A stretch of 64,000 nucleotides of DNA from Rhizobium leguminosarum. Its GTDB lineage: Bacteria > Pseudomonadota > Alphaproteobacteria > Rhizobiales > Rhizobiaceae. The DNA lies in contig NZ_JAGIOR010000001.1 of NCBI RefSeq assembly GCF_017876795.1, forward strand, positions 591,501 through 655,500, given 5' to 3'. Below the pieces are notes generated by a model. It was not told the origin of the DNA. It worked only from the letters and a program-made list of their open reading frames with translations, and searched no databases. This document shows positions 1 through 64,000 of the stretch, piece after piece. The position numbers and the translations under genes are program-made. Positions within the stretch are counted from its first letter, which is position 1, and each line of letters opens with the position of its first letter.

Positions 1-508
1 AAGCGGGTGGCGGGTTGCGGCCCATACGCTGGAGCGCTGCCAGCACCTCGGCGAGAAGGCCGCGGCGCTCGTGCAGGGAACGGCGGATGCCATCCTCCTT
101 GACGCCGAGATCGGCAAGCTTCTTCTCGCTTGCGAGGATCTGCTTGTCGAGCGCCTTGCGGCGGGCGGCAGACTCGATCAGCGCCTGGCGGATGCTTTGC
201 GTGCTCTTTTCCAGATCGGCGATGCTCTGTTTAAGCGCGCTCACCTTGTCCGAGGAAAGACTGATCGTTTTCGACAGGGTTGCGAGCTCGGTGCGGGTTT
301 CATCCCGTTTGGCGGCCAGTTCGGCGGCCGGATCGGGCGGCGCCGGCTCGGCCGCCGGCTGCGGTGCAGATGATTGTGCCGCTTCAGGTGCGGCATCCTG
401 CGCCCGGACGATGAAGGGATCTGCCGACACGGCAATTACCGCCACACCGACCCCGGCCGCGATAGCCGGCAGGATCATGCGGTATCGCCTGGTTGCTTCT
501 CTCGTCAT
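1..508 (-). CDS. Murein hydrolase activator EnvC-like / M23 peptidase, N-terminal part
   Basis: Only the first 169 codons are inside the window; the gene runs off the left edge. The ATG at 508 gives a short basic N-terminus, a hydrophobic signal segment (about residues 10-30), an Ala/Pro-rich linker and then a long Glu/Lys/Arg-rich coiled coil. The segment around LAALQRMGRNPPPA is typical of EnvC/NlpD-type activators, just before the degraded-LytM part. In the family the C-terminal M23 domain activates or carries out peptidoglycan cleavage at division, in the periplasm. It lies downstream of rlmH on the same strand, the usual rhizobial order. The LytM domain itself cannot be seen, so catalytic status is unknown. 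Confidence 0.75.
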   Translation of the reverse strand, partial: MTREATRRYRMILPAIAAGVGVAVIAVSADPFIVRAQDAAPEAAQSSAPQPAAEPAPPDPAAELAAKRDETRTELATLSKTISLSSDKVSALKQSIADLEKSTQSIRQALIESAARRKALDKQILASEKKLADLGVKEDGIRRSLHERRGLLAEVLAALQRMGRNPPPA

Positions 509-641
509 GCGTGTTAGGGCACTTTCTCAAATCGCGCGCAGACTAAGCTGATTTGGCACGCTTTGCCAGAAAGTTTGAGGCACAACGGCCGGCAGGCAGA
601 ACACGGCTGCGTGACAATGCGAATTGCCGAGCGGTGGGGCA

Positions 642-1124
642 TCAGACGCGGTGATAGGGGTGGCCGGACAGGATGGTCACGGCGCGATAAAGCTGTTCGG
701 CGATCAGCGTCCGCACGAGTTGATGCGGCCAGGTCATCTTGCCCAGGCAAAGCGTGGCGTCGGCACGGTCATAGAGGGATGGATCGAGGCCGTCGGCGCC
801 GCCAATGGCGATGGTCAGCTCGCGTTTGCCCTGGTCGCGATAGGAGCCGAGCAGGTTTGCGAAGGCTTCGCTGTCAAGCGCCTTGCCGCATTCATCGAGA
901 AGGATGAGGATGCTGCCATCGGCAAGCGATTTCAGCAGCAGTGCCGCTTCCTCGCGCTTGCGGGTTTCCGCATTGGAGGCACGGCTTTCAGCAACTTCGG
1001 CAATGCGGGACAGTTCGAGGCCGACGGCAGGGCCGGCCTTGGCGAAACGGTCGAAATAACGGGCCGCAAGATCCTTTTCGGGGCCGGATTTCAGCCGTCC
1101 CACCGCAAAAAGACCAATTCGCAT
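642..1124 (-). CDS. rlmH: 23S rRNA (pseudouridine(1915)-N(3))-methyltransferase RlmH
   Basis: A 160-residue protein, the normal length for RlmH, a SPOUT-fold methyltransferase that methylates pseudouridine 1915 in helix 69 of 23S rRNA using S-adenosylmethionine. Visible family signatures are the ILLDECGK stretch in the middle, the AIGGADGLD loop (about residues 106-114) that forms part of the SAM-binding knot, and the C-terminal SGHPYHRV ending that family members share. It follows rsfS on the same strand with a 118-bp gap, an order conserved in Rhizobiales. Confidence 0.95.
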   Translation of the reverse strand: MRIGLFAVGRLKSGPEKDLAARYFDRFAKAGPAVGLELSRIAEVAESRASNAETRKREEAALLLKSLADGSILILLDECGKALDSEAFANLLGSYRDQGKRELTIAIGGADGLDPSLYDRADATLCLGKMTWPHQLVRTLIAEQLYRAVTILSGHPYHRV

Positions 1125-1242
1125 TCACCCGCTCCTACTGATGCGGCACATCGGGCGCACAAGGCGCCACCGGCCGGTTTGTGATGTTTTTCGGCCAGTC
1201 AATGCCACGTTTCAGGCGCCGGACAGAATGCCGGCCTGCCTG

Positions 1243-1686
1243 TCAGTGCCGCGTTTCTTCATCCATATCCGGAGCCGCCCACATCTTTTCGATGTTGTAG
1301 AACTCGCGGATTTCGGGGCGGAACACATGCACGATAATGTCACCGGTGTCGATCAGGACCCAATCGCCACCTTCCTGACCTTCGACGCGGGCCGTACCGA
1401 GGCCGTCATCCTTCAGGTCGGTGAGCAGATGATCCGAGATCGCCATGACATGCCTGCTCGAGCGGCCGGAGACCACGATCATGTAGTCTCCCAGCGCCGA
1501 TTTTCCGGCAATGTCGATGGTAACGATATCTTCAGCTTTGGAGTCCTCGAGGCTGGCGAGGACGGTTTCTAGGGCGCGGGCGGCGGCATCGGCGCCACGT
1601 TCCGCACTCTTCGGGATAACGGCGAACGTTTTTCCCTTGGCGTGTACTGTTGTCAGTGCTTTCCCTTTCCTGGAATGACAAACCAT
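1243..1686 (-). CDS. rsfS: Ribosome silencing factor RsfS
   Basis: RsfS (Iojap/DUF143 family) binds ribosomal protein L14 and blocks subunit joining when translation must be damped. The core runs from about residue 35 onward, with the conserved DYMIVVSGRSSRHV and EGGDWVLIDTGDIIVHVF stretches. The start is uncertain: a GTG at 1695 and the ATG at 1686 chosen here are in frame. A strong GGAAAGGGAAA tract lies inside the ORF just before an in-frame CTG (followed by ACAACAGTA), so a non-ATG start about 13 codons further in is possible. It sits upstream of rlmH, and nadD would be its usual upstream neighbour. Confidence 0.92.
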   Translation of the reverse strand: MVCHSRKGKALTTVHAKGKTFAVIPKSAERGADAAARALETVLASLEDSKAEDIVTIDIAGKSALGDYMIVVSGRSSRHVMAISDHLLTDLKDDGLGTARVEGQEGGDWVLIDTGDIIVHVFRPEIREFYNIEKMWAAPDMDEETRH

Positions 1687-1894
1687 GCACAACACAGATC
1701 CGATCGAGACCGGATCATGGTTAAGATAGGCATCAAACCATTAATGTTTCAAGACGTGCTAAGATACAGAGTGGTCGAAAATCCGATCTGGCGTCCGAAT
1801 TGAAGAATATTGCCACGCGGGCTGCTTGTGCGGCCGGTGTACAGTTTCCATACCGCGGCGTAAAGTGCGGCAAATCTAGCGATTTCACGATTCG

Positions 1895-2269
1895 ATGACC
1901 GATCCAGCCGCAAAAACACTCGTACCCGTCCTGCGAATCAGTTTCCCGGATGAAGATCGGCTGGGCCATGGCAAGATGGAGCTGCTGGAGCATATCCGCG
2001 CGACCGGATCGATCTCGGCGGCGGGACGGGCAATGGACATGTCCTATCGCCGCGCGTGGCTGCTGGTCAGCGAGATGAACCGGATGTTCTGCGAGCAGGT
2101 GGTGGAGCCGCAGCGCGGCGGACAGAAGGGCGGAGGCGCGGCGCTGACGCCGTTCGGCGAGGAATTGCTCGAGCGTTTCCGCCGGATGGAAAAGACAATG
2201 CGCGCGAGCCTTGCCGAAGACCTCGCCTGGCTCGAGGGCAAGCGCAACCTGCAGCAGCGACCCGGCTGA
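1895..2269 (+). CDS. modE: ModE-like winged helix-turn-helix regulator (DNA-binding domain only)
   Basis: A 124-residue protein matching the N-terminal DNA-binding half of ModE: the helix-turn-helix region reads GSISAAGRAMDMSYRRAW (about residues 38-55), followed by a wing with a Gly-rich GGQKGGGAAL turn and the TPFGEELLERF helix typical of ModE/LysR-type wings. Full ModE proteins are about 260 residues with two C-terminal Mop domains that bind molybdate; these are absent, and the protein ends soon after the dimerisation helix. It converges with modC, their stop codons being adjacent at 2269/2270. Candidate targets are the two operators upstream of modA. How it would sense molybdate is unclear. 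Confidence 0.8.
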   Translation: MTDPAAKTLVPVLRISFPDEDRLGHGKMELLEHIRATGSISAAGRAMDMSYRRAWLLVSEMNRMFCEQVVEPQRGGQKGGGAALTPFGEELLERFRRMEKTMRASLAEDLAWLEGKRNLQQRPG

Positions 2270-3337
2270 TCAGGCCTCCAGGGCAACCGTCTTGATGACG
2301 GCGAAGACTGTCCTTCCCGGTTGGAGATCGAGACGCTCGCAGGAGAGTGTCGTGATGCGGGAAAGAATGATATCGCCGCCGCAATCAAGCCGGATTTCCA
2401 CCGTTCCGTCCTCATCCGATGATATCGCTTCGATCCTGCCTTCGAGAATGTTCAGCGCGCTGAGGTCCTCGGGTCTGGTGGTCGCCAGCATGACGTCGCG
2501 GGACGGAATGCGGATGCGCACCGGTCTGCCTGAAGTAAGGGCTGCACTCGGAATATGCAGCTGAGAGGATTTCAGGGCGACGGTCGACAGGCGGTGACGC
2601 GGATCGAAGCTTTCGACGGTGCCTTCGAGCAGCGCGCCCGCCTCTTTCCGGTCGGCCGCTGCAGAGGGACGGCTCAATATGTCGACGGCGGGACCTGTCG
2701 CTTCCACCTTGCCGTCGCGCATGACGACCACCTGGTTTGCCAGCCGCGCCACCTCTGAGATTGAATGGCTGACATAGACGATCGGAATTTCCGTCTCGTC
2801 TCGCAATCTCTCCAGATAGGGCAGGATCTCGGCCTTGCGCGCGTCGTCGAGGGCAGCGAGCGGCTCATCCATGAGAAGCAGGCGGGGCGCGGAGAGAAGC
2901 GCGCGGCCGATGGCGACGCGCTGCTTTTCGCCGCCGGAAAGCTTGGCGGGGCTGCGTTCCAGCAGCGGCTCGATGCCGAGCAGGTCGACGATGTGATCGA
3001 AGCTCTCGCTGCGTGCGGTTCGGGCCGCGAACCAGCGGCCGTAGGCGAGATTGGCGCGGACGCTGAGATGCGGGAAAAGCCGGGCCTCCTGGAAGACATA
3101 ACCGAAGCGGCGGCGATGTTTCGGGACGAAGATACTGGCTGCGGTCTCGGTCAGGGGCTCGCCGTCGAGGACGACGCGGCCCTCGTCGGGGCGGGCGAGG
3201 CCGGCGATGATGCGGATCATCGAGGTCTTGCCGGAGCCGGAGCGGCCGAACAGCGCGGTGACGCCGCGTTCGGAACTGAAGGCGGCGTCGAGCGAAAAGC
3301 CGCCGAGCCTCTGTTTTACCTCGACGATGAGCGTCAT
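2270..3337 (-). CDS. modC: Molybdate ABC transporter ATP-binding protein ModC
   Basis: The cytoplasmic ATPase of the molybdate importer, 355 residues. Walker A GRSGSGKT is at residues 31-38, the ABC signature LSGGEKQR in the middle, and Walker [13 protein letters not shown] follows it. The C-terminal ~130 residues form the Mop/TOBE domain typical of ModC, which binds oxyanion and tunes the transporter. The start overlaps the modB stop by 4 bp (ATGA arrangement), so translational coupling in a modABC operon is likely. Confidence 0.95.
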
Positions 3338-4035
3338 TCCGGGTCGATCCTTTGGCCGGCGAGACGGGCGAGGAATTCGGAGGCGAGCAGCGCGGCCATG
3401 GAAATGACGATGGCGACGAGTGTCAGGCGCAGTGCGCCGGCATCGCCGCCCGGCACCTGGGTGAAGGTGTAGATCGCTGCCGACAGCGTCTGGGTTTCAC
3501 CGGGGATGTTGGAAACGAAGGTGATCGTTGCGCCGAATTCACCCATCGCCTTGGCGAAGGAAAGGATCATGCCGGTGATGATGCCGGGCAAGGTCAGCGG
3601 CAGGGTGATCGTCAAAAACACCCAGGCGGGACCGGCGCCGAGTGTTCCGGCAGCCTCCTCGAGCTTGCGATCGACCGCTTCGATCGACAGGCGAATGCTG
3701 CGCACCATCAGCGGAAAGGCCATGACGGCGCAGGCCAGCGCCGCACCCGTCCAGCGGAAGGAAAAGACGATGCCGAAATACTGGTCGAGCAGGCTGCCGA
3801 TCGGGCCACGGCGGCCGAACAGGATGAGGAGAAGGAAACCGGTGACGACGGGGGGCAGGATCAGCGGCAGGTGAACGATGCCGTTCAGCACCGACTTCCC
3901 CCAGAAACGGCCGCGAGCAAGCAGCAGGGCGACGAGGATGCCGAAGGGCAGGCTCGCCAGCATGGCAACAAAAGAGACACGCAGGCTGAGCAGGATCGCC
4001 GTCCATTCCTCGTTGCTCAGGCCGAAGATGTCCAA
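3334..4035 (-). CDS. modB: Molybdate ABC transporter permease ModB
   Basis: The inner-membrane channel subunit, 233 residues from a TTG start at 4035 that has a GGGAGA ribosome-binding tract at proper distance. An upstream in-frame ATG would add 47 residues encoded by an intergenic palindromic repeat and is rejected. At least five hydrophobic segments are visible, and the cytoplasmic EAA loop reads [15 protein letters not shown] before the last segments. Family length (about 225-235 residues) supports the TTG. It is between modA and modC, transcribed leftward. Confidence 0.93.
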
Positions 4036-4109
4036 ATGCAGTCGTCTCCCGGGCAGATCGAGGGTACGCCGAGGCACCCTCAGATTGATAACAAACCTCG
4101 TTCTTTCCC

Positions 4110-4190
4110 CGGCGTCATCCTCGGCCTTGTGCCGAGGATCTGCTGCGCGTTGACCGGTGGCAGATGCTCGGGACAAGCCCGAGCATGATG
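4110..4190. repeat. Double palindromic intergenic repeat (RIME-like)
   Basis: Two adjacent perfect stem-loops: ATCCTCGGC/GCCGAGGAT at 4117-4139 and ATGCTCGGG/CCCGAGCAT at 4164-4186, each with a 5-base loop (CTTGT, ACAAG). Two palindromes joined by a short spacer is the layout of rhizobial intergenic mosaic elements. It lies between modA and modB and could act on the transcript joining them. Confidence 0.7.
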
Positions 4191-4290
4191 AAGGGAAGTT
4201 GGCAGACTTTGTCAGCAGTCTAAGGCTCGCCGAAGCGAGCCTTCACGCTAAGCTGTCACTGTTGATTCCGCAATCATTTGGCCCTTTCAA

Positions 4291-5082
4291 TCACTTCAGA
4301 ATGGTAAAACCCTGCGCCGTGAAGAAGGCGGCTGCCTTGTCGGACTTCAGGAAGTCGAGATAGGCTGCGGCGTCCGGGTTCTTGCTCTCGGCAAGAATGG
4401 CGACCGGATAGATGATCGGCGGATGGGAGTCGGCAGGGAAGGTGCCGACGACGGCGACACCCTTATCGGCTGCGGCGTCGGTCTGGTAGACGATGCCATA
4501 GGGCGCTTCGCCGCGGGAGACGAGGGCCAGAGCTGCGCGCACACTTTCGGCGCCGGCGACCTTGCTTTCCACTGATTTCCAGACGCCGAGCTTTTCCAGC
4601 GCGGCCATGGCGTATTTGCCGGCCGGAACCGATTTCGGCTCACCCATCGCCAGCTTGCCGTCGCCGAGAAGCCCGGCAAGATCGAAGCCCTGCTTGATCT
4701 CGACCGGCTTTGCTTTGTCCTTTTCGGCAACGAGCACGATCCGGTTTCCAAGCAGGTTCGAGCGGCTATCGGCCTTGATGAGGTTTTTCTTGGCGACATA
4801 ATCCATCCAGTCGAGATCGGCCGAGATGAAGATGTCGGCGGGGGCGGCGTTTTCGATCTGCTTGGCGAGCGCTCCGCTTGCCGCATAGGAGGTGACGGCG
4901 TCCTTGCCGCTCTCCTTGGTCCAGGCCGCGTTGGCGGCATCGAGCGCATCCTTGAGGCTCGCCGCCGCAAAGGCGGTAAGTTTCTCGGCTGCAACGGCAG
5001 GCGCTGGAAGCGCTGCTGCGCCAAGCCACAGGGCTGAGATCGCGGCGGTTGCCAGTTTCATCCATTGGCGGCGGTTCTGCAT
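4291..5082 (-). CDS. modA: Molybdate ABC transporter substrate-binding protein ModA
   Basis: The periplasmic molybdate/tungstate-binding protein, 263 residues. The start at 5082 has a CCGGGAG ribosome-binding site; a longer in-frame ORF reaching 5181 has no such support and would translate the operator region. The N-terminus carries a paired arginine (NRRQWMK) before a hydrophobic stretch ending at about AVAA-EKL, so export by Sec or possibly Tat. The mature part begins with the family motif LTAFAAASLKDAL, whose serines and alanines contact the oxyanion, followed by SYAASGALAKQIE. It is the first gene of modABC. Confidence 0.95.
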   Translation of the reverse strand: MQNRRQWMKLATAAISALWLGAAALPAPAVAAEKLTAFAAASLKDALDAANAAWTKESGKDAVTSYAASGALAKQIENAAPADIFISADLDWMDYVAKKNLIKADSRSNLLGNRIVLVAEKDKAKPVEIKQGFDLAGLLGDGKLAMGEPKSVPAGKYAMAALEKLGVWKSVESKVAGAESVRAALALVSRGEAPYGIVYQTDAAADKGVAVVGTFPADSHPPIIYPVAILAESKNPDAAAYLDFLKSDKAAAFFTAQGFTILK

Positions 5083-5098
5083 GATGACTCCCGGAGTT

Positions 5099-5122
5099 CG
5101 AAATATCTCGATGAATATAACG
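5099..5122 (-). promoter_or_regulatory. Candidate ModE operator (Mo-box), proximal
   Basis: On the minus strand this reads CGTTATAT, 8 bases, ATATTTCG. The left half-site is the classic ModE half-site, the right half matches its inverse (ATATAACG) at 6 of 8 positions, and the 8-base spacing equals that of the Escherichia coli modA operator. It ends 16 bases upstream of the modA start codon. Confidence 0.65.
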
Positions 5123-5142
5123 GTGCTCACGCTTTTGCTAGT

Positions 5143-5166
5143 GGATGTATTCAGAAAAATATAACG
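5143..5166 (-). promoter_or_regulatory. Candidate second ModE operator (Mo-box), distal
   Basis: A second ACCGTTATATT occurs 44 bp upstream of the first, in direct orientation. Its right half (ATACATCC) is weaker, matching the inverse half-site at about 5 of 8 positions. The same 11-base string in tandem ahead of modA is unlikely by chance. Confidence 0.5.
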
Positions 5167-5426
5167 GTATCGGCCGGCCATTCGCCGCTCACCTATTCAT
5201 GAACCGCATGGCTTTCTGAGAAACGGAAATCCGCGGAGGCACAACTGTCCAGGAACGCCAATCGGCAATCGATAAGGTTCGCCCTTACCAAAAGCCATTT
5301 CGCTGGCCCTGCCGATAAAAACGGCACTATCCCGAGGGCTATCCTCTGCAGGCTTGCAGCATCCGCATTGCTGCATTGCACAAATCGATATTCATCTTCC
5401 GGCGGAATATGGTACAACACACTCAT

Positions 5427-5540
5427 CGAAGCGGCGACCTCCTCCTCCCATAGCCGCTCGATAGGGTCGACAACACTCCTCCTACCAGTTGTCGATCGAG
5501 TTTATAAGCCCGACGGATCCTCCCCCGTCGGGCTTTCTCG
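5427..5540 (+). ncRNA. Probable anti-Shine-Dalgarno sRNA (cuckoo / alpha-r14-like), three hairpins
   Basis: Three consecutive stem-loops on the plus strand each expose a CCUCC motif. Hairpin 1 is AGCGGC (5430-5435) with GCCGCT (5453-5458), loop GACCTCCTCCTCCCATA. Hairpin 2 is TCGACAAC (5467-5474) with GTTGTCGA (5488-5495), loop ACTCCTCCTACCA. Hairpin 3 is AAGCCCGACGG (5506-5516) with CCGTCGGGCTT (5525-5535), loop ATCCTCCC, followed by TTTCTCGTTT as a Rho-independent terminator. Loops that mimic anti-Shine-Dalgarno sequence define the alphaproteobacterial cuckoo/alpha-r14 sRNA group, which pairs with ribosome-binding sites of target mRNAs. The 5' end is uncertain; no clear promoter box was found. 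It converges with nadD. A 77-codon minus-strand ORF across this stretch (5193-5426 side) looks non-coding. Confidence 0.75.
5506..5540 (+). terminator. Rho-independent terminator of the sRNA
   Basis: An 11-bp G/C-rich perfect stem (5506-5516 with 5525-5535) closes an 8-base loop and runs into a T-rich tail. It lies between the sRNA body and the 3' end of nadD, which is on the other strand. Confidence 0.8.
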
Positions 5541-5566
5541 TTTCTGGGCTTTCCCTAAGAATTGGT

Positions 5567-6202
5567 CTATTCGGCGCTGCCCGGCGGCGAGCCGTTGCGG
5601 ATTGCCGTCGAGCTCAGGCCGGAGCGCGGCCCGTGGATGAAAGTCCAGGCCGGCGCCGGCTTCTTCCAGAGAATACGGGCATCATCTTCGTCGACGCGGG
5701 CGAAATCGAAGGTCCGCGTCATTTTCGAGGAGAGGTAGGAGAGCGTCGCGCCCGGCCGGTCGATCACGGCGATCGGGAAGGTGCGGACGATTTCCTGCCA
5801 TTTCTGCCATTTGTGGAAGGTCTGCAGGCCGTCGGCGCCCATGATCCAGATGAAATGCACATGCGGATTGCGGGCCTTGATGCGGGCCAGCGTATTGGCG
5901 GTGTAGCTGACGCCGAGCGTCTGTTCGAAGGCAGTGACCTTGACGCGCGGGTCGGCGGCAACACGCTCGCTTTCGGCAATGCGCTCGGCAAGCGGCGCCA
6001 GCTGGTTGCGGCTCTTCAGCGGATTGCCGGGGGTGACCATCCACCAGAGCTGGTCGAGGCCGAGCCGCTTGATGGCGATCTCGGCGACGAGCGCGTGGCC
6101 CTGGTGCGGTGGATTGAACGAACCGCCGAACAGACCGACGACCATGCCGCGCTCGCTGTGCGGCATGCGGAGATAATGCCGATCCAAACTCTCCGCCGTC
6201 AC
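5567..6202 (-). CDS. nadD: Nicotinate-nucleotide adenylyltransferase NadD
   Basis: NadD transfers AMP from ATP to nicotinate mononucleotide, giving deamido-NAD, the step before NAD synthetase. The nucleotidyltransferase motif GLFGGSFNPPHQGH is near residue 20, the IMGADG motif is central, and SSTAIRNG near the C-terminus matches the family ISSTxIR motif. The GTG at 6202 begins one base after the proA stop codon, giving 211 residues; an in-frame ATG (MPHSERG) 13 codons later would also give a plausible protein. It is the last gene of the obgE-proB-proA-nadD run. In many Rhizobiales rsfS follows directly; here the mod block intervenes. Confidence 0.93.
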   Translation of the reverse strand: MTAESLDRHYLRMPHSERGMVVGLFGGSFNPPHQGHALVAEIAIKRLGLDQLWWMVTPGNPLKSRNQLAPLAERIAESERVAADPRVKVTAFEQTLGVSYTANTLARIKARNPHVHFIWIMGADGLQTFHKWQKWQEIVRTFPIAVIDRPGATLSYLSSKMTRTFDFARVDEDDARILWKKPAPAWTFIHGPRSGLSSTAIRNGSPPGSAE

Positions 6203-6203
6203 G

Positions 6204-7479
6204 TCAGGGCCGCGTCTGTCCGGCGCCGTGCACCCGATATTTGAAGGAGGTGAGCTGTTCGACACCGACGGGGCCGCGGGCGTGCATCTTACCGGTGGCG
6301 ATGCCGATCTCCGCGCCCATGCCGAACTCGCCGCCATCGGCAAACTGTGTCGAGGCATTGTGCAGCAGGATCGCCGAATCGACTTCGGTGAAGAAACGCG
6401 CGACGACGTCGGGGTCCTCGGCGATCACCGCTTCGGTATGGTTCGAGGAATAGGTCTGGATATGGGCAATCGCCCCCGATATGCCGTCGACGACAGCAAC
6501 CGAGATGATCGCGTCCAGATATTCGGTCGACCAGTCCTCTTCGGTTGCGGGCTTCAAGCCGGGAGAAACCTTCAGCACCGTTGGCGAAGCGCGAACCTCG
6601 CAGCCGGCTTCCGTGAGAACCTCGAGCAGCGGCGTCAGATGCGTGCCGATCGCGGCACCATCGACAAGCAGGGTTTCGGCCGCGCCGCAGATACCCGTGC
6701 GGCGCATCTTGGCATTGACGACGATCTTCTTCGCCATCTCGATATCGGCCGAGCCATCAACATAGATATGGCAGAGGCCTTCGAGATGGGCAAAAACCGG
6801 CACGCGGGCCTCGTTCTGCACGCGGGCGACCAGGCTCTTGCCGCCGCGCGGCACGATGACGTCGATCGCCCCGTCCAGGCCGCGCAGCATGGCGCCGACG
6901 GCGGCGCGGTCCGTGACCGGAACGAGCTGGATAGCATGCTCTGGAAGCCCTGCCGCCTTCAGGCCTTCGACCAGGCAGGCATGGATCGCCTGCGAGGAAC
7001 GGCGCGAATCCGAGCCGCAGCGCAGGATGACTGAATTACCGGCCTTGAGGCAAAGGGCGCCGGCATCGGCCGTGACGTTCGGCCGGCTCTCGAAGATGAC
7101 GCCGATGACGCCGAGCGGCGTGCGGACGCGCTCGATCTGCAGGCCGTTCGGCCGGTCCCAGGCGGCAATGACTTCCCCGACCGGATCGGCAAGGGCGGCA
7201 ATGGCGCGGAGCCCCTCGGCCATCTCGGCGACGCGCTTGTCGTTCAGCGTCAGCCGGTCGACGAAGGAGGCAAGCGTCTCCGTGCCTTCAATGTCCTTCA
7301 GATCCTTGGAATTCTCGGCAAGGATCTCAGCCTTGTTGGCCAGGATTGTATCGGCCATGGCGTTCAACGCCCTGTTCTTCGCCTCGGTGGACGCAAAGCT
7401 CAGCGGTCGTGCGGCAGCCTTTGCCTTGCGGCCGATGTCGTTCATCAGCGCGTCAATGTCAGGGCTTAGCGCAAGGGTA

Positions 7480-7487
<8 letters not shown>
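6204..7487 (-). CDS. proA: Glutamate-5-semialdehyde dehydrogenase (gamma-glutamyl phosphate reductase) ProA
   Basis: The second enzyme of proline synthesis reduces gamma-glutamyl phosphate with NADPH. It has the full 427 residues of the family. Visible signatures are the cofactor region [28 protein letters not shown], the catalytic-cysteine segment [13 protein letters not shown], and the C-terminal [21 protein letters not shown] stretch characteristic of ProA. Its start overlaps the end of proB by 8 bp, so the two are translationally coupled. Confidence 0.97.
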
Positions 7488-9802
<2,315 letters not shown>

Positions 9803-9814
9803 TCAAAGATTATC

Positions 9815-10681
9815 GTGAATTTTGCGAGCTATAACATACAGTACGGCTTCGGTCTCGACGGCAGATACGATCTCCAGCGCATTGCCCGGAGCCTTGAGGG
9901 CGCCGATATCATCGCGCTGCAGGAGGTGACCCGCGGCTTCTCCCGCAACGGTTTTGCCGACATGGCGGCCGACCTTGCAGCCTTCTTTCCCGACCATTTC
10001 TGGGTGTATGGGCCGGCCTGCGACATGCATGTCGAGGCTGCCGGAAGCGGGCGTCTGCCGGTGCGGGGCATGCGTTTCCAATTCGGCAATATGGTGCTGT
10101 CGCGCTGGCCGATCCTTTCGACCCGGACGCTGCTTCTGCCGCGCAGCCGGACGATCAGCAAGATCAACCTGCAGCGCGGCGCAACCGAGGCGCTGATCGC
10201 GGCACCCGGCGGGGCGATCCGCGTCTATTCCGTCCATCTCGACCACGTCTCTCCAGACGAGCGTATCCGCCAGCTGCAATTCTTGAACGCGCATATCAAC
10301 GCTTTCGTCCATGAGGGCGGGTCGCTGACGGGGGGTGGCGAATTCGATCTGCCGGAGCCGCCGCTGCCGGAGGACTACGTCATCATGGGCGATTTCAACA
10401 TGGAGCCGGAATCGCCGGAATATTGCGCGCTTGCCGGTGCCGGCGGCGGATATTACGGCCGTGTCGCCCGGATCGGCACGCCGGTCGACGCCTTTGCGGC
10501 GCTCAAGGCCTATGGCCCGGAGAGCTACAGCTGGATGAATCCCGAAGATCACGGCGAACGCATGCATCTCGATCATTGCTTCGTCAGTTGCGGCCTACAA
10601 GGCCGGTTGAAATCCGCCCGGATCGATACGCAATCCGTCGGCTCCGATCATTTCCCGCTATGGGTCGAGATCGGCAATTGA
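9815..10681 (+). CDS. Endonuclease/exonuclease/phosphatase family protein
   Basis: A 288-residue metal-dependent EEP-fold hydrolase. Motifs in order: NFASYNIQYG at the N-terminus, DIIALQEV (metal-binding Glu), YSVHLDH in the middle, VIMGDFNMEP (DxN motif) and SDHFPLWVEI (catalytic Asp-His) at the end. No signal peptide is seen, so it is probably cytoplasmic. The substrate is not predictable: family members cut DNA, phosphoinositides, sphingomyelin or nucleotides. The GTG at 9815 is the likeliest start, 12 bases after GGAGG; the reading frame stays open upstream into obgE antisense DNA, which is not coding. Divergent from obgE. Confidence 0.82.
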   Translation: MNFASYNIQYGFGLDGRYDLQRIARSLEGADIIALQEVTRGFSRNGFADMAADLAAFFPDHFWVYGPACDMHVEAAGSGRLPVRGMRFQFGNMVLSRWPILSTRTLLLPRSRTISKINLQRGATEALIAAPGGAIRVYSVHLDHVSPDERIRQLQFLNAHINAFVHEGGSLTGGGEFDLPEPPLPEDYVIMGDFNMEPESPEYCALAGAGGGYYGRVARIGTPVDAFAALKAYGPESYSWMNPEDHGERMHLDHCFVSCGLQGRLKSARIDTQSVGSDHFPLWVEIGN

Positions 10682-10683
10682 CG

Positions 10684-10720
10684 GAGACGCCGCCGGTCGG
10701 GCGGCGGCATCTCCTATTTG
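10684..10720. terminator. Bidirectional hairpin between convergent genes
   Basis: An imperfect inverted repeat (GGAGACGCCGCC against GGCGGCGGCATCTCC) fills the gap between the endonuclease-family gene and the convergent GNAT gene, with a short T-rich stretch on the plus side. Confidence 0.5.
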
Positions 10721-10721
10721 T

Positions 10722-11309
10722 TTACGCCACCTTCCGCGGCTGCAGCATGCCCGGGTGCAGCACGGTTTCGATGTGCGACACCATGGTGTTGCGGGCGAAA
10801 CAATAGATTTCGCCGCAGCCCGTCATGCGGAAACCGAGCTTTTCCTGCAATCGCAGCGAGGCCGGGTTGTCGGCGAAGACGCCGGAATGGATCGGCGTCT
10901 CCGGCATGCGGCGCGAGAAGCGCTCGATAATTCCAGCCACCGCCTCGCTCATATAGCCGCGCCGCCAGTAGTAACGGTTCAGCCAATAGCCGAGGTGCCA
11001 GCGGTCGTGCCGCAGCTCGATGGCGACGTTGCCGATATGGACATCGTCCTTGCCGGTGATCGCCAGCGGCCAGTCCGGAAGGGCGCCTGAGGTGACCGGG
11101 ACAAGCCAGTCCAGCGCATCCTGCCGGTCGAACGGCGCGGGGACGCGGGACAGCATGCGCGTGACGGCGAAATCGGAAAGCGATTCCGCAATCGATGGCG
11201 CATCGCTCAGCCTGTGGGGGCGGAGCGTCAGCCGGGCGGTCGAGATGACAGGCGCGGGGCCTGGCATCATCGGCTTCAACTCCGGCCTTTGCAGCGCGGT
11301 CGTGCTCAT
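10722..11309 (-). CDS. GNAT family N-acetyltransferase (RimJ/RimL type)
   Basis: A 195-residue acetyltransferase. After the family start STARLTLRPHRLSDAPSI come the beta strands with VHIGNVAIEL, HLGYWLNRYYWRRGYMSEAV (acetyl-CoA binding loop) and ADNPASLRLQEKLGFRMTG, the usual RimJ/RimL layout. Such enzymes acetylate ribosomal protein N-termini, amino acids or small amines; the substrate cannot be told. The ATG at 11309 overlaps the stop of the upstream GNAT gene by 4 bp, so the two are a coupled pair. Confidence 0.85.
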   Translation of the reverse strand: MSTTALQRPELKPMMPGPAPVISTARLTLRPHRLSDAPSIAESLSDFAVTRMLSRVPAPFDRQDALDWLVPVTSGALPDWPLAITGKDDVHIGNVAIELRHDRWHLGYWLNRYYWRRGYMSEAVAGIIERFSRRMPETPIHSGVFADNPASLRLQEKLGFRMTGCGEIYCFARNTMVSHIETVLHPGMLQPRKVA

Positions 11310-11962
11310 GCGATGTTCCCCCAGCTTCTGAGGGACATCCAGGTCTTGCGGTCGAGCCTGTACCATTCCACAGGCACGTTGCTGCCGAGCGCCAGCGAGG
11401 CGGCGAGCCCCGATCCCTGGAACTGGAAGCCGCACTTCTGGATGACGCGGCGCGAGGCGACGTTCATCACCCGGCAACGGGCGTCGATCTGATCGACGTC
11501 CTGGCGGGTCCTGAACACCATATCGACCAGGGCATGGCAGGCCTCGGTGGTAAAGCCCTTGTTCCAATAGGGCTCGCCCAGCCAGTAGCCGATCTCGACG
11601 GTCCTGCCATCGGCATGCGGCTCGACGCCGCAGCAGCCGATAAAGGCGCCGTTTTCGGCTTTGGTGATCGCATAGACGCACTTGCCAATTTCGCCATTTT
11701 TCGTGCGACGCACGAAGTCAGCAGCATCATCGGCGGTATAAGGGTGCGGCATACGCGATACCATGGTGGCGACTTTGGCGTTATTGGCGAGATGGGCAAG
11801 GGCGTCGATGTCTTCTTCGTGGGGCGCGCGCATGACGAGCCTTTCCGATAACAAGACAGGGCAATCGGTCCTTAACCGTTCCGGCCTCAGCCGTTCTTCG
11901 GAAGACACCTGGCCTTCCCGGGGCGACCGTGATTGGTCTGCCCTTAACAATTCGCCTTGCAT
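11306..11962 (-). CDS. GNAT family N-acetyltransferase (RimJ/RimL type), first of a tandem pair
   Basis: A 218-residue GNAT protein with LLSERLVMRAPHEEDIDAL at the start of the fold, EIGYWLGEPYWNKGFTTEA as the acetyl-CoA segment and NVASRRVIQKCGFQFQG near the end. The ATG at 11962 has an excellent AGGAGG seven bases upstream; an in-frame extension to 12010 would pass into a terminator hairpin. It resembles its downstream neighbour, suggesting an old duplication. It lies downstream of rpmA on the same strand behind a terminator. Confidence 0.85.
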   Translation of the reverse strand: MQGELLRADQSRSPREGQVSSEERLRPERLRTDCPVLLSERLVMRAPHEEDIDALAHLANNAKVATMVSRMPHPYTADDAADFVRRTKNGEIGKCVYAITKAENGAFIGCCGVEPHADGRTVEIGYWLGEPYWNKGFTTEACHALVDMVFRTRQDVDQIDARCRVMNVASRRVIQKCGFQFQGSGLAASLALGSNVPVEWYRLDRKTWMSLRSWGNIA

Positions 11963-11984
11963 GTTCAGTCCTCCTGTTTGGACA

Positions 11985-12020
11985 AAGAAAAAGGGGAGAT
12001 GGCGCCCCATCTCCCCTGTT
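11985..12020 (-). terminator. Terminator of the rplU-rpmA operon
   Basis: A 10-bp perfect stem (GGGGAGATGG at 11993-12002 with CCATCTCCCC at 12007-12016). On the minus strand it is followed by TTTTTCTTT, so it ends leftward transcripts from rpmA. Confidence 0.85.
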
Positions 12021-12087
12021 TTCTAGACTGAACCTGATACGGACAGCCGGGTCGATGAGACGCCGGCTGTTTTTGAGCGCTACCGGC

Positions 12088-12357
12088 TTATTCCGCTGCT
12101 TCCGCTTTCGGCATGACAGACACGTAGACGCGACCGTTGGCCTTGGTTCGGTAGTTCACATTGCCGGCGGTAAGCGCAAAAATCGTGTGATCCTTGCCGA
12201 GGCCGACGTTGGAACCCGGATGCCACTCAGTCCCGCGCTGACGCACGATGATGTTGCCTGCGATGACGGCTTCGCCGCCGAACTTCTTCACGCCAAGGCG
12301 CTTGGACTGAGAATCGCGACCGTTGCGCGATGAACCGCCAGCTTTTTTGTGTGCCAT
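12088..12357 (-). CDS. rpmA: 50S ribosomal protein L27
   Basis: An 89-residue L27, whose N-terminus reaches the peptidyl transferase centre. It starts [16 protein letters not shown], the conserved N-terminus without a cleavable extension, and contains GVKKFGGE and [18 protein letters not shown]. It follows rplU by 33 bp on the same strand, the universal L21-L27 arrangement. Confidence 0.98.
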
Positions 12358-12390
12358 TGGAGTTCTCCTTTAAACCCTGTCCCGTTGATC

Positions 12391-12708
12391 TTACTTGGCA
12401 GCCACGATGTCCGTGATCCGGACAACCGTGTGATGCTGACGATGGCCGCGCGAACGCTTCGAATTCTGACGACGGCGCTTCTTGAAGGCGATGACCTTCT
12501 TGCCGCGGTTCTGTTCGACGACTTCTGCCTTGACAGAGGCGCCGGTTACGAAGGGCGCACCGATCGCAGCGTCGGCGCCTTCGCCGATCACGAGCACTTC
12601 GGTGAATTCAATGGATTCGCCAGCGGTGGCTTCCAGCTTTTCGATGGTCAGCACGTCGTTGGCTGCCACACGGTACTGTTTACCGCCGGTCTTGATGACT
12701 GCGAACAT
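12391..12708 (-). CDS. rplU: 50S ribosomal protein L21
   Basis: A 105-residue L21, which contacts 23S rRNA domain I. It opens [14 protein letters not shown] and has the basic [22 protein letters not shown] segment that binds RNA, ending HTVVRITDI. First gene of the rplU-rpmA operon, transcribed leftward from the region opposite tRNA-Ser. Confidence 0.98.
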
Positions 12709-13012
12709 TTTTTATCCTTTCATGTTCGTTCCAGCTCTCCCCGCTGCTTCAGCAGGGTGGCCGTCTTTTTATCAGTCGAAGTTAAGCAGGGATTTCAGAG
12801 GCTAATCCTCGAATTCGTCCTGCCGGTGAAGCCCCGCGCGAGCGCGGGACGGCCGAGGCACGGATTACTCCACACCTAGTGCGCAGCCGAGATACGCGAG
12901 TGACAAAAAGGTGTCAAGGCAAAAGGATGGAATGCTTCGACTTTTCGGCTTGCCAACCTGTCATAGGCCCGTTATGAGAACGCCCGCGCCGAACAAGCGC
13001 CGACCAGACCGC
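12709..13012. other. Intergenic region between rplU and tRNA-Ser
   Basis: This 304-bp gap should hold the divergent promoters of rplU-rpmA and tRNA-Ser. A G/C-only palindrome (CCCGCGC/GCGCGGG, 12833-12848) is present; no gene is seen. Apparent ORFs running across the tRNA are artefacts. Confidence 0.6.
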
Positions 13013-13102
13013 GGAGAGGTGGCAGAGTGGTCGAATGCACCGCACTCGAAATGCGGCATACCTGCAAGGGTATCGTGGGTTCAAATCCCACCCTCTCCGC
13101 CA
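13013..13102 (+). tRNA. tRNA-Ser (anticodon CGA)
   Basis: A class II tRNA of 90 bases including encoded CCA. The acceptor stem pairs GGAGAGG (13013-13019) with CCTCTCC (13092-13098). The anticodon stem CCGCA/TGCGG encloses CTCGAAA, anticodon CGA, reading UCG. A long variable arm follows, then a T-arm with GTTCAAATC. The last 17 bases are repeated at 20222-20238, marking this gene as the integration site of the adjoining island; the tRNA itself is intact. Confidence 0.96.
13086..13102 (+). repeat. attL-like direct repeat (3' end of tRNA-Ser)
   Basis: TCCCACCCTCTCCGCCA, the last 17 bases of the tRNA, occurs identically in the same orientation at 20222-20238. Integrase-borne elements leave exactly such a copy of a tRNA 3' end at the far junction. 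Confidence 0.75.
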
Positions 13103-13605
13103 TATGTTTATTGTAAATGTAGGAAATATAATAGCCCCGAAAGCCACTAGCGGGGCGCTAGCTGCGGTCCATTGGGCCACCACGCCGGGTCTCGGCCACC
13201 AGTTGCTGTTGCAGCAGTTTTTGCACATTCCGACCAAGCAAATGCCACCAATGCCGGGCCAGCCGCAATAATTAACTCGTTTGCTGATGGCTCTTATCGG
13301 CCCAACGCGGCCATTCCCTCCAGGGTTGGTTGGCTTCGCAACCCCGATCTCGCAGCGCGCTGCCGGATGAGCAACCTTCATAGCTTCGACATCTAGTGAG
13401 CGCTCGCTCCCCCCTTAAGACCAGAAATCGATGCCGCTTATTTGAGCTACGACTGCACCTAACGTCATCACAAAATTCCACTCAACTTCAGGCCAAATTG
13501 ATTTGCCTACGCGGCGGAAAAGCGGAAAATTCAAGGGGAGCTGCCTACTGGGCAACGAGCGCCGGAATGGACGATACCGGCAGCTGCCCTTTGAGGGAGG
13601 AGAAA
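13103..13605. other. Non-coding left end of the island
   Basis: About 500 bp with no convincing gene. Short ORFs exist on both strands, but none has recognisable similarity or a ribosome-binding site; a hairpin (AGCCCC...GGGGCGCT) occurs near 13132-13160. It may contain eroded mobile-element DNA. Confidence 0.4.
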
Positions 13606-15138
13606 ATGGCCGGTAACCATTCAGACTCGAGCGGACCTGATCTGGCCCTCGGCATTGCGCTCGCCGATCTTCCCGATGGAGGCAAGCTGGTCGGCCATCG
13701 CGACGGCGAGTCCGTGCTTCTGGTGCGCCGCGGAGCAGAGATATTCGCCGTTGCTGCCGCCTGCTCACACTATGGCGGACCGCTGGTCGACGGCCTCGTT
13801 GCCGACGACGGCGTCCGCTGCCCCTGGCATCACGCCTGCTTCGACCTGCGCACCGGAGAGGCCCTGCGCGCGCCGGCTCTGTCGCCGCTCGCTTGCTGGT
13901 CGGTCGAGCAGCGGGGCGAAAGGATTTTCGTTGGCGAGAAGCGCAAGAAACCGTCACCGGCCACGCGCGAAAGCAATGCCGGGGTGTTTCCGGAAAGGAT
14001 CGTCCTCGTCGGCGGAGGCGCGGCCGGTTTTGCCGCAGCCGAGAGACTGCGGCGCGAACAATATCAGGGCGCCATCGTCATGATCAGCGACGACGAGGCG
14101 CCGCCCGTCGACCGCCCCAACCTTTCGAAGGACTATCTCGCGGGCAAGGCTCCCGCAGACTGGCTCCCGCTGCGCAACGAAAGCTTTTATGCCAGGAACG
14201 GCATCGACCTGCGCGTCGGAACTAAGGTTGCTGGCATCGATGTCCTTGCCAGCGAGGTCGTGCTCGCCGATGGAGCACGGGTCGCTTTCGACAAATTACT
14301 GCTCGCAACCGGCGCCGAACCGGTGCGCCTGACCATACCCGGCGCCGGCCAGCCTCATGTCCACACGCTGCGCTCGCTTGCCGACAGCCGCAGGATCATC
14401 GCGCAGAGCGACGCGGCGCGGCAGTCTGTCGTGCTCGGCGCCAGCTTCATCGGCCTCGAGGTTGCTGCCGCTCTTCGGACCCGCGGAGTCGAAGTGCATG
14501 TGGTGGCGCCCGAGGAACGGCCGATGGAACGGCTGCTGGGCCCCCAGATGGGCGATTTCATCCGCGCCCTGCATGAGGAAAATGGCGTCATCTTCCATCT
14601 TGGAGACACCGCGGCGAGCATCGACGCGAGCGAAGTCCTGCTGAGCAGCGGCAGCACCCTGGCCGCCGACATGATCGTTGCCGGCATCGGCGTGCGGCCT
14701 AGGGTCGATCTCGCCGAAAGAGCCGGTCTCGCCACCGATCGGGGCGTCCTGGTCGATGCCTATCTCGAGACCAGCGTGCCGGGGATATATGCGGCCGGCG
14801 ATATCGCGCGGTGGCCGGACCCACACAGCGGCGAGAACATCAGGGTGGAACACTGGGTGGTGGCGCAGCGGCAGGGTGCTGCCGCGGCCCTCAACATGCT
14901 CGGTCGCCGGAAGAAGTTCACGGCTGTGCCGTTCTTCTGGAGCCAGCATTACGACATTCCGATCAACTATGTCGGCCATGCCGAGAGATGGGACGCGATT
15001 GAGGTTGAGGGCGACGTTGCCGCGCGGGACTGCCTCCTGCGCCTCAAGCGCGGTGGACGCGTTCTGGCGGTTGCCACGATCTTCCGCGATATCGAAAGCC
15101 TCGAGGCAGAACTGGCGATGGAGCAGAGCAAGGCGTAG
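13606..15138 (+). CDS. Rieske [2Fe-2S] / FAD-dependent NAD(P)H reductase fusion
   Basis: A 510-residue fusion. Residues 1-110 are a Rieske ferredoxin with C53-S-H55 and C72-P-W-H75 ligands. From about 122 an FAD/NAD pyridine-nucleotide-disulfide reductase follows: first GxGxxG in VLVGGGAAGFAAAE, PPVDRPNLSKDYLAG, second dinucleotide site VVLGASFIGLEVAAAL, then GIYAAGDIARW binding FAD, and a reductase C-terminal domain with WSQHYDIPINYVG. This architecture matches AIFL-type and ring-hydroxylating-dioxygenase reductase proteins that pass electrons from NAD(P)H to a partner. No oxygenase gene is nearby, so the partner is unknown. The ATG at 13606 follows GAGGGAGGAG; the frame is open further upstream without support. 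First gene of the tRNA-Ser island. Confidence 0.88.
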   Translation: MAGNHSDSSGPDLALGIALADLPDGGKLVGHRDGESVLLVRRGAEIFAVAAACSHYGGPLVDGLVADDGVRCPWHHACFDLRTGEALRAPALSPLACWSVEQRGERIFVGEKRKKPSPATRESNAGVFPERIVLVGGGAAGFAAAERLRREQYQGAIVMISDDEAPPVDRPNLSKDYLAGKAPADWLPLRNESFYARNGIDLRVGTKVAGIDVLASEVVLADGARVAFDKLLLATGAEPVRLTIPGAGQPHVHTLRSLADSRRIIAQSDAARQSVVLGASFIGLEVAAALRTRGVEVHVVAPEERPMERLLGPQMGDFIRALHEENGVIFHLGDTAASIDASEVLLSSGSTLAADMIVAGIGVRPRVDLAERAGLATDRGVLVDAYLETSVPGIYAAGDIARWPDPHSGENIRVEHWVVAQRQGAAAALNMLGRRKKFTAVPFFWSQHYDIPINYVGHAERWDAIEVEGDVAARDCLLRLKRGGRVLAVATIFRDIESLEAELAMEQSKA

Positions 15139-15312
15139 AGCGTGATGAGATCATGCCGCATGACTTGCGTTTACCTAACCGGCTGAGTCAATACCGTCGC
15201 CTCCGAGATGATGTCAAAGCCCCTTCTGACCTACGGGGACAGCGGTCAGCCCCGCTGCTGTGATAGTGTCTACCGTGTCGGCCCCTGAACTTGGACTACG
15301 TGACCATTGTGA

Positions 15313-15363
15313 CCCATCCTTCATAATGATGGGGCCAGGTGTTCGAGTCACCTAAGCGGCACA
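15313..15363 (+). pseudogene. tRNA 3'-half relic (tRNA-Thr/Met-like)
   Basis: A complete anticodon-side loop TTCATAA with near-complete stem (CATCC/TGATG, one mismatch), a perfect T-arm AGGTG-TTCGAGT-CACCT (15337-15353) and an acceptor 3' strand AAGCGGC-A are present. No D-arm or 5' acceptor strand precedes it, and CCA is corrupted. From the anticodon loop on it resembles, from memory, alphaproteobacterial tRNA-Thr. A tRNA 3' half left alone inside an island usually marks an old attachment site. Confidence 0.5.
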
Positions 15364-15522
15364 ATTCTTTCCCTGGTAGATCAGTAGCTTAATCGATCGG
15401 CGTTCACAAATTCTCTAATAGCTCGATCCTTCAGTTGTCACCGGATCGTCACGCGTTGGCATAGCTCGTTGGCGGTGCATCGCAGTCCGCAGCCTGGGCC
15501 TCCAGTTTTCAGCGGAAATCAT

Positions 15523-16200
15523 TCAGTTTGTGACCCCGGCACTCCAAAGACCAAGGCCACCCACGAGGATCAGGCTCAGGGGCCAGACGACATAGAGATT
15601 GAACCAGCTCTTCGAAATGAACTCGAGCCCCAGCCATCGGTAGACGGCGATGGCGATGCCACCGCCGCTGACGATCATGGCGGTGGCATGCACCGCGGAC
15701 ACTATGATGGCGGTAACGAGGTTACCGGCCATGAGAGCCGCGGCCGCTTTGTGGCCGGCATCCAGGTCCTCGGCGCGGCACAGGCCCAGATAGATGGGCA
15801 CGAGCATCAGCCCCGCACCGTGCGCCATGGCCGCTGCGAACGACCAGAAGGCAAGTTGCGCGGGCCGGATGCGCGCCAGGAATCGCGGATGGCGGGGGTT
15901 TATCAACAGGTAGACGCCCGCCGCGACGACGATCAAACCGGCGGCGATGCGGATATCGCGCTGCCAAACCACCAGCGAGGCCATCGCCGCGAACGGCAAA
16001 AGGATGCCGATCATGGCGAAGAAGTGACCCACCGCCAGCAGGCCAAGCGCCCGGTACAGATCGCCGGTGCGCGTGCCCATCAGCCCGGCGGAAACGGCGA
16101 GCGGCCAGCCCATGCCGGGATTGATGCCGTGATAGATGCCGCTGCCGACGATGGCCAGCCACAGGCCCGCCGTCGTCCACCCAGCCATCCAGGTGTTCAC
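15523..16200 (-). CDS. Polytopic membrane protein coupled to the SBP56-type gene
   Basis: A 225-residue protein with about six hydrophobic segments. Two histidine-glycine motifs stand out, HGINPGMGW near residue 24 and AHGAGLMLVPIYLGL in the middle, vaguely like nickel/cobalt or urease-accessory permeases, but no NiCoT signature (HX4DH) is seen. The start is a GTG whose bases overlap the stop of the SBP56-type gene (GTGA), so the pair is translationally coupled. Function is not assigned; a role in delivering a metal or handling a sulfur substrate for the neighbour is speculation. Confidence 0.7.
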   Translation of the reverse strand: MNTWMAGWTTAGLWLAIVGSGIYHGINPGMGWPLAVSAGLMGTRTGDLYRALGLLAVGHFFAMIGILLPFAAMASLVVWQRDIRIAAGLIVVAAGVYLLINPRHPRFLARIRPAQLAFWSFAAAMAHGAGLMLVPIYLGLCRAEDLDAGHKAAAALMAGNLVTAIIVSAVHATAMIVSGGGIAIAVYRWLGLEFISKSWFNLYVVWPLSLILVGGLGLWSAGVTN

Positions 16201-17597
16201 ACGGACGGATAGCAGAACGAGTCCGTCGAGCAGTCGCCGCCTTCCAGACGGATCTGGTGCGATCGGTAGCCGTCCGGGAACTCGACGTAGAAGTCCTTGT
16301 CCAGGGTGATCCCGCCGTCCTGGCCGACGTCAGCCTTGACCATAGCCGCTGGGATTCCGGCCGGATAGAACTGGTCGTCCCAGGTCGAGTACAGCGAGTT
16401 GGTCCAGTAGACCCGCTTGCCGTCGCGGCTGATTTCGACCATCTGCGGCCCGCCCTTGTAGTCGCCGCCGCCTGGATGCTTGGTCTTGCGGGTTACGCCG
16501 CCGATGTGGACAGACCCGGCGAGCTTGAGATTCATCGGATCCGACACTTCGTATTGGCGCATCTCGCCAGTGCCCCAGCAGGACACATAGAGAAAGCGAT
16601 CATCGAGCGACAGATCGATATCCGTGACAAGGGGCGGCACTCCCTCGAAACCCTGCAGCAGCGGTGGCAGGTCGTCTTTCTTGGCCGGTTCCGGCGAGAT
16701 GGTCGCCGTCTTCTTGCAATGAAACTTTCCGTCCTCACGCCACCACGTCCAGATCGACCCTTCGAGGTTCGTCGAGTCCACGACTACGCCGAGGAAGCCG
16801 TATTCCTTCACCGGGTCATGGGCGGGGCGGACTTCCAGCGCCATCTGGTGGTTGGCGCCCAGATCAATCGTCTGCACGTTTTTGCGTTCACGCAAATTCC
16901 AGAAATGCACTCGATGGCCGTATTTGTTCGATAGAAGGTCTCCTGGAACGACGCCGTTCTCGAATTGGGGCGGAAGCCCCCACTCGCTCGATACCATGTA
17001 GTCGCGCGGCAGGTTCCACCAGAAGTCATACTGCTTGTCCTGCGTTCCGCGATCGATCTCATAGCGGCCAATGACGTCGAAGGTTTCGCAATCCATGATG
17101 AAGATGCCGGGAGGTCCGTCGGTGCCGTTGGGACCGCCGCCCCCGAGCGTCGAGACATAAATGCCCTCCGGACCGCAATGGACGGTGTGGGGCCTGGAAT
17201 AGCCCGTCTTGGCGAACACCTCTTGCGGCTCGATGATCTTGTGAATCTTGGCCTCGGTGGGCCCGCCCTGGGTATCGACGACATAGATGCGCGATGATCG
17301 GATGCCGGGGATGATCAGGAAGCGACGATCGACGAAGGGATGCCCGTTCAGGGGGGAAAGCGCTGAGGAACAGGCATTCCAGCCGAAATGGTGAAACTCA
17401 TCCCCCTTGTTGGGCATGATCACCGAGTGGACGATCTTGCAGTAGTCTTTCGACTTCGGGTTCACGTCGACGACCGCCAGTCCATCGGGCTGGGAGAAGT
17501 CCGGACTGAGCATCAGCGTGTAGGCGAAGTTTTCTACTGGCGACTGCATTGCCAGTTTCGCCGTCGCATGGAATGTCGGATCTGGTCGTGTGGTCAT
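16197..17597 (-). CDS. Selenium-binding protein SBP56 family / methanethiol-oxidase type
   Basis: A 466-residue beta-propeller protein of the SBP56 family, whose characterised members (human SELENBP1, bacterial MtoX) oxidise methanethiol to formaldehyde, H2S and H2O2. Key residues: C53 in DYCKIVH matches the human selenium-binding cysteine; HHFGWNACSSAL has the first Cys of the usual CSSC (C76) but alanine replaces the second. His-rich motifs TVHCGPEGIY, GANHQMALEVRPAHDP and DYRSHQIRLEGGDC, the presumed metal-site region, are intact. No signal peptide is apparent, unlike periplasmic MtoX, so a cytosolic place is likely. The ATG at 17597 follows AAGGGAGGG. Upstream in-frame residues to 17693 are not supported. 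No SCO1- or MauG-like companions are present. Confidence 0.85.
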   Translation of the reverse strand: MTTRPDPTFHATAKLAMQSPVENFAYTLMLSPDFSQPDGLAVVDVNPKSKDYCKIVHSVIMPNKGDEFHHFGWNACSSALSPLNGHPFVDRRFLIIPGIRSSRIYVVDTQGGPTEAKIHKIIEPQEVFAKTGYSRPHTVHCGPEGIYVSTLGGGGPNGTDGPPGIFIMDCETFDVIGRYEIDRGTQDKQYDFWWNLPRDYMVSSEWGLPPQFENGVVPGDLLSNKYGHRVHFWNLRERKNVQTIDLGANHQMALEVRPAHDPVKEYGFLGVVVDSTNLEGSIWTWWREDGKFHCKKTATISPEPAKKDDLPPLLQGFEGVPPLVTDIDLSLDDRFLYVSCWGTGEMRQYEVSDPMNLKLAGSVHIGGVTRKTKHPGGGDYKGGPQMVEISRDGKRVYWTNSLYSTWDDQFYPAGIPAAMVKADVGQDGGITLDKDFYVEFPDGYRSHQIRLEGGDCSTDSFCYPSV

Positions 17598-18037
17598 AGC
17601 CGTCCCTCCCTTGGCGGGTTGATGAGCCCGATCGATGAGCAGGGGCATGACCGATTGCGCATTCAGGCGCCTACTGACACTGTCGGGGCTCAATCTTGTT
17701 TACTGAAGTTATGCGGCTTCGCAGAGTCTCACGGATTTCGGAGAACCGCAATCTCCGCGTATTTCGGGGAAAATCCGCCGCAAGGGACAGGCGCGATGCC
17801 CCCGTTGGACAGGTATGCTGAGGCGCAGGCGTAGCCGCGTTCTTGGCCAGCGCAGTCAAATTGCGCCATGTCGGAATTACGGGTCTTGGCCCGAGCGTGG
17901 CCTACACTAACGCGAAAGTATTGACCCATTTCTGCCGTTGGAAACGCCCGCGGCAAAGATTTATGGCGCAACTTGCTCGTTCCGGTAGCTGGGTCAACTG
18001 CGCGCATCCGCGCCTGACACATGCCTTTTCGGTGCGG
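17598..18037. other. Intergenic stretch of the island, no gene recognised
   Basis: About 440 bp upstream of the SBP56-type gene. It should contain that gene's promoter, but no clear box was found. Overlapping short ORFs on both strands lack ribosome-binding sites and family resemblance. Confidence 0.4.
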
Positions 18038-18307
18038 CTATTCGGATTTTCTCCATTTTTCGTAAGCGTTCAGCCTGTGCCTTGCGATGAACTTGTGGTG
18101 GTGGCCGAGAAGGAAGGAGAGCCCTGTCGCGACAAGAACGTAGCGGGTGTGCTGTCGGTCGGTCCCTCGCCACCATTGTGCCGCGACGGCCAGCACCAGG
18201 AGCGGCACGCCGATTGCGGAAGTCCAGATCATCAGAAAGTCGACGGCCGCGTTTTGTCCTGCCAACCCGTTGATCGCGTGCGTTACAGCAGTGTCGAGTT
18301 CATACAT
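18038..18307 (-). pseudogene. PAP2-family phosphatase, N-terminal fragment
   Basis: An 89-codon ORF starting at 18307 behind CAGGAG. It reads MYELDTAVTHAINGLAGQ followed by two hydrophobic segments, like the N-terminus of PAP2/undecaprenyl-pyrophosphatase-type membrane phosphatases. The sequence then turns to a basic tail (HHHKFIARHRLN...) and stops. None of the three catalytic motifs (KX6RP, PSGH, SRX5HX3D) is present, so it is truncated and inactive as a phosphatase. Confidence 0.5.
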
Positions 18308-18457
18308 CGGTAGCTCCTGAGTTCGGCCTCCATGGCTGGGCCATATGGGATGTTTGAATGAGGTTGACGGCGATGAGTAGCATGCCGTTGCGATGCAATT
18401 ATTCTTCCGGCAGATCATCGATCGTCTGCATAGCGGCCCCTAAGAACACACACAAAA

Positions 18458-18937
18458 TCAGTCTGGCGGACCGTCATCTTCAGTCAAATAGTGGCTGCTC
18501 CAACTGTCTTTCGGAATTTCTTTGCCAACCGAAAACGCGAACGACTGAACATTGTCCAAATCGGCATTTACATTGCAGCGGTAGCGAACTCGGTACCATC
18601 GTTTCCGCGCTCGAAACGCCGCACCGTCCGCCGTGATTTCGTGGGACGAAACCTTGAGGTCGGCCATCGCATAGGCCACCAAATTGTCGGGTCGAAGGGT
18701 AGCTTTCCATTTGTGTATTTGCGCCATCGCCTCGATGTTGCAGAGTTGGACGACGCGTTCATCGGCGGCTAGAGATTTGAGGGTAGCCTTGGCATCTTTG
18801 CTTCTTCGATCGGCCAGGATGCTGGCGGAGAAGAAATGCGTCGCATGAACCATTTGGTCTGCTGGTTCCGCGGGTTCGGCAATTGCGGGTGGCGGAGGTG
18901 CCGCTGGTTTGTCGTTCGTCGGAGTGACTTTCTCCAC
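18458..18937 (-). pseudogene. DUF930 domain protein, C-terminal part
   Basis: A 159-codon ORF with a Pro/Ala-rich start (PAAPPPPAIAEPAEP) and then the DUF930 core: DERVVQLCNIEAMAQI, NLVAYAMADLKVSSHEITADGAAFRARKRWY and VQSFAFSVGKEIP. DUF930 proteins are common in Rhizobiaceae and usually longer, with an N-terminal membrane segment. Here the same frame continues upstream as linker-like sequence to about 18985 and there meets ZorA-like coding DNA in another frame. So the N-terminus appears lost by recombination. A GTG at 18937 might still allow expression. Confidence 0.55.
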
Positions 18938-19850
18938 GCTTCCTGGAGCTGGGCGATGCTCGTCTTTCGCCTTCGGCTGGATCCTGGGCTCGCGTCGGCC
19001 AGTGCAAGGCCGACAGTGTCTGTCAATTTGTTGGACAGGCCGGAAACCAGATCGCCGACGCCTTCCGCGCCAAGTTTTCCAACGCGGTCCATCATCGGGG
19101 CCATCGCGTCGCTGATCGATGCAGAGATCGCCTTCGGTAGTTCTTCTCGAAGCGGACGCCCAAGTTCAGAGACTAACTCCATGCCGATAATGCGAAAATG
19201 CTCTCGCTGTTCGCGAATTGCCTGAAGCTGCTCCGAAGCAAGCGCTTCCAGGCTGATATAGGTAAGCTTCTTTTCGATCGTCTCGCAAAGGTCATGGGCG
19301 GCTTTTAGGAACGCTCCGTAAACCCGACGAAACACGACGGTGAAGACGATCGAGCAAAACAGGCCAGTCAGCGACATGATGAACTTTGCCGAGGCGATAC
19401 TCAGCAGGGTTCTCATCGTCGCACTGTTGATCTCCTGGCAGAGATCAGTCCGAGGAATGTGAGAAACAATCCGATCGTCACGAACAATCCGGGAGCAATT
19501 CGCCAAGCTCCCGCGCCGAAACCCAAGTCCTCGACATTCAGAAATGTGGACGGCCGGACAGCATTTCGAAGAATGACGTTTCCGTCCTCCTCGTGGGGAA
19601 CAAACGTCTCGCGATACTCTGTCCAGGCGTGGGCCAGCTGACGTTGCTGCGGAGACTTGGCATTCTCCGCAATCTTCGCCCCGAGGGCGTCGATGTTACG
19701 GCTGAATTCGAGTTCGTTGGTACTGGCGGAAATCTCTCTCCAAAGCCATAGAATGGCCCGCCGCTGTTTGTTCACCCTTCGCCAGAAGGCAAAAGAGGCG
19801 ATGAGCAACGACACCAGCAGGAGGAAAGCTATAAACCCGGTGCGGCCTCA
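18770..19850 (-). pseudogene. ZorA-like (MotA/TolQ/ExbB family) gene, frameshifted and truncated
   Basis: Two frames together resemble ZorA, the membrane channel of Zorya anti-phage systems. The first (19413 to about 19850) has a hydrophobic start continuing from FIAFLLLVSLLIASFAFWRR, a basic KQRRAILWLWREI segment and APGLFVTIGLFLTFLGLIS, the second membrane helix. The second (from about 19440 down to 19000) continues NSATMRTLLSIASAKFIMSLTGLFCSIVFTVVFRR and an amphipathic tail (RVGKLGAEGVGDLVSGLSNKL). The frame changes right after LISA, where about 20-30 residues expected between the helices appear deleted. The tail ends at the DUF930 junction. zorB, zorC, zorD or zorE are absent, so this is a relic. 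Confidence 0.55.
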
Positions 19851-19921
19851 TGCGTTAGAAGCCCGGCAATGTGCAAAATGGATGCACGAAAGAATTCCCC
19901 AGTCAAAATTATGAATTGCAC

Positions 19922-20095
19922 TTATGCCCCCGAAATAGACGGCAAATCACCGCCATCATGTATTAGGAGATTTGCATAAAACCGCTCAAAGTTGTCTACT
20001 TTAAAACCTTCAATCTCTTTAAAATTGTCATCAGGTAGCCCTAAAAAGGAAGAAAGGGTAACTGGTAGGAGACGAGGCAGTTGATCCTTATGCAT
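19922..20095 (-). CDS. Small AT-rich ORF near the right island end, unknown
   Basis: A 57-codon ORF beginning MHKDQLPRLLPV and containing KEIEGFKVDNFERFYANLL. It is clearly richer in A/T than its surroundings, with AAA, GAG, TTT and GTA codons rare in the flanking genome. An in-frame stop lies two codons upstream and there is no strong ribosome-binding site, so it may be the C-terminal scrap of a foreign gene. No family recognised. The rest of 19850-20221 holds nothing else visible. Confidence 0.3.
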   Translation of the reverse strand: MHKDQLPRLLPVTLSSFLGLPDDNFKEIEGFKVDNFERFYANLLIHDGGDLPSISGA

Positions 20096-20221
20096 CTCTT
20101 AATCGGGAAGATAAGGTTAGCACCGAAGTGTTCGTTTGCTACCAAATGCGATACGAAAATTATTTCCGTATCGGCGTGGCTGCTAACTGAAAGCGGTATC
20201 GCGGCAAGGCGCCCCAAAAAG

Positions 20222-20238
20222 TCCCACCCTCTCCGCCA
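20222..20238 (+). repeat. attR-like direct repeat of the tRNA-Ser 3' end
   Basis: Identical 17-base copy of 13086-13102, not part of a tRNA gene (no stems upstream). It marks the right border of the island; normal rhizobial genes resume 56 bp later. Confidence 0.75.
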
Positions 20239-20293
20239 CAACGCTTCAAGCGCGCCAATGCTTGTGATTTCAGAACGTTGGCATAGCTAGGCG

Positions 20294-20854
20294 TCAGTGA
20301 CCAAGCACCTTCTTCACCCAGGCCGCAACCTCATCGCCGCTGCTCATTTTCGCCTGCACCAGCCCATCGATCATGAAGGTCGGCGAGACGTGGATGCCGT
20401 TTTGCCGGGCATATCTACAGTGCCATTTGATCTCCCGGTCGAGATCCGGAATTGCGAAGGCATCCTTCAGCTTCACGCCGCTGTAGCCCTCCAGCCGCTC
20501 GATGATCTGGTTCGGCGTCACGTCCATATTCGGGCCGCCGGCGTGATGATCGAATTCGAATTCCTCCCGATGGGCTGCGACGGCGGCCAAGACCTTCTTT
20601 GCCGTCTCTTTGCCGCCTTCCAGCGTCGAGGCCGCGATGATGCAGCGGACGAGGACGCCGGAATACATGTGCCAGGGCTGTGACTGCAGACGGATCTTGA
20701 CGGTAATCTTGTCTTCGCCGGCCTGGCTGAGCAGCGCATCGAGCTTATTGAAGGCTCTGACCGAATAGGGGCAGGTCGGCTCCAGGAAGACTTCGAAGAT
20801 ACGCGGTCCGGTTCCCCAGGTGAGCGGGTCGGCCTGCCATTGGACGTTTGTCAT
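20294..20854 (-). CDS. DsbA-like thioredoxin-fold protein
   Basis: A 186-residue protein with a thioredoxin-fold CPYS motif in FLEPTCPYSVRAFNKLD (about residues 28-31) and the cis-proline region VSPTFMIDG near the C-terminus, as in DsbA/FrnE-type oxidoreductases. The second active-site cysteine of CxxC is replaced by serine, so it may act as isomerase/reductase by a monothiol mechanism or bind glutathione. There is no signal peptide, hence probably cytoplasmic. It is the first chromosomal gene right of the island and lies downstream of the DUF6880 gene on the same strand. Confidence 0.75.
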   Translation of the reverse strand: MTNVQWQADPLTWGTGPRIFEVFLEPTCPYSVRAFNKLDALLSQAGEDKITVKIRLQSQPWHMYSGVLVRCIIAASTLEGGKETAKKVLAAVAAHREEFEFDHHAGGPNMDVTPNQIIERLEGYSGVKLKDAFAIPDLDREIKWHCRYARQNGIHVSPTFMIDGLVQAKMSSGDEVAAWVKKVLGH

Positions 20855-20889
20855 GAAAATCCTCTCTTGAGGTAAAGGGGTCGAGCAAC

Positions 20890-22326
20890 TTAGGGCAGCA
20901 GGCTCCAGAAACCATGCTTCTTGCCGTGCCGACGCTTCAGGTCTGCGACATAGGCGTCATGGGATTTGGCGTTGCCGAAGTCGTCGATATGAGGGGCAAA
21001 GGATGCGCAGTCCGCAAGGTGCCTCGCCGCGTATTTGTAGCGGCTGGACCGGCCGCTATCGAGGGTGAAATCGATCATGGAGCGCAAGACGAAGGTTGCC
21101 GCGAGCGGATGTTTCTCCGCCAGAGCTTCGGCAGCCGGCGGCATCAGCTCATAGAGATCGCCGTCCAGTTCCGCCTTGCGCCTGATCACGAGTTTCGCTG
21201 CCTCGGCAGGTGCCGGCCAATTCAGATAAAACGCCAGTGCCCGGTGGATATCCGGGAAGGCCTGGGCATGGGCGAATGCCTTCTCTTCGGCCTCGATGTC
21301 GTCGAAATCCGGCAGTCGTTTGAGGAAAGCCTTGAGGTGCTGGTGATGCAGCGATTGCTCGAAGCACGCCCATCGATAGGCCTGCGCCTCGTCTGCGCGC
21401 CCCAGGGCCTCAAGCGTCGCGACGTGAGCAAGCTGCCATTCGAGCGGCATGTCGCCCCGGCTTCTCGTATCGACCTCACCCAACGCGTCAAACGCTTCTT
21501 TCGCCCGCCCGGCCTTGAGCAAACGATCGGCGATTTCGGCCGCTACAGTCGGTACCTTGCGTGTTTCCGCGGGTTGCAGGGCGATGTAGGCATCGACATC
21601 GCCCTGCACATCGGCAATTTCCTGCAAGGCAATGCGCACCGTCAATTCCCGGCTTGTGGCGTAGATCTCATCCTCGTAAATGGGGCCTGCGCTACCCCAG
21701 CCGATCACCTCGTGCTTGTCCTCCGCCGGCTTGTCTTCCGGCTCCTCGGACCATTGGACAAGAAGGTTTTTCACGCGATCGAGACCAGCATGACCGAGGG
21801 CTGGCGTCATCGCTGCAATCAGGTTTTCGTACAGGCCGTAGCCATCGTTCTGCACGGCTCTGAACACCCTATCGGCCAGGGGGGCGATCTCGATCTTTGC
21901 GGACGCCGCGATGACGCCGGCATCCTCGCAAGCCTGCTGAAAGCTTTGGATGAGCGACTCGCTGCCGGCCTTAGATCTCTCGAAAATCGAATCCGCCAGG
22001 GCGAGGAGTTGCCATATCAGCTCGAAGGCCTCCTCGGGATTATCGGCGGCAACGGTCTCGGTGATCGTCTTGCGCTGGGTTTCCAGATCGCTCTTCAGTG
22101 CCTTCACTTTGTGCCAGTTGATGAAGGTGCGAGCTCGGGCAATGCTGGCAAGCCGCTTTCGCACCTCCCGCGCGATCTCGACGCTGCCGTGATTGCCGGC
22201 AAGTTCCATTCGAAGCCGTCGTTTGTGGGCGGCGCTGCCTGTGCTGATTTCGATCAGCAGTACGGCAAGGCGCTGCGCGCCGAGGGATTCGAGATTCTTC
22301 GCATTGAGTGTTGTCTTGGCTGCCAT
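20890..22326 (-). CDS. DUF6880 family protein
   Basis: A 478-residue soluble, alpha-helical protein beginning AAKTTLNAKNLESLGAQRLAVLLIE, as in the DUF6880 family. Its middle and C-terminal halves look like helical repeats (PLEWQLAHVATLEALGRADEAQAYRW resembles a TPR-like unit), and it contains YEDEIYATSRELTVRIALQEIA. In the family the N-terminal region is sometimes linked to SWIM zinc-finger proteins; none is nearby. Function unknown. Good start at 22326. Confidence 0.7.
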   Translation of the reverse strand: MAAKTTLNAKNLESLGAQRLAVLLIEISTGSAAHKRRLRMELAGNHGSVEIAREVRKRLASIARARTFINWHKVKALKSDLETQRKTITETVAADNPEEAFELIWQLLALADSIFERSKAGSESLIQSFQQACEDAGVIAASAKIEIAPLADRVFRAVQNDGYGLYENLIAAMTPALGHAGLDRVKNLLVQWSEEPEDKPAEDKHEVIGWGSAGPIYEDEIYATSRELTVRIALQEIADVQGDVDAYIALQPAETRKVPTVAAEIADRLLKAGRAKEAFDALGEVDTRSRGDMPLEWQLAHVATLEALGRADEAQAYRWACFEQSLHHQHLKAFLKRLPDFDDIEAEEKAFAHAQAFPDIHRALAFYLNWPAPAEAAKLVIRRKAELDGDLYELMPPAAEALAEKHPLAATFVLRSMIDFTLDSGRSSRYKYAARHLADCASFAPHIDDFGNAKSHDAYVADLKRRHGKKHGFWSLLP

Positions 22327-22527
22327 CAGTCATCGCTGTCGTTTCTGTGGCGACCCTATCCCGGAGGCGATACGGGGCCAAGGCCTGGGAGTGTGTGCAA
22401 TGGGATAATCCCTCGGCTCCTCGGTATTATCTAAAAACTAACGCTGCCTCGTAACGACTCCTAAAGCCGGTTTTGGCACCTTGTTGCCTATCGAATATTG
22501 CTTCCAAATTTTCGGCTGGGGTTGGTG

Positions 22528-22782
22528 ATGAGTCATAACAAAGACGCCTGGGTCAGCCAGCGCGCTTATTCATTGTGGGAAGCAGAAGGCAGGCCGGATG
22601 GGCGCGGGGAAAGCCATTGGGCGCAGGCGCTGAGGGAGTTCGAGCAACTGGAGCTGACCAAGGCCTCGCCGGATGGAAACGATCTCATCGAGAAGCTGAA
22701 GGCAGCCGGGCGGCTGATGCGGGTCTATGACGAGGCGGCTCCCGCCGTTGACAACGACCGGCAGCTGAAAGCGGCCCGTTAG
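22528..22782 (+). CDS. DUF2934 domain protein
   Basis: An 84-residue protein with the DUF2934 signature: AYSLWEAEGRPDGRGESHWAQA, common as single or repeated units in rhizobia. Such small soluble proteins have no known activity. The ATG at 22528 was chosen over earlier in-frame codons because the domain follows at the usual distance. It converges with the GNAT gene, six bases separating their ends. Confidence 0.75.
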   Translation: MSHNKDAWVSQRAYSLWEAEGRPDGRGESHWAQALREFEQLELTKASPDGNDLIEKLKAAGRLMRVYDEAAPAVDNDRQLKAAR

Positions 22783-22788
22783 GCCTTA

Positions 22789-23382
22789 TTACCATTTCCC
22801 GGGTTGCCGAAATATTCGGCGGTATTCCAGGCGGACGATCGGTCTTGTGGGCAGACGCCTTGCCACTTCCACGAAACCGGCCTCGAGAAACATCGAAAGC
22901 GTCCCCGGGTAGAGGTCGCCCACTCGTGACGCGTGGATCTGGTCGACGGGATAGGCCTCGAGACATTCGGCGCCGTTTGCCTTTGCAAATTCCACGGCGT
23001 GTATCAGCAGCAGGCGTGACAGGCCCTGGCGTCGGAAGGGTTTTCGGACGATGAAGCAGTTGATCGACCAGACGGGCCTGTCATCGACCGGGGCAAAGGG
23101 TTTTGAGCGGCGCAGCCGGTCGAAGACGATGCGCGGCGCCACACCGCACCATCCGGCCGGTTCGTTGTCCTGATAGCCGAGAATACCGGGCGGGCGCGGC
23201 CCGCCGAACAGGCTTCGAAACCAGTTGCGATTTCCCTCGCCCCATCCTGCCTTGTAGTCGGCATTCGGGAGATACCAGTAGGCGCAGCGGCAATTGCGGC
23301 CACCGGCGCAGTCGTCGAAGACTTCCTCGATATCGGCCAGGCGATCGGCGGTGGCGGGGAAGAAAGAGAAGCGATCCTGCAT
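22789..23382 (-). CDS. GNAT family N-acetyltransferase
   Basis: A 197-residue acetyltransferase. The fold is visible from residue 10 on; the acetyl-CoA loop reads IVRKPFRRQGLSRLLLIHAVEFAK and the following segment ECLEAYPVD is typical. An unusual cysteine-rich N-terminal patch (CAGGRNCRCAYWYLP) is shared with a subset of GNATs of unknown substrate. Stand-alone gene. Confidence 0.78.
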   Translation of the reverse strand: MQDRFSFFPATADRLADIEEVFDDCAGGRNCRCAYWYLPNADYKAGWGEGNRNWFRSLFGGPRPPGILGYQDNEPAGWCGVAPRIVFDRLRRSKPFAPVDDRPVWSINCFIVRKPFRRQGLSRLLLIHAVEFAKANGAECLEAYPVDQIHASRVGDLYPGTLSMFLEAGFVEVARRLPTRPIVRLEYRRIFRQPGKW

Positions 23383-23446
23383 GCGGGCAAATTATGGCAC
23401 AGGCGGCGATCGGCAAGCAGCCCCTGCCTGCCTCGTCCGCCCAACG

Positions 23447-24091
23447 CTATCGGCGGGCGGCCCAGCCGAGGCCGCGGCGCAGGATGAGGGGCATGTAGGG
23501 ATGGTCGAATTCGGCAGCGACGTGGCCGAGAGCGGAATAAAAGATGCGGCCGGCGCCGAAATGGCGTTTGAAGACGACAGGCATCACGACATCGCGGGCT
23601 GCCGGATCGTAGGCGCCGGTGAAAGTGGTAGTCGCCAGGATTTCGACTGTCGGATCATAATGCAGATAATATTGCTCCGACCGGTAGTCGAAATCAGGAA
23701 TGCCCTCCATGACTGGATCGTCCTGGCGGGTGACGGCGACGCGGAAGTCGATGATATTGCCGGGATGGGCGACCCAGGTGACGCCGGAGACATAGCGGAA
23801 AGGGGCGCTTTCCTTGAAGGATGTGGCGAGCGCGCCGTGATGGCCGGCAAGCCCCAGCCCGCCGCGCACTGCTTCGACCAAGGCGCTAGCGTGGGGTTTT
23901 TCGAGTGTTTCGCCAGTGATGATGGGCACCAGCAGATCGACCTTCGCGAGCGTCGGCGACCCGAATACGCCGAGATCGCCGGTGACCTCGACAGCAAAAT
24001 CGTCCTCGCGCAGCAGGTCGGCGACGATATGAGCGCATTGCTCCGGCGCATGGCCCTGCCAGCCGCCCCAAACGACCAATGCCTTCCTCAT
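23447..24091 (-). CDS. ThuA-like (type 1 glutamine amidotransferase-fold) protein
   Basis: A 214-residue ThuA-family protein. It opens RKALVVWGGWQGHAPEQCA and has GLGLAGHHGALATSF, VTWVAHPGN and GRIFYSALGH, the signatures of ThuA proteins, which are linked to sugar metabolism (trehalose utilisation in Sinorhizobium). The ATG at 24091 follows GGGAGAGC; the frame's upstream extension to 24145 is not supported. No thu transport genes are adjacent, so the sugar is unknown. Confidence 0.8.
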   Translation of the reverse strand: MRKALVVWGGWQGHAPEQCAHIVADLLREDDFAVEVTGDLGVFGSPTLAKVDLLVPIITGETLEKPHASALVEAVRGGLGLAGHHGALATSFKESAPFRYVSGVTWVAHPGNIIDFRVAVTRQDDPVMEGIPDFDYRSEQYYLHYDPTVEILATTTFTGAYDPAARDVVMPVVFKRHFGAGRIFYSALGHVAAEFDHPYMPLILRRGLGWAARR

Positions 24092-24403
24092 TCGTGCTCT
24101 CCCTACCTGATGGCTGCGGACGGTAATCATCACATGATGGTGCAAGCCCCTTAGATCGGACGCTTATGCAAATCACGCGAATAATTCGTCACGATTGGCC
24201 AGCAGATTCCCGGACAGGACGTCAGGGTCGGTCCCTGCGGAGCCGAGGTCATCGATGTGGCAGCAACGGAGGCGATCGTCTATCAGTGGGGCTGCTTCGG
24301 CATTTGACGTATTGTCCGTTCACGCCTATCGCAGTTCTTTCTTTTTATTGACGTGTATCTCGTCTAGGTTTCTTTCGTCTTTCGCTAATAATAAGGGTGG
24401 TGC
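24092..24403. other. Intergenic region upstream of galE
   Basis: This 312-bp gap between the divergent ThuA-like gene and galE becomes A/T-rich after 24330. It presumably holds both promoters. I see no gene, repeat or convincing operator in it. Confidence 0.4.
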
Positions 24404-25387
24404 ATGGCAGGGGAAACGGTTCTTGTCGTCGGCGGCGCCGGCTATATCGGCTCGCATACATGCCTCGATCTGGCGAACAAGGGCTATAAGCCTGTCGTCT
24501 TCGATAATTTTTCGAACGGCCATCGCGAGTTCGTCAAATGGGGGCCGGCCGAGGAAGGCGATATTCGCGATCGCGCCCGGCTGGATGAGGTGCTGGCCAA
24601 GCACAAGCCGGCGGCGATCCTGCATTTCGCGGCGCTGATCGAGGTCGGCGAATCGGTGAAGGATCCGGTCTCGTTCTATGAGAACAATGTGATCGGCACT
24701 TTGACGCTGCTTTCAGCGGCGCAGGCGGCCGGCATCAACGCCTTCGTCTTCTCCTCCACCTGCGCCACCTACGGTCTGCCGCAGAGCGTGCCGCTCGACG
24801 AAACCCACCGGCAGGTGCCGATCAACCCTTATGGGCGGACGAAATATATCGTCGAGCAGGCGCTCGCCGATTACGACCAGTACAGGAGCCTGCGCTCGGT
24901 GGTGCTGCGTTATTTCAATGCGGCGGGTGCTGATTTCGAGGGGCGGATCGGCGAGTGGCACCAGCCGGAGACACATGCGATACCGCTGGCGATCGACGCG
25001 GCACTTGGCCGCCGCCAGGGCTTCAAGGTGTTCGGCAGCGATTACGAGACGCGCGACGGTACCTGCGTGCGCGATTATATCCATGTGCTGGATCTTGCCG
25101 ATGCGCATGTGCGCGCCGTCGAATATCTGCTGAAGGGCGGCGATTCGGTCGCGCTCAACCTCGGCACCGGCACCGGCACGACGGTCAGGGAATTGCTCGG
25201 CGCGATCGAGGACGTGTCGAACAAGCCTTTCCCGGTCGAATATATCGGCCGACGTGAAGGCGATTCGCATACGCTGGTCGCCAACAACGACAAGGCACGC
25301 GACGTGCTCGGCTGGGTGCCGCAGTATGATCTCAGTCAGATCATCCGCTCCGCCTGGGACTGGCATGCAAAAACCAACCAGCATTGA
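24404..25387 (+). CDS. galE: UDP-glucose 4-epimerase (GalE/ExoB)
   Basis: Interconverts UDP-glucose and UDP-galactose, supplying galactose for exopolysaccharide and LPS; in rhizobia the gene is also called exoB. The 327-residue SDR enzyme has the NAD motif GGAGYIGSH (residues 10-18), the catalytic serine/threonine segment SSTCATYG, the YGRTK tyrosine-lysine pair and the RYFNAAGAD motif. All active-site elements are intact. Its end overlaps the start of the sulfatase gene. Confidence 0.95.
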   Translation: MAGETVLVVGGAGYIGSHTCLDLANKGYKPVVFDNFSNGHREFVKWGPAEEGDIRDRARLDEVLAKHKPAAILHFAALIEVGESVKDPVSFYENNVIGTLTLLSAAQAAGINAFVFSSTCATYGLPQSVPLDETHRQVPINPYGRTKYIVEQALADYDQYRSLRSVVLRYFNAAGADFEGRIGEWHQPETHAIPLAIDAALGRRQGFKVFGSDYETRDGTCVRDYIHVLDLADAHVRAVEYLLKGGDSVALNLGTGTGTTVRELLGAIEDVSNKPFPVEYIGRREGDSHTLVANNDKARDVLGWVPQYDLSQIIRSAWDWHAKTNQH

Positions 25388-26921
25388 GCCCAGAATTGAG
25401 AAGGGCCGCCGGCCGAATGTCCTGCTGATCACCGCGGACCAGTGGCGCGGCGATTGCCTGTCTTCAGTCGGTCACCCTTGCGTGAAGACACCCGATGTCG
25501 ATGCGCTGGCGCGTGAAGGCACGCTCTTCCGGCGGCACTATGCTGGGGCGGCTCCCTGCTCGCCGGCCCGGGCCACACTCTATACCGGCCTCTACCAGAT
25601 GAACCACCGCGTCTGCCGCAACGGTTCGCCGCTCGATGCCCGCTTCGACAATCTGGCGCTTGCCGCCCGGCGGGCGGGATACGACCCGACGCTGTTCGGC
25701 TATACGGACACGGCGCCCGATCCGCGCGGGATGGATGCCGATGATCCGCATCTGACGACCTATGAAGGCGTATTGCCGGGCTTTACCTCACGCCAGTTGC
25801 TGCCGGAGCAAGAAAGGCAATGGCTCTCCTGGCTGAGGTCGCGCGGCCATCAGGACGCCGACAGCCGCGACATCCATATTCCCGTCGGCGCGCGAGCCGG
25901 CGACATTTCCGATGCGGCGCCGGCCTATTCCAGCGACGAGACCCAGACGGCGTTCCTGGCCGGCGAGTTCATTCGCTGGCTCGGCGAACAGGACGGGCCG
26001 TGGTTTGCACATGTCTCGTTCTTGCGTCCTCATCCGCCATTTTCCGTGCCGGAGCCGTTCAACCGGATGTTCAAGCCCGGCGAGGGGCCGGCTTTCGCCC
26101 GCGCGGAAAACCGCGAAGCGGAACAGGACGCTCATCCCTATCTCGCCTATGCCATGCCGGGCTCCGACAAAGGCAGTTTCATCCATGGGGCAACGGGGCC
26201 GCTCAGCGGCTGGAGCGGCGAGGATTTCGCCGCGATCCGGGCGATCTATTATGGCATGATATCAGAGGTCGATGCGCAGCTCGGCCGGATCTGGCAGGCT
26301 CTGAAGGATGCCGGCGCCTGGGACGATACGCTTATTGTCTTCACCTCCGACCATGCCGAGATGGCGGGTGATCACTGGACGCTTGGGAAGGGCGGCTTTT
26401 TTGACGGCAGTTACCATATTCCGCTTGTCATTCGCGATCCCGCAAGCGCTGCAGCGGGCGGGATCGTCGAGGATTTCACCAGCGCTGCGGATATTTTTCC
26501 GACCCTTTGCCAAAGGCTCGGCATCGAAGCGAAGAACGGCCTCGACGGCCGGTCGCTGATGCCGTTTGTCGACGGCGGGAGCGGACAAGGCTGGCGGGAC
26601 GCGGCATTCTGGGAATTCGATTTCCGTGATATCGCCGGGGGCGAGGCGGAGCGGCATTTCGGGCTCAAGTCCAACCAATGCAATCTGGCGGTGATCCGCG
26701 ATGCGCGGTTCAAATATGTGCATTTTGCCGGCTTGCCGCCGTTGCTCTTCAATCTCGGCGACGATCCGATGGAGCTCGACAATGTCGCGGCCGATCCGGC
26801 CTATGCGGCGATACGGCTCGAGTATGCCGAAAAGCTGCTGTCGCTCCGAGCACGGCACCTCGATCAGACGCTCGCCTATACCGAGCTGACGGAAAAAGGG
26901 CCGGTGACGCACCGGCCCTGA
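25365..26921 (+). CDS. Sulfatase / phosphonate monoester hydrolase family enzyme
   Basis: A 518-residue alkaline-phosphatase-superfamily hydrolase. The metal-binding LLITADQWRGD is at residues 20-30, the formylglycine motif C65-S-P-A-R is intact, and SDHAEMAGDH with TLGKGGFFDGSYHIPL follows in the C-terminal half. The CSPAR form (Ser at position 2) and overall length match the type I sulfatase/phosphonate monoester hydrolase group. No signal peptide is seen, so it acts in the cytoplasm. The ATG at 25365 overlaps galE by 23 bp; a TTG at 25384 is another possible start. The substrate is unknown. Confidence 0.85.
   Translation: MQKPTSIEPRIEKGRRPNVLLITADQWRGDCLSSVGHPCVKTPDVDALAREGTLFRRHYAGAAPCSPARATLYTGLYQMNHRVCRNGSPLDARFDNLALAARRAGYDPTLFGYTDTAPDPRGMDADDPHLTTYEGVLPGFTSRQLLPEQERQWLSWLRSRGHQDADSRDIHIPVGARAGDISDAAPAYSSDETQTAFLAGEFIRWLGEQDGPWFAHVSFLRPHPPFSVPEPFNRMFKPGEGPAFARAENREAEQDAHPYLAYAMPGSDKGSFIHGATGPLSGWSGEDFAAIRAIYYGMISEVDAQLGRIWQALKDAGAWDDTLIVFTSDHAEMAGDHWTLGKGGFFDGSYHIPLVIRDPASAAAGGIVEDFTSAADIFPTLCQRLGIEAKNGLDGRSLMPFVDGGSGQGWRDAAFWEFDFRDIAGGEAERHFGLKSNQCNLAVIRDARFKYVHFAGLPPLLFNLGDDPMELDNVAADPAYAAIRLEYAEKLLSLRARHLDQTLAYTELTEKGPVTHRP
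26893..26918 (-). terminator. Terminator for the DUF1993 gene, inside the sulfatase 3' end
   Basis: GGGCCGGTG (26898-26906) pairs with CACCGGCCC (26910-26918). Read leftward it is followed by TTTTTCC, a proper Rho-independent tail for the minus-strand gene. On the plus strand the same bases encode the last codons of the sulfatase. Confidence 0.75.
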
Positions 26922-26927
26922 CTCTCT

Positions 26928-27425
26928 TTAGCCGAGATAATCGCGCTTGCCGATCGGCGCACCCTGGTTGCGCAGGATGGCGTGGGCTGTGGCGACGTGG
27001 AAATAGAAGTTCGGCAGAGCGAAGACGGTGACATATTCGCTCCCCGGAAGCACGATGCCGCTCTTGCCCGGCAGGGTGATCTCACGGCTTTCGGTGCCCT
27101 CCAGCGCTTCTTGCGAGAAGCCGGCGAGATAGGCGTCGGTCTTTGCCAGGCGCTCGCGCAGCTCGTCGAACGTCTTTTCATTGTCCTCGAACTTCGGAGC
27201 GTCGGTCGCGGTCAGGCGAGCGAGGGTGAATTTGGCGCTGTCGCTGGCGCGTTGATACTGGCCGGAAAGCGGCAGCATGTCGGGCGCGAGGCGGGCGGCG
27301 ACCAAGACGGCAGGATCGATATTCTTTTCCTTCGCATAGGCTTCGGCCTTGTCGAGGTAGGTTTTCAGGCTGGCGAGCCCGCGCTGAAACATCGGAACGG
27401 TGAGGCGATACATCGAAATGGACAT
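26928..27425 (-). CDS. DUF1993 family protein
   Basis: A 165-residue soluble protein of the DUF1993 family (DinB-like four-helix fold by family knowledge). It begins SISMYRLTVPMFQRGLASLKTYLDKAEAYA and ends FYFHVATAHAILRNQGAPIGKRDYLG, both typical. The ATG at 27425 follows GGAGACAGGACAG. No metal ligand set or activity is known. Single gene, convergent with the sulfatase. Confidence 0.85.
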   Translation of the reverse strand: MSISMYRLTVPMFQRGLASLKTYLDKAEAYAKEKNIDPAVLVAARLAPDMLPLSGQYQRASDSAKFTLARLTATDAPKFEDNEKTFDELRERLAKTDAYLAGFSQEALEGTESREITLPGKSGIVLPGSEYVTVFALPNFYFHVATAHAILRNQGAPIGKRDYLG

Positions 27426-27575
27426 CTGTCCTGTCTCCAAAATCTTCAAATGATCTGGCCACGGCGAGAGATCGAAGGCGCCTGCGGCCGTGAGCCTGTC
27501 TTCGACCCTGCCATAGATGGATGCTTTCTTCGTGTTTCACAATGCAGGGGACTGCAGGCTCGCCGCTAAAGAGGC

Positions 27576-27605
27576 TTGACGTTGTTCATAGAAAATGGAA
27601 TGAAT
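27576..27605 (+). promoter_or_regulatory. Possible promoter of the inositol-type ABC operon
   Basis: TTGACG at 27576-27581 is a good -35 box. A weak -10 (ATGAAT, 27600-27605) lies 18 bases downstream and would overlap the GGAA-N6-TTCC operator, a layout suited to repression. Confidence 0.35.
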
Positions 27606-27610
27606 ATTCC
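27597..27610 (+). promoter_or_regulatory. Candidate IolR operator (GGAA-N6-TTCC)
   Basis: GGAATGAATATTCC matches exactly the GGAA-N6-TTCC palindrome described for IolR sites in Sinorhizobium inositol genes. It is 143 bp upstream of the binding-protein start, overlapping the possible -10 box. Confidence 0.55.
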
Positions 27611-27752
27611 GAAGAGCGGATTTGACGGTTTGTTTGTTCCGTTTTCGGAGCGTTGCGGGAGAGCGGCGCGGGGAATTTCGGCTTCAAGGCAATGCCTGGA
27701 GCTCCGGCGTGAGGAGGGTGCAGCCGGGCACCGCTTTGTGGAGGGAAGTGAA

Positions 27753-28682
27753 ATGAAAAAGTTTATCCTGGGCACTGCGATGGCGCTCGTCATGTCGACG
27801 GCGGTCCACGCGGAAACCGTCGGCGTCTCGATGGCGAAATTCGACGACAACTTTCTGACGGTTCTGCGCAACGGCATGACCGATTACGCCAAGACGCTGA
27901 GCGGTGTGACGCTGCAGGTCGAAGACGCGCAGAACGACGTTTCCAAGCAGCAGAGCCAGATCCAGAATTTCATCGCCTCGAAGGTCGATGCAATCATCGT
28001 CAACCCCGTCGATACCGATGCGACCACGGCAATGTCGAAGCTCGCCGCCGATGCCGGCATTCCGCTTGTTTACGTCAACCGTCAGCCGGTCAATGTCGAC
28101 ACGCTGCCGGAGAAGCAGGCTTTCGTCGCATCCAACGAGCAGGAATCAGGCACGCTGGAAACCAAGGAAGTTTGCCGCATTCTCGGCGGCAAGGGCAAGG
28201 CCGTCGTGATCATGGGCGAGCTTTCCAACCAGGCTGCGCGCATGCGCACCCAGGACGTCCATGACGTTGTCAGGACCGATGAATGCAAGGGTCTTGAGAT
28301 CGTCGAAGAGCAGACGGCCAACTGGGATCGCACCCAGGGCGCCGACCTGATGGCCAACTGGCTCTCCAGCGGCATCGAATTCGACGCCGTGATTTCCAAC
28401 AACGACGAAATGGCGATCGGGGCGATCCAGGCGCTGAAGGCTGCCGGCAAGGATATGACCAAGGTCGTCGTCGGCGGTGTCGACGCCACGCAGGATGCGC
28501 TTGCCGCGATGCAGGCGGGCGATCTCGACGTTACGGTATTCCAGGATGCCGCCGGCCAGGGCAAGGGCTCGCTCGATGCAGCCCTCAAGATTGCCAAGGG
28601 CGAAAAGGTCGAGAAGAAGGTCTATATTCCCTTCCAACTCGTCACCCCAGCCAACGTCAAGGACTTCGTCACCAAGAACTGA
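27753..28682 (+). CDS. ibpA: Sugar (probably myo-inositol) ABC transporter substrate-binding protein
   Basis: A 309-residue periplasmic binding protein of the ribose/inositol type, with a cleavable signal ending near TAVHA-ETVG. The mature protein opens [19 protein letters not shown] and contains [14 protein letters not shown] and [19 protein letters not shown], typical of cluster B binding proteins. From memory it closely resembles Sinorhizobium IbpA, and the IolR-type box upstream agrees, but the ligand (inositol, rhizopine or a pentose) is inferred. Start at 27753 behind GGAGGG. First gene of a three-gene importer with the ATPase and permease. Confidence 0.85.
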
Positions 28683-28752
28683 GGCGAATGCCAAACGGGA
28701 TGCGGGGCTTTGCCCGCATCCTTTTCGCCTGTCCGTATCCGGAGGAGATGAT

Positions 28753-30294
28753 ATGGCCGTCAGCCCGACAACCATGGCCGCCGTGCGCGCGAGCGGCGCA
28801 GTTCCGAATGCGGAATATCTGCTGAGCGCCGAGGGCGTTCGCAAGGAATTTCCGGGTGTCGTCGCACTCGACGACGTGCAGTTCCGGCTGAAGCGTGCCT
28901 CCGTGCATGCGCTGATGGGCGAAAACGGCGCCGGCAAATCGACATTGATGAAGATCCTTGCCGGCATCTACATACCTGACAAAGGCGATATCCGGCTGAA
29001 AGGCATCGAGATCCAGCTGAAATCTCCGCTCGATGCGCTGGAGAATGGCATTGCCATGATCCATCAGGAACTGAACCTGATGCCGTTCATGACGGTTGCC
29101 GAAAATATCTGGATCCGCCGCGAGCCGAAGAACCGCTTCGGTTTCGTCGATCACGGCGTCATGCATCGCATGACCGAAGAGCTGTTTGCCCGGCTCAATA
29201 TCGACATCGATCCCGATATCGAGGTCCGATACCTGTCGGTTGCCAACCGGCAGATGGTCGAGATCGCCAAAGCGGTCTCGTATAATTCCGACGTGCTGAT
29301 CATGGACGAGCCGACTTCGGCGCTGACCGAGCGCGAGGTCGAGCACCTCTTTCGCATTATCCGTGACCTCAGGGCCCAGGGCATCGGCATCGTCTACATC
29401 ACCCACAAGATGAACGAGCTTTTCGAGATCGCCGACGAGTTCTCCGTCTTCCGCGACGGCCGGTATATCGGCACGCATGCCTCGACCGAGGTGACCCGCG
29501 ACGACATCATCCGGATGATGGTCGGGCGCGAGATCACCCAGATGTTTCCGAAAGAAGAAGTGCCGATCGGCGAGGTCATGCTGTCCGTCAAGGATCTTTG
29601 CCTCAACGGCGTCTTCAAGAATGTTTCCTTCGAGGTGAGGGCGGGCGAGATCCTCGGGGTGGCTGGCCTTGTCGGCTCCGGGCGGTCGAACGTCGCCGAA
29701 ACGCTGTTCGGCGTGACGCCCGCAAGTTCCGGCTCGATCGAACTCTACGGCAAGCCGGTGACGATTTCTTCGCCGACCGAGGCCATCCGTCACCAGATGG
29801 CCTTCCTGACCGAGGACCGTAAGGATACCGGCTGTCTGCTGATCCTCGATATTCTTGAGAATATGCAGATCGCCGTGCTCCAGGACAGATATGTCAAGGG
29901 CGGCTTCGTGCAGCAGGGCGCCATCGAGGCGACCTGCGAAGACATGGCAAAAAAGCTGCGGGTGAAGACGCCTAACCTTTACGAGCGGGTGGAAAACCTT
30001 TCGGGCGGCAATCAGCAGAAGGTGCTGATCGGGCGCTGGCTGCTCACCAATCCGCGGATCCTCATCCTCGACGAGCCGACGCGCGGCATCGATGTCGGCG
30101 CCAAGGCGGAAATCCATCGGCTGGTGACGGAGATGGCGCGGAACGGCGTCGCCGTCATCATGATTTCGTCCGAGATGCCTGAGGTTCTCGGGATGAGCGA
30201 CCGCATCATGGTCATGCACGAAGGGCGCGTGACCGGTTTCCTCAATCGCGATGAAGCAACGCAGATCAAGGTGATGGAGCTGGCTGCGCAGTGA
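28753..30294 (+). CDS. iatA: Sugar (inositol-type) ABC transporter ATP-binding protein
   Basis: A 513-residue double ATPase of the RbsA/MglA type. The N-terminal cassette has GENGAGKST, the degenerate signature [14 protein letters not shown] and [11 protein letters not shown]; the C-terminal cassette has GLVGSGRSN in place of a Walker [16 protein letters not shown] and [15 protein letters not shown]. This asymmetry is normal for the family. The ATG at 28753 follows GGAGGAG. It energises sugar import with the flanking binding protein and permease. Confidence 0.93.
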
Positions 30295-30328
30295 TGCGCC
30301 GTCTGCGATCGCCCAAGGGAGGTTTGAC

Positions 30329-31354
30329 ATGAGTACCAAGGTAGTAGAGGGCGCGGGTCCGCTCGCAACCCGGCAAAGGCGGCGGCGCTTACCGACTGAG
30401 CTCAGCATTTTCCTGGTGCTCATCGGCATCGCGCTCATCTATGAAGCGCTCGGCTGGATGTTCATCGGCCAAAGCTTCCTGATGAATTCCCAGCGTCTGA
30501 CGATTATGATCCTTCAGGTCTCCGTCATCGGCATCATCGCCGTCGGCGTCACGCAGGTCATCATCACCGGCGGCATCGATTTGTCGTCGGGCTCGGTCGT
30601 CGGCATGACGGCGATGATCGCAACAAGCTTCGCCCAGTCGTCGACCTGGGGACGGGCGGTCTTTCCCTCGCTGACCGACCTGCCGGCTTTGGTGCCGATC
30701 ATGGTCGGCCTGCTGATCGGGGCGGCGGCGGGTCTCGCGAACGGCGCGCTCATCGCCTACACGAAAATCCCTCCGTTCATCGCAACGCTCGGCATGTTCG
30801 TTTCGGCCCGCGGTGTCGCGAAGTGGTATACGAAGGGGCAGCCGGTTTCCGGGATCACCGAGCAGTTTCACTTCATCGGAACCAAAGCCTGGCCGGTCGT
30901 CGTCTTCCTGGTCGTCGCGCTGATCTTTCACATTGCGCTGCGCTACACGCGCTACGGAAAGTTCACCTATGCCATCGGCGCCAACCCGCAGGCCGCGCGC
31001 GTTTCCGGCATCAATATCGAGGCGCATCTCGTCAAGGTCTATGTGATTGCCGGATTGCTTGCCGGCCTCGCCGGTATCGTCACGGCGGCACGCGCGGAAA
31101 CCGCACAGGCCAGCATGGGCGTCGGCTATGAACTGGATGCGATCGCCGCGACCGTCATCGGCGGAACCTCGCTCACCGGCGGCGTCGGGCGCATCACCGG
31201 CACTGTTATCGGCACCATCATCCTCGGCGTCATGACCTCCGGCTTCACCTTCCTCAGGATCGACGCCTATTACCAGGAGATCGTCAAAGGTCTGATCATC
31301 GTCGCGGCTGTCGTCATCGACGTCTACCGGCAGAAGAAGCGCCGCAAGCACTGA
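30329..31354 (+). CDS. iatP: Sugar (inositol-type) ABC transporter permease
   Basis: A 341-residue inner-membrane permease of the RbsC family with eight or more hydrophobic segments. Conserved stretches include VTQVIITGGIDLSSGSVVG, IPPFIATLGMF, YAIGANPQAARVSGINIEA and IAATVIGGTSLTGGVGRITGT. It ends with a basic cytosolic tail. Start at 30329 after GGGAGG; last gene of the importer operon, followed by a strong terminator. Confidence 0.93.
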   Translation: MSTKVVEGAGPLATRQRRRRLPTELSIFLVLIGIALIYEALGWMFIGQSFLMNSQRLTIMILQVSVIGIIAVGVTQVIITGGIDLSSGSVVGMTAMIATSFAQSSTWGRAVFPSLTDLPALVPIMVGLLIGAAAGLANGALIAYTKIPPFIATLGMFVSARGVAKWYTKGQPVSGITEQFHFIGTKAWPVVVFLVVALIFHIALRYTRYGKFTYAIGANPQAARVSGINIEAHLVKVYVIAGLLAGLAGIVTAARAETAQASMGVGYELDAIAATVIGGTSLTGGVGRITGTVIGTIILGVMTSGFTFLRIDAYYQEIVKGLIIVAAVVIDVYRQKKRRKH

Positions 31355-31383
31355 TCTCAGATGGTGCGAACCGATGGTTTTTG

Positions 31384-31412
31384 CGGGGGCTTCGGCCCCC
31401 GTTCCGTTTTTA
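31384..31412 (+). terminator. Terminator of the inositol-type ABC operon
   Basis: CGGGGGC-TTCG-GCCCCCG (31384-31401), a 7-bp stem with a stable TTCG tetraloop, then TTCCGTTTTT. Confidence 0.88.
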
Positions 31413-31503
31413 ACGCATGAAGACGGAATTTATAAAAAAGAGGTGGCGAATTCCGTCAGCTTTTCTATTCTGGTCTTCCCGCTCGGGCAGCGCAGGAAGA
31501 TAG

Positions 31504-32562
31504 ATGCAATTGGTATTTGACGGTCACAACGACGTTCTCCTTCGACTCTGGACACATTCAAAAGACGGCAGCGACCCGATCGCGGAATTCGCAGACGGCA
31601 CGACCGTCGGCCATATCGATGCGCGCCGGGCCAGAGAGGGCGGACTTTCGGGCGGTCTCTGCGCCATCTATATTCCCTCGGGCGATCTCGTCTTCGCCGA
31701 TCCGGATGCCGATGGCCGCCATATCACGCCGATGGCCGCCCCTCTCGATCCGCTGCCTTCCCTTGCCATTGCCACTGAAATGGCGGCGATCGCGTTGCGG
31801 CTCGACCAGGCCGGCGCCTGGCGGCTCTGCCGGACGGTAAAAAGTATCCGCGGCGCCATGACCGACGATATTTTTGCCGCCGTCATGCACATGGAAGGCT
31901 GCGAGGCGATCGGCGCCGATCTTGCGGCGCTTGAGGTGTTTTATGCAGCGGGGCTGCGGTCGCTCGGGCCAGTCTGGAGCCGGCACAATGTCTTCGGCTA
32001 CGGCGTGCCTTTCGCCTTCCCGATGTCGCCGGACACGGCGCCGGGCCTGACCGATGCCGGGTTTGCGCTGGTGAGGGAATGCAATCGCCTCGGTATCCTG
32101 ATCGATCTTGCCCATATCACCGAGAAAGGTTTCTGGGACATAGCGAAGACGACGGACCAGCCGCTGGTCGCCAGCCATTCCAACGCCCATGCGCTGACGC
32201 CGGTCGCGCGCAATCTGACGGACAGGCAGCTCGATGCGATCCGCGAAAGCCGCGGGCTCGTCGGCATCAACTATGCCACCGCCATGCTGCGTGCCGACGG
32301 CCGCTCGGACAGCGATACGCCGCTTGCCGACATGATCCGCCACATCGACTATCTGGTGAACCGCATCGGCATCGACTGCGTGGGCCTCGGATCGGATTTC
32401 GACGGCGCCACCATTTCTGAGGAAATCGGCGATGCTAGTGGCAATCAGAAGCTGATTGCTGCTCTCAGGGAGGTTGGTTATGGTGAGGCCGATCTCACGA
32501 AACTTGCCCGTGAAAATTGGCTTCGCATTCTCGCACAAGCTTGGCGGGAGGACTGCGCCTAA
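31504..32562 (+). CDS. Membrane dipeptidase-type peptidase, family M19
   Basis: A 352-residue zinc dipeptidase of the M19 (renal dipeptidase) family. Metal ligands and motifs in order: DGHND (HxD, residues 7-9), VMHMEGCE (bridging Glu), LIDLAHI and PLVASHSNAHAL (His ligands), then GLGSDFDG near the C-terminus. There is no signal peptide, so it would hydrolyse dipeptides, including those with a D-residue, in the cytoplasm. It is the first gene of a run that continues with a full peptide ABC importer, so imported dipeptides are the likely substrates. Confidence 0.92.
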   Translation: MQLVFDGHNDVLLRLWTHSKDGSDPIAEFADGTTVGHIDARRAREGGLSGGLCAIYIPSGDLVFADPDADGRHITPMAAPLDPLPSLAIATEMAAIALRLDQAGAWRLCRTVKSIRGAMTDDIFAAVMHMEGCEAIGADLAALEVFYAAGLRSLGPVWSRHNVFGYGVPFAFPMSPDTAPGLTDAGFALVRECNRLGILIDLAHITEKGFWDIAKTTDQPLVASHSNAHALTPVARNLTDRQLDAIRESRGLVGINYATAMLRADGRSDSDTPLADMIRHIDYLVNRIGIDCVGLGSDFDGATISEEIGDASGNQKLIAALREVGYGEADLTKLARENWLRILAQAWREDCA

Positions 32563-32662
32563 AGCGTTGCGCGCCTCTGGACGTGCCAGGAATGGACAAT
32601 AGTTTTAATGGGGCGTGACCGATAAAACGCTTCGTAATCAATCAAGAACAGGGGAACAGACC

Positions 32663-34306
32663 ATGATGATGACCAAGCTTAGCCGCAATTTCCGACTGCT
32701 ATCCGCGGGAGCCGCTCTTTCGCTGCTGATGATGGCAGCACCCTCCGCCTTTGCCGAGACGCCCAAGGATACGCTGGTCGAAGGGTTCGCCATCGACGAT
32801 ATCATCACGATGGATCCGGGCGAGGCGTTCGAACTCTCGACCGCCGAAGTTACCACCAACAGTTACAGCCTGCTCGTCCGTCTCGATATGGACGACACAT
32901 CCAAGGTGAAAGGCGATCTGGCGGACAGCTGGAGCGTTTCCGATGATGGCCTGACCTATACGTTCAAGCTGAAATCGGGCCTGAAATTCGCCTCCGGCAA
33001 CCCGATCACCGCCGAAGACGTCGCCTGGTCGTTCGAGCGCGCCGTCAAGCTCGACAAAAGCCCGGCCTTCAACCTCACTCAATTCGGCCTGACCGGCGAC
33101 AACGTTACGGAAAAAGCCAAGGCGGCCGATGCCGGCACCTTCGTGTTCACCGTCGACAAGGCCTATGCGCCGAGTTTCGTGCTCAACTGCCTGACGGCAA
33201 CGGTTGCTTCCGTCGTCGACAAGAAGCTGGTGATGGAGCATGTGAAGGCGGTGACGCCCGATGCCGAGCACAAATACGACAATGATTTCGGCAATGAGTG
33301 GCTGAAGACCGGCTATGCCGGATCCGGCGCCTATAAGCTGCGCGAATGGCGCGCCAATGAAGTGGTCGTTCTGGAACGTAACGACAATTATTACGGCGAC
33401 AAGGCAAAGCTCAATCGCGTCATTTACCGCTACATGAAGGAAAGCGCTGCGCAGCGGCTGGCGCTCGAAGCCGGCGACATCGATATCGCCCGCAACCTCG
33501 AGCCTGGCGACATCGACGCCGTTTCGAAGAATGCCGATCTCGCGACGACGAGTGCGCCGAAGGGCACGATCTATTATGTCAGCCTGAACAACAAGAACGA
33601 GAACCTCAAGAAGCCGGAAGTCCAGGAAGCTTTCAAGTATCTGGTCGACTATGATGCGATCGGCGCGACCTTGATCAAGGGTATCGGCGAAATCCATCAG
33701 ACCTTCCTGCCGAAGGGCCAGCTCGGCGCGCTCGACGAAAATCCCTATAAGCTCGATGTCGCCAAGGCCAAGGAACTGCTCGCCAAGGCCGGCGTACCCG
33801 ACGGTTTCTCGATCACCATGGATGTGCGCAACACTCAGCCGGTGACCGGTATCGCCGAATCCATGCAGCAGACGCTGGCGCAGGCCGGCGTGAAGATGGA
33901 AATCATCCCGGGCGACGGCAAACAGACGCTGACCAAATACCGCGCCCGCACCCACGACATGTATATCGGCCAATGGGGTTCGGACTATTTCGACCCGAAT
34001 TCCAATGCCGATACCTTTACCGGCAATCCCGACAATTCCGATGCCGGCACAGTGAAGACGCTCGCATGGCGCAACACCTGGGAAGCGCCGGAGCTCGACA
34101 AGCAAGCCAAGGCCGCACTTCTGGAACGTGACGCCGCCAAGCGCGCCGCCATATATCAGGACATCCAGAAGAAATACCTTGAAAACAGCCCCTTCGTCTT
34201 CATCTTCCAGCAGACCGAGGTGGCCGGTTACCGCAAAAGCGTGAAGGACTTCAAGTTGGGTCCAAGCTTCGACACCAATTTCGTCGGTCCGATCGCCAAG
34301 GAATAG
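32663..34306 (+). CDS. Dipeptide/oligopeptide ABC transporter substrate-binding protein
   Basis: A 547-residue family 5 extracellular solute-binding protein (DppA/OppA type). The ATG at 32663 follows AGGGGAAC and gives a signal peptide ending at PSAFA-ETPK. The mature protein has the family segments DLADSWSVSDDGLTYTFKLKSGLKFASGNPITAEDVAWSFERA and KLREWRANEVVVLERNDNYYG. The ligand is unknown; the M19 dipeptidase ahead points to dipeptides. Periplasmic. Confidence 0.9.
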   Translation: MMMTKLSRNFRLLSAGAALSLLMMAAPSAFAETPKDTLVEGFAIDDIITMDPGEAFELSTAEVTTNSYSLLVRLDMDDTSKVKGDLADSWSVSDDGLTYTFKLKSGLKFASGNPITAEDVAWSFERAVKLDKSPAFNLTQFGLTGDNVTEKAKAADAGTFVFTVDKAYAPSFVLNCLTATVASVVDKKLVMEHVKAVTPDAEHKYDNDFGNEWLKTGYAGSGAYKLREWRANEVVVLERNDNYYGDKAKLNRVIYRYMKESAAQRLALEAGDIDIARNLEPGDIDAVSKNADLATTSAPKGTIYYVSLNNKNENLKKPEVQEAFKYLVDYDAIGATLIKGIGEIHQTFLPKGQLGALDENPYKLDVAKAKELLAKAGVPDGFSITMDVRNTQPVTGIAESMQQTLAQAGVKMEIIPGDGKQTLTKYRARTHDMYIGQWGSDYFDPNSNADTFTGNPDNSDAGTVKTLAWRNTWEAPELDKQAKAALLERDAAKRAAIYQDIQKKYLENSPFVFIFQQTEVAGYRKSVKDFKLGPSFDTNFVGPIAKE

Positions 34307-34324
34307 TCCAGCAGGATTAGTCGC

Positions 34325-35392
34325 TTGAGCACCGTCGAAACGACAGAGGCGGCGCGGCCCCGAAAGGGCCGTGCCGGCGCCTTCGCAAAGGCGTTAGGGC
34401 GGTTTCTGTTTGCCGCCGTCACCACCTATTTCGGCCTTCTGGCCGTCACCTTCTTCATCGGCCGCGTTGTGCCGATCGATCCCGTGCTCGCCATTCTCGG
34501 CGATCGCGCCCCCGCCCATGTCGTCGAGCGCGTGCGCCAGGAGATGGGCTTCAACCTGCCGCTCTATCAGCAGTTCTTCATCTATGTGAAAGGCATACTG
34601 TCCGGCGATTTCGGTAATTCGGTGCTGACGACCAATCCGGTCATGGTCGATATCCGCCGTGTCCTGCCGGCAACCATCGAGCTTGCGACACTCGGAACGC
34701 TCATAGGCGCCTTCGTCGGCGTGCCGCTCGGCGTTCTCGCCGCCGTGCGTCGCGGCAGCATCGTCGACCAGGTCGTGCGCGTCGTCGGCCTGATCGGTTA
34801 TTCGGTGCCGATCTTCTGGCTGGCGCTGATCTCGCTCGTCATCTTCTACGCGCAGTTGCGCTGGGTGGCGTTTCCGGGCCGCATCGACATCGTCTTCGAA
34901 TACACGTTCACGCCGATCACCGGCTTGTATCTGCTGGACAGTGCCTGGCAGGGGCAATGGGATGTCTTTTACGATGTCTTCCGCCACATCATCCTGCCTG
35001 CATCGCTGCTCGGCTATTTCTCGCTCGCCTACATCAGCCGTATGACGCGCAGCTTCATGCTGAACGAGCTTTCCCAGGAATATATCGTTGCCGCGCGCGC
35101 CAAGGGGCTTTCGGAAACGCGGGTGATCTGGGGCCATGCGCTGCGCAATGCCGCCGTGCCGCTGGTCACCGTCATCGCGCTCTCCTATGCCGGCCTGCTC
35201 GAAGGCTCGGTGCTGACCGAGACCGTCTTTTCCTGGCCGGGCATCGGACTCTACATCACCAATTCGCTGCAGAACGCCGACATGAATGCCGTGCTCGGCG
35301 GGACGATCGTCATCGGCACGGTCTTCATCGGCATCAACCTTCTGTCCGATCTTCTCTACCGGACGCTCGACCCAAGGACGCGAAACCGATGA
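34325..35392 (+). CDS. Peptide ABC transporter permease (DppB type)
   Basis: A 355-residue inner-membrane permease with about six hydrophobic segments. The first helix is preceded by a cytosolic RPRKGRAGAFAKALGRF tail; VRQEMGFNLPLYQQFFIYVKGILSGDFGNS is the typical DppB periplasmic segment, and the EAA loop reads YIVAARAKGLSETRVIWGHALRNAAVPLVT. The start is TTG at 34325, 18 bp after the binding-protein stop. The region between helices 4 and 5 is slightly longer than usual. Confidence 0.93.
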   Translation: MSTVETTEAARPRKGRAGAFAKALGRFLFAAVTTYFGLLAVTFFIGRVVPIDPVLAILGDRAPAHVVERVRQEMGFNLPLYQQFFIYVKGILSGDFGNSVLTTNPVMVDIRRVLPATIELATLGTLIGAFVGVPLGVLAAVRRGSIVDQVVRVVGLIGYSVPIFWLALISLVIFYAQLRWVAFPGRIDIVFEYTFTPITGLYLLDSAWQGQWDVFYDVFRHIILPASLLGYFSLAYISRMTRSFMLNELSQEYIVAARAKGLSETRVIWGHALRNAAVPLVTVIALSYAGLLEGSVLTETVFSWPGIGLYITNSLQNADMNAVLGGTIVIGTVFIGINLLSDLLYRTLDPRTRNR

Positions 35393-36324
35393 CGGCCCCT
35401 GCCAGCCCATCTCCCGCGATGAGCCGCCGCGAATGGCTGCTTTCCGACCGGCCGCAATCGCGCATGCAGGCCCGCCTCGGCCGCGCCTATGTCACCTGGC
35501 GGCAGTTCACGGCAAACAGGCTTGCTGTCGTCGGGCTGCTGATCATCATCGCGCTGCTTTTCATCGCCGCTTTCGCCGATGTGCTCGCCACGCACAATCC
35601 CGTCGTCGGCGATCTGCGCAACGCCCGTCTGCTGCCGCCCGGAACGGCTGAATTCCTGCTCGGCACCGATGACCAGGGCCGCGACATCTATTCGCGGCTG
35701 ATCTACGGATCGCGTTTGACGCTGCTCGTCATCGTGCTGGTCGCCGTCATTTCGGCGCCGATCGGTCTGATTGTCGGCACGGTATCGGGCTATGCCGGAG
35801 GCTGGGTGGATGCGACGCTGATGCGCATCACCGATATCTTTCTCGCCTTTCCGAAGCTGGTGCTGGCGCTCGCCTTTGTTGCCGCGCTCGGTCCCGGCAT
35901 TCAGAACGCGATCATCGCCATCGCCATCACATCCTGGCCGCCCTATGCCCGCATCGCCCGCGCCGAGACACTGACGGTCCGGCGGTCCGATTATATTTCG
36001 GCGGTGAAGCTGATGGGCGCCTCGCCGTTCCGCATCATCCTGCGCCATGTCATGCCGCTCTGCATTTCCTCGCTGATCGTGCGCGTGACGCTCGACATGG
36101 CGGGCATCATCCTGACCGCTGCCGGTCTCGGCTTCCTCGGCCTCGGGGCGCAGCCGCCCCTACCGGAATGGGGGGCGATGATCGCCTCGGGACGGCGCTT
36201 CATCCTCGATCAATGGTGGGTCGCGGCGATGCCCGGCATCGCCATCCTCATCGTCAGCCTCGGCTTCAATCTGCTTGGCGACGGCCTGCGCGACGCGCTC
36301 GATCCGAAGGAGAGCGGCCAATGA
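35389..36324 (+). CDS. Peptide ABC transporter permease (DppC type)
   Basis: A 311-residue DppC-type permease. The N-terminal cytosolic region is followed by NRLAVVGLLIIIALLFIAAFAD, the periplasmic HNPVVGDLRNARLLPP-GTDDQGRDIYSRLIYG segment typical of the subfamily, and an EAA loop DYISAVKLMGASPFRIILRHVMP. The ATG at 35389 overlaps the previous stop (ATGA). A longer ORF beginning at 34957 is out of frame with the upstream permease and artefactual. Confidence 0.93.
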   Translation: MTAPASPSPAMSRREWLLSDRPQSRMQARLGRAYVTWRQFTANRLAVVGLLIIIALLFIAAFADVLATHNPVVGDLRNARLLPPGTAEFLLGTDDQGRDIYSRLIYGSRLTLLVIVLVAVISAPIGLIVGTVSGYAGGWVDATLMRITDIFLAFPKLVLALAFVAALGPGIQNAIIAIAITSWPPYARIARAETLTVRRSDYISAVKLMGASPFRIILRHVMPLCISSLIVRVTLDMAGIILTAAGLGFLGLGAQPPLPEWGAMIASGRRFILDQWWVAAMPGIAILIVSLGFNLLGDGLRDALDPKESGQ

Positions 36325-37154
36325 CGACACTTCTGACCGTGGACAAACTCAAGGTCAGCTACCCCACGCGCACCGGCATGATCGAGGCCGTGCGCGGCGT
36401 CTCCTTCACGCTCGGCAAGGAAAGGCTCGGCATCGTCGGCGAATCCGGTTCCGGAAAATCGCAGACCGGCAGGGCGATCATGGGGCTGACGCCGAAACAC
36501 GCTGTCGTCACGGCCGACAGGCTGGATTTCAACGGCATCGACCTCATCAAAGCCTCCGCCGGCGAAAGGCGCAGGCTGCGCGGCAAGCGCATCGCCATGA
36601 TCCTGCAGGATCCGAAATATTCGCTCGATCCGGTCATGACGATTGGGCGGCAGATCTGCGAAACGCTGCGTACCCATGAGAGGGTCGGCAAAGCGGAGGC
36701 GCGCGAGCGCGCGCTCGCCATGCTGGAAGCGGTGCAGATCCGCGATCCGAAACGTGTCTTCGACCTGCATCCGCACGAAGTTTCGGGCGGCATGGGGCAG
36801 CGCGCGATGATCGCCATGATGCTGATTGCCGGGCCTGAACTGCTGATTGCCGACGAGCCGACGTCGGCGCTCGACGTGACGGTGCAGCTCGATGTGCTGA
36901 GGATCATGGACAGGCTGGTGTCGGAGCGCGGCATGGGACTGATCTTCGTTTCCCACGATCTGAGGCTGGTCTCCTCCTTCTGCGACCGCGTCATTGTCAT
37001 GTATGCCGGAAAGATCGTCGAGGAGCTCGCGGCCGCCGATCTTAAACATGCGCAGCATCCCTATACGAAGGGATTGCTGAATTGCATGCCCGAGATCGGC
37101 CAGAACCGTCATCCGCTGCCGGTGCTCGATCGCAGGCCGGAGTGGGCGGCATGA
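36321..37154 (+). CDS. Peptide ABC transporter ATP-binding protein (DppD type)
   Basis: A 277-residue ATPase with Walker A GESGSGKSQ, Q-loop ILQDPKYSLDPV, signature VSGGMGQRAMIAMML (in place of the canonical LSGGQ), and Walker B LLIADEPTSALD. The C-terminal extension with HPYTKGLLNCMPEIG is the oligopeptide-transporter tail seen in DppD/OppD. Starts inside the previous stop (ATGA overlap), so translation is coupled along the operon. Confidence 0.92.
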   Translation: MTTLLTVDKLKVSYPTRTGMIEAVRGVSFTLGKERLGIVGESGSGKSQTGRAIMGLTPKHAVVTADRLDFNGIDLIKASAGERRRLRGKRIAMILQDPKYSLDPVMTIGRQICETLRTHERVGKAEARERALAMLEAVQIRDPKRVFDLHPHEVSGGMGQRAMIAMMLIAGPELLIADEPTSALDVTVQLDVLRIMDRLVSERGMGLIFVSHDLRLVSSFCDRVIVMYAGKIVEELAAADLKHAQHPYTKGLLNCMPEIGQNRHPLPVLDRRPEWAA

Positions 37155-37900
37155 GCGCAGCTCTTGAGGCCGATAATCTCAGCGTCGTCTACGATCAATT
37201 TCACGCGCTGAAGGATGTCAGCGTCACGGTTGAGCGCGGCGAATCCTTTGGTCTCGTCGGCGAGTCCGGCTCGGGGAAATCGACTTTGCTGCGGGCCGTC
37301 GCCGGACTGGCGCCGATCAGCGGCGGCGCGATCAACATCGACGGCGAAGCGCTGAAAGGGTTAAAACGCAGCAAAATCTTCTATCGGCGCGTGCAGATGG
37401 TCTTTCAGGACCCGTATGGTTCGCTGCATCCGCGCCAGACGATCGACCGGCTCCTGCTCGAGCCGCTTGCGATTCACGGCATCGACGACAGCGAGAAGCG
37501 CATCGCCCGCGCGCTCGACGAGGTCGGCCTCGGCAACGGCTTCCGTTTCCGCTACCCGCACCAGCTCTCCGGCGGCCAGCGGCAACGCGTGGCGATCGCC
37601 CGGGCATTGATCGTCGAACCGTCGATCCTGCTGCTCGACGAGCCGACCTCGGCGCTCGACGCCTCGGTGCAGGCCGAGGTCCTGAACCTCTTGGAGCAGA
37701 TCCGGCGCGACCGCAAGCTCACCTTCGTGATGGTGAGCCACGATCTCGGCGTCATCACCCATATGTGCGAAAGGTTGGCCGTGATGCGCAACGGCGCCGT
37801 CGTCGAACGTTTGAGTTCGGAAGAACTGGCAAGCGGCGCGGTTCGGGAGGACTACACGAAAAATTTGATGATTGCGAGCAAGGGGTTCGTCAAAGCCTGA
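37151..37900 (+). CDS. Peptide ABC transporter ATP-binding protein (DppF type)
   Basis: A 249-residue ATPase with GESGSGKST, Q-loop MVFQDPYGSLHPR, LSGGQRQRVAIARAL and LLLDEPTSALD, all canonical. It lacks the longer C-terminal oligopeptide tail of its partner, as DppF proteins vary here. Overlaps the previous stop by 4 bp and closes the M19-to-DppF operon of six genes. Confidence 0.92.
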   Translation: MSAALEADNLSVVYDQFHALKDVSVTVERGESFGLVGESGSGKSTLLRAVAGLAPISGGAINIDGEALKGLKRSKIFYRRVQMVFQDPYGSLHPRQTIDRLLLEPLAIHGIDDSEKRIARALDEVGLGNGFRFRYPHQLSGGQRQRVAIARALIVEPSILLLDEPTSALDASVQAEVLNLLEQIRRDRKLTFVMVSHDLGVITHMCERLAVMRNGAVVERLSSEELASGAVREDYTKNLMIASKGFVKA

Positions 37901-38062
37901 AAGGCAATCTTTTCAACCCGTTGAAATGAAAGGATCGGCGGCGGCGTCAAGGATAAGGCTTCCCTAAAAGACGACCATTCAACTAGACTATTGACAGCTG
38001 CCCCGCTTCTGTCATGATCCTGTTAACGATTGTTAGCTTTCGTGATCGATGGAGGTTGAGGC

Positions 38063-38251
38063 ATGTTCTTTCTCGGTGGGATGACCATGGGCTACCTAGA
38101 TCCTCCGGTCAAAGCCGATCGCAAGGAACAGATTTCGGTATCCCTTCCCGCGGAAAAGAACCGCCGGCTGATCGAGACTTCTTCCAATTCGCCGCAGAGC
38201 GAGAACGCCGTGGAGCGCTCGTTGATCTGGGCATGGCGCGTACTCTGCTAA
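38063..38251 (+). CDS. Small hypothetical protein
   Basis: A 62-codon ORF with GGAGG eight bases before its ATG. The product has no recognised domain; it is polar in the middle (PVKADRKEQISVSLPAEKNRR) and could be a real small protein given the good ribosome-binding site. The rest of 37901-38398 shows only short imperfect hairpins near 38285-38335. Confidence 0.4.
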   Translation: MFFLGGMTMGYLDPPVKADRKEQISVSLPAEKNRRLIETSSNSPQSENAVERSLIWAWRVLC

Positions 38252-38398
38252 AGAGGCGGGCTGTTAAAAGGATTGGTTGAATTTTCTCCTCCGTTCGCTC
38301 TGGACGGAAATTTATCTCTACCTAGTTGATAGAGAAAATACGAATATCAACGCGAGCCGCACAACCGGCCGCACGAAAAACAACAACGGAGGCGACAT

Positions 38399-38563
38399 AT
38401 GGCAGATCTGGGTATTTCGCATGCTCACGTGAACCAGTATGGTTCCATCCCGGCCAAGAAGGCGCTCACCACGCGCCACAGGCTTCAGACGCTGCTCCAT
38501 GGAGCAATCTTCACCGCGGCATTCCTGTTCGTCGTGGCCATGGTTTTCGGGGTCGTCGGGTAA
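38399..38563 (+). CDS. Small single-span membrane protein (54 residues)
   Basis: The ORF starts at 38399 with GGAGG seven bases upstream and encodes MADLGISHAHVNQYGSIPAK, a basic turn (TTRHRLQTLLHG), then a hydrophobic helix of about 20 residues (AIFTAAFLFVVAMVF) to the stop at 38563. The strong ribosome-binding site, codon use like neighbouring genes and coherent topology (cytosolic N-terminus, one helix) support a real gene. Function unknown; no partner is evident. It lies upstream of ndvB on the same strand, separated by a terminator-like hairpin. Confidence 0.7.
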   Translation: MADLGISHAHVNQYGSIPAKKALTTRHRLQTLLHGAIFTAAFLFVVAMVFGVVG

Positions 38564-39116
38564 TCGGCAAATGACAGGCGTCGGAGATGCGGGCGGTTTT
38601 CGCCTTAATTGAATTCCGGAACATCTCATTCGGCGTTCTCCTGACACTCGAATGTCAAAGGCGAGTTGCCATAAGAGGGCATCTTGCTCTGGTTGATCGA
38701 AGCCGATCCCATCATCATTCTTCCACCCTTCTTTCATTCATCAAAAACGGCCGCATCGACCTTGTTCGTGCGACCGGAATCGATGAGTTCCTGGCTGCCG
38801 GCACCTGGTGCCGGCATTTTTGTGGCTGCCGCCAGATCAGCTTGCTGAGAGTGGCCCGTGCCTCTTGACTTGAATTATCCCGATAGTGTCCAATTTTCGA
38901 CATGGCTTTCGCGGAGAGGGTATCGGTGGTCTTGATTACCCGTAGGCCGCGCCCTGGACCGGGCTTAGCGCGTTCGCTTCGCTCGGCCCAATCGTCATTT
39001 ATCCCGGCTTCATCGATCTTCGAAGAATCGGGCTCCGTTCATGTAGCAGTCATGATAAGCAGTGCAAAAGGCTGAGCAAAACAGCCATAACTTCGTTTGG
39101 ATCCAGAACCGAACCC
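38564..39116. other. Intergenic region upstream of ndvB
   Basis: About 550 bp. The first half leads to a terminator-like hairpin at 38796-38821; the second half must contain the ndvB promoter. A C/G-rich inverted segment (near 38945-38990) resembles a RIME fragment. An untranslated RNA ending at the hairpin is possible but unproved. No other gene seen. Confidence 0.4.
38796..38823 (+). terminator. Rho-independent terminator
   Basis: TGCCGGCA-CCTGG-TGCCGGCA (38796-38816) followed by TTTTTG. It ends transcripts from the small membrane protein gene or from an unannotated RNA in the 230 bp before it. Confidence 0.8.
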
Positions 39117-42100
39117 ATGTCTATTTCTAATCTTTCTCCGAGTCTTCCGCGCGAACCCGAGATGAAGCAGATCGATCATAACGATTCGATCCGCTCGACC
39201 TATCTTGCCATCGAGGACATCAAGGCGATGGGCGATGCGGTCGCCCGCAGCGGCGTCGACCAGCTGCCAGCCTTCGCCCCGTTCGATTTCTTCGCGCGCC
39301 ACAAGGAAAACGAGAAGGAAATTCTGCGCGTCTACCGGACCACGGCGACCGACGTCGAAGCCGGCGAGACGATCACGCCGGCGGCAGAATGGCTGCTGGA
39401 CAATCATTATATCGTCGAGGAGGCGATCCAGGAGGTGCGGCGCGACTTCCCCCGCCGCTTCTATCGCGAATTGCCGACCATGGTCGTCGGCGGTGTCGAG
39501 GTGCCGCGCACCCTCGTGCTTGCCTGGCTCTACGTCGCCCATACCCACAGCACGATCTCCCAGGAAAGCCTGACGGCGCTGGTCGACGGTTTTCAGGCCA
39601 GTGAGACGCTGAGGATCGGCGAACTCTGGGCATTGCCTTCGCTCGTGCGCTACGTGCTCGTGGAAAACCTTCGCCGCATTTCCAGCCGTGTCGAAGCCAG
39701 CCGCCGCCTGCGCCGCCGCGCCAACGAGGCGGCCGACGAATTGGTGCGCCTGACCGATCCGGCCGGGGCGGCCAGCTATCTGAAGACGCTGGAAGCGCTT
39801 GCCGAGGATAATACTTTCTCGACACAGTTTCTCTATCGCCTTCGTGACGGCTCGCAGACGTCGAGTCTCGCCATCACCTGGCTCGACGAGCGGCTGGAAG
39901 AACTCGGCCGCAACAGCGAAGAGACGACGACGGCCGAACACAGCCGCCTTTCTTCCGGCAACGTGACGATGGGCAACATCATCCGCAGCCTTCGCGAGAT
40001 CGACGATGCCGAATGGTCGGTCTGGGTCGAGCAGGTCAGCCATGTCGACAAGCTGCTCTGGGAGCATTCGGATTACGGCATCCTCGATTCCGGCTCGCGC
40101 AACAAATATCGCAAACAGATCGAAAAGCTGGCCAAGCGCTCGCCGCTGACGGAAATGGAAATCGCCCAGCTGGCGCTCGACATGACGGATGCGGCCAAGG
40201 CCTCTGACGAGCCGCAGCCGCATGAACCGAATGTCGGCGGTTTCCTGTCCGGCGCGCAGCGGCCAAAGCTCGAGGCGCGGGCGAATTATCGGCCGACGGT
40301 CATCCAGCATTTCGTGCGCGCGGTGCGTCGATTCAACTGGCTGGCAATTGCCGTGCCCGTCATGCTGCTGACGATCATCGCCATGGCAATCGTCGGCCGG
40401 TTCATGGCCAATGCCGGCATGGGGGCGATCGAAATCGCCCTGCTGCTGATCATGTTCTCAGTGCCGGCGTCGGAGGGGGCAACGGGTCTCTTCAACACCG
40501 TGCTTTCCTTCTTCGTGACGCCGGCGCGTCTTGTCGGCTACGAGTTCAAGGAAGGCATTCCGGAGGATGCACGCACACTGCTCGTCGTGCCTTGCCTGAT
40601 CTCGAACCGTGACAGCGTCGACGACCACGTGCGCAATCTCGAGGTTCATTATCTTGCCAATCCGCGCGGCGAGCTCTATTTCGCGCTGCTCAGCGATTGG
40701 CCGGACAGCGAGGCCGAGGAAAGCCCAGCTGATCTCGAGGTTCTGGACTATGCCAGGCGCGAGATCGCGAATCTTTCAGCCCGTTATGCCTATGACGGCA
40801 AGACGCGTTTCTATCTGTTGCATCGCCGCCGCCTCTACAATCCCTCCGAAGGCGTCTGGATGGGCTGGGAGCGCAAGCGCGGCAAGCTGCACGAGCTGAA
40901 CATGCTGCTGCGCGGCGACCGCGACACGACCTATCTGCCGGGCGCCAACACCGTGCCGGCCAAAGTGCAATATGTCATGACGCTCGATGCCGATACGCGC
41001 CTGATGCGCGATGCCGTCACCAAGCTCGTCGGCAAGCTCTATCATCCGATCAATCGCCCGGTCATCAATCCGAAAACCGGCCGTGTCGAAAGCGGCTACG
41101 GCGTGCTGCAGCCGCGCGTCACCCCGTCGCTGACGACGGGCAAGAACGCGTCGGTCTTCCAGCGCGTCTTTTCGATTAATCGCGGCCTCGACCCCTACGT
41201 CTTCACCGTTTCCGACGTCTATCAGGATCTTGCCGGCGAGGGCACCTTCACCGGCAAGGGCCTTTATCATGTCGATGCCTTCGAGGCGTCGCTGAAGGGT
41301 CGAATCGACGAGAACTCCGTGCTCAGCCACGATCTTCTCGAAGGCTCGATGGCGCGTTGCGCGCTCGTCACCGATCTCGAACTGGTTGAGGATTTCCCGA
41401 TCCGTTATGAGGTCGAGACATCGCGCCAGCATCGCTGGGCGCGTGGCGACTGGCAGCTGCTGCCCTATATGTTCAATCCGAAATACGGCGTCACCGCACT
41501 CGGCCGCTGGAAGATGTTCGACAATCTGCGCCGCTCGCTGACGCCGATCGCCTGGTTCTTCGCCTCCGTGCTCGGCTGGTATTGCATGAATCCGCTCGGC
41601 GCACTGATCTGGCAGATTCTGCTGATCTTCTGCCTCTTCGTCGCGCCGACGCTGTCGCTCATCAACGGCATCATTCCGCGCACCAGCGATATCATCGCCC
41701 GCGCCCACCTCTATACGGTCTGGTCCGATATCACGGCCGCCAATGCGCAGGTTGCATTGCGTATCGTCTTCATCGCCGATTCGGCCGCCATGATGGCCGA
41801 TGCGATCGGCCGCTCGCTCTACCGCCTCTTGGTCAGCCGCAAGCTGATGCTGCAGTGGCGGACTGCCGCCAGCGTTCAGGCCGGCGGCCAGGGAACGCTG
41901 ATCTCCTATTACAAAGGGATGTGGCACGCACCGGCGCTGGCGCTGCTGGCGCTTGGGTTTGCAGCCCTCCCCGGCGGCGGCGCCTTCGTCGTCGGCATTC
42001 CCTTCGCGCTGTTGTGGATCCTGTCGCCTGTCGTCGCCTGGTATGTCAGCCAGTCGGCGGAGACCGAGGACCGGCTCGAGGTCGCCGATTCGGTGTCGAG

Positions 42101-45100
42101 CGAACTGCGCAAGATCGCCCGGCGTACCTGGCGTTATTTCGAGACCTTCACCACGGCCGAGCAGAACTATCTGCCGCCGGACAATATCCAGGAAACGCCG
42201 CATGTGATTGTCGCGGCGCGCACCTCGCCGACCAATATCGGCGTCTATCTGCTCTCGGTCGTTTCCGGCCGGCAATTCGGCTGGTTCTCCTTCGAGGAGA
42301 CGCTCGAGCGGCTGGAGCAGACGATTTCGACGATCGACGGAATGGAGAAATTCCGCGGCCATCTGTTCAACTGGTATCACACCGATACGCTGCAGACGCT
42401 TGGGCCGCGTTATGTCTCGGCTGTCGACAGCGGCAATCTCGCCGGCCATCTGATCGCCATTTCGTCGGCCTGCCGCAACTGGGCCGAGGCGCCGTCCGCT
42501 CATATGCAGGGCAATCTCGACGGCGTCGGCGACACAGCCGGCATTCTCGGTGAAGTACTGGCGGACCTGCCCGATGACCGCAAGACCGTGCGCCCGCTGC
42601 GCCGGCGCCTGGAGGAACGCATCGTCGGCTTCCAGAACGCGCTTGCCGCCGTCAAGCGCGAGCATGAATTCGCCTCGATCCGCATCATCAACCTCGCCGT
42701 TCTCGCGCGCGATATCGAAAAGCTCGCCGCCAATCTCGACCATGAGGTCAAGTCGAAGCAGAGCGAAGAAGTCACCCAATGGGCGGCATCGCTGGTGAAG
42801 GTCTGCGAGGCGCATATTTCCGACAGCACCTTCGACCTGTCCAAAGTCGATGCGCTGAGGCCGCGCCTGGTGGCGCTGCGCGACAAAGCCCGCGATCTGG
42901 CGTTCTCGATGGATTTCGGATTCCTGTTCCGGCCCGAGCGGCGCCTGCTGTCGATCGGCTACCGCGTCGAGAGCGGTGAACTCGACCAGGCCTGCTACGA
43001 TCTTCTCGCCTCGGAATGTCGCCTGACCAGTCTGTTCGGCATTGCCAAGGGCGATCTGCCGACGGAGCACTGGTACCGCCTCGGCCGCCAGGTCGTGCCT
43101 GTGGGATCGCGCGGCGCGCTGGTCTCCTGGTCCGGCTCGATGTTCGAATATCTGATGCCACCGCTCGTCATGCAGGAGCGCGGCGGGGGTATTCTCAACC
43201 AGACCAACAATCTGGTTGTCGTCGAACAGATGAATTACGCCCGCAAGCTCGGCATTCCGTGGGGCATTTCGGAAGCGGCCTTCAATGCCCGCGACCATAA
43301 CCTCAATTATCAGTACACGAATTTCGGCGTGCCGACGCTCGGCCTGAAGCGCGGCCTCGGCCACAATGCCGTCATTGCGCCTTATGCATCGCTGCTCGCC
43401 AGCCAGTACGACCCGCCGGGCGCGCTCGAAAATCTGCAGAGGCTGCGCAAGGTCGGTGCGCTCGGCAAGTTCGGCTTCCACGATGCCGTCGACTTCACGC
43501 CGACGCGCGTGCCGGAAGGCAAAAAATGCGCTGTGGTCTACAATTATTATGCCCACCATCATGGCATGTCGATCGCCGCCGTCGCCAACGTCGCCTTCAA
43601 TGGTCATCTGCGCGAACTCTTCCACGCTGATCCCGTCATCGAGGCAGCGGAGCTTTTGCTGCAGGAAAAGGCGCCGCGCGACATTCCGGTGATGAGCGGC
43701 AAGCATGAATCCGACACGCCGGCCAGCATCCAGGACGATCTGCTGCGGCCGGAGATCAGGAAGATCAGCGATCCGGCTTCGCGTGACCGCGAACTCGTAT
43801 TCCTGTCGAACGGCCATTATTCGCTGATGCTGACGGCGACAGGCGCCGGTTATTCTCGCTGGAACGGCCTTTCCGTTTCCCGCTGGAAAGCCGATCCGAC
43901 CGAAGACCGCTGGGGCAGCTTCATCTTCCTGCGCGATACGGCCACGAATGAATGGTGGTCGACGACCTCGGAGCCGAAGGGTGTCGAAGGCGAAAAGATC
44001 AAGGTCGAATTCGCTGACGAGAAGGCGCAATTCACCAAGACGGTCGGCGACCTCACGAGCGAGGTGGAATGCATCATTGCGACCGAGCATGATGCCGAGG
44101 CCCGCCGCGTTACCCTGCTCAACATGGGCACGGAAGACCGTTTCATCGAAGTCACCTCCTATCTCGAACCGGTGATCACCTCCGACGATACCGACAATGC
44201 GCATCCGGCATTCGCTCGGATGTTCGTCAAGACCGAGATCGGCAAGCGCGGCGACGTCATCCGTGCCGAACGCAACAAGCGCGACCCGAACGAGCCGAAC
44301 ATCAGCATCGCCCATCTGATCGTCGACAATGCCGGCGACACCCGCCACACGGAATTCGAGACCGACCGGCGCAAGTTCATCGGCCGTGGCCGAAGCCTTG
44401 CCGATGCGGCGGCCTTCGATCCAGGCGCTACGCTTTCCGGAAGCGACGGTTTCATGCTCGATGCGGTGATGTCGCTGCGTCGAACCGTCCGCGTGCCGGC
44501 CGGCAAGAAAGTCAGTGTGATCTTCTGGACGATCGCAGCGCCAAGCCGCGACGAAGTCGACAAGGCGGTCAATCGCTACCGTCATCCCGACGCCTTCAAC
44601 CACGAACTGGTCCAGGCCTGGACGCGCACGCAGGTGCAGATGCGTCATGTCGGTGTCACCTCGCAGCAGGCAGCGGCCTTCCAGCATCTCGGACGCTACC
44701 TCGTCTATCCCGACATGCAGCTCCGCAAGGACGAGGCGACCGTCGAGGCCGGCCTGCAGTCGCAATCGGCGCTTTGGCCGCTGGCGATCTCCGGCGACTT
44801 CCCGATCTTCACGCTGCGCATCAACGACGACATGGATCTCGAGATCGCCCGCGAGGCGCTGCTGGCGCAGGAATATCTGCGCTCGCGCGGCGTCACCGCC
44901 GATCTCGTCATCATGAACGAACGCGCCTCTTCTTATGCGCAGGACATGCAGCATGCGCTCGACGCGATGTGCGAAAACGTGCGCCGCATGGGCCAGGCCG
45001 ACGGGTTGCGCCAGCATATCTTTGCGGTTCGCAAGGACCTGATGGAGGAGAGCACCTATCACGCACTGATCGCGGCTTCCCGCGTCACGCTGCATACGAA

Positions 45101-47636
45101 GAACGGCAAGGTGGTCGACCAGATCAACCGCGCCGTGGCGCTGTTTGCGCCCTCCAAGGAGGAGCTGCAGGAGATGGAACGGGCCGAGCGCAACAAGGCC
45201 CCGGTCAAGCGTATTGCGCCGGTGCCGCCGCCCGTCGTGCCTGCGGTCGTCATCGAAGAGGAAGGCGATCTCGACTTCTGGAACGGCATCGGCGGTTTTG
45301 CCCGCGACGGACGCGAATATGTCGTTCGCCTGCCCGGAGGTCACGCGCCGCCGCAGCCGTGGATCAATGTCATCTCCAATGACAGGTTCGGCTTCCACGT
45401 GTCGGCCGAGGGCTCCGGCTTCACCTGGAGCGCCAATTCGCGCGACTATCAGCTGACCTCCTGGTCGAACGATGCGGTGGTCAACCGTTCCGGCGAGGCG
45501 TTCTATCTCGCCGATCTCGACAGCGGTGCCGTCATGACGCCGTTTGCAGCGCTTTCCCGCCGGCCGGACATCCGCTTCGAAGCCCGCCACGGGCTTGGCT
45601 ATTCGGTCTTTTCCAGCGTTCAGAACGAAATCGCACTCGAGCTGACGCAGACGATCGATCGCGAAAGGCCGGTGAAACTGCAGCGCCTGCGCCTGCGGAA
45701 CAACGGTTCGACCAGCCGCAAGCTGCGTCTCTACGGTTATGTCGAGTGGATCCTCGGCAGCAATGCGGCACGCACGGCACCGTTCATCCTGTCAAAGCAT
45801 GACGAGGAGACCGGGGCGCTGTTTGCCACCAATCCCTACAGCATCGATTATTCCAGCCGCACCGCCTTCTTCGCGGCCGGCGAGGCACTTTCGAGCTTCT
45901 CGGCAAGCCGGCGCGAATTCGTCGGCAAGGCGGGAACGATCCAGGCGCCGCAGGCCGTCATCTCGGGCGCCGCCCTTCCCGGCACAGCCGACCTCGACGG
46001 TGATCCGGCCGCAGCGCTTGCGATCGACGTCGAACTCGGCGCCGGTGAGGAGCGCGACTTCACCTTCTTCCTCGGCGATACACCGACGGAGGAGGAAGCG
46101 CGCGGCGTCATCGCCGAGATCCGCAAGGCTTCGTTCGACGATGCCGTCGAGGCGAACCGAACATTCTGGCGGGATTTTAGCGGCAGGCTGCAGATATCGA
46201 CGCCAGATCGTGGAATGAACAATCTCGTCAACACCTGGCTACCCTATCAGAGCCTAGGCTGCCGCATCATGGCCCGCACCGCCTTCTACCAGGCAAGCGG
46301 CGCCTTCGGCTTCCGCGATCAGTTGCAGGACACGCTGGCCTTCGTGCTGCACGAACCCTCGCTTGCCCGCGGGCAGATCCTGAATGCCGCTTCGCGTCAA
46401 TTCCGCGAAGGCGACGTGCAGCATTGGTGGCTGCCCGGAACGGGTGCGGGCGTGCGCACGTTGATCTCGGACGACGTTGTCTGGCTCGCCTACGCGATCC
46501 ATCATTATTGCAGCGTCACCGGCGACAAGAGCGTGCTCGACGAGGAGATCGCCTTCCTGGAAGGACCGGCTCTGCTCGAAGGCCAGCACGACTCCTTCTA
46601 CAAACCGGAGGTTTCCGAGGACAAGGCGAGCGTCTACCAGCATGCAGCGCTGGCGCTCGATCTCGCCATCGCCCGCAAGGGGGCAAACGGCCTGCCGCTA
46701 TTCCTTGGCGGCGACTGGAACGACGGGATGAACCGCGTCGGCATCGGCGGGCGCGGCACCAGCGTCTGGCTCGGCTGGTTCCTGGCGGGCGCATTGCGCT
46801 CCTTCATTCCCTATGCCGAAGAGCGCGGTGACACGGCCCGCACAGAGCGCTGGTCGGCGCATCTGACCGAGCTGAAGAAGGCGCTCGAAACCGCGGCCTG
46901 GGATGGCGGCTACTATCGCCGCGGCACGTTCGACGACGGTGCGCTGCTCGGCTCCAGGGAAAGCCCGGAATGCCGGATCGATTCGATTGCGCAGTCATGG
47001 AGCGTGCTGTCGGGCGAGGGTGATCCGGCCCGCGCCGTCACAGCGATGGACGCCGTGCTCGACCAGCTGGTCGACGAGGATGCCCGGATCATCCGGCTGT
47101 TCACGCCGCCTTTCGTCAATTCCGCCAGGGATCCCGGCTATATCAAAGCCTATCCGCCGGGTGTACGCGAAAACGGCGGACAATATACCCACGCCGCGAC
47201 CTGGGTGGTGATGGCATTGGCGGAGCTGAAGCGGGGCGATGATGCTTTCCGCTGCTTCCAGATCCTCAACCCGATCACCCATGCGCTCGACAAGGCTTCG
47301 GCGGAACAATACCGGGTCGAACCTTATGTTGTGGCTGCCGACGTCTACGGCCATGAGCCCTATACGTCGCGCGGCGGCTGGACCTGGTATACCGGCTCCG
47401 CCGGCTGGCTTTATCGCGCCGCCGTCGAGGGCATCCTCGGCATCCGGCTAAAGGGCGGCCGGCTCCACGTGCGGCCGTCGCTCCCTTCGGAATGGGACGG
47501 TTTTGCGGCAGAGGTGGAGCAGGGCGGCGGCAAATACCGCATTTCGGTCTCAAAAGCGTCCAATGACAGCGGCTACACTCTGTCGATCAACGGCTGCGAA
47601 GTCACCGATCCCGACGAGGGATATCCGCTCGGATAA
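39117..47636 (+). CDS. ndvB: Cyclic beta-1,2-glucan synthase NdvB (ChvB)
   Basis: A 2839-residue inner-membrane enzyme that initiates, elongates, cyclises and sizes periplasmic cyclic beta-1,2-glucan, needed for osmoadaptation and nodule or plant infection. Membrane segments cluster near residues 400-465, 800-860 and 930-980. Between them lies the GT84 domain, with the DADT metal/sugar-nucleotide motif near residue 624 and the RQHRWARGDW motif near 770. The C-terminal third is a GH94-type phosphorylase domain, with the catalytic GGDWNDGMN near residue 2531. Length and all motifs are intact. The ATG at 39117 gives the family N-terminus. It is followed by opgC, with ndvA close by but in the opposite orientation. 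Confidence 0.97.
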   Translation: MSISNLSPSLPREPEMKQIDHNDSIRSTYLAIEDIKAMGDAVARSGVDQLPAFAPFDFFARHKENEKEILRVYRTTATDVEAGETITPAAEWLLDNHYIVEEAIQEVRRDFPRRFYRELPTMVVGGVEVPRTLVLAWLYVAHTHSTISQESLTALVDGFQASETLRIGELWALPSLVRYVLVENLRRISSRVEASRRLRRRANEAADELVRLTDPAGAASYLKTLEALAEDNTFSTQFLYRLRDGSQTSSLAITWLDERLEELGRNSEETTTAEHSRLSSGNVTMGNIIRSLREIDDAEWSVWVEQVSHVDKLLWEHSDYGILDSGSRNKYRKQIEKLAKRSPLTEMEIAQLALDMTDAAKASDEPQPHEPNVGGFLSGAQRPKLEARANYRPTVIQHFVRAVRRFNWLAIAVPVMLLTIIAMAIVGRFMANAGMGAIEIALLLIMFSVPASEGATGLFNTVLSFFVTPARLVGYEFKEGIPEDARTLLVVPCLISNRDSVDDHVRNLEVHYLANPRGELYFALLSDWPDSEAEESPADLEVLDYARREIANLSARYAYDGKTRFYLLHRRRLYNPSEGVWMGWERKRGKLHELNMLLRGDRDTTYLPGANTVPAKVQYVMTLDADTRLMRDAVTKLVGKLYHPINRPVINPKTGRVESGYGVLQPRVTPSLTTGKNASVFQRVFSINRGLDPYVFTVSDVYQDLAGEGTFTGKGLYHVDAFEASLKGRIDENSVLSHDLLEGSMARCALVTDLELVEDFPIRYEVETSRQHRWARGDWQLLPYMFNPKYGVTALGRWKMFDNLRRSLTPIAWFFASVLGWYCMNPLGALIWQILLIFCLFVAPTLSLINGIIPRTSDIIARAHLYTVWSDITAANAQVALRIVFIADSAAMMADAIGRSLYRLLVSRKLMLQWRTAASVQAGGQGTLISYYKGMWHAPALALLALGFAALPGGGAFVVGIPFALLWILSPVVAWYVSQSAETEDRLEVADSVSSELRKIARRTWRYFETFTTAEQNYLPPDNIQETPHVIVAARTSPTNIGVYLLSVVSGRQFGWFSFEETLERLEQTISTIDGMEKFRGHLFNWYHTDTLQTLGPRYVSAVDSGNLAGHLIAISSACRNWAEAPSAHMQGNLDGVGDTAGILGEVLADLPDDRKTVRPLRRRLEERIVGFQNALAAVKREHEFASIRIINLAVLARDIEKLAANLDHEVKSKQSEEVTQWAASLVKVCEAHISDSTFDLSKVDALRPRLVALRDKARDLAFSMDFGFLFRPERRLLSIGYRVESGELDQACYDLLASECRLTSLFGIAKGDLPTEHWYRLGRQVVPVGSRGALVSWSGSMFEYLMPPLVMQERGGGILNQTNNLVVVEQMNYARKLGIPWGISEAAFNARDHNLNYQYTNFGVPTLGLKRGLGHNAVIAPYASLLASQYDPPGALENLQRLRKVGALGKFGFHDAVDFTPTRVPEGKKCAVVYNYYAHHHGMSIAAVANVAFNGHLRELFHADPVIEAAELLLQEKAPRDIPVMSGKHESDTPASIQDDLLRPEIRKISDPASRDRELVFLSNGHYSLMLTATGAGYSRWNGLSVSRWKADPTEDRWGSFIFLRDTATNEWWSTTSEPKGVEGEKIKVEFADEKAQFTKTVGDLTSEVECIIATEHDAEARRVTLLNMGTEDRFIEVTSYLEPVITSDDTDNAHPAFARMFVKTEIGKRGDVIRAERNKRDPNEPNISIAHLIVDNAGDTRHTEFETDRRKFIGRGRSLADAAAFDPGATLSGSDGFMLDAVMSLRRTVRVPAGKKVSVIFWTIAAPSRDEVDKAVNRYRHPDAFNHELVQAWTRTQVQMRHVGVTSQQAAAFQHLGRYLVYPDMQLRKDEATVEAGLQSQSALWPLAISGDFPIFTLRINDDMDLEIAREALLAQEYLRSRGVTADLVIMNERASSYAQDMQHALDAMCENVRRMGQADGLRQHIFAVRKDLMEESTYHALIAASRVTLHTKNGKVVDQINRAVALFAPSKEELQEMERAERNKAPVKRIAPVPPPVVPAVVIEEEGDLDFWNGIGGFARDGREYVVRLPGGHAPPQPWINVISNDRFGFHVSAEGSGFTWSANSRDYQLTSWSNDAVVNRSGEAFYLADLDSGAVMTPFAALSRRPDIRFEARHGLGYSVFSSVQNEIALELTQTIDRERPVKLQRLRLRNNGSTSRKLRLYGYVEWILGSNAARTAPFILSKHDEETGALFATNPYSIDYSSRTAFFAAGEALSSFSASRREFVGKAGTIQAPQAVISGAALPGTADLDGDPAAALAIDVELGAGEERDFTFFLGDTPTEEEARGVIAEIRKASFDDAVEANRTFWRDFSGRLQISTPDRGMNNLVNTWLPYQSLGCRIMARTAFYQASGAFGFRDQLQDTLAFVLHEPSLARGQILNAASRQFREGDVQHWWLPGTGAGVRTLISDDVVWLAYAIHHYCSVTGDKSVLDEEIAFLEGPALLEGQHDSFYKPEVSEDKASVYQHAALALDLAIARKGANGLPLFLGGDWNDGMNRVGIGGRGTSVWLGWFLAGALRSFIPYAEERGDTARTERWSAHLTELKKALETAAWDGGYYRRGTFDDGALLGSRESPECRIDSIAQSWSVLSGEGDPARAVTAMDAVLDQLVDEDARIIRLFTPPFVNSARDPGYIKAYPPGVRENGGQYTHAATWVVMALAELKRGDDAFRCFQILNPITHALDKASAEQYRVEPYVVAADVYGHEPYTSRGGWTWYTGSAGWLYRAAVEGILGIRLKGGRLHVRPSLPSEWDGFAAEVEQGGGKYRISVSKASNDSGYTLSINGCEVTDPDEGYPLG

Positions 47637-47671
47637 TAGCGTTCTCCACGCTGAAAAACACGGCGATTCGC

Positions 47672-47701
47672 GGCGGCCAAAAGGGAACCCTTTTGGCCGC
47701 C
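47672..47701 (+). terminator. Strong hairpin between ndvB and opgC (attenuator-like)
   Basis: A perfect 14-bp inverted repeat (GGCGGCCAAAAGGG with CCCTTTTGGCCGCC) separated by two bases. No T-run follows, so it may only attenuate or stabilise the ndvB message rather than end it. Confidence 0.6.
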
Positions 47702-47736
47702 GTCGCGTTTGCAAATCGGATGACAAGGAGAAACCC

Positions 47737-48975
47737 ATGGCTAGCACGCCGACCCAAGCCATCGTCACTGGGCGCAGTTCCCTATCCGCGGCTGCGCCAA
47801 TGCGTGACACGAGGCTCGACGTCTTGCGCGGCGTGGCGCTGATCATGATCTTCATCAACCACGTCCCTGGACAGGTCTTCGAATATCTGACGACCAAGAA
47901 TTTCGGTTTTTCCGACGCTGCAGAAGCCTTCGTGCTGATCTCGGGCATTGCCGTCGGGCTTGCCTACGGTTCCGGGTTCCGGCCGGGCAACCGTCTGAAG
48001 ATGGCGATCAAGGCGGTGAAGCGCGCCTTCACGCTCTATCTCGCTCACATGATCACCACCTTCATGACGCTGGCGCTGTTTATCTGCGGCGCGTGGCTGT
48101 TTCACCGGCCGGGCTTGCTGGTCGAAATCAACATCCTGGCGGTGCTGATGAACCTCAAGGAAGGCATTCCGGCGCTGCTGCTGCTCGGCCACCAGATCGG
48201 CTATAACAATATCCTGCCGATGTACGGCGCGCTGATGCTGATGGTGCCGATCATCCTGCTCTTGAATGCCCGGAGCCCGTTGCTGGCGCTCGGCGTTTCC
48301 GGCACGGTCTGGCTGCTTGCGGGCATCTACCAGGTGGCGCCGCACAACATGCTGATCGAGAGCTACTGGTTCCTCAATCCGCTATCCTGGCAGTTCCTGT
48401 TCTCGATCGGCATCGTTTCGATGCTGCATATCAAGCGCGGCGGCATCATCCCTAGGCATCCGTTGCTGCTTGCGGCCGCCGCCGGTTATGTCGCGCTGTC
48501 CTTTGTCTGGGTGACCGGCCAGCTCTGGGTCTTCGGCAATTCGCTGGCCGCACTTGGCCTGCCGACTGTCATCACCGGTTTCGACAAGACCTTCCTGTCG
48601 CTGCCGCGTCTGTTGCATGTGCTGGCGCTGACATATCTGGTCATCAGCATTCCGGCGCTCTCGCGCATTCTTCGCCGCCCTGCCGACCATCCGCTGACGA
48701 TCCTCGGCCGCCATTCGCTGAACATCTTCGTCGCCGGCACGATCCTCGCCATGGTCGGTCAGGTGGTGCTTTATATCACCAACAAGGATCCGGTGGTCGG
48801 CCCGCTCTTCGTGATCGTTGGTGTCGCGACACAATTCGCCTATGCCTATTATCTCGAACGCAAGCGCCAGCAGGGCAAGGTCAAGCGGAAACTCGTCACC
48901 GAGCCCGCCACCATCCCGGTTCCCGTCCGCATCGGCGGAGCGGCAAATGCCTATCGCCGGACCGACCGGAAATAA
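47737..48975 (+). CDS. opgC: OpgC-type glucan modification membrane protein
   Basis: A 412-residue protein of the OpgC/acyltransferase-3-like family with about ten hydrophobic segments. It opens with RDTRLDVLRGVALIMIFINHVPG, the conserved first helix whose His is typical of these acyltransferases. OpgC proteins add succinyl groups to osmoregulated periplasmic glucans, giving them charge; in Rhizobium etli an OpgC is reported for cyclic glucan. The ATG at 47737 follows AAGGAG. Its position directly after ndvB fits a role in decorating NdvB product. The C-terminus is a basic cytosolic tail. Confidence 0.88.
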   Translation: MASTPTQAIVTGRSSLSAAAPMRDTRLDVLRGVALIMIFINHVPGQVFEYLTTKNFGFSDAAEAFVLISGIAVGLAYGSGFRPGNRLKMAIKAVKRAFTLYLAHMITTFMTLALFICGAWLFHRPGLLVEINILAVLMNLKEGIPALLLLGHQIGYNNILPMYGALMLMVPIILLLNARSPLLALGVSGTVWLLAGIYQVAPHNMLIESYWFLNPLSWQFLFSIGIVSMLHIKRGGIIPRHPLLLAAAAGYVALSFVWVTGQLWVFGNSLAALGLPTVITGFDKTFLSLPRLLHVLALTYLVISIPALSRILRRPADHPLTILGRHSLNIFVAGTILAMVGQVVLYITNKDPVVGPLFVIVGVATQFAYAYYLERKRQQGKVKRKLVTEPATIPVPVRIGGAANAYRRTDRK

Positions 48976-48999
48976 CAATTGGCTCTGCCCGAATTAAGA

Positions 49000-49034
49000 G
49001 AGCCGGTGGCCAATGGCCGCCGGCTCAGTTTTTG
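49000..49034 (+). terminator. Terminator after opgC
   Basis: GAGCCGGTGGCC-AAT-GGCCGCCGGCTC (one G-U pair) then AGTTTTTG. The stem overlaps the stop of the VOC gene on the other strand. Confidence 0.85.
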
Positions 49035-49268
49035 TGAACGAGGATGTTCACCAGCTTGCCCAGGGGATCGCGCACATAAAAGCGCCTGACGCCCCAGGGC
49101 TCGTCGGCCGGCCCGTACTCGATCGGAAAACCGGCAGCCGACATCGCCTTGGAAGCGGTATCGAGATCATCAACTTCGATCGAAAGATCGGGCACCGGAG
49201 TTCCGGAACCGCCTTCCCTGGCGATGCTCACCTGAACGTTCATCGGCCTCTCGGCGCCGAAAGTCGTG

Positions 49269-49275
49269 ATCCAGC
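49269..49275. repeat. Target-site duplication, left copy
   Basis: ATCCAGC directly left of the IS21 terminus; the same 7 bases follow the right terminus at 51894-51900. Confidence 0.9.
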
Positions 49276-49380
49276 TGCGGATTTCGGTGAATCGGGACAG
49301 CCATTTCAGCAAGTCGCGGACAGGCATTTCGCTAAGTCGCGGACAGCGGGTTCGATCGAATTCCGCCTGCCTAGTTGCTG

Positions 49381-50157
49381 TTAGGGGTGATTGATTTCGT
49401 TTATTTCGGCGCCGGTCAAGAGCATTGGTGTTTTCCGCTTCCGCATGCTGTCGCCTTCGAGCGTTATGCGGTGTGCGTTATGAACAATACGGTCTAAGAT
49501 TGCGTCAGCTAAAGTGGCCTCTCCAATCATCTCATGCCAGGCAGCCACGGGAAGTTGAGCGGTGATCAGGGTCGACTTTCGTCGATATCGCTCCTCGAAT
49601 ATCTCTAGCAGATCAAGGCGCTGCCGGTCGTTCAAGGTGTGGGTTCCCCAATCATCGAGCACCAGGAGGTGAACCCGTGCAAGCTTGTCGATGAGGCGCG
49701 GAAAGCGCCCGTCCAGCCTGGCAAGCGCGAGGTCCTCAAACAACCGCGGCATACGAACGTAGAGGACCGAATAGTCGAGGCGGGCCGCTTGGCGTGCAAA
49801 AGCACAAGCAATCCACGTCTTGCCGGTCCCTGTCTGGCCGGTCAGGATCAGGTTCTCGTTCGCCTTCAGCCATGCACCTTGCGCCAGAGATAGGACGTTA
49901 CGGCGGTCCAGGCCGCGATGGGATCCAAAATCGATGTCTTCGATCGAAGCATTGGCGAACCGAAGTTTTGCGGTGGCGAGCCGGTTTGTCAGCCGGCGGT
50001 CAGTTCTTACGGCGATCTCCCGGTCAAGCATCAACCCCAGTCGTTCGTCGAAGCTAAGGTCATTTCCATGAGCTTGTTCGATAAGCTCGCGATAGGCCGT
50101 TGCCATGCCGGCAAGACCAAGCGTGTTCATCTGCTCCAGTGTCGGATGTGTCAGCAT
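49381..50157 (-). CDS. istB: IS21-family helper ATPase IstB
   Basis: A 258-residue AAA+ protein that assembles on target DNA and recruits the IstA transposase. N-terminal region with [21 protein letters not shown], Walker [12 protein letters not shown] near residue 105, Walker [11 protein letters not shown], and the C-terminal [21 protein letters not shown] typical of IstB. Its start lies 12 bp after the istA stop. Confidence 0.95.
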
Positions 50158-50169
50158 CTGATGTCCTCT

Positions 50170-51723
50170 TCATTGGTAGTAGGTTTTGCCGCGGATATTG
50201 CCGTGCGGCGGCGCCGGCTTCACGGCCTCGCTCATGGCCGGAGCCTGATCGAGACCAGATCTGAGAATGTTGGCAACAGACGAATAGCTCAGTGCGTTGA
50301 TGATCAGCGCCCGTTCGCAAGCCCGCTCCAGCCGGTCGGATTGGTAGCGGCGCGCCAGGGAGAGAACGCCTTGAGCGGACCGGTAGCCCTGTTCGGGATG
50401 TGGGCGGTCGCTGAGCAGACGTTCGATAAAAGTCGCCGTATTGGCCCCAACCTTCGCTGCTTCCCGGCGTAACGTGTGGGGTGTCGTGTTTGCGTAGCGC
50501 TGGTGCGCCTTGGGCATGTGTTGATTGACGGTGACGTGGCCTGAGCGCTGCGAACTCCGGATATGGCTGGCCACACGTCTGTGGTCAAAAAAGATCTCGA
50601 CAGTCCGATACGTTAGCCTGACATCTACCCGCTTTCCGATCAGTCCATGCGGCACGGAATAGAAGGTCTTCTCGACCTCGATATGGTAATCGGGATGGAC
50701 CTTGGCGGTCTTCCATTCCGCATACTCAAACGGCGTTGAAGGCAGCGGCTTGAGCTCAGAGCGCTCAACTTCATCGAACAAGGCGCGTCGAGATTTGCCA
50801 TACCGCCGCATAGTTCGGGTATTGAGGTCCTCGATCAAGGCGCTGATGCGGATATTGAGATCGACAAGGCTAAAGAACTGCTCGTTTCGAAGTCTGGCCA
50901 GGACCCATCTCTCGACGATTAAAACCGTCCCTTCAGCGGAGGGTTTGTCGCGAGGATGCCGAGGGCGTGCCGGAACTACTGTTGTGTCGTAGTGCTCGGC
51001 GAAGGCGGCAAAGGTCGCATTCAATGTCGGTTCGAACCATAGCGCCTTGGCCACCGCCGCCTTGAGGTTGTCGCAGATCGTCGTCTTCGTCACGCCACCG
51101 AAGTAACTGAAGGCCCGCTGGTTTGCTTCGATCCAATCGGGCAGCTTCTGGCTGAAGCTGGCATAAGCGAACGTCAATTGAGTCGCGCTCAGCACCGCCA
51201 CATAAATCTGTGCCGAGCGGATCTCGCCAGTAGATGGATCGATGATCGGGATCGTATGGCCGGCGTAGTCGCATTCCATCGCGACACCAGCAACGTGACG
51301 GCTGCGGTAGGTGGGCCTGGCTCGGCTTTCGTGATCGGCAAACCGGCCGCAAAACCATGTATAGCCATAGCCGTCCGGGTGAGCTTCCCGGTATTCCTGC
51401 CACAGCAAATGGAGCGTGACGCCCTTGCGCTTCAGTTCGCTGGCCATCTTCGGCCAATTCGGCTCGACGGTATCGCGTGGAGGCCGTCCCATTCGCCGGA
51501 ATAGTCGATGCTCAAGAACATCGTCCTCGTCCAGGCCCGGAGGTAGCGGCCAGACGGCAAGCCCGGCTTCCTTTGCCCGCAGCAGGTACGTCGAAACCGA
51601 CGTCTTGCTCATCTTCAGCCGCTGAGAAACGGCACGTATCGATAATCCCTGCTCGAACGCCAGCCGCAGGATCGATCGGATATCCTTCACGTCGGTATGT
51701 CTCGCTTGCTTCCGCCTGGGCAT
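50170..51723 (-). CDS. istA: IS21-family transposase IstA
   Basis: A 517-residue DDE transposase. The N-terminal helix-turn-helix is LSIRAVSQRLKMSKTSVSTYL. Catalytic acids are visible in ECDYAGHTIPI (first D), TICDNLKAAVAKA (second D) and PSAEGTVLIVERWVL (E). The ATG at 51723 follows GAGCGAGGA; the frame's extension to 51771 is not needed. All motifs are intact. Confidence 0.94.
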   Translation of the reverse strand: MPRRKQARHTDVKDIRSILRLAFEQGLSIRAVSQRLKMSKTSVSTYLLRAKEAGLAVWPLPPGLDEDDVLEHRLFRRMGRPPRDTVEPNWPKMASELKRKGVTLHLLWQEYREAHPDGYGYTWFCGRFADHESRARPTYRSRHVAGVAMECDYAGHTIPIIDPSTGEIRSAQIYVAVLSATQLTFAYASFSQKLPDWIEANQRAFSYFGGVTKTTICDNLKAAVAKALWFEPTLNATFAAFAEHYDTTVVPARPRHPRDKPSAEGTVLIVERWVLARLRNEQFFSLVDLNIRISALIEDLNTRTMRRYGKSRRALFDEVERSELKPLPSTPFEYAEWKTAKVHPDYHIEVEKTFYSVPHGLIGKRVDVRLTYRTVEIFFDHRRVASHIRSSQRSGHVTVNQHMPKAHQRYANTTPHTLRREAAKVGANTATFIERLLSDRPHPEQGYRSAQGVLSLARRYQSDRLERACERALIINALSYSSVANILRSGLDQAPAMSEAVKPAPPHGNIRGKTYYQ

Positions 51724-51893
51724 CTTGTCCTCGCTCAAACCACGAGGGCAAAGTGCCAGATCGGCGCACACGAAAATCGATCAAAATCTGTCGCGACACT
51801 GTCCGCGACTTTGTGAAATCACTGTCCCGTACTTAGTGAAATCGGTGTCCGCGACTTACTGAAATCCCTGTCCGTGACTTTGCGAAACCCGCA

Positions 51894-51900
51894 ATCCAGC
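51894..51900. repeat. Target-site duplication, right copy
   Basis: ATCCAGC, identical to 49269-49275, at the right edge of the IS21 element and inside the VOC gene. Confidence 0.9.
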
Positions 51901-52090
51901 CGTGATCCATGATGACGTCGAGACCGAGGATATCCTGATAGAACCGCCGGGCCGGCGTGATGTCGGGTGCCTCGATATTGGCGACGATGCGCAGGACCTT
52001 CATGGGCTTTCCTTCCGATGCTTGGACAAGGCGGAAGGTAGGAAGATCGGCAGGGTGGTCAATTGGTATGGCGGGAATGGAGACGTTGTC

Positions 52091-52283
52091 CGTGTGGCTA
52101 CCCCCTCTGCCCTGCCGGGCATCTCCCCCACAAGGAGGGAGATTGGCAAGTGGCTGGCCCTCAATCCCTCTCTACTGCCGTGCGGAACATCAGTTGGTCA
52201 TTGGCTGGGGAAACCATCGCGCCCAGCCAATCTCCCCACCTGTGGGGGAGTTGCCCGGCAGGGCAGAGGGGGTTTCCACACGG
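52091..52283. repeat. Large RIME-like inverted repeat
   Basis: Two arms of about 58 bp (52091-52148 and 52226-52283) are nearly exact inverted copies, sharing CCCCCTCTGCCCTGCCGGGC and a terminal ATTGGC. The spacer is 77 bp. Each arm itself contains small palindromes. No gene is in 52004-52385. Confidence 0.75.
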
Positions 52284-52386
52284 TACAGCGGTGATGCATG
52301 TGGTCCACAGCGGCATTGGAATAAAACAAAGTCTTAAAGCGTGTCGTATGAATGCCGTTCGATGCAGCCGCTTAACCCAGCCAAAC

Positions 52387-52424
52387 AAAAAGGCCGGAAG
52401 GGAGCTACCCTTCCGGCCTTTGTC
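52387..52424 (-). terminator. Terminator of ndvA
   Basis: A 13-bp perfect stem (AAGGCCGGAAGGG at 52390-52402, CCCTTCCGGCCTT at 52408-52420). Read leftward it ends in TTTTTG, just after the ndvA stop. Confidence 0.9.
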
Positions 52425-52440
52425 TTGAAACCCGAATCGA

Positions 52441-54204
52441 TCAGGCGGCTTCGGTGGTGTGGGCCTTGCGAACCTCTTCGTCCGTCAGGATACCGCTGGC
52501 GCGCAGCAGGGCGGCGAAGCGGCCGTTGCTGTGGCTGAGTTCGTCGAAGCTACCCTGTTCGACCACGCGGCCGTCGTCGAGGAAGAGCACCATATCGGCT
52601 TCGCGGACCGTCGACAGGCGGTGGGCGATGATGAAGGTGGTGCGATTCTCACGCAGATTGTCGATCGCCGCCTTGACCCGGTTTTCAGTCTCGACGTCGA
52701 GCGCCGAGGTCGCCTCGTCGAGCACCAGGATCGGCGCGTCCTTGAGGATAGCGCGGGCGATGGCGATGCGCTGACGCTCGCCGCCAGAGAGCTTGTTGCC
52801 GCGTTCGCCGACATGCGTATCGTAGCGATCCTCACGGGTCTCGATGAAGTCGGCAGCAGCGGCGGCTTCGGCCGCACGGCGCATATCCTCTTCGCTGGCG
52901 CCTTCACGGCCGAGGCGGATATTGTCGCTGATCGAACGGTTCAGCAGGCCCGCATCCTGGAAGACGGTGGCGATGTGGCGACGCAGCGACTTGCGGGTCA
53001 CCTTGGTGATATCGGTGCCGTCGACGAGGATCTGGCCGCCTTGGGCGTCGTAAACGCGCTGCAGCAGGTTGACGAGCGTCGTCTTGCCAGCACCGGTCGG
53101 GCCGACGATCGCAACCGTCTGGCCTGCCTTCACCGAGAAGGAGACGTTGTGCAGGCCCTGCGAGCTATTGCCGAAGCCGAAGGAGACGTCGCGGAATTCG
53201 ATCGCACCCTTGACGTCCTTGATCTCGCCGTTGCCGGCCGGTTCTTCGCGATCACGCACCGAGTCTTCGAGAGCATAGAATTCCTCGAGCTTGGAACGGG
53301 CCTCGAAAATCTGCGTGGCGAACTGGCGCATCAGGTCGAGGCGGCCGATTAGCAGGTTGGCGAAGCCGATGAAGGCGATGACGTCGCCGACGCGCAGTTG
53401 GCCGGCCTGGACGAGCATGGTGCCGATGATCAGGACAACCATCATCGCGATGGTCGAAGCCATGCGGTTCAACGCGCTGGCGATCGCCCACCAGTCGAGC
53501 ACCGGATACTGGGCTTCGAGCAGGCGGTCGGCAAAGGATTTCAGCGCCTTGGTTTCAGCCTCGATGCGGTTGTAGCTGTGCAGGACAGAAACGTTGCTGA
53601 TCGAGTCGCTGACATGCGAAAAGACGGTGTGATAATGGTTTTCGACCGAAGCCTGGCCGTCTTTGGTGCGGCTCATGACGACGCGGCCGATCAGCCAGTA
53701 GGCGACGGCGAGCACCATGAGTACGGCGGAAAGGCGCATGTCCATCGCCATTGCCGTCGGTATCAGAAGGGCAAGCGCGATAACCGTCGACAGGTGGTTG
53801 CGCATGAATTCCAGCCAGAGGCCGAACAGTGTCTCGCAGGCGCGCAGCAATGTATGCAGCGCATTTGAGGTGCCGCGCTGATGGTGCCAGCCAAGCGGCA
53901 TGGAGATGATCCGGCCGAAGGCTTCCGTCAACAGCGTCGCACGCCGGCCATGGGCCAGCCTGTCGGCCTCGCGGGCGACCAGGACGAAGGCAACCGTGTT
54001 AAAAACGGCGAAGGTCGCCCACATGAAAAGGATGGGCTTGACCTCACCCTTGCCCGAAATCGCATCGATAATGCGACCGAACAGGATCGGCTCCGCGATG
54101 GTAATTGTCGCCAGAACGATGTTTGCGACCACGACCAGGGATACGCGCAGCTTGTAGGCGCTGAGATAGCGCAGAGCTCTTGCATAGACCTTGAATAGCG
54201 TCAC
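52441..54204 (-). CDS. ndvA: Cyclic beta-1,2-glucan ABC exporter NdvA (ChvA)
   Basis: A 587-residue fused membrane-ATPase half-transporter that exports cyclic glucan made by NdvB to the periplasm. Six membrane helices fill residues 1-310 (LSAYKLRVSLVVVANIVLATITIAEPILFG first). The ATPase has GPTGAGKTT, LSGGERQRIAIARA and ILVLDEATSALD. The sequence matches rhizobial NdvA by recall throughout. The start is a GTG at 54204 with AGAGG upstream; an ATG six codons earlier lacks a site. Rhizobial chromosomes usually have ndvA and ndvB near each other; here opgC, the broken VOC gene and IS21 separate them. Confidence 0.96.
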   Translation of the reverse strand: MTLFKVYARALRYLSAYKLRVSLVVVANIVLATITIAEPILFGRIIDAISGKGEVKPILFMWATFAVFNTVAFVLVAREADRLAHGRRATLLTEAFGRIISMPLGWHHQRGTSNALHTLLRACETLFGLWLEFMRNHLSTVIALALLIPTAMAMDMRLSAVLMVLAVAYWLIGRVVMSRTKDGQASVENHYHTVFSHVSDSISNVSVLHSYNRIEAETKALKSFADRLLEAQYPVLDWWAIASALNRMASTIAMMVVLIIGTMLVQAGQLRVGDVIAFIGFANLLIGRLDLMRQFATQIFEARSKLEEFYALEDSVRDREEPAGNGEIKDVKGAIEFRDVSFGFGNSSQGLHNVSFSVKAGQTVAIVGPTGAGKTTLVNLLQRVYDAQGGQILVDGTDITKVTRKSLRRHIATVFQDAGLLNRSISDNIRLGREGASEEDMRRAAEAAAAADFIETREDRYDTHVGERGNKLSGGERQRIAIARAILKDAPILVLDEATSALDVETENRVKAAIDNLRENRTTFIIAHRLSTVREADMVLFLDDGRVVEQGSFDELSHSNGRFAALLRASGILTDEEVRKAHTTEAA

Positions 54205-54524
54205 GTCGAACCTCTTGTGCATCTGCGAAACGGGATGATGCGATGCTACAAAAGGTTACCTGAACCGGCGATTAACGGAGTATTCAGGGTCCATCGAGGC
54301 GACGACTAACCTGATCGTATTATCGTGGGATTCGACGAGATGAATATGGCGCTGAATTTGCTGCTCGGTTATATCCCTGCAACAATTTGCGCTTGCATTT
54401 TAATAAATGTTTAGCGCAGCATTAAATTAGAGACTGCATTTTTTGAAGAAGACCGTTTCGCGACCAATTTGAAAAGCCGCCGACGGCCTCGATGCGGGCA
54501 TCACGTCCGGGCAAGGGGCATTTT
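54205..54524. other. AT-rich intergenic region between ndvA and the LuxR gene
   Basis: About 320 bp carrying the divergent promoters. An ATG at 54340 opens a 24-codon hydrophobic reading frame (to 54414) that could be a leader peptide or chance. No lux-box-like palindrome was seen. Confidence 0.4.
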
Positions 54525-55280
54525 GTGAATATTAATGTGTTAATTCAATTGCTTATCATTCTGGAAGAAACGTCAAATCCTCAGGCCGTGGTTACCGAAC
54601 TGGAGCAGGTCATCCAAGATTGCGGCTTTGAATATTACGGCCTGCGGCGCCATTTGCCGCAGAATCCGGCGCAGCAGAATCCGGAACCCTGGGCTGCGGC
54701 GCTTGCTGGCCACTGGCCGCAACAATGGCCGCAAATCTATACCGCGAAAAAATATGTGCTGATCGATCCGATGGTGCGCTACCTCGCCCATGCGCAGCGG
54801 CCTTTCCGCTGGCGGGAAAGCCTGGCAGCATTCCGCAAGGATGCGCAGAAGCGTCGCATGGAGCAGATGATGGTCGATGCTTTCGGTCACGGACTGGAAG
54901 ACGGTTATATCTTTCCGATCCACGGACGTAACGGCATTCTCGGCAACCTCAGTCTCGCCGGCAAGCCGATCGAGCTGTCGCCGGTTGAGATCGCCCTTTT
55001 CGAGGCCGTGGCGCGCAAGAGCTTCTGGCGATTGCTCGAGCTGAAAGATGAGGCGCAGGCGCTGGAAACCGTGCTGCCGGCCGACACGCCGCTGACGCGG
55101 CGCGAAATGGAGATCCTGCATTATCTCGCGGAAGGCATGACCTCGATGGAAATCAGCAAGATGCTGAAGATCTCAAACCACACCGTCGACTGGTATATGA
55201 ACGGCTTGCAGAACAAGCTGAAGGCGAAAAACCGGCAGCAGGCGGTGGCGCTTGCCTTCCGTCACGGCCTGATAAGCTAG
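54525..55280 (+). CDS. LuxR-family regulator with autoinducer-binding domain
   Basis: A 251-residue LuxR-type protein. Residues 10-165 form the autoinducer-binding domain with the key positions kept: W-x3-Y in QQWPQIYTAKKY, the D-P pair in YVLIDPMV, W in PFRWRES, and G in GRNGILGNLSL. Residues 180-250 are the GerE helix-turn-helix (LTRREMEILHYLAEGMTSMEIS ... NHTVDWYMNGLQNKL). No luxI-type synthase is in the window, so it is a LuxR solo or responds to a distant synthase. The start is a GTG at 54525 after AAGGGG; the ORF opens further upstream at 54492. Divergent from ndvA, upstream of pyc. Confidence 0.9.
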   Translation: MNINVLIQLLIILEETSNPQAVVTELEQVIQDCGFEYYGLRRHLPQNPAQQNPEPWAAALAGHWPQQWPQIYTAKKYVLIDPMVRYLAHAQRPFRWRESLAAFRKDAQKRRMEQMMVDAFGHGLEDGYIFPIHGRNGILGNLSLAGKPIELSPVEIALFEAVARKSFWRLLELKDEAQALETVLPADTPLTRREMEILHYLAEGMTSMEISKMLKISNHTVDWYMNGLQNKLKAKNRQQAVALAFRHGLIS

Positions 55281-55281
55281 A

Positions 55282-55314
55282 GCATGATGCCGAAAGGATG
55301 GTCGGCTTTCATGC
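55282..55314. repeat. Short palindromic repeat after the LuxR gene
   Basis: GCATGATGCCGA ... TCGGCTTTCATGC forms an imperfect stem. The AGAGCATGATGCCGAAA start is a common rhizobial intergenic repeat. A related half occurs at 15138-15165 (AGAGCGTGATGAGATCATGC). Confidence 0.55.
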
Positions 55315-55496
55315 TACTTCCTTGATTTGGATGAGAATTCTGATTTAGACCGATCCGGCATGACATCATCAGCATTCAGAATGGCGAGAAATTGCATTTC
55401 GCAGTCGCAAGAGAAATTGAACTTCCTGTGACAAGAAGTTAAGAATTTCCTTCGCGGGTGCAGCATGCCCGCGCCTGAACGTCTGAGGAGACCGTT

Positions 55497-58400
55497 TTGC
55501 CCATTTCCAAGATACTCGTTGCCAATCGCTCCGAAATTGCCATTCGCGTGTTTCGCGCGGCCAACGAGCTTGGAATAAAAACCGTGGCGATCTGGGCGGA
55601 GGAAGACAAGCTGGCGCTGCACCGCTTCAAAGCGGACGAAAGCTATCAGGTCGGCCGCGGCCCGCATCTTGCTCGTGATCTCGGACCGATCGAGAGCTAT
55701 CTGTCGATCGAGGAGGTGATCCGCGTCGCCAAGCTCTCGGGCGCCGATGCCATTCATCCAGGCTACGGTCTGCTGTCGGAAAGCCCCGAATTCGTCGATG
55801 CCTGCAACAAGGCCGGCATCATCTTCATCGGCCCGAAGGCCGATACGATGCGCCAGCTCGGCAACAAGGTCGCGGCGCGCAACCTGGCGATCTCGGTCGG
55901 CGTGCCTGTGGTGCCGGCCACGGGGCCGCTGCCGGAGGATATGGCCGAAGTGGCGAAGATGGCCAAGGCGATCGGCTACCCCGTCATGCTGAAGGCTTCC
56001 TGGGGCGGCGGCGGTCGCGGCATGCGCGCCATCCGCGATCCGAAGGATCTGGCTCGTGAAGTGACAGAGGCCAAACGCGAGGCGATGGCCGCCTTCGGCA
56101 AGGACGAGGTCTATCTGGAGAAGCTCGTCGAACGCGCCCGCCACGTCGAAAGCCAGGTTCTCGGCGATACGCACGGCAATGTCGTGCATCTGTTCGAGCG
56201 TGACTGCTCGATCCAGCGCCGCAACCAGAAGGTCGTCGAGCGCGCGCCTGCGCCCTACCTCTCGGAAGCGCAGCGTCAGGAGCTTGCCGCCTATTCGCTG
56301 AAGATCGCGTCGGCGACCCATTATATCGGCGCCGGCACCGTCGAATATCTGATGGATGCCGATACCGGCAAATTCTACTTCATCGAGGTCAATCCGCGCA
56401 TCCAGGTCGAGCATACGGTGACCGAAGTCGTCACGGGCATCGATATCGTCAAGGCGCAGATCCACATTCTCGACGGCTTTGCGATCGGCACGCCGGAATC
56501 GGGCGTTCCCGCTCAAGCTGACATCCGCCTGAACGGTCACGCGCTGCAGTGCCGCATCACCACCGAGGATCCGGAGCACAACTTCATTCCGGATTACGGC
56601 CGCATCACTGCCTATCGCTCGGCGTCGGGTTTCGGCATCCGTCTCGACGGCGGCACCTCCTATTCCGGCGCCATCATCACCCGCTATTACGATCCGCTGC
56701 TCGTCAAGGTCACGGCCTGGGCGCCGAACCCGTCCGAAGCGATCAGCCGCATGGACCGGGCGCTGCGCGAATTCCGTATTCGCGGCGTCGCTACCAACCT
56801 GACCTTCCTCGAAGCGATCATCGGCCATCCGAAGTTCCGGGACAACAGCTACACGACACGCTTCATCGACACGACGCCGGAACTGTTCCAGCAGGTCAAG
56901 CGCCAGGATCGCGCGACGAAGCTTTTGACCTATCTGGCCGACGTTACCGTCAATGGCCATCCCGAAGCCAAGGACCGGCCGCGGCCGCTTGATAACGCTG
57001 CCCAGCCGGTGGTTCCCTACGCCAACGGCAACACGGTCAAGGACGGAACGAAGCAGCTGCTCGACATGCTCGGTCCGAAGAAATTCGGCGAATGGATGCG
57101 CAATGAAAAGCGCGTGCTTCTGACCGACACGACGATGCGCGACGGCCACCAGTCACTGCTCGCCACCCGCATGCGCACTTATGACATTGCCCGCATCGCC
57201 GGAACCTATGCGCATGCGCTGCCGAATCTTTTGTCGCTCGAATGCTGGGGCGGAGCGACCTTCGACGTCTCGATGCGCTTTCTGACGGAGGACCCGTGGG
57301 AACGCCTGGCGCTGATCCGCGAGGGCGCCCCGAACCTTCTGTTGCAGATGCTTTTGCGCGGCGCCAACGGCGTCGGCTACACCAACTATCCCGACAATGT
57401 CGTCAAATACTTCGTCCGCCAGGCAGCCAAGGGCGGCATCGATCTCTTCCGCGTCTTCGACTGCCTGAACTGGGTCGAGAACATGCGGGTGTCGATGGAT
57501 GCCATTGCCGAGGAGAACAAGCTCTGCGAGGCGGCGATCTGCTATACCGGCGATATCCTGAACTCGGCCCGTCCGAAATACGATCTGAAATACTATACCG
57601 ACCTTGCGGTCGAGCTTGAAAAGGCCGGCGCGCATATCATCGCGCTCAAGGATATGGCCGGCCTGCTCAAGCCTGCGGCTGCAAAGGTTCTGTTCAAGGC
57701 GCTGCGTGAAGCCACCAGCCTGCCGATCCATTTCCACACGCATGATACATCGGGTATTGCTGCCGCGACCGTGCTTGCCGCCGTCGATGCCGGCGTCGAT
57801 GCGGTCGATGCGGCGATGGATGCGCTATCCGGCAACACCTCGCAGCCCTGTCTCGGCTCGATCGTCGAGGCGCTGCGCGGTGCGGAGCGCGATCCGGGCC
57901 TCGATCCGGAATGGATCCGCCGCGTCTCCTTCTATTGGGAAGCGGCGCGTCACCAGTATGCCGCCTTCGAAAGCGACCTCAAGGGTCCGGCATCGGAAGT
58001 CTATCTTCATGAAATGCCGGGCGGCCAGTTCACCAACCTCAAGGAACAGGCCCGCTCACTCGGCCTCGAGACCCGCTGGCATCGGGTGGCGCAGGCTTAT
58101 GCCGACGCCAACCAGATGTTCGGCGATATCGTCAAGGTGACGCCGTCCTCCAAGGTGGTCGGCGACATGGCGCTGATGATGGTCTCCCAGGACCTGACGG
58201 TTGCCGATGTCGTCAGCGCCGACAAGGAAGTCTCCTTCCCTGAATCGGTGGTGTCGATGCTGAAGGGTGATCTCGGCCAGCCGCCGTCAGGATGGCCGGA
58301 AGCGCTGCAGAAGAAGGCGCTGAAGGGCGACAAGCCCTATACCGTGCGGCCCGGCTCCTTGCTCAAGGAGGCCGACCTCGATGCGGAGCGCAAGGTCATC

Positions 58401-58961
58401 GAGACGAAGCTGGAACGTGAGGTCAGCGATTTCGAATTCGCCTCCTACCTGATGTACCCGAAAGTCTTTACCGATTTCGCGCTTGCCTCCGATACTTACG
58501 GCCCGGTTTCGGTGCTGCCGACGCCGGCCTATTTCTACGGGCTTGGAGATGGCGAGGAACTGTTTGCCGATATCGAACGCGGCAAGACGCTGGTCATCGT
58601 CAACCAGGCGATGAGCGCCACCGACAGCCAGGGCATGGTGACCATCTTCTTCGAGCTCAACGGCCAGCCGCGCCGCATCAAGGTGCCGGACCGGGCTCAT
58701 GGGGCAACGGGTGCAGCCGTCCGCCGCAAGGCTGAGCCGGGCAATGCCGTCCATGTTGGTGCGCCGATGCCGGGCGTCATCAGCCGTGTCTTCGTCTCTG
58801 CAGGCCAGGCCGTCAGTGCCGGCGACGTGCTCGTCTCCATCGAGGCGATGAAGATGGAAACGGCGCTGCATGCGGAAAAGGATGGGACGATTTCCGAGGT
58901 GCTGGTGCGGGCGGGCGACCAGATCGACGCCAAGGACCTGCTCGTCGTCTATGGCGGTTGA
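55497..58961 (+). CDS. pyc: Pyruvate carboxylase
   Basis: A 1154-residue biotin enzyme that carboxylates pyruvate to oxaloacetate, the main anaplerotic step in rhizobia; the length equals the well-studied R. etli enzyme. Domains: biotin carboxylase (1-460, ATP-grasp ASWGGGGRGMRAI near 165), carboxyltransferase (about 530-1000, opening LLTDTTMRDGHQSLLATRMRT at about 540), allosteric/linker region, and the biotinyl domain with the EAMKMET lysine near residue 1118. It begins with TTG at 55497 behind GAGGAG. Monocistronic with its own terminator. Cytoplasmic homotetramer, acetyl-CoA activated by family knowledge. Confidence 0.98.
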   Translation: MPISKILVANRSEIAIRVFRAANELGIKTVAIWAEEDKLALHRFKADESYQVGRGPHLARDLGPIESYLSIEEVIRVAKLSGADAIHPGYGLLSESPEFVDACNKAGIIFIGPKADTMRQLGNKVAARNLAISVGVPVVPATGPLPEDMAEVAKMAKAIGYPVMLKASWGGGGRGMRAIRDPKDLAREVTEAKREAMAAFGKDEVYLEKLVERARHVESQVLGDTHGNVVHLFERDCSIQRRNQKVVERAPAPYLSEAQRQELAAYSLKIASATHYIGAGTVEYLMDADTGKFYFIEVNPRIQVEHTVTEVVTGIDIVKAQIHILDGFAIGTPESGVPAQADIRLNGHALQCRITTEDPEHNFIPDYGRITAYRSASGFGIRLDGGTSYSGAIITRYYDPLLVKVTAWAPNPSEAISRMDRALREFRIRGVATNLTFLEAIIGHPKFRDNSYTTRFIDTTPELFQQVKRQDRATKLLTYLADVTVNGHPEAKDRPRPLDNAAQPVVPYANGNTVKDGTKQLLDMLGPKKFGEWMRNEKRVLLTDTTMRDGHQSLLATRMRTYDIARIAGTYAHALPNLLSLECWGGATFDVSMRFLTEDPWERLALIREGAPNLLLQMLLRGANGVGYTNYPDNVVKYFVRQAAKGGIDLFRVFDCLNWVENMRVSMDAIAEENKLCEAAICYTGDILNSARPKYDLKYYTDLAVELEKAGAHIIALKDMAGLLKPAAAKVLFKALREATSLPIHFHTHDTSGIAAATVLAAVDAGVDAVDAAMDALSGNTSQPCLGSIVEALRGAERDPGLDPEWIRRVSFYWEAARHQYAAFESDLKGPASEVYLHEMPGGQFTNLKEQARSLGLETRWHRVAQAYADANQMFGDIVKVTPSSKVVGDMALMMVSQDLTVADVVSADKEVSFPESVVSMLKGDLGQPPSGWPEALQKKALKGDKPYTVRPGSLLKEADLDAERKVIETKLEREVSDFEFASYLMYPKVFTDFALASDTYGPVSVLPTPAYFYGLGDGEELFADIERGKTLVIVNQAMSATDSQGMVTIFFELNGQPRRIKVPDRAHGATGAAVRRKAEPGNAVHVGAPMPGVISRVFVSAGQAVSAGDVLVSIEAMKMETALHAEKDGTISEVLVRAGDQIDAKDLLVVYGG

Positions 58962-59076
58962 GCAACGGGCGGCCGACCGTTGCCAGGAAGCTTCGTTCTG
59001 CTGCCCAACGACTGCGGCCAATCACCAGATTGTGTATGATCGGGCTGTGAAAAGCTGATTTTTCGAAGAGTTGGCG

Positions 59077-59110
59077 GTCTCCTCGCCTTGCCCGGCGAGG
59101 AGACTTTCTC
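59077..59110 (+). terminator. Terminator of pyc
   Basis: GTCTCCTCGCC (59077-59087) pairs with GGCGAGGAGAC (59094-59104), loop TTGCCC, followed by TTTCTC. 116 bp after the pyc stop. Confidence 0.85.
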
Positions 59111-59163
59111 ATAGACTTGCACTCCCACCATCCGCTCCCAAGACCCATCAGGAAATCATCTCT

Positions 59164-59736
59164 ATGAGCAAGTTGAAGATTGCCGTCATTGTCGGCAGCA
59201 CGCGTATTGGCCGTTTCGCCGAACATCCGGCCAACTGGATTGCCGAACTGGTCGGCCAGCGCTCCGATCTGGACGTCGAGGTTCTCGATCTTATCGACTA
59301 TCCCATGCATTTCTTCGGCGAAGCGCGCGCCACCACGGCGGAAAGCGACGCCGCCGAGCGCTGGAAAAAGAAGCTGCGTGAATTCGACGGCTTCATCTTC
59401 ACCGTCGCCGAGTACAACCATGCGCCGACGGCCGTTCTGAAAAACGCGATCGATCTCGGCGAATTCATCCAGAAGCCGGTCGGTTTTGTCGGTTACGGCG
59501 GCGTCGGCGGCGCCCGTGCGGTCGAGCAGCTGCGTCTGATCTTCGTGGAAATGGGCGCTGCTTCCGTCAAGACCGGCGTCCACATCGCATTCAGCGAATA
59601 TCTTGCCGTTCTCAAGGAGGGCAAGAGCCTTGGCGATTACGCCCATCTCAACGAGGCTGCCAAGAACCTGCTCGATCAGATCACATGGTGGGGCAATGCG
59701 CTGAAGGCTGCGCGCGCCGTCGTCACCGCTTCCTGA
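59164..59736 (+). CDS. NADPH-dependent FMN reductase family protein
   Basis: A 190-residue flavodoxin-fold protein. It starts KLKIAVIVGSTRIGRFAEHPANWI, whose GSTRxGR loop binds the FMN phosphate, and has FIFTVAEYNHAPTAVLKNAIDL, the conserved PEYN-like segment (here AEYN), and PVGFVGYGGVGG. Members reduce FMN, quinones or azo dyes at the cost of NAD(P)H. Cytoplasmic, single gene, natural substrate unknown. Confidence 0.9.
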   Translation: MSKLKIAVIVGSTRIGRFAEHPANWIAELVGQRSDLDVEVLDLIDYPMHFFGEARATTAESDAAERWKKKLREFDGFIFTVAEYNHAPTAVLKNAIDLGEFIQKPVGFVGYGGVGGARAVEQLRLIFVEMGAASVKTGVHIAFSEYLAVLKEGKSLGDYAHLNEAAKNLLDQITWWGNALKAARAVVTAS

Positions 59737-59746
59737 TCGGAGTTCC

Positions 59747-59780
59747 AGCAATGCCGGGATGGCCGCATCCCGGCATTGCT
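59747..59780. terminator. Bidirectional terminator between convergent genes
   Basis: A perfect 15-bp stem (AGCAATGCCGGGATG with CATCCCGGCATTGCT) and a 4-base loop between the FMN reductase gene and the convergent ABC ATPase gene. Confidence 0.75.
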
Positions 59781-60542
59781 TCATATGTCGTAGGTATGCG
59801 CCGCGTTGATCGTCGAGATAAAGCGCTTGGTGCGTTCGCGCTCCGGCGCAGTGAAGATTGCCCTGGCGCTACCCGTTTCCACCACGCTTCCGGCTTCCAG
59901 AAAGACGACGTCATTGGCGATCTTCGAGGCAAGCCGGAGATCGTGGGTCGCCATCACCATCGTCGTGCCTTCGCGGGCAAGCTGACCCAGCACATCGACC
60001 ACTTCCGCCGAGAGTTCCGGATCGAGCGCCGAGGTCGGCTCGTCACACAGAAGCACGCGCGGCGACGGCGCCAAGGCGCGAGCGATTGCCACACGCTGCT
60101 GCTGACCGCCCGAGAGCGTCGAAGGCCATGCATCGGCCTTGTGGGTCATGCCGACCTTGGTCAGCAATTCCATCGCCCGCTCGCGCGCCCTTTCCCTCGG
60201 CCATTTCAGTACTGTCACCAGGCCCTCCGTAACATTCTCGATCGCGGTCTGATGCGGGAAGAGCTGGAAGTTCTGGAAGACCATGCCGGTCTGGCGGCGG
60301 ATCTTCTGGATCGCCTGCCAGCTCGTTCGTTTGCCCGGCGCAAAGGCGAGCGTTTCCTCCCCGAGGCGGATGGAACCGGCGGTCGGAATTTCGAGCAGGT
60401 TGATACAGCGCAGCAGCGTGCTCTTGCCGCCGCCCGAAGGCCCGACCAGCGCGGTGACACTGCCTTCGGGAATGCGGATGCTGATGTCCTTGAGGATGAC
60501 AGCGTCGCCGAAGCGCTTTTCGATGTTGGAAAGCTCGATCAT
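59781..60542 (-). CDS. Amino acid ABC transporter ATP-binding protein
   Basis: A 253-residue ATPase of the polar amino acid (HisP/GlnQ) family: Walker A GPSGGGKST, Q-loop VFQNFQLFPHQ, LSGGQQQRVAIARAL and LLCDEPTSALDPEL, all typical. It overlaps the permease stop by 4 bp. Together with the permease and binding protein upstream it forms an importer for a polar amino acid, possibly cystine by general resemblance. Confidence 0.93.
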   Translation of the reverse strand: MIELSNIEKRFGDAVILKDISIRIPEGSVTALVGPSGGGKSTLLRCINLLEIPTAGSIRLGEETLAFAPGKRTSWQAIQKIRRQTGMVFQNFQLFPHQTAIENVTEGLVTVLKWPRERARERAMELLTKVGMTHKADAWPSTLSGGQQQRVAIARALAPSPRVLLCDEPTSALDPELSAEVVDVLGQLAREGTTMVMATHDLRLASKIANDVVFLEAGSVVETGSARAIFTAPERERTKRFISTINAAHTYDI

Positions 60543-61219
60543 GCATTGGCCTCCAGCATGCCGCCATAACGCGCGAAGCGGCGCTCCAGCCGCACCTGCA
60601 ACTGCGAGAGGACGGAGCTCAGCACGAGATAGATCAGCGCCGCCTCGATATAGAGGATCAGCGGCTCATAGGTGGTGGCGACGATGCGCTGCGCCGCCTG
60701 GAAGAGCTCCGGCACGGTGATGGCGGCGGCAAGCGAGGTGTCCTTGACCAGCGAGATGAAGGTGTTCGACAAAGGCGGCACGGCGACGCGGGCGGCCTGC
60801 GGCAGGATGGTGCGGCTCATCGCCTGGCGCCAGCTCATGCCGATCGAATAGGCGGCTTCCCACTGGCCTTTGGGCACGGAAGAAATGACGGCGCGGATGA
60901 TCTCGGAACTATAGGCGCCGATATTCAGCGTGAAGCCGATGAGGGCGGCGGGAAAGGCATCAAGCAGAATGCCGAGACTCGGCAGGCCGTAGAAGATGAC
61001 GAAGAGCTGAACGAGCAGCGGCGTGCCGCGAATGACCCAGACATAGAAGCGGGCGACGGCGGAAAGCGGCGCCGGCCCGAAGAGCCGGGCGATCGCGGTG
61101 GCGAGCCCGAGGGCCAGGCCGAAGACGAAGGACAGCAGCGTCAGCGGAATGGTGAAGACCAGCCCTGCCCAGAGGAGCGAGGGCAGCGAATCCGCCATGA
61201 GTTGGAGCCAGTGCGGCAA
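60539..61219 (-). CDS. Amino acid ABC transporter permease
   Basis: A 226-residue inner-membrane permease of the HisM/GlnP family, with about five hydrophobic segments. Conserved FYVWVIRGTPLLVQLFVIFYGLP and the EAA-like loop SVPKGQWEAAYSIGMSWRQAMSRTILPQA are visible. A TTG at 61219 with AGAGGGA upstream is preferred; an ATG at 61200 (MADSLPSLLW) also works, and the extension to 61285 translates repeat DNA. Confidence 0.9.
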   Translation of the reverse strand: MPHWLQLMADSLPSLLWAGLVFTIPLTLLSFVFGLALGLATAIARLFGPAPLSAVARFYVWVIRGTPLLVQLFVIFYGLPSLGILLDAFPAALIGFTLNIGAYSSEIIRAVISSVPKGQWEAAYSIGMSWRQAMSRTILPQAARVAVPPLSNTFISLVKDTSLAAAITVPELFQAAQRIVATTYEPLILYIEAALIYLVLSSVLSQLQVRLERRFARYGGMLEANA

Positions 61220-61261
61220 GGGGCGTTCCCTCTCGTCAGTTGGGTGGTGATAACTCGAATA

Positions 61262-61416
61262 CCCCTCCCCAACCCCTCCCCACAAGGGGGAGGTATTTAT
61301 CTAGCCTCTCACTCCGCGCGAAATAACAGCCGAACTTGCAGGCCGAAACGATTGTTTTTAGATGAGCGGTCCGCCGAGGAAGCCCCTCCCCCTTGTGGGG
61401 AGGGGTTGGGGAGGGG
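61262..61416. repeat. Perfect 32-bp inverted repeat inside the amino-acid ABC operon
   Basis: The arm 61262-61293 is the exact reverse complement of 61385-61416; the spacer is 91 bp. It is rich in CCCCTCCCC and resembles RIME elements. It lies between the binding-protein and permease genes, where the hairpin could stop exonucleases or transcription. Confidence 0.85.
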
Positions 61417-61433
61417 ACTTTCTTGAATGGAGC

Positions 61434-62207
61434 TTACTTCGAGACATCCTGGCCGAAATATTTGTCGGCGATCTTCTTGTAAGTGCCGTCGGCCTTGATG
61501 TCGGCAAGCGCCTTGTTGATTTCGGCAAGAAGCTCCGGCTCGTTCTTGCGGATGATGATGCCGGAGTAATCGGCATTTTCCTGCTCGGCGGCGACCTTCA
61601 CCGGCGCTTCCGGCTTATGCTTCTTGAAATCAAGGAAGGAGAGGCTGTCGTTGATCGTGGCGTCGGCGCGCTTGGTCAGCACGAGCTGGATCGATTGATC
61701 GAAACCGTCGGTGCCGACGAGCTCGGCACCGGCTTCGGTTGCGATCTTGCCGAAATTGCTGGTCAGCGACTGGGCGGATTTCTTTCCCTTCAGGTCGGCG
61801 AAAGTCTTGATGCTGCCGTCGCCGTCGCGGACGATCAGCACGGCCTTGGAGGCGATATAGGGTTCGGAGAAATCATATTTCTGCTTGCGGGCTTCGGTGA
61901 TGCCGACCTGGTTGATGACGGTGTCGTAGCGCTTGGCGTCGAGGCCGGCGATCAGGCCGTCCCACTTGCCCTCGACAAATTCGGCCTTGACGCCAAGTTT
62001 GGCGGCGATCGCTTCGCCGATCTCCACGTCGAAGCCGACGAGCTTGCCGCTTTCGTCATGAAAGGTGAAGGGCGCGTAAGTGCCTTCGGTGCCGATCTTG
62101 AAGACGCCGGCCGATTTGATGGCGGCGAGGTTTTCGCCGGCATGGGCAGGCAGGAGGGCCGCGGCCTGAATGAGGGCGGCGGCGGCAACGGTTTTCAACC
62201 AGTTCAT
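61434..62207 (-). CDS. Amino acid ABC transporter substrate-binding protein
   Basis: A 257-residue family 3 solute-binding protein (FliY/TcyA-HisJ type). A signal peptide ends at LPAHA-GENL. The mature part has KIGTEGTYAPFTFHDESGKLVGFDVEIGEAIAAKLG and the DTVINQVGITEARKQKYDFSEPY region that contacts the amino acid. The ATG at 62207 with AAGGATGG was preferred over 62219. The trio resembles L-cystine transporters (TcyABC-like), but the ligand is not proved. First gene of a leftward operon. Confidence 0.9.
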   Translation of the reverse strand: MNWLKTVAAAALIQAAALLPAHAGENLAAIKSAGVFKIGTEGTYAPFTFHDESGKLVGFDVEIGEAIAAKLGVKAEFVEGKWDGLIAGLDAKRYDTVINQVGITEARKQKYDFSEPYIASKAVLIVRDGDGSIKTFADLKGKKSAQSLTSNFGKIATEAGAELVGTDGFDQSIQLVLTKRADATINDSLSFLDFKKHKPEAPVKVAAEQENADYSGIIIRKNEPELLAEINKALADIKADGTYKKIADKYFGQDVSK

Positions 62208-62431
62208 TGTTTTATCCATCCTTGGGAGGTTGTCATCGGATGAGGGATAGTTCGCAGAAAATTAGGGCGCCGGAAGCGTAAAAAACCGCGAATAAAAGCA
62301 GCAACTGCAAATATTTTTCTCAAACGGCCGGTTGATCTGTGAATTCTTCAGAAACAGGCTCATCCGCCACGGCTTTCCGGATTTCGCACTGGTGGTAGAA
62401 CTTTGTTTCACAACGTCAGGAAACGTGTGTT

Positions 62432-62470
62432 CGTGCATATTGCGCGCATGATCGTAAGTGTTTATGCACG
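62432..62470. promoter_or_regulatory. Candidate operator upstream of the DeoR-type gene
   Basis: CGTGCATA (62432-62439) and TATGCACG (62463-62470) are exact inverted copies 23 bp apart, 35 bp before the regulator's start. Autoregulation by the DeoR-family protein, or control of the divergent amino acid operon, is a reasonable guess. Confidence 0.4.
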
Positions 62471-62504
62471 TTTATGGTCTTTGAGATTTTGATCCGGTAA
62501 AAAC

Positions 62505-63281
62505 ATGCAGGATTTTTTATTGCGCGAGCGCCAGGGCGTGATTTCCGACAGGCTGCGGATGAACGGCCGCGTGCTGGCGACGGAACTTGCCCTCGAATTC
62601 GGCGTCTCCGAGGATACGGTGCGGCGCGATCTGCGCGAGATGGCCGCGGCCGGGCTCTGCGAGCGAGTCTATGGCGGCGCACTGCCGGTCTCGCCGGCGC
62701 ACGGGAACCTGACGCAACGGATGGGTTTTGCCGCTGACCGGAAACAGGCACTGGCGCGCGCTGCGGCACAGCAGATTACCGCCGGTTCGACGGTATTCTT
62801 CGATGCCGGCAGCACCAATCTGGCGATTGCCAACGCATTGCCGGCCGAACTGGCACTGACGGCTGCGACGAATGCGCCGGCGATCGCCGCCGCGCTGATC
62901 GATAAGCCTGCCGTCAACGTCATCCTGATCGGTGGAATGGTGGACCGGCAGACCGGCGGTTCGCTCGGCGCCAAAGCCTTGCGGGACATGGAACAGATTT
63001 CGCCCGATCTCTGCATTCTCGGTGCCTGCGGCGTCGATCTTGAGGCCGGCATCACGGTGTTCGGTTTCGAAGATGCCGAGTTCAAGCGGTATGCGGCGTC
63101 AAGAAGCAGAAAAGTGCTGGTGGCGGCAACCTCGGAGAAGTTCGGCACGGCTGCCCCGCACAGCATTCTGCCGGTCGCCCATTGTGAATGGCTGGTCGTC
63201 GAGCACGATGCCGATCCGGCCATACTTGCCGGTTATCGCGAGCGCGGATGCAGGACCGTTGTCGCCGAGAAAACGAACTAG
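62505..63281 (+). CDS. DeoR/GlpR-family transcriptional regulator
   Basis: A 258-residue regulator. The N-terminal winged helix (LRERQGVISDRLRMNGRVLATELALEFGVSEDTVRRDLREMAAAGLCERVYGGA) has the DeoR signature with a conserved DTVRRDL recognition helix. Residues 75-240 form the sugar-phosphate-binding DeoRC domain (GSTVFFDAGSTNLAIA, LIGGMVDRQTGGSLG, LGACGVD). The effector is likely a phosphorylated sugar. It is 64 bp upstream of the MFS gene on the same strand, so probably controls it. Confidence 0.9.
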   Translation: MQDFLLRERQGVISDRLRMNGRVLATELALEFGVSEDTVRRDLREMAAAGLCERVYGGALPVSPAHGNLTQRMGFAADRKQALARAAAQQITAGSTVFFDAGSTNLAIANALPAELALTAATNAPAIAAALIDKPAVNVILIGGMVDRQTGGSLGAKALRDMEQISPDLCILGACGVDLEAGITVFGFEDAEFKRYAASRSRKVLVAATSEKFGTAAPHSILPVAHCEWLVVEHDADPAILAGYRERGCRTVVAEKTN

Positions 63282-63345
63282 GCAGTTGCCATAGAGTTTA
63301 GGGAAACCGGGCGCGGGTAAGCCCGGCAATGAGGAAAGACCGAGA

Positions 63346-64000
63346 ATGGATAGTCATGTGAATGCGCCGCCGGCAGCTCGGAGCGGCTTCGTTACGAAAA
63401 GCAGGGCGGCGGTTTCCCTGCTCTTTCTCATGAACGGCTTCGTCGTCGGCTGCTGGGCGCCGAAAATCCCCGATTTTGCCGAGCGGCTGGCGCTCTCCAA
63501 GTTCGAGCTTGGGCTGATGATCCTCGTCTTCGGCGTCGGCTCGCTGGTCATGATGCCGATCGCCGGGGCGCAAATCGCCAAACACGGCTCGCGTATCGTC
63601 GTTCAGTTGCTGGCTGTCTGCGTGCTGCCGCTGCTGCTGGCGTTGACGCTAGCGCCAAATGTGATCACCGGGGCAATCTCGCTCTTCCTGTTCGGCGGCT
63701 TCATCGGTGCCATGGATGTGGCAATGAATGCCAATGCGGTGTCGGTCGAGAAATCCATGCGCCGCTCCATTATGTCGTCCTGCCACGCTTTCTGGAGCCT
63801 TGGCGGGCTGATCGGCTCAGGCCTCGGCGGCATTGTGATCTCCAAGCTCGGCATTCTCGGTCATGCCGAACTGGCGACCGTGCTGGCGGCGATTTTCCTG
63901 GCCGTTGCCTGGCCGATGATCCTTGCGGATCCGCCGCATCCCGACACCAGGAAGGAAAAGACCAGACTGCCGATGGTGCCGCTGCCATGGCTGCTCGGAT
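63346..64000 (+). CDS. MFS transporter, N-terminal part
   Basis: 218 codons before the right edge. The product has six or seven hydrophobic segments so far; FLMNGFVVGCWAPKIPDFAERLALSKFELGLMILVFGVGSLVMM and MDVAMNANAVSVEK are typical of the YbjJ/sugar-type MFS subgroup. The ATG at 63346 follows AGGAAAG. Located after the DeoR-type regulator; the substrate cannot be determined. Confidence 0.85.
   Translation, partial: MDSHVNAPPAARSGFVTKSRAAVSLLFLMNGFVVGCWAPKIPDFAERLALSKFELGLMILVFGVGSLVMMPIAGAQIAKHGSRIVVQLLAVCVLPLLLALTLAPNVITGAISLFLFGGFIGAMDVAMNANAVSVEKSMRRSIMSSCHAFWSLGGLIGSGLGGIVISKLGILGHAELATVLAAIFLAVAWPMILADPPHPDTRKEKTRLPMVPLPWLLG

Follow-up and report, generated by a model that had tools for sequence, protein, structure and literature searches.

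The segment at positions 13086-20238 of the window (the whole stretch of 64,000 nucleotides of Rhizobium leguminosarum DNA analysed here) is very probably the fossil of an integrative element that was once inserted in tRNA-Ser(CGA) and carried anti-phage defence. The repeat at its two ends, the empty sites in relatives, the right end collinear with that of an intact element and the missing genes were all directly observed.

The island is bounded by a duplicated tRNA 3' end

ARAGORN called a single tRNA in the whole window, tRNA-Ser(CGA). The initial annotation had claimed that its last 17 bases are repeated at 20222-20238 with no second tRNA there, and this was confirmed by repeat search and ARAGORN; the island coordinates, 13086-20238, are correct.

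13013..13102, + strand: tRNA-Ser(CGA), the attachment gene (ARAGORN; Rfam tRNA, 62 bits)
13086..13102, + strand: left copy of the 17-bp core, the 3' end of the tRNA (sequence search)
20222..20238, + strand: right-hand core copy, 17 bp, following a G (sequence search and Root1212 alignment)
20294..20854, - strand: right flank, thioredoxin-fold protein (Pfam Thioredoxin_4), found directly after the tRNA in empty-site relatives

The core, TCCCACCCTCTCCGCCA, occurs in the window at 13086 and 20222, on the + strand only, and the base before it is A in the tRNA copy and G in the right copy. When its commonness elsewhere was checked, the whole genome (7,582,206 bases, 7.58 Mb) was found to contain exactly two copies, both at the island ends, while chance would yield about 0.0009 copies of any one 17-mer there. 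An empty site joining 13102 to about 20239, as had been predicted, was found in 7 of the 32 genomes (our own included) in which both flanks were measurable. The calculated gap at these junctions is -3 to 0 bp, and in the junction sequences the tRNA end leads directly into the right flank. The island thus shows two marks of a tRNA-borne genomic island, a tRNA 3' end duplicated at the far boundary and an empty site in relatives; an integrase of its own, the mark of an intact element, is missing and it is classed as a remnant only.

The right end is collinear with that of an intact element

Rhizobium sp. Root1212 (NZ_LMDA01000022.1) contains a 35.3-kb element at tRNA-Ser(CGA), bounded by the same 17-bp core. 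From the right core, the other end of this element lies 35.3 kb away and is tRNA-Ser(CGA) with the ribosomal-gene flank seen in the window; the right flank is DNA different from that of the window. The cargo comprises a DUF6538-type integrase, DRT3, a type I restriction-modification (RM) system, Mrr, a complete type I Zorya system (ZorABCD) and HipA. The integrase scores 24.6 bits for DUF6538, below the cut-off of 27, and gives no PF00589 match; its motifs were read by eye. Two remnants in the window correspond to this element.

18943..20027, - strand: zorA remnant and upstream region, 5' half with disrupted frame, 3' half gone (PADLOC, Root1212 alignment)
20149..20205, - strand: hipA remnant, 57 bp (local alignment with Root1212)

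Deletions aside, the region 18943-20238 follows the right end of the Root1212 element collinearly: zorA, hipA and the core follow in the same order, and the right core is preceded by G in both. PADLOC detected ZorA in two pieces; the half of zorA in the window shows 81% DNA identity to Root1212, and the closest ZorA relatives are those of Root1212 and Leaf371 (90% and 88% amino-acid identity, respectively), each located beside an exact 17-bp core. Parts of a Root1212-type element are present in Rhizobium sp. Leaf371. The hipA remnant aligned with a local score of 44, as compared to a maximum of 30 in 200 shuffles. The existence of an element sharing tRNA, core and a collinear right end strongly supports the first of the three origins considered in the initial annotation, that of a remnant.

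The two elements differ in what they retain. Root1212 keeps the integrase gene, ZorABCD, DRT3, Mrr and type I RM, whereas of a type I Zorya system, which requires ZorA, ZorB, ZorC and ZorD, the window holds only a broken part of zorA, together with the piece of hipA and 5.8 kb of other cargo. No trace of the Root1212 left arm or integrase was found at the left end of the window island (the score was reached by 174 of 200 shuffles), and the idea that this end is a decayed Root1212 left end was rejected, the signal not rising above shuffles. Therefore, nothing ties 13103-18942 to a Root1212-type element.

The left part contains mosaic cargo

About 5.8 kb of mosaic cargo, unrelated to the Root1212 element, occupies 13103 to about 18942. 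Different parts of the island match different genomes and replicons, which bears out its description as accessory and mosaic.

13606..15138, + strand: intact Rieske and FAD oxidoreductase, 510 aa (Pfam)
15315..15372, + strand: tRNA-Thr(CGT) relic, 3' part (52 of 58 bases identical to genome G155)
15523..16200, - strand: membrane protein, 225 aa, no Pfam family (Pfam scan)
16197..17597, - strand: intact SBP56 selenium-binding family protein, 466 aa (Pfam PF05694, 573.5 bits)
18105..18313, - strand: N-terminal fragment of a PAP2-family protein (homology to G007 and G081 proteins)
18458..18937, - strand: DUF930 protein, 159 aa (Pfam PF06059, 109.9 bits), adjoining the break in zorA

The oxidoreductase gene is 84-92% identical in DNA to loci in 11 genus genomes, with a dN/dS of 0.13-0.24 against 8 relatives; for the SBP56 gene, which recurs in relatives as a pair with the 225-aa membrane protein gene, the value is about 0.04 against 4 relatives. 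Over a stretch of about 70 residues the PAP2 fragment is 77-78% identical at the amino-acid level to proteins of G007 and G081, the latter of which carries Pfam PAP2. The fragment at 15315 was at one point taken for a tRNA-Met on account of a CAT triplet; this was dropped, its relatives being tRNA-Thr(CGT). Phage RHph_N65 matches 44 bp of the relic at 91%.

No integrase or transfer gene was found in the island

A hidden integrase was sought with PF00589 and with the related element's DUF6538-type integrase as query: the genome has 50 PF00589 matches, all of them outside the island, and the DUF6538-type sequence has no match anywhere in this genome, in agreement with the absence noted earlier. 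Since no integrase is left, present mobility of the island is unlikely. No relaxase or transfer gene was found by Pfam in the ten main ORFs of the window, so that it does not qualify as an ICE or IME, nor was any found in the 18 of 26 Root1212 element ORFs scanned. Judging by its right end, where the core is preceded by G but no DUF6538-type integrase adjoins the tRNA, the window island would represent a remnant, and no intact member, of the DUF6538-integrase element family.

Other elements use the same tRNA

The G-preceded core is present in 3 of 148 genus genomes, namely this one, G147 and G102, the last two with a DUF6538-type integrase beside tRNA-Ser(CGA). Their elements (13.5 kb in G147 and 13.1 kb in G102) resemble the window island in the tRNA used and in having an exact core at both ends, the right one preceded by G. 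However, the cargo is different: G147 contains a type III RM system, G102 a SIR2-like protein and a marginal relaxase (24.1 bits, with a cut-off of 24.6). In G123 the DUF6538-type integrase gene at tRNA-Ser(CGA) is broken and no right core was found within 2 mismatches. At the same tRNA, G007 carries an element, roughly 22 kb long, whose integrase is of the Arm-DNA-bind_3/PF00589 type, and G061, G125, G027 and G021 carry elements with a third integrase type. These findings favour a further suggestion of the initial annotation, a site repeatedly hit by different elements. We consider it evenly balanced whether tRNA-Ser(CGA) serves in Rhizobium as a landing site for defence elements of three or more unrelated integrase lineages, including an undescribed DUF6538-type element family. 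That family would be recognisable by its 18-bp right junction (G plus core), would exchange one set of defence genes for another (DRT3, type I RM, Mrr, Zorya and HipA; type III RM; SIR2-like) and would leave fossils like the window island. In the open-licence literature we found no work on tRNA-Ser(CGA) integration in Rhizobium leguminosarum and none linking DUF6538 with an integrase; for Zorya and mobile defence systems in Rhizobium, the one paper found concerns Tn7-like transposons.

Proposed history of the island

A DUF6538-type tyrosine integrase would have catalysed recombination between the G-preceded core and the tRNA-Ser(CGA) 3' terminus; the left junction would thereby have restored the tRNA, and the right junction would have kept an additional copy of the core. 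The ancestral element presumably bore hipA and type I Zorya beside the right core, as in Root1212. The end bearing the integrase is now gone, as are zorB-D, the 3' half of zorA and almost the whole of hipA, in an order of losses that we can only suppose. The 5.8 kb of unrelated DNA (oxidoreductase gene, SBP56 module, gene scraps and tRNA-Thr relic) that stands in the left part may have come in as later gains.

A layered hotspot, in which the right 1.3 kb is a scrap of a Zorya element, the left 5.8 kb was acquired independently, in part through an event tied to a tRNA-Thr attachment site, and the repeats bound no single ancestral element, is unlikely. The left part without a link to Root1212, the different relatives of the modules, the tRNA-Thr(CGT) relic and the several integrase types at this tRNA are consistent with it, but the island yielded neither a second copy nor a junction from an event of this kind, and one element with later gains accounts for the same data. 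It is very improbable that the island is a satellite-like element still moving with helper functions in trans, an option of the initial annotation that found no support: both cores are intact, yet the right-end genes are broken and truncated, a PHROGs scan of 10 small or unassigned window ORFs gave one weak match (E 0.038), and a search of 13001-20400 allowing 2 mismatches revealed no copy of an inverted arm motif that had been noticed by eye in the Root1212 element. A chance repeat bounding no island is negligible, short as 17 bp is, given the expectation above, the empty sites that join at the repeat and the elements of Root1212, G147 and G102 bounded by the same core.

If the island is such a fossil, what was an unexplained mosaic becomes a traceable history at one tRNA, with empty site, intact relative and fossil. 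Remnants borne by tRNA genes are common; here both an intact relative and an empty landing site can be demonstrated. The short right-junction signature offers a handle for finding members of the family, live or dead, and the loss of Zorya while unrelated cargo stays bears on the lifespan of defence islands.

One study describes E. coli integrase-only islands at hotspots, with defence cargo and an integrase as sole known mobility gene (PMC10121019). They resemble this element type in their defence cargo and in tRNA hotspots shared by several element types, but the window holds a Rhizobium remnant with neither integrase nor complete defence system. Mesorhizobium ICEs and IMEs sit at tRNA genes, tRNA-Ser among them (PMC8627217); they too are elements of rhizobia integrated at the 3' ends of tRNA genes, and differ from the window and Root1212 elements in the relaxase and transfer genes that the ORFs scanned here lack.

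The junction in viral sequences

A search for phage attP with the tRNA end returned 285 records, and several of the 20 listed are tRNA-Ser genes. The G-preceded core was found in five viral contigs (L198-L202); in L199, L201 and L202 it belongs to tRNA-Ser(GCT) genes. In L198 the core lies beside an integrase with both DUF6538 and PF00589. Among relatives of the Root1212 integrase, PF00589 was also matched only in the more distant ones, those of G102 (23.6 bits, below the cut-off) and L198 (43.2 bits).

The repeated core and the content of the island

The region is what is left of an integrative element that carried Zorya, at a tRNA site that is much used. Genes of the island were called by Pfam, PADLOC and NCBIfam; the tRNA gene and the features left of the zorA remnant are the following.

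13013-13102, tRNA-Ser(CGA)
13606-15138, intact Rieske/FAD oxidoreductase
15315-15372, tRNA-Thr(CGT) relic comprising the 3' part, with 52 of 58 bases the same as in the genus genome G155
15523-16200, membrane protein, adjoining the SBP56 gene
16197-17597, intact SBP56 protein
18105-18313, N-terminal fragment of PAP2
18458-18937, DUF930 protein

The initial annotation had proposed that the last 17 bases of the tRNA recur at 20222-20238 and that the island contains no integrase, and both points were confirmed. The 17-mer occurs only twice in the 7,582,206-base genome, where about 0.0009 copies of a given 17-mer are expected by chance, and none of the 50 PF00589 matches of the genome falls within 604586-611738 of contig C1 (the window being C1 591501-655500).

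The suggested mosaic content also held, as parts of the island differ in their relatives. The Rieske module has relatives in 11 genus genomes (84-92% DNA identity), and the SBP56 module in four other genomes (78-79%), besides weaker matches. The dN/dS was 0.13-0.24 for the Rieske gene (8 relatives), about 0.04 for the SBP56 gene (4 relatives) and 0.14-0.16 for the membrane protein gene (4 relatives). A piece of the island was found in 128 plasmid records, none of which covers 80% of it.

Occupancy of the site in relatives

The site was searched from the left with the tRNA in 61 genomes (own included) and 38 further genus genomes. From the right, the query 20239-20854 found a match in 84 of 148 genus genomes. 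The set comprises one genome per species, the island's own species being represented by a single strain, and includes many draft assemblies. Gaps were calculated by extrapolation to where the right-flank query begins, in the 32 genomes (own included) with both flanks on the same contig and strand and at most 23 kb apart; this count leaves aside genomes with the right flank elsewhere (e.g. G012, G142 and G062), and the tRNA query was run on only part of the genomes with a right-flank match.

The empty site that had been predicted does exist: the gap is -3 to 0 bp in 7 of the 32 genomes (G019, G140, G103, G126, G017, G023 and G120), in all seven of which sequence homologous to the right flank directly follows the 3' end of the tRNA. 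The gap is 147-160 bp in another 7, 639 bp in one, 1.4-3.7 kb in 11 and more than 5 kb in 6 (own, with 7.1 kb, G111, G082, G125, G061 and G007). The extra sequence of about 150 bp (loci L080, L081, L087, L096, L097, L099 and L100) is common to most of the seven genomes that have it. Compared at E 1e-5, the island DNA had no counterpart in the stretches around the site from 36 relatives, some of which span it only partly.

Among the nearest relatives, G007 carries about 22 kb at tRNA-Ser(CGA) (L071-L072, C1:4058900-4082100). Towards its right end lies an Arm-DNA-bind_3/PF00589 integrase, its right repeat measures 14 bp, and by eye the element looks phage-like. Elements at this tRNA with a PF00589 integrase in their middle were found in G061 (L075), G125 (L090), G027 (L102) and G021 (L104). 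They contain a resolvase-like gene and methylase/restriction-like genes, named by eye, and are bordered on each side by a nearly whole copy of the tRNA region, the two copies being alike over 133-153 bp. The ribosomal-protein genes at the flank and several ORFs in relatives were likewise named by eye.

An intact relative in Rhizobium sp. Root1212

When the larger ZorA piece was searched against genome contigs, two loci were found, in Rhizobium sp. Root1212 (90% amino acid identity) and in Leaf371 (88%), both with the exact 17-bp core. The tRNA-Ser(CGA) of Root1212, with its core, is 35.3 kb away from the right core, and the DNA beyond the tRNA is 78% identical to the window's left flank over 1.1 kb. 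Between the cores, 90 bp from the tRNA, a 624-aa ORF reaches only 24.6 bits with DUF6538, for which the cut-off is 27, and does not match PF00589; its C terminus is, by eye, tyrosine recombinase-like. In the same interval, this 35-kb element (L167-L169) stacks DRT3 (a DRT3a/DRT3b pair, DRT3b being scanned in part), Mrr, type I RM, an AAA ATPase whose gene has an M41-peptidase neighbour, type I Zorya (ZorA, ZorB, ZorC and ZorD) and HipA; 18 of the 26 ORFs of at least 100 aa were scanned with Pfam, two of these in part. In Leaf371, one contig stops 1.6 kb past the tRNA and another has Zorya-sized ORFs and the right core.

The right end of the island retains the order zorA, hipA, core of Root1212, some of the intervening sequence being gone. 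In Root1212, the counterpart of 18943-20027 is the first half of zorA together with the region upstream of it (blastn, 81%, 1,067 aligned columns), and 20217-20238 aligns with the right core. The stretch 20149-20205 scored 44 against Root1212 hipA (maximum of 200 shuffles, 30) and 40 against Leaf371 (maximum, 32). ZorA is present as two pieces (Pfam, PADLOC and NCBIfam), the frame being disrupted and the gene ending about half way, where it adjoins DUF930. Most differences between these pieces and their Root1212 and Leaf371 counterparts are silent (dN/dS 0.02-0.03), which suggests that the breakage may be recent relative to the divergence from these two strains; Root1212 and Leaf371 compared with each other give a dN/dS of 0.058. 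No trace of the Root1212 left arm or integrase was detected at the left end of the island, the best score being matched by 174 of 200 shuffles.

This kind of island has already been described elsewhere. Published parallels are, in E. coli, defence islands that bear an integrase but no other known mobility gene, and tRNA hotspots shared by several element types (PMC10121019), in Pseudomonas aeruginosa, additive islands with mixed mobile genes (PMC10250203), in Mesorhizobium, elements at tRNA-Ser (PMC8627217), and in Sinorhizobium, prophages at tRNA-Ser(GCU) (PMC12429752). In the open-licence literature, no publication was found on Rhizobium tRNA-Ser(CGA) as such a site.

A second tRNA and the base preceding the core

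The relic at 15315-15372 agrees with the tRNA-Thr(CGT) of its own genome at 40 of 52 bases. In Rhizobium phage RHph_N65 (L157), a 44-bp stretch is 91% identical to part of the relic; the integrase gene of the phage is about 0.8 kb away, with an HNH gene in between. G066 (L153) has two full copies of tRNA-Thr(CGT), 7.9 kb apart, and G002 (L154) a 43-bp repeat 8.6 kb from this tRNA. These copies, the repeat and the phage stretch near an integrase gene make tRNA-Thr(CGT) look like a further attachment site.

The tRNA has an A just before the core; at the right end this base is G in the window as well as in Root1212, Leaf371, G147 and G102. Three of 148 genus genomes (own, G102 and G147) contain the G-preceded core. 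Relatives of the Root1212 integrase are present in 19 of the 148, and 3 of the 12 such loci fetched (G147, G123 and G102) have the exact core within tRNA-Ser(CGA). In G147 the cores enclose 13.5 kb with type III RM; in G102 they enclose 13.1 kb, where a SIR2-like protein is encoded and a relaxase match falls slightly short of its cut-off. As a family signature the rule is imperfect, because G123, which has type I RM, HipA and an integrase gene interrupted by a stop, shows no right core within 2 mismatches. A G-preceded core, without a tRNA, was also observed in a viral contig (L198, IMGVR_UViG_3300048577_000008, 9022-10798), beside an integrase with DUF6538 and PF00589.
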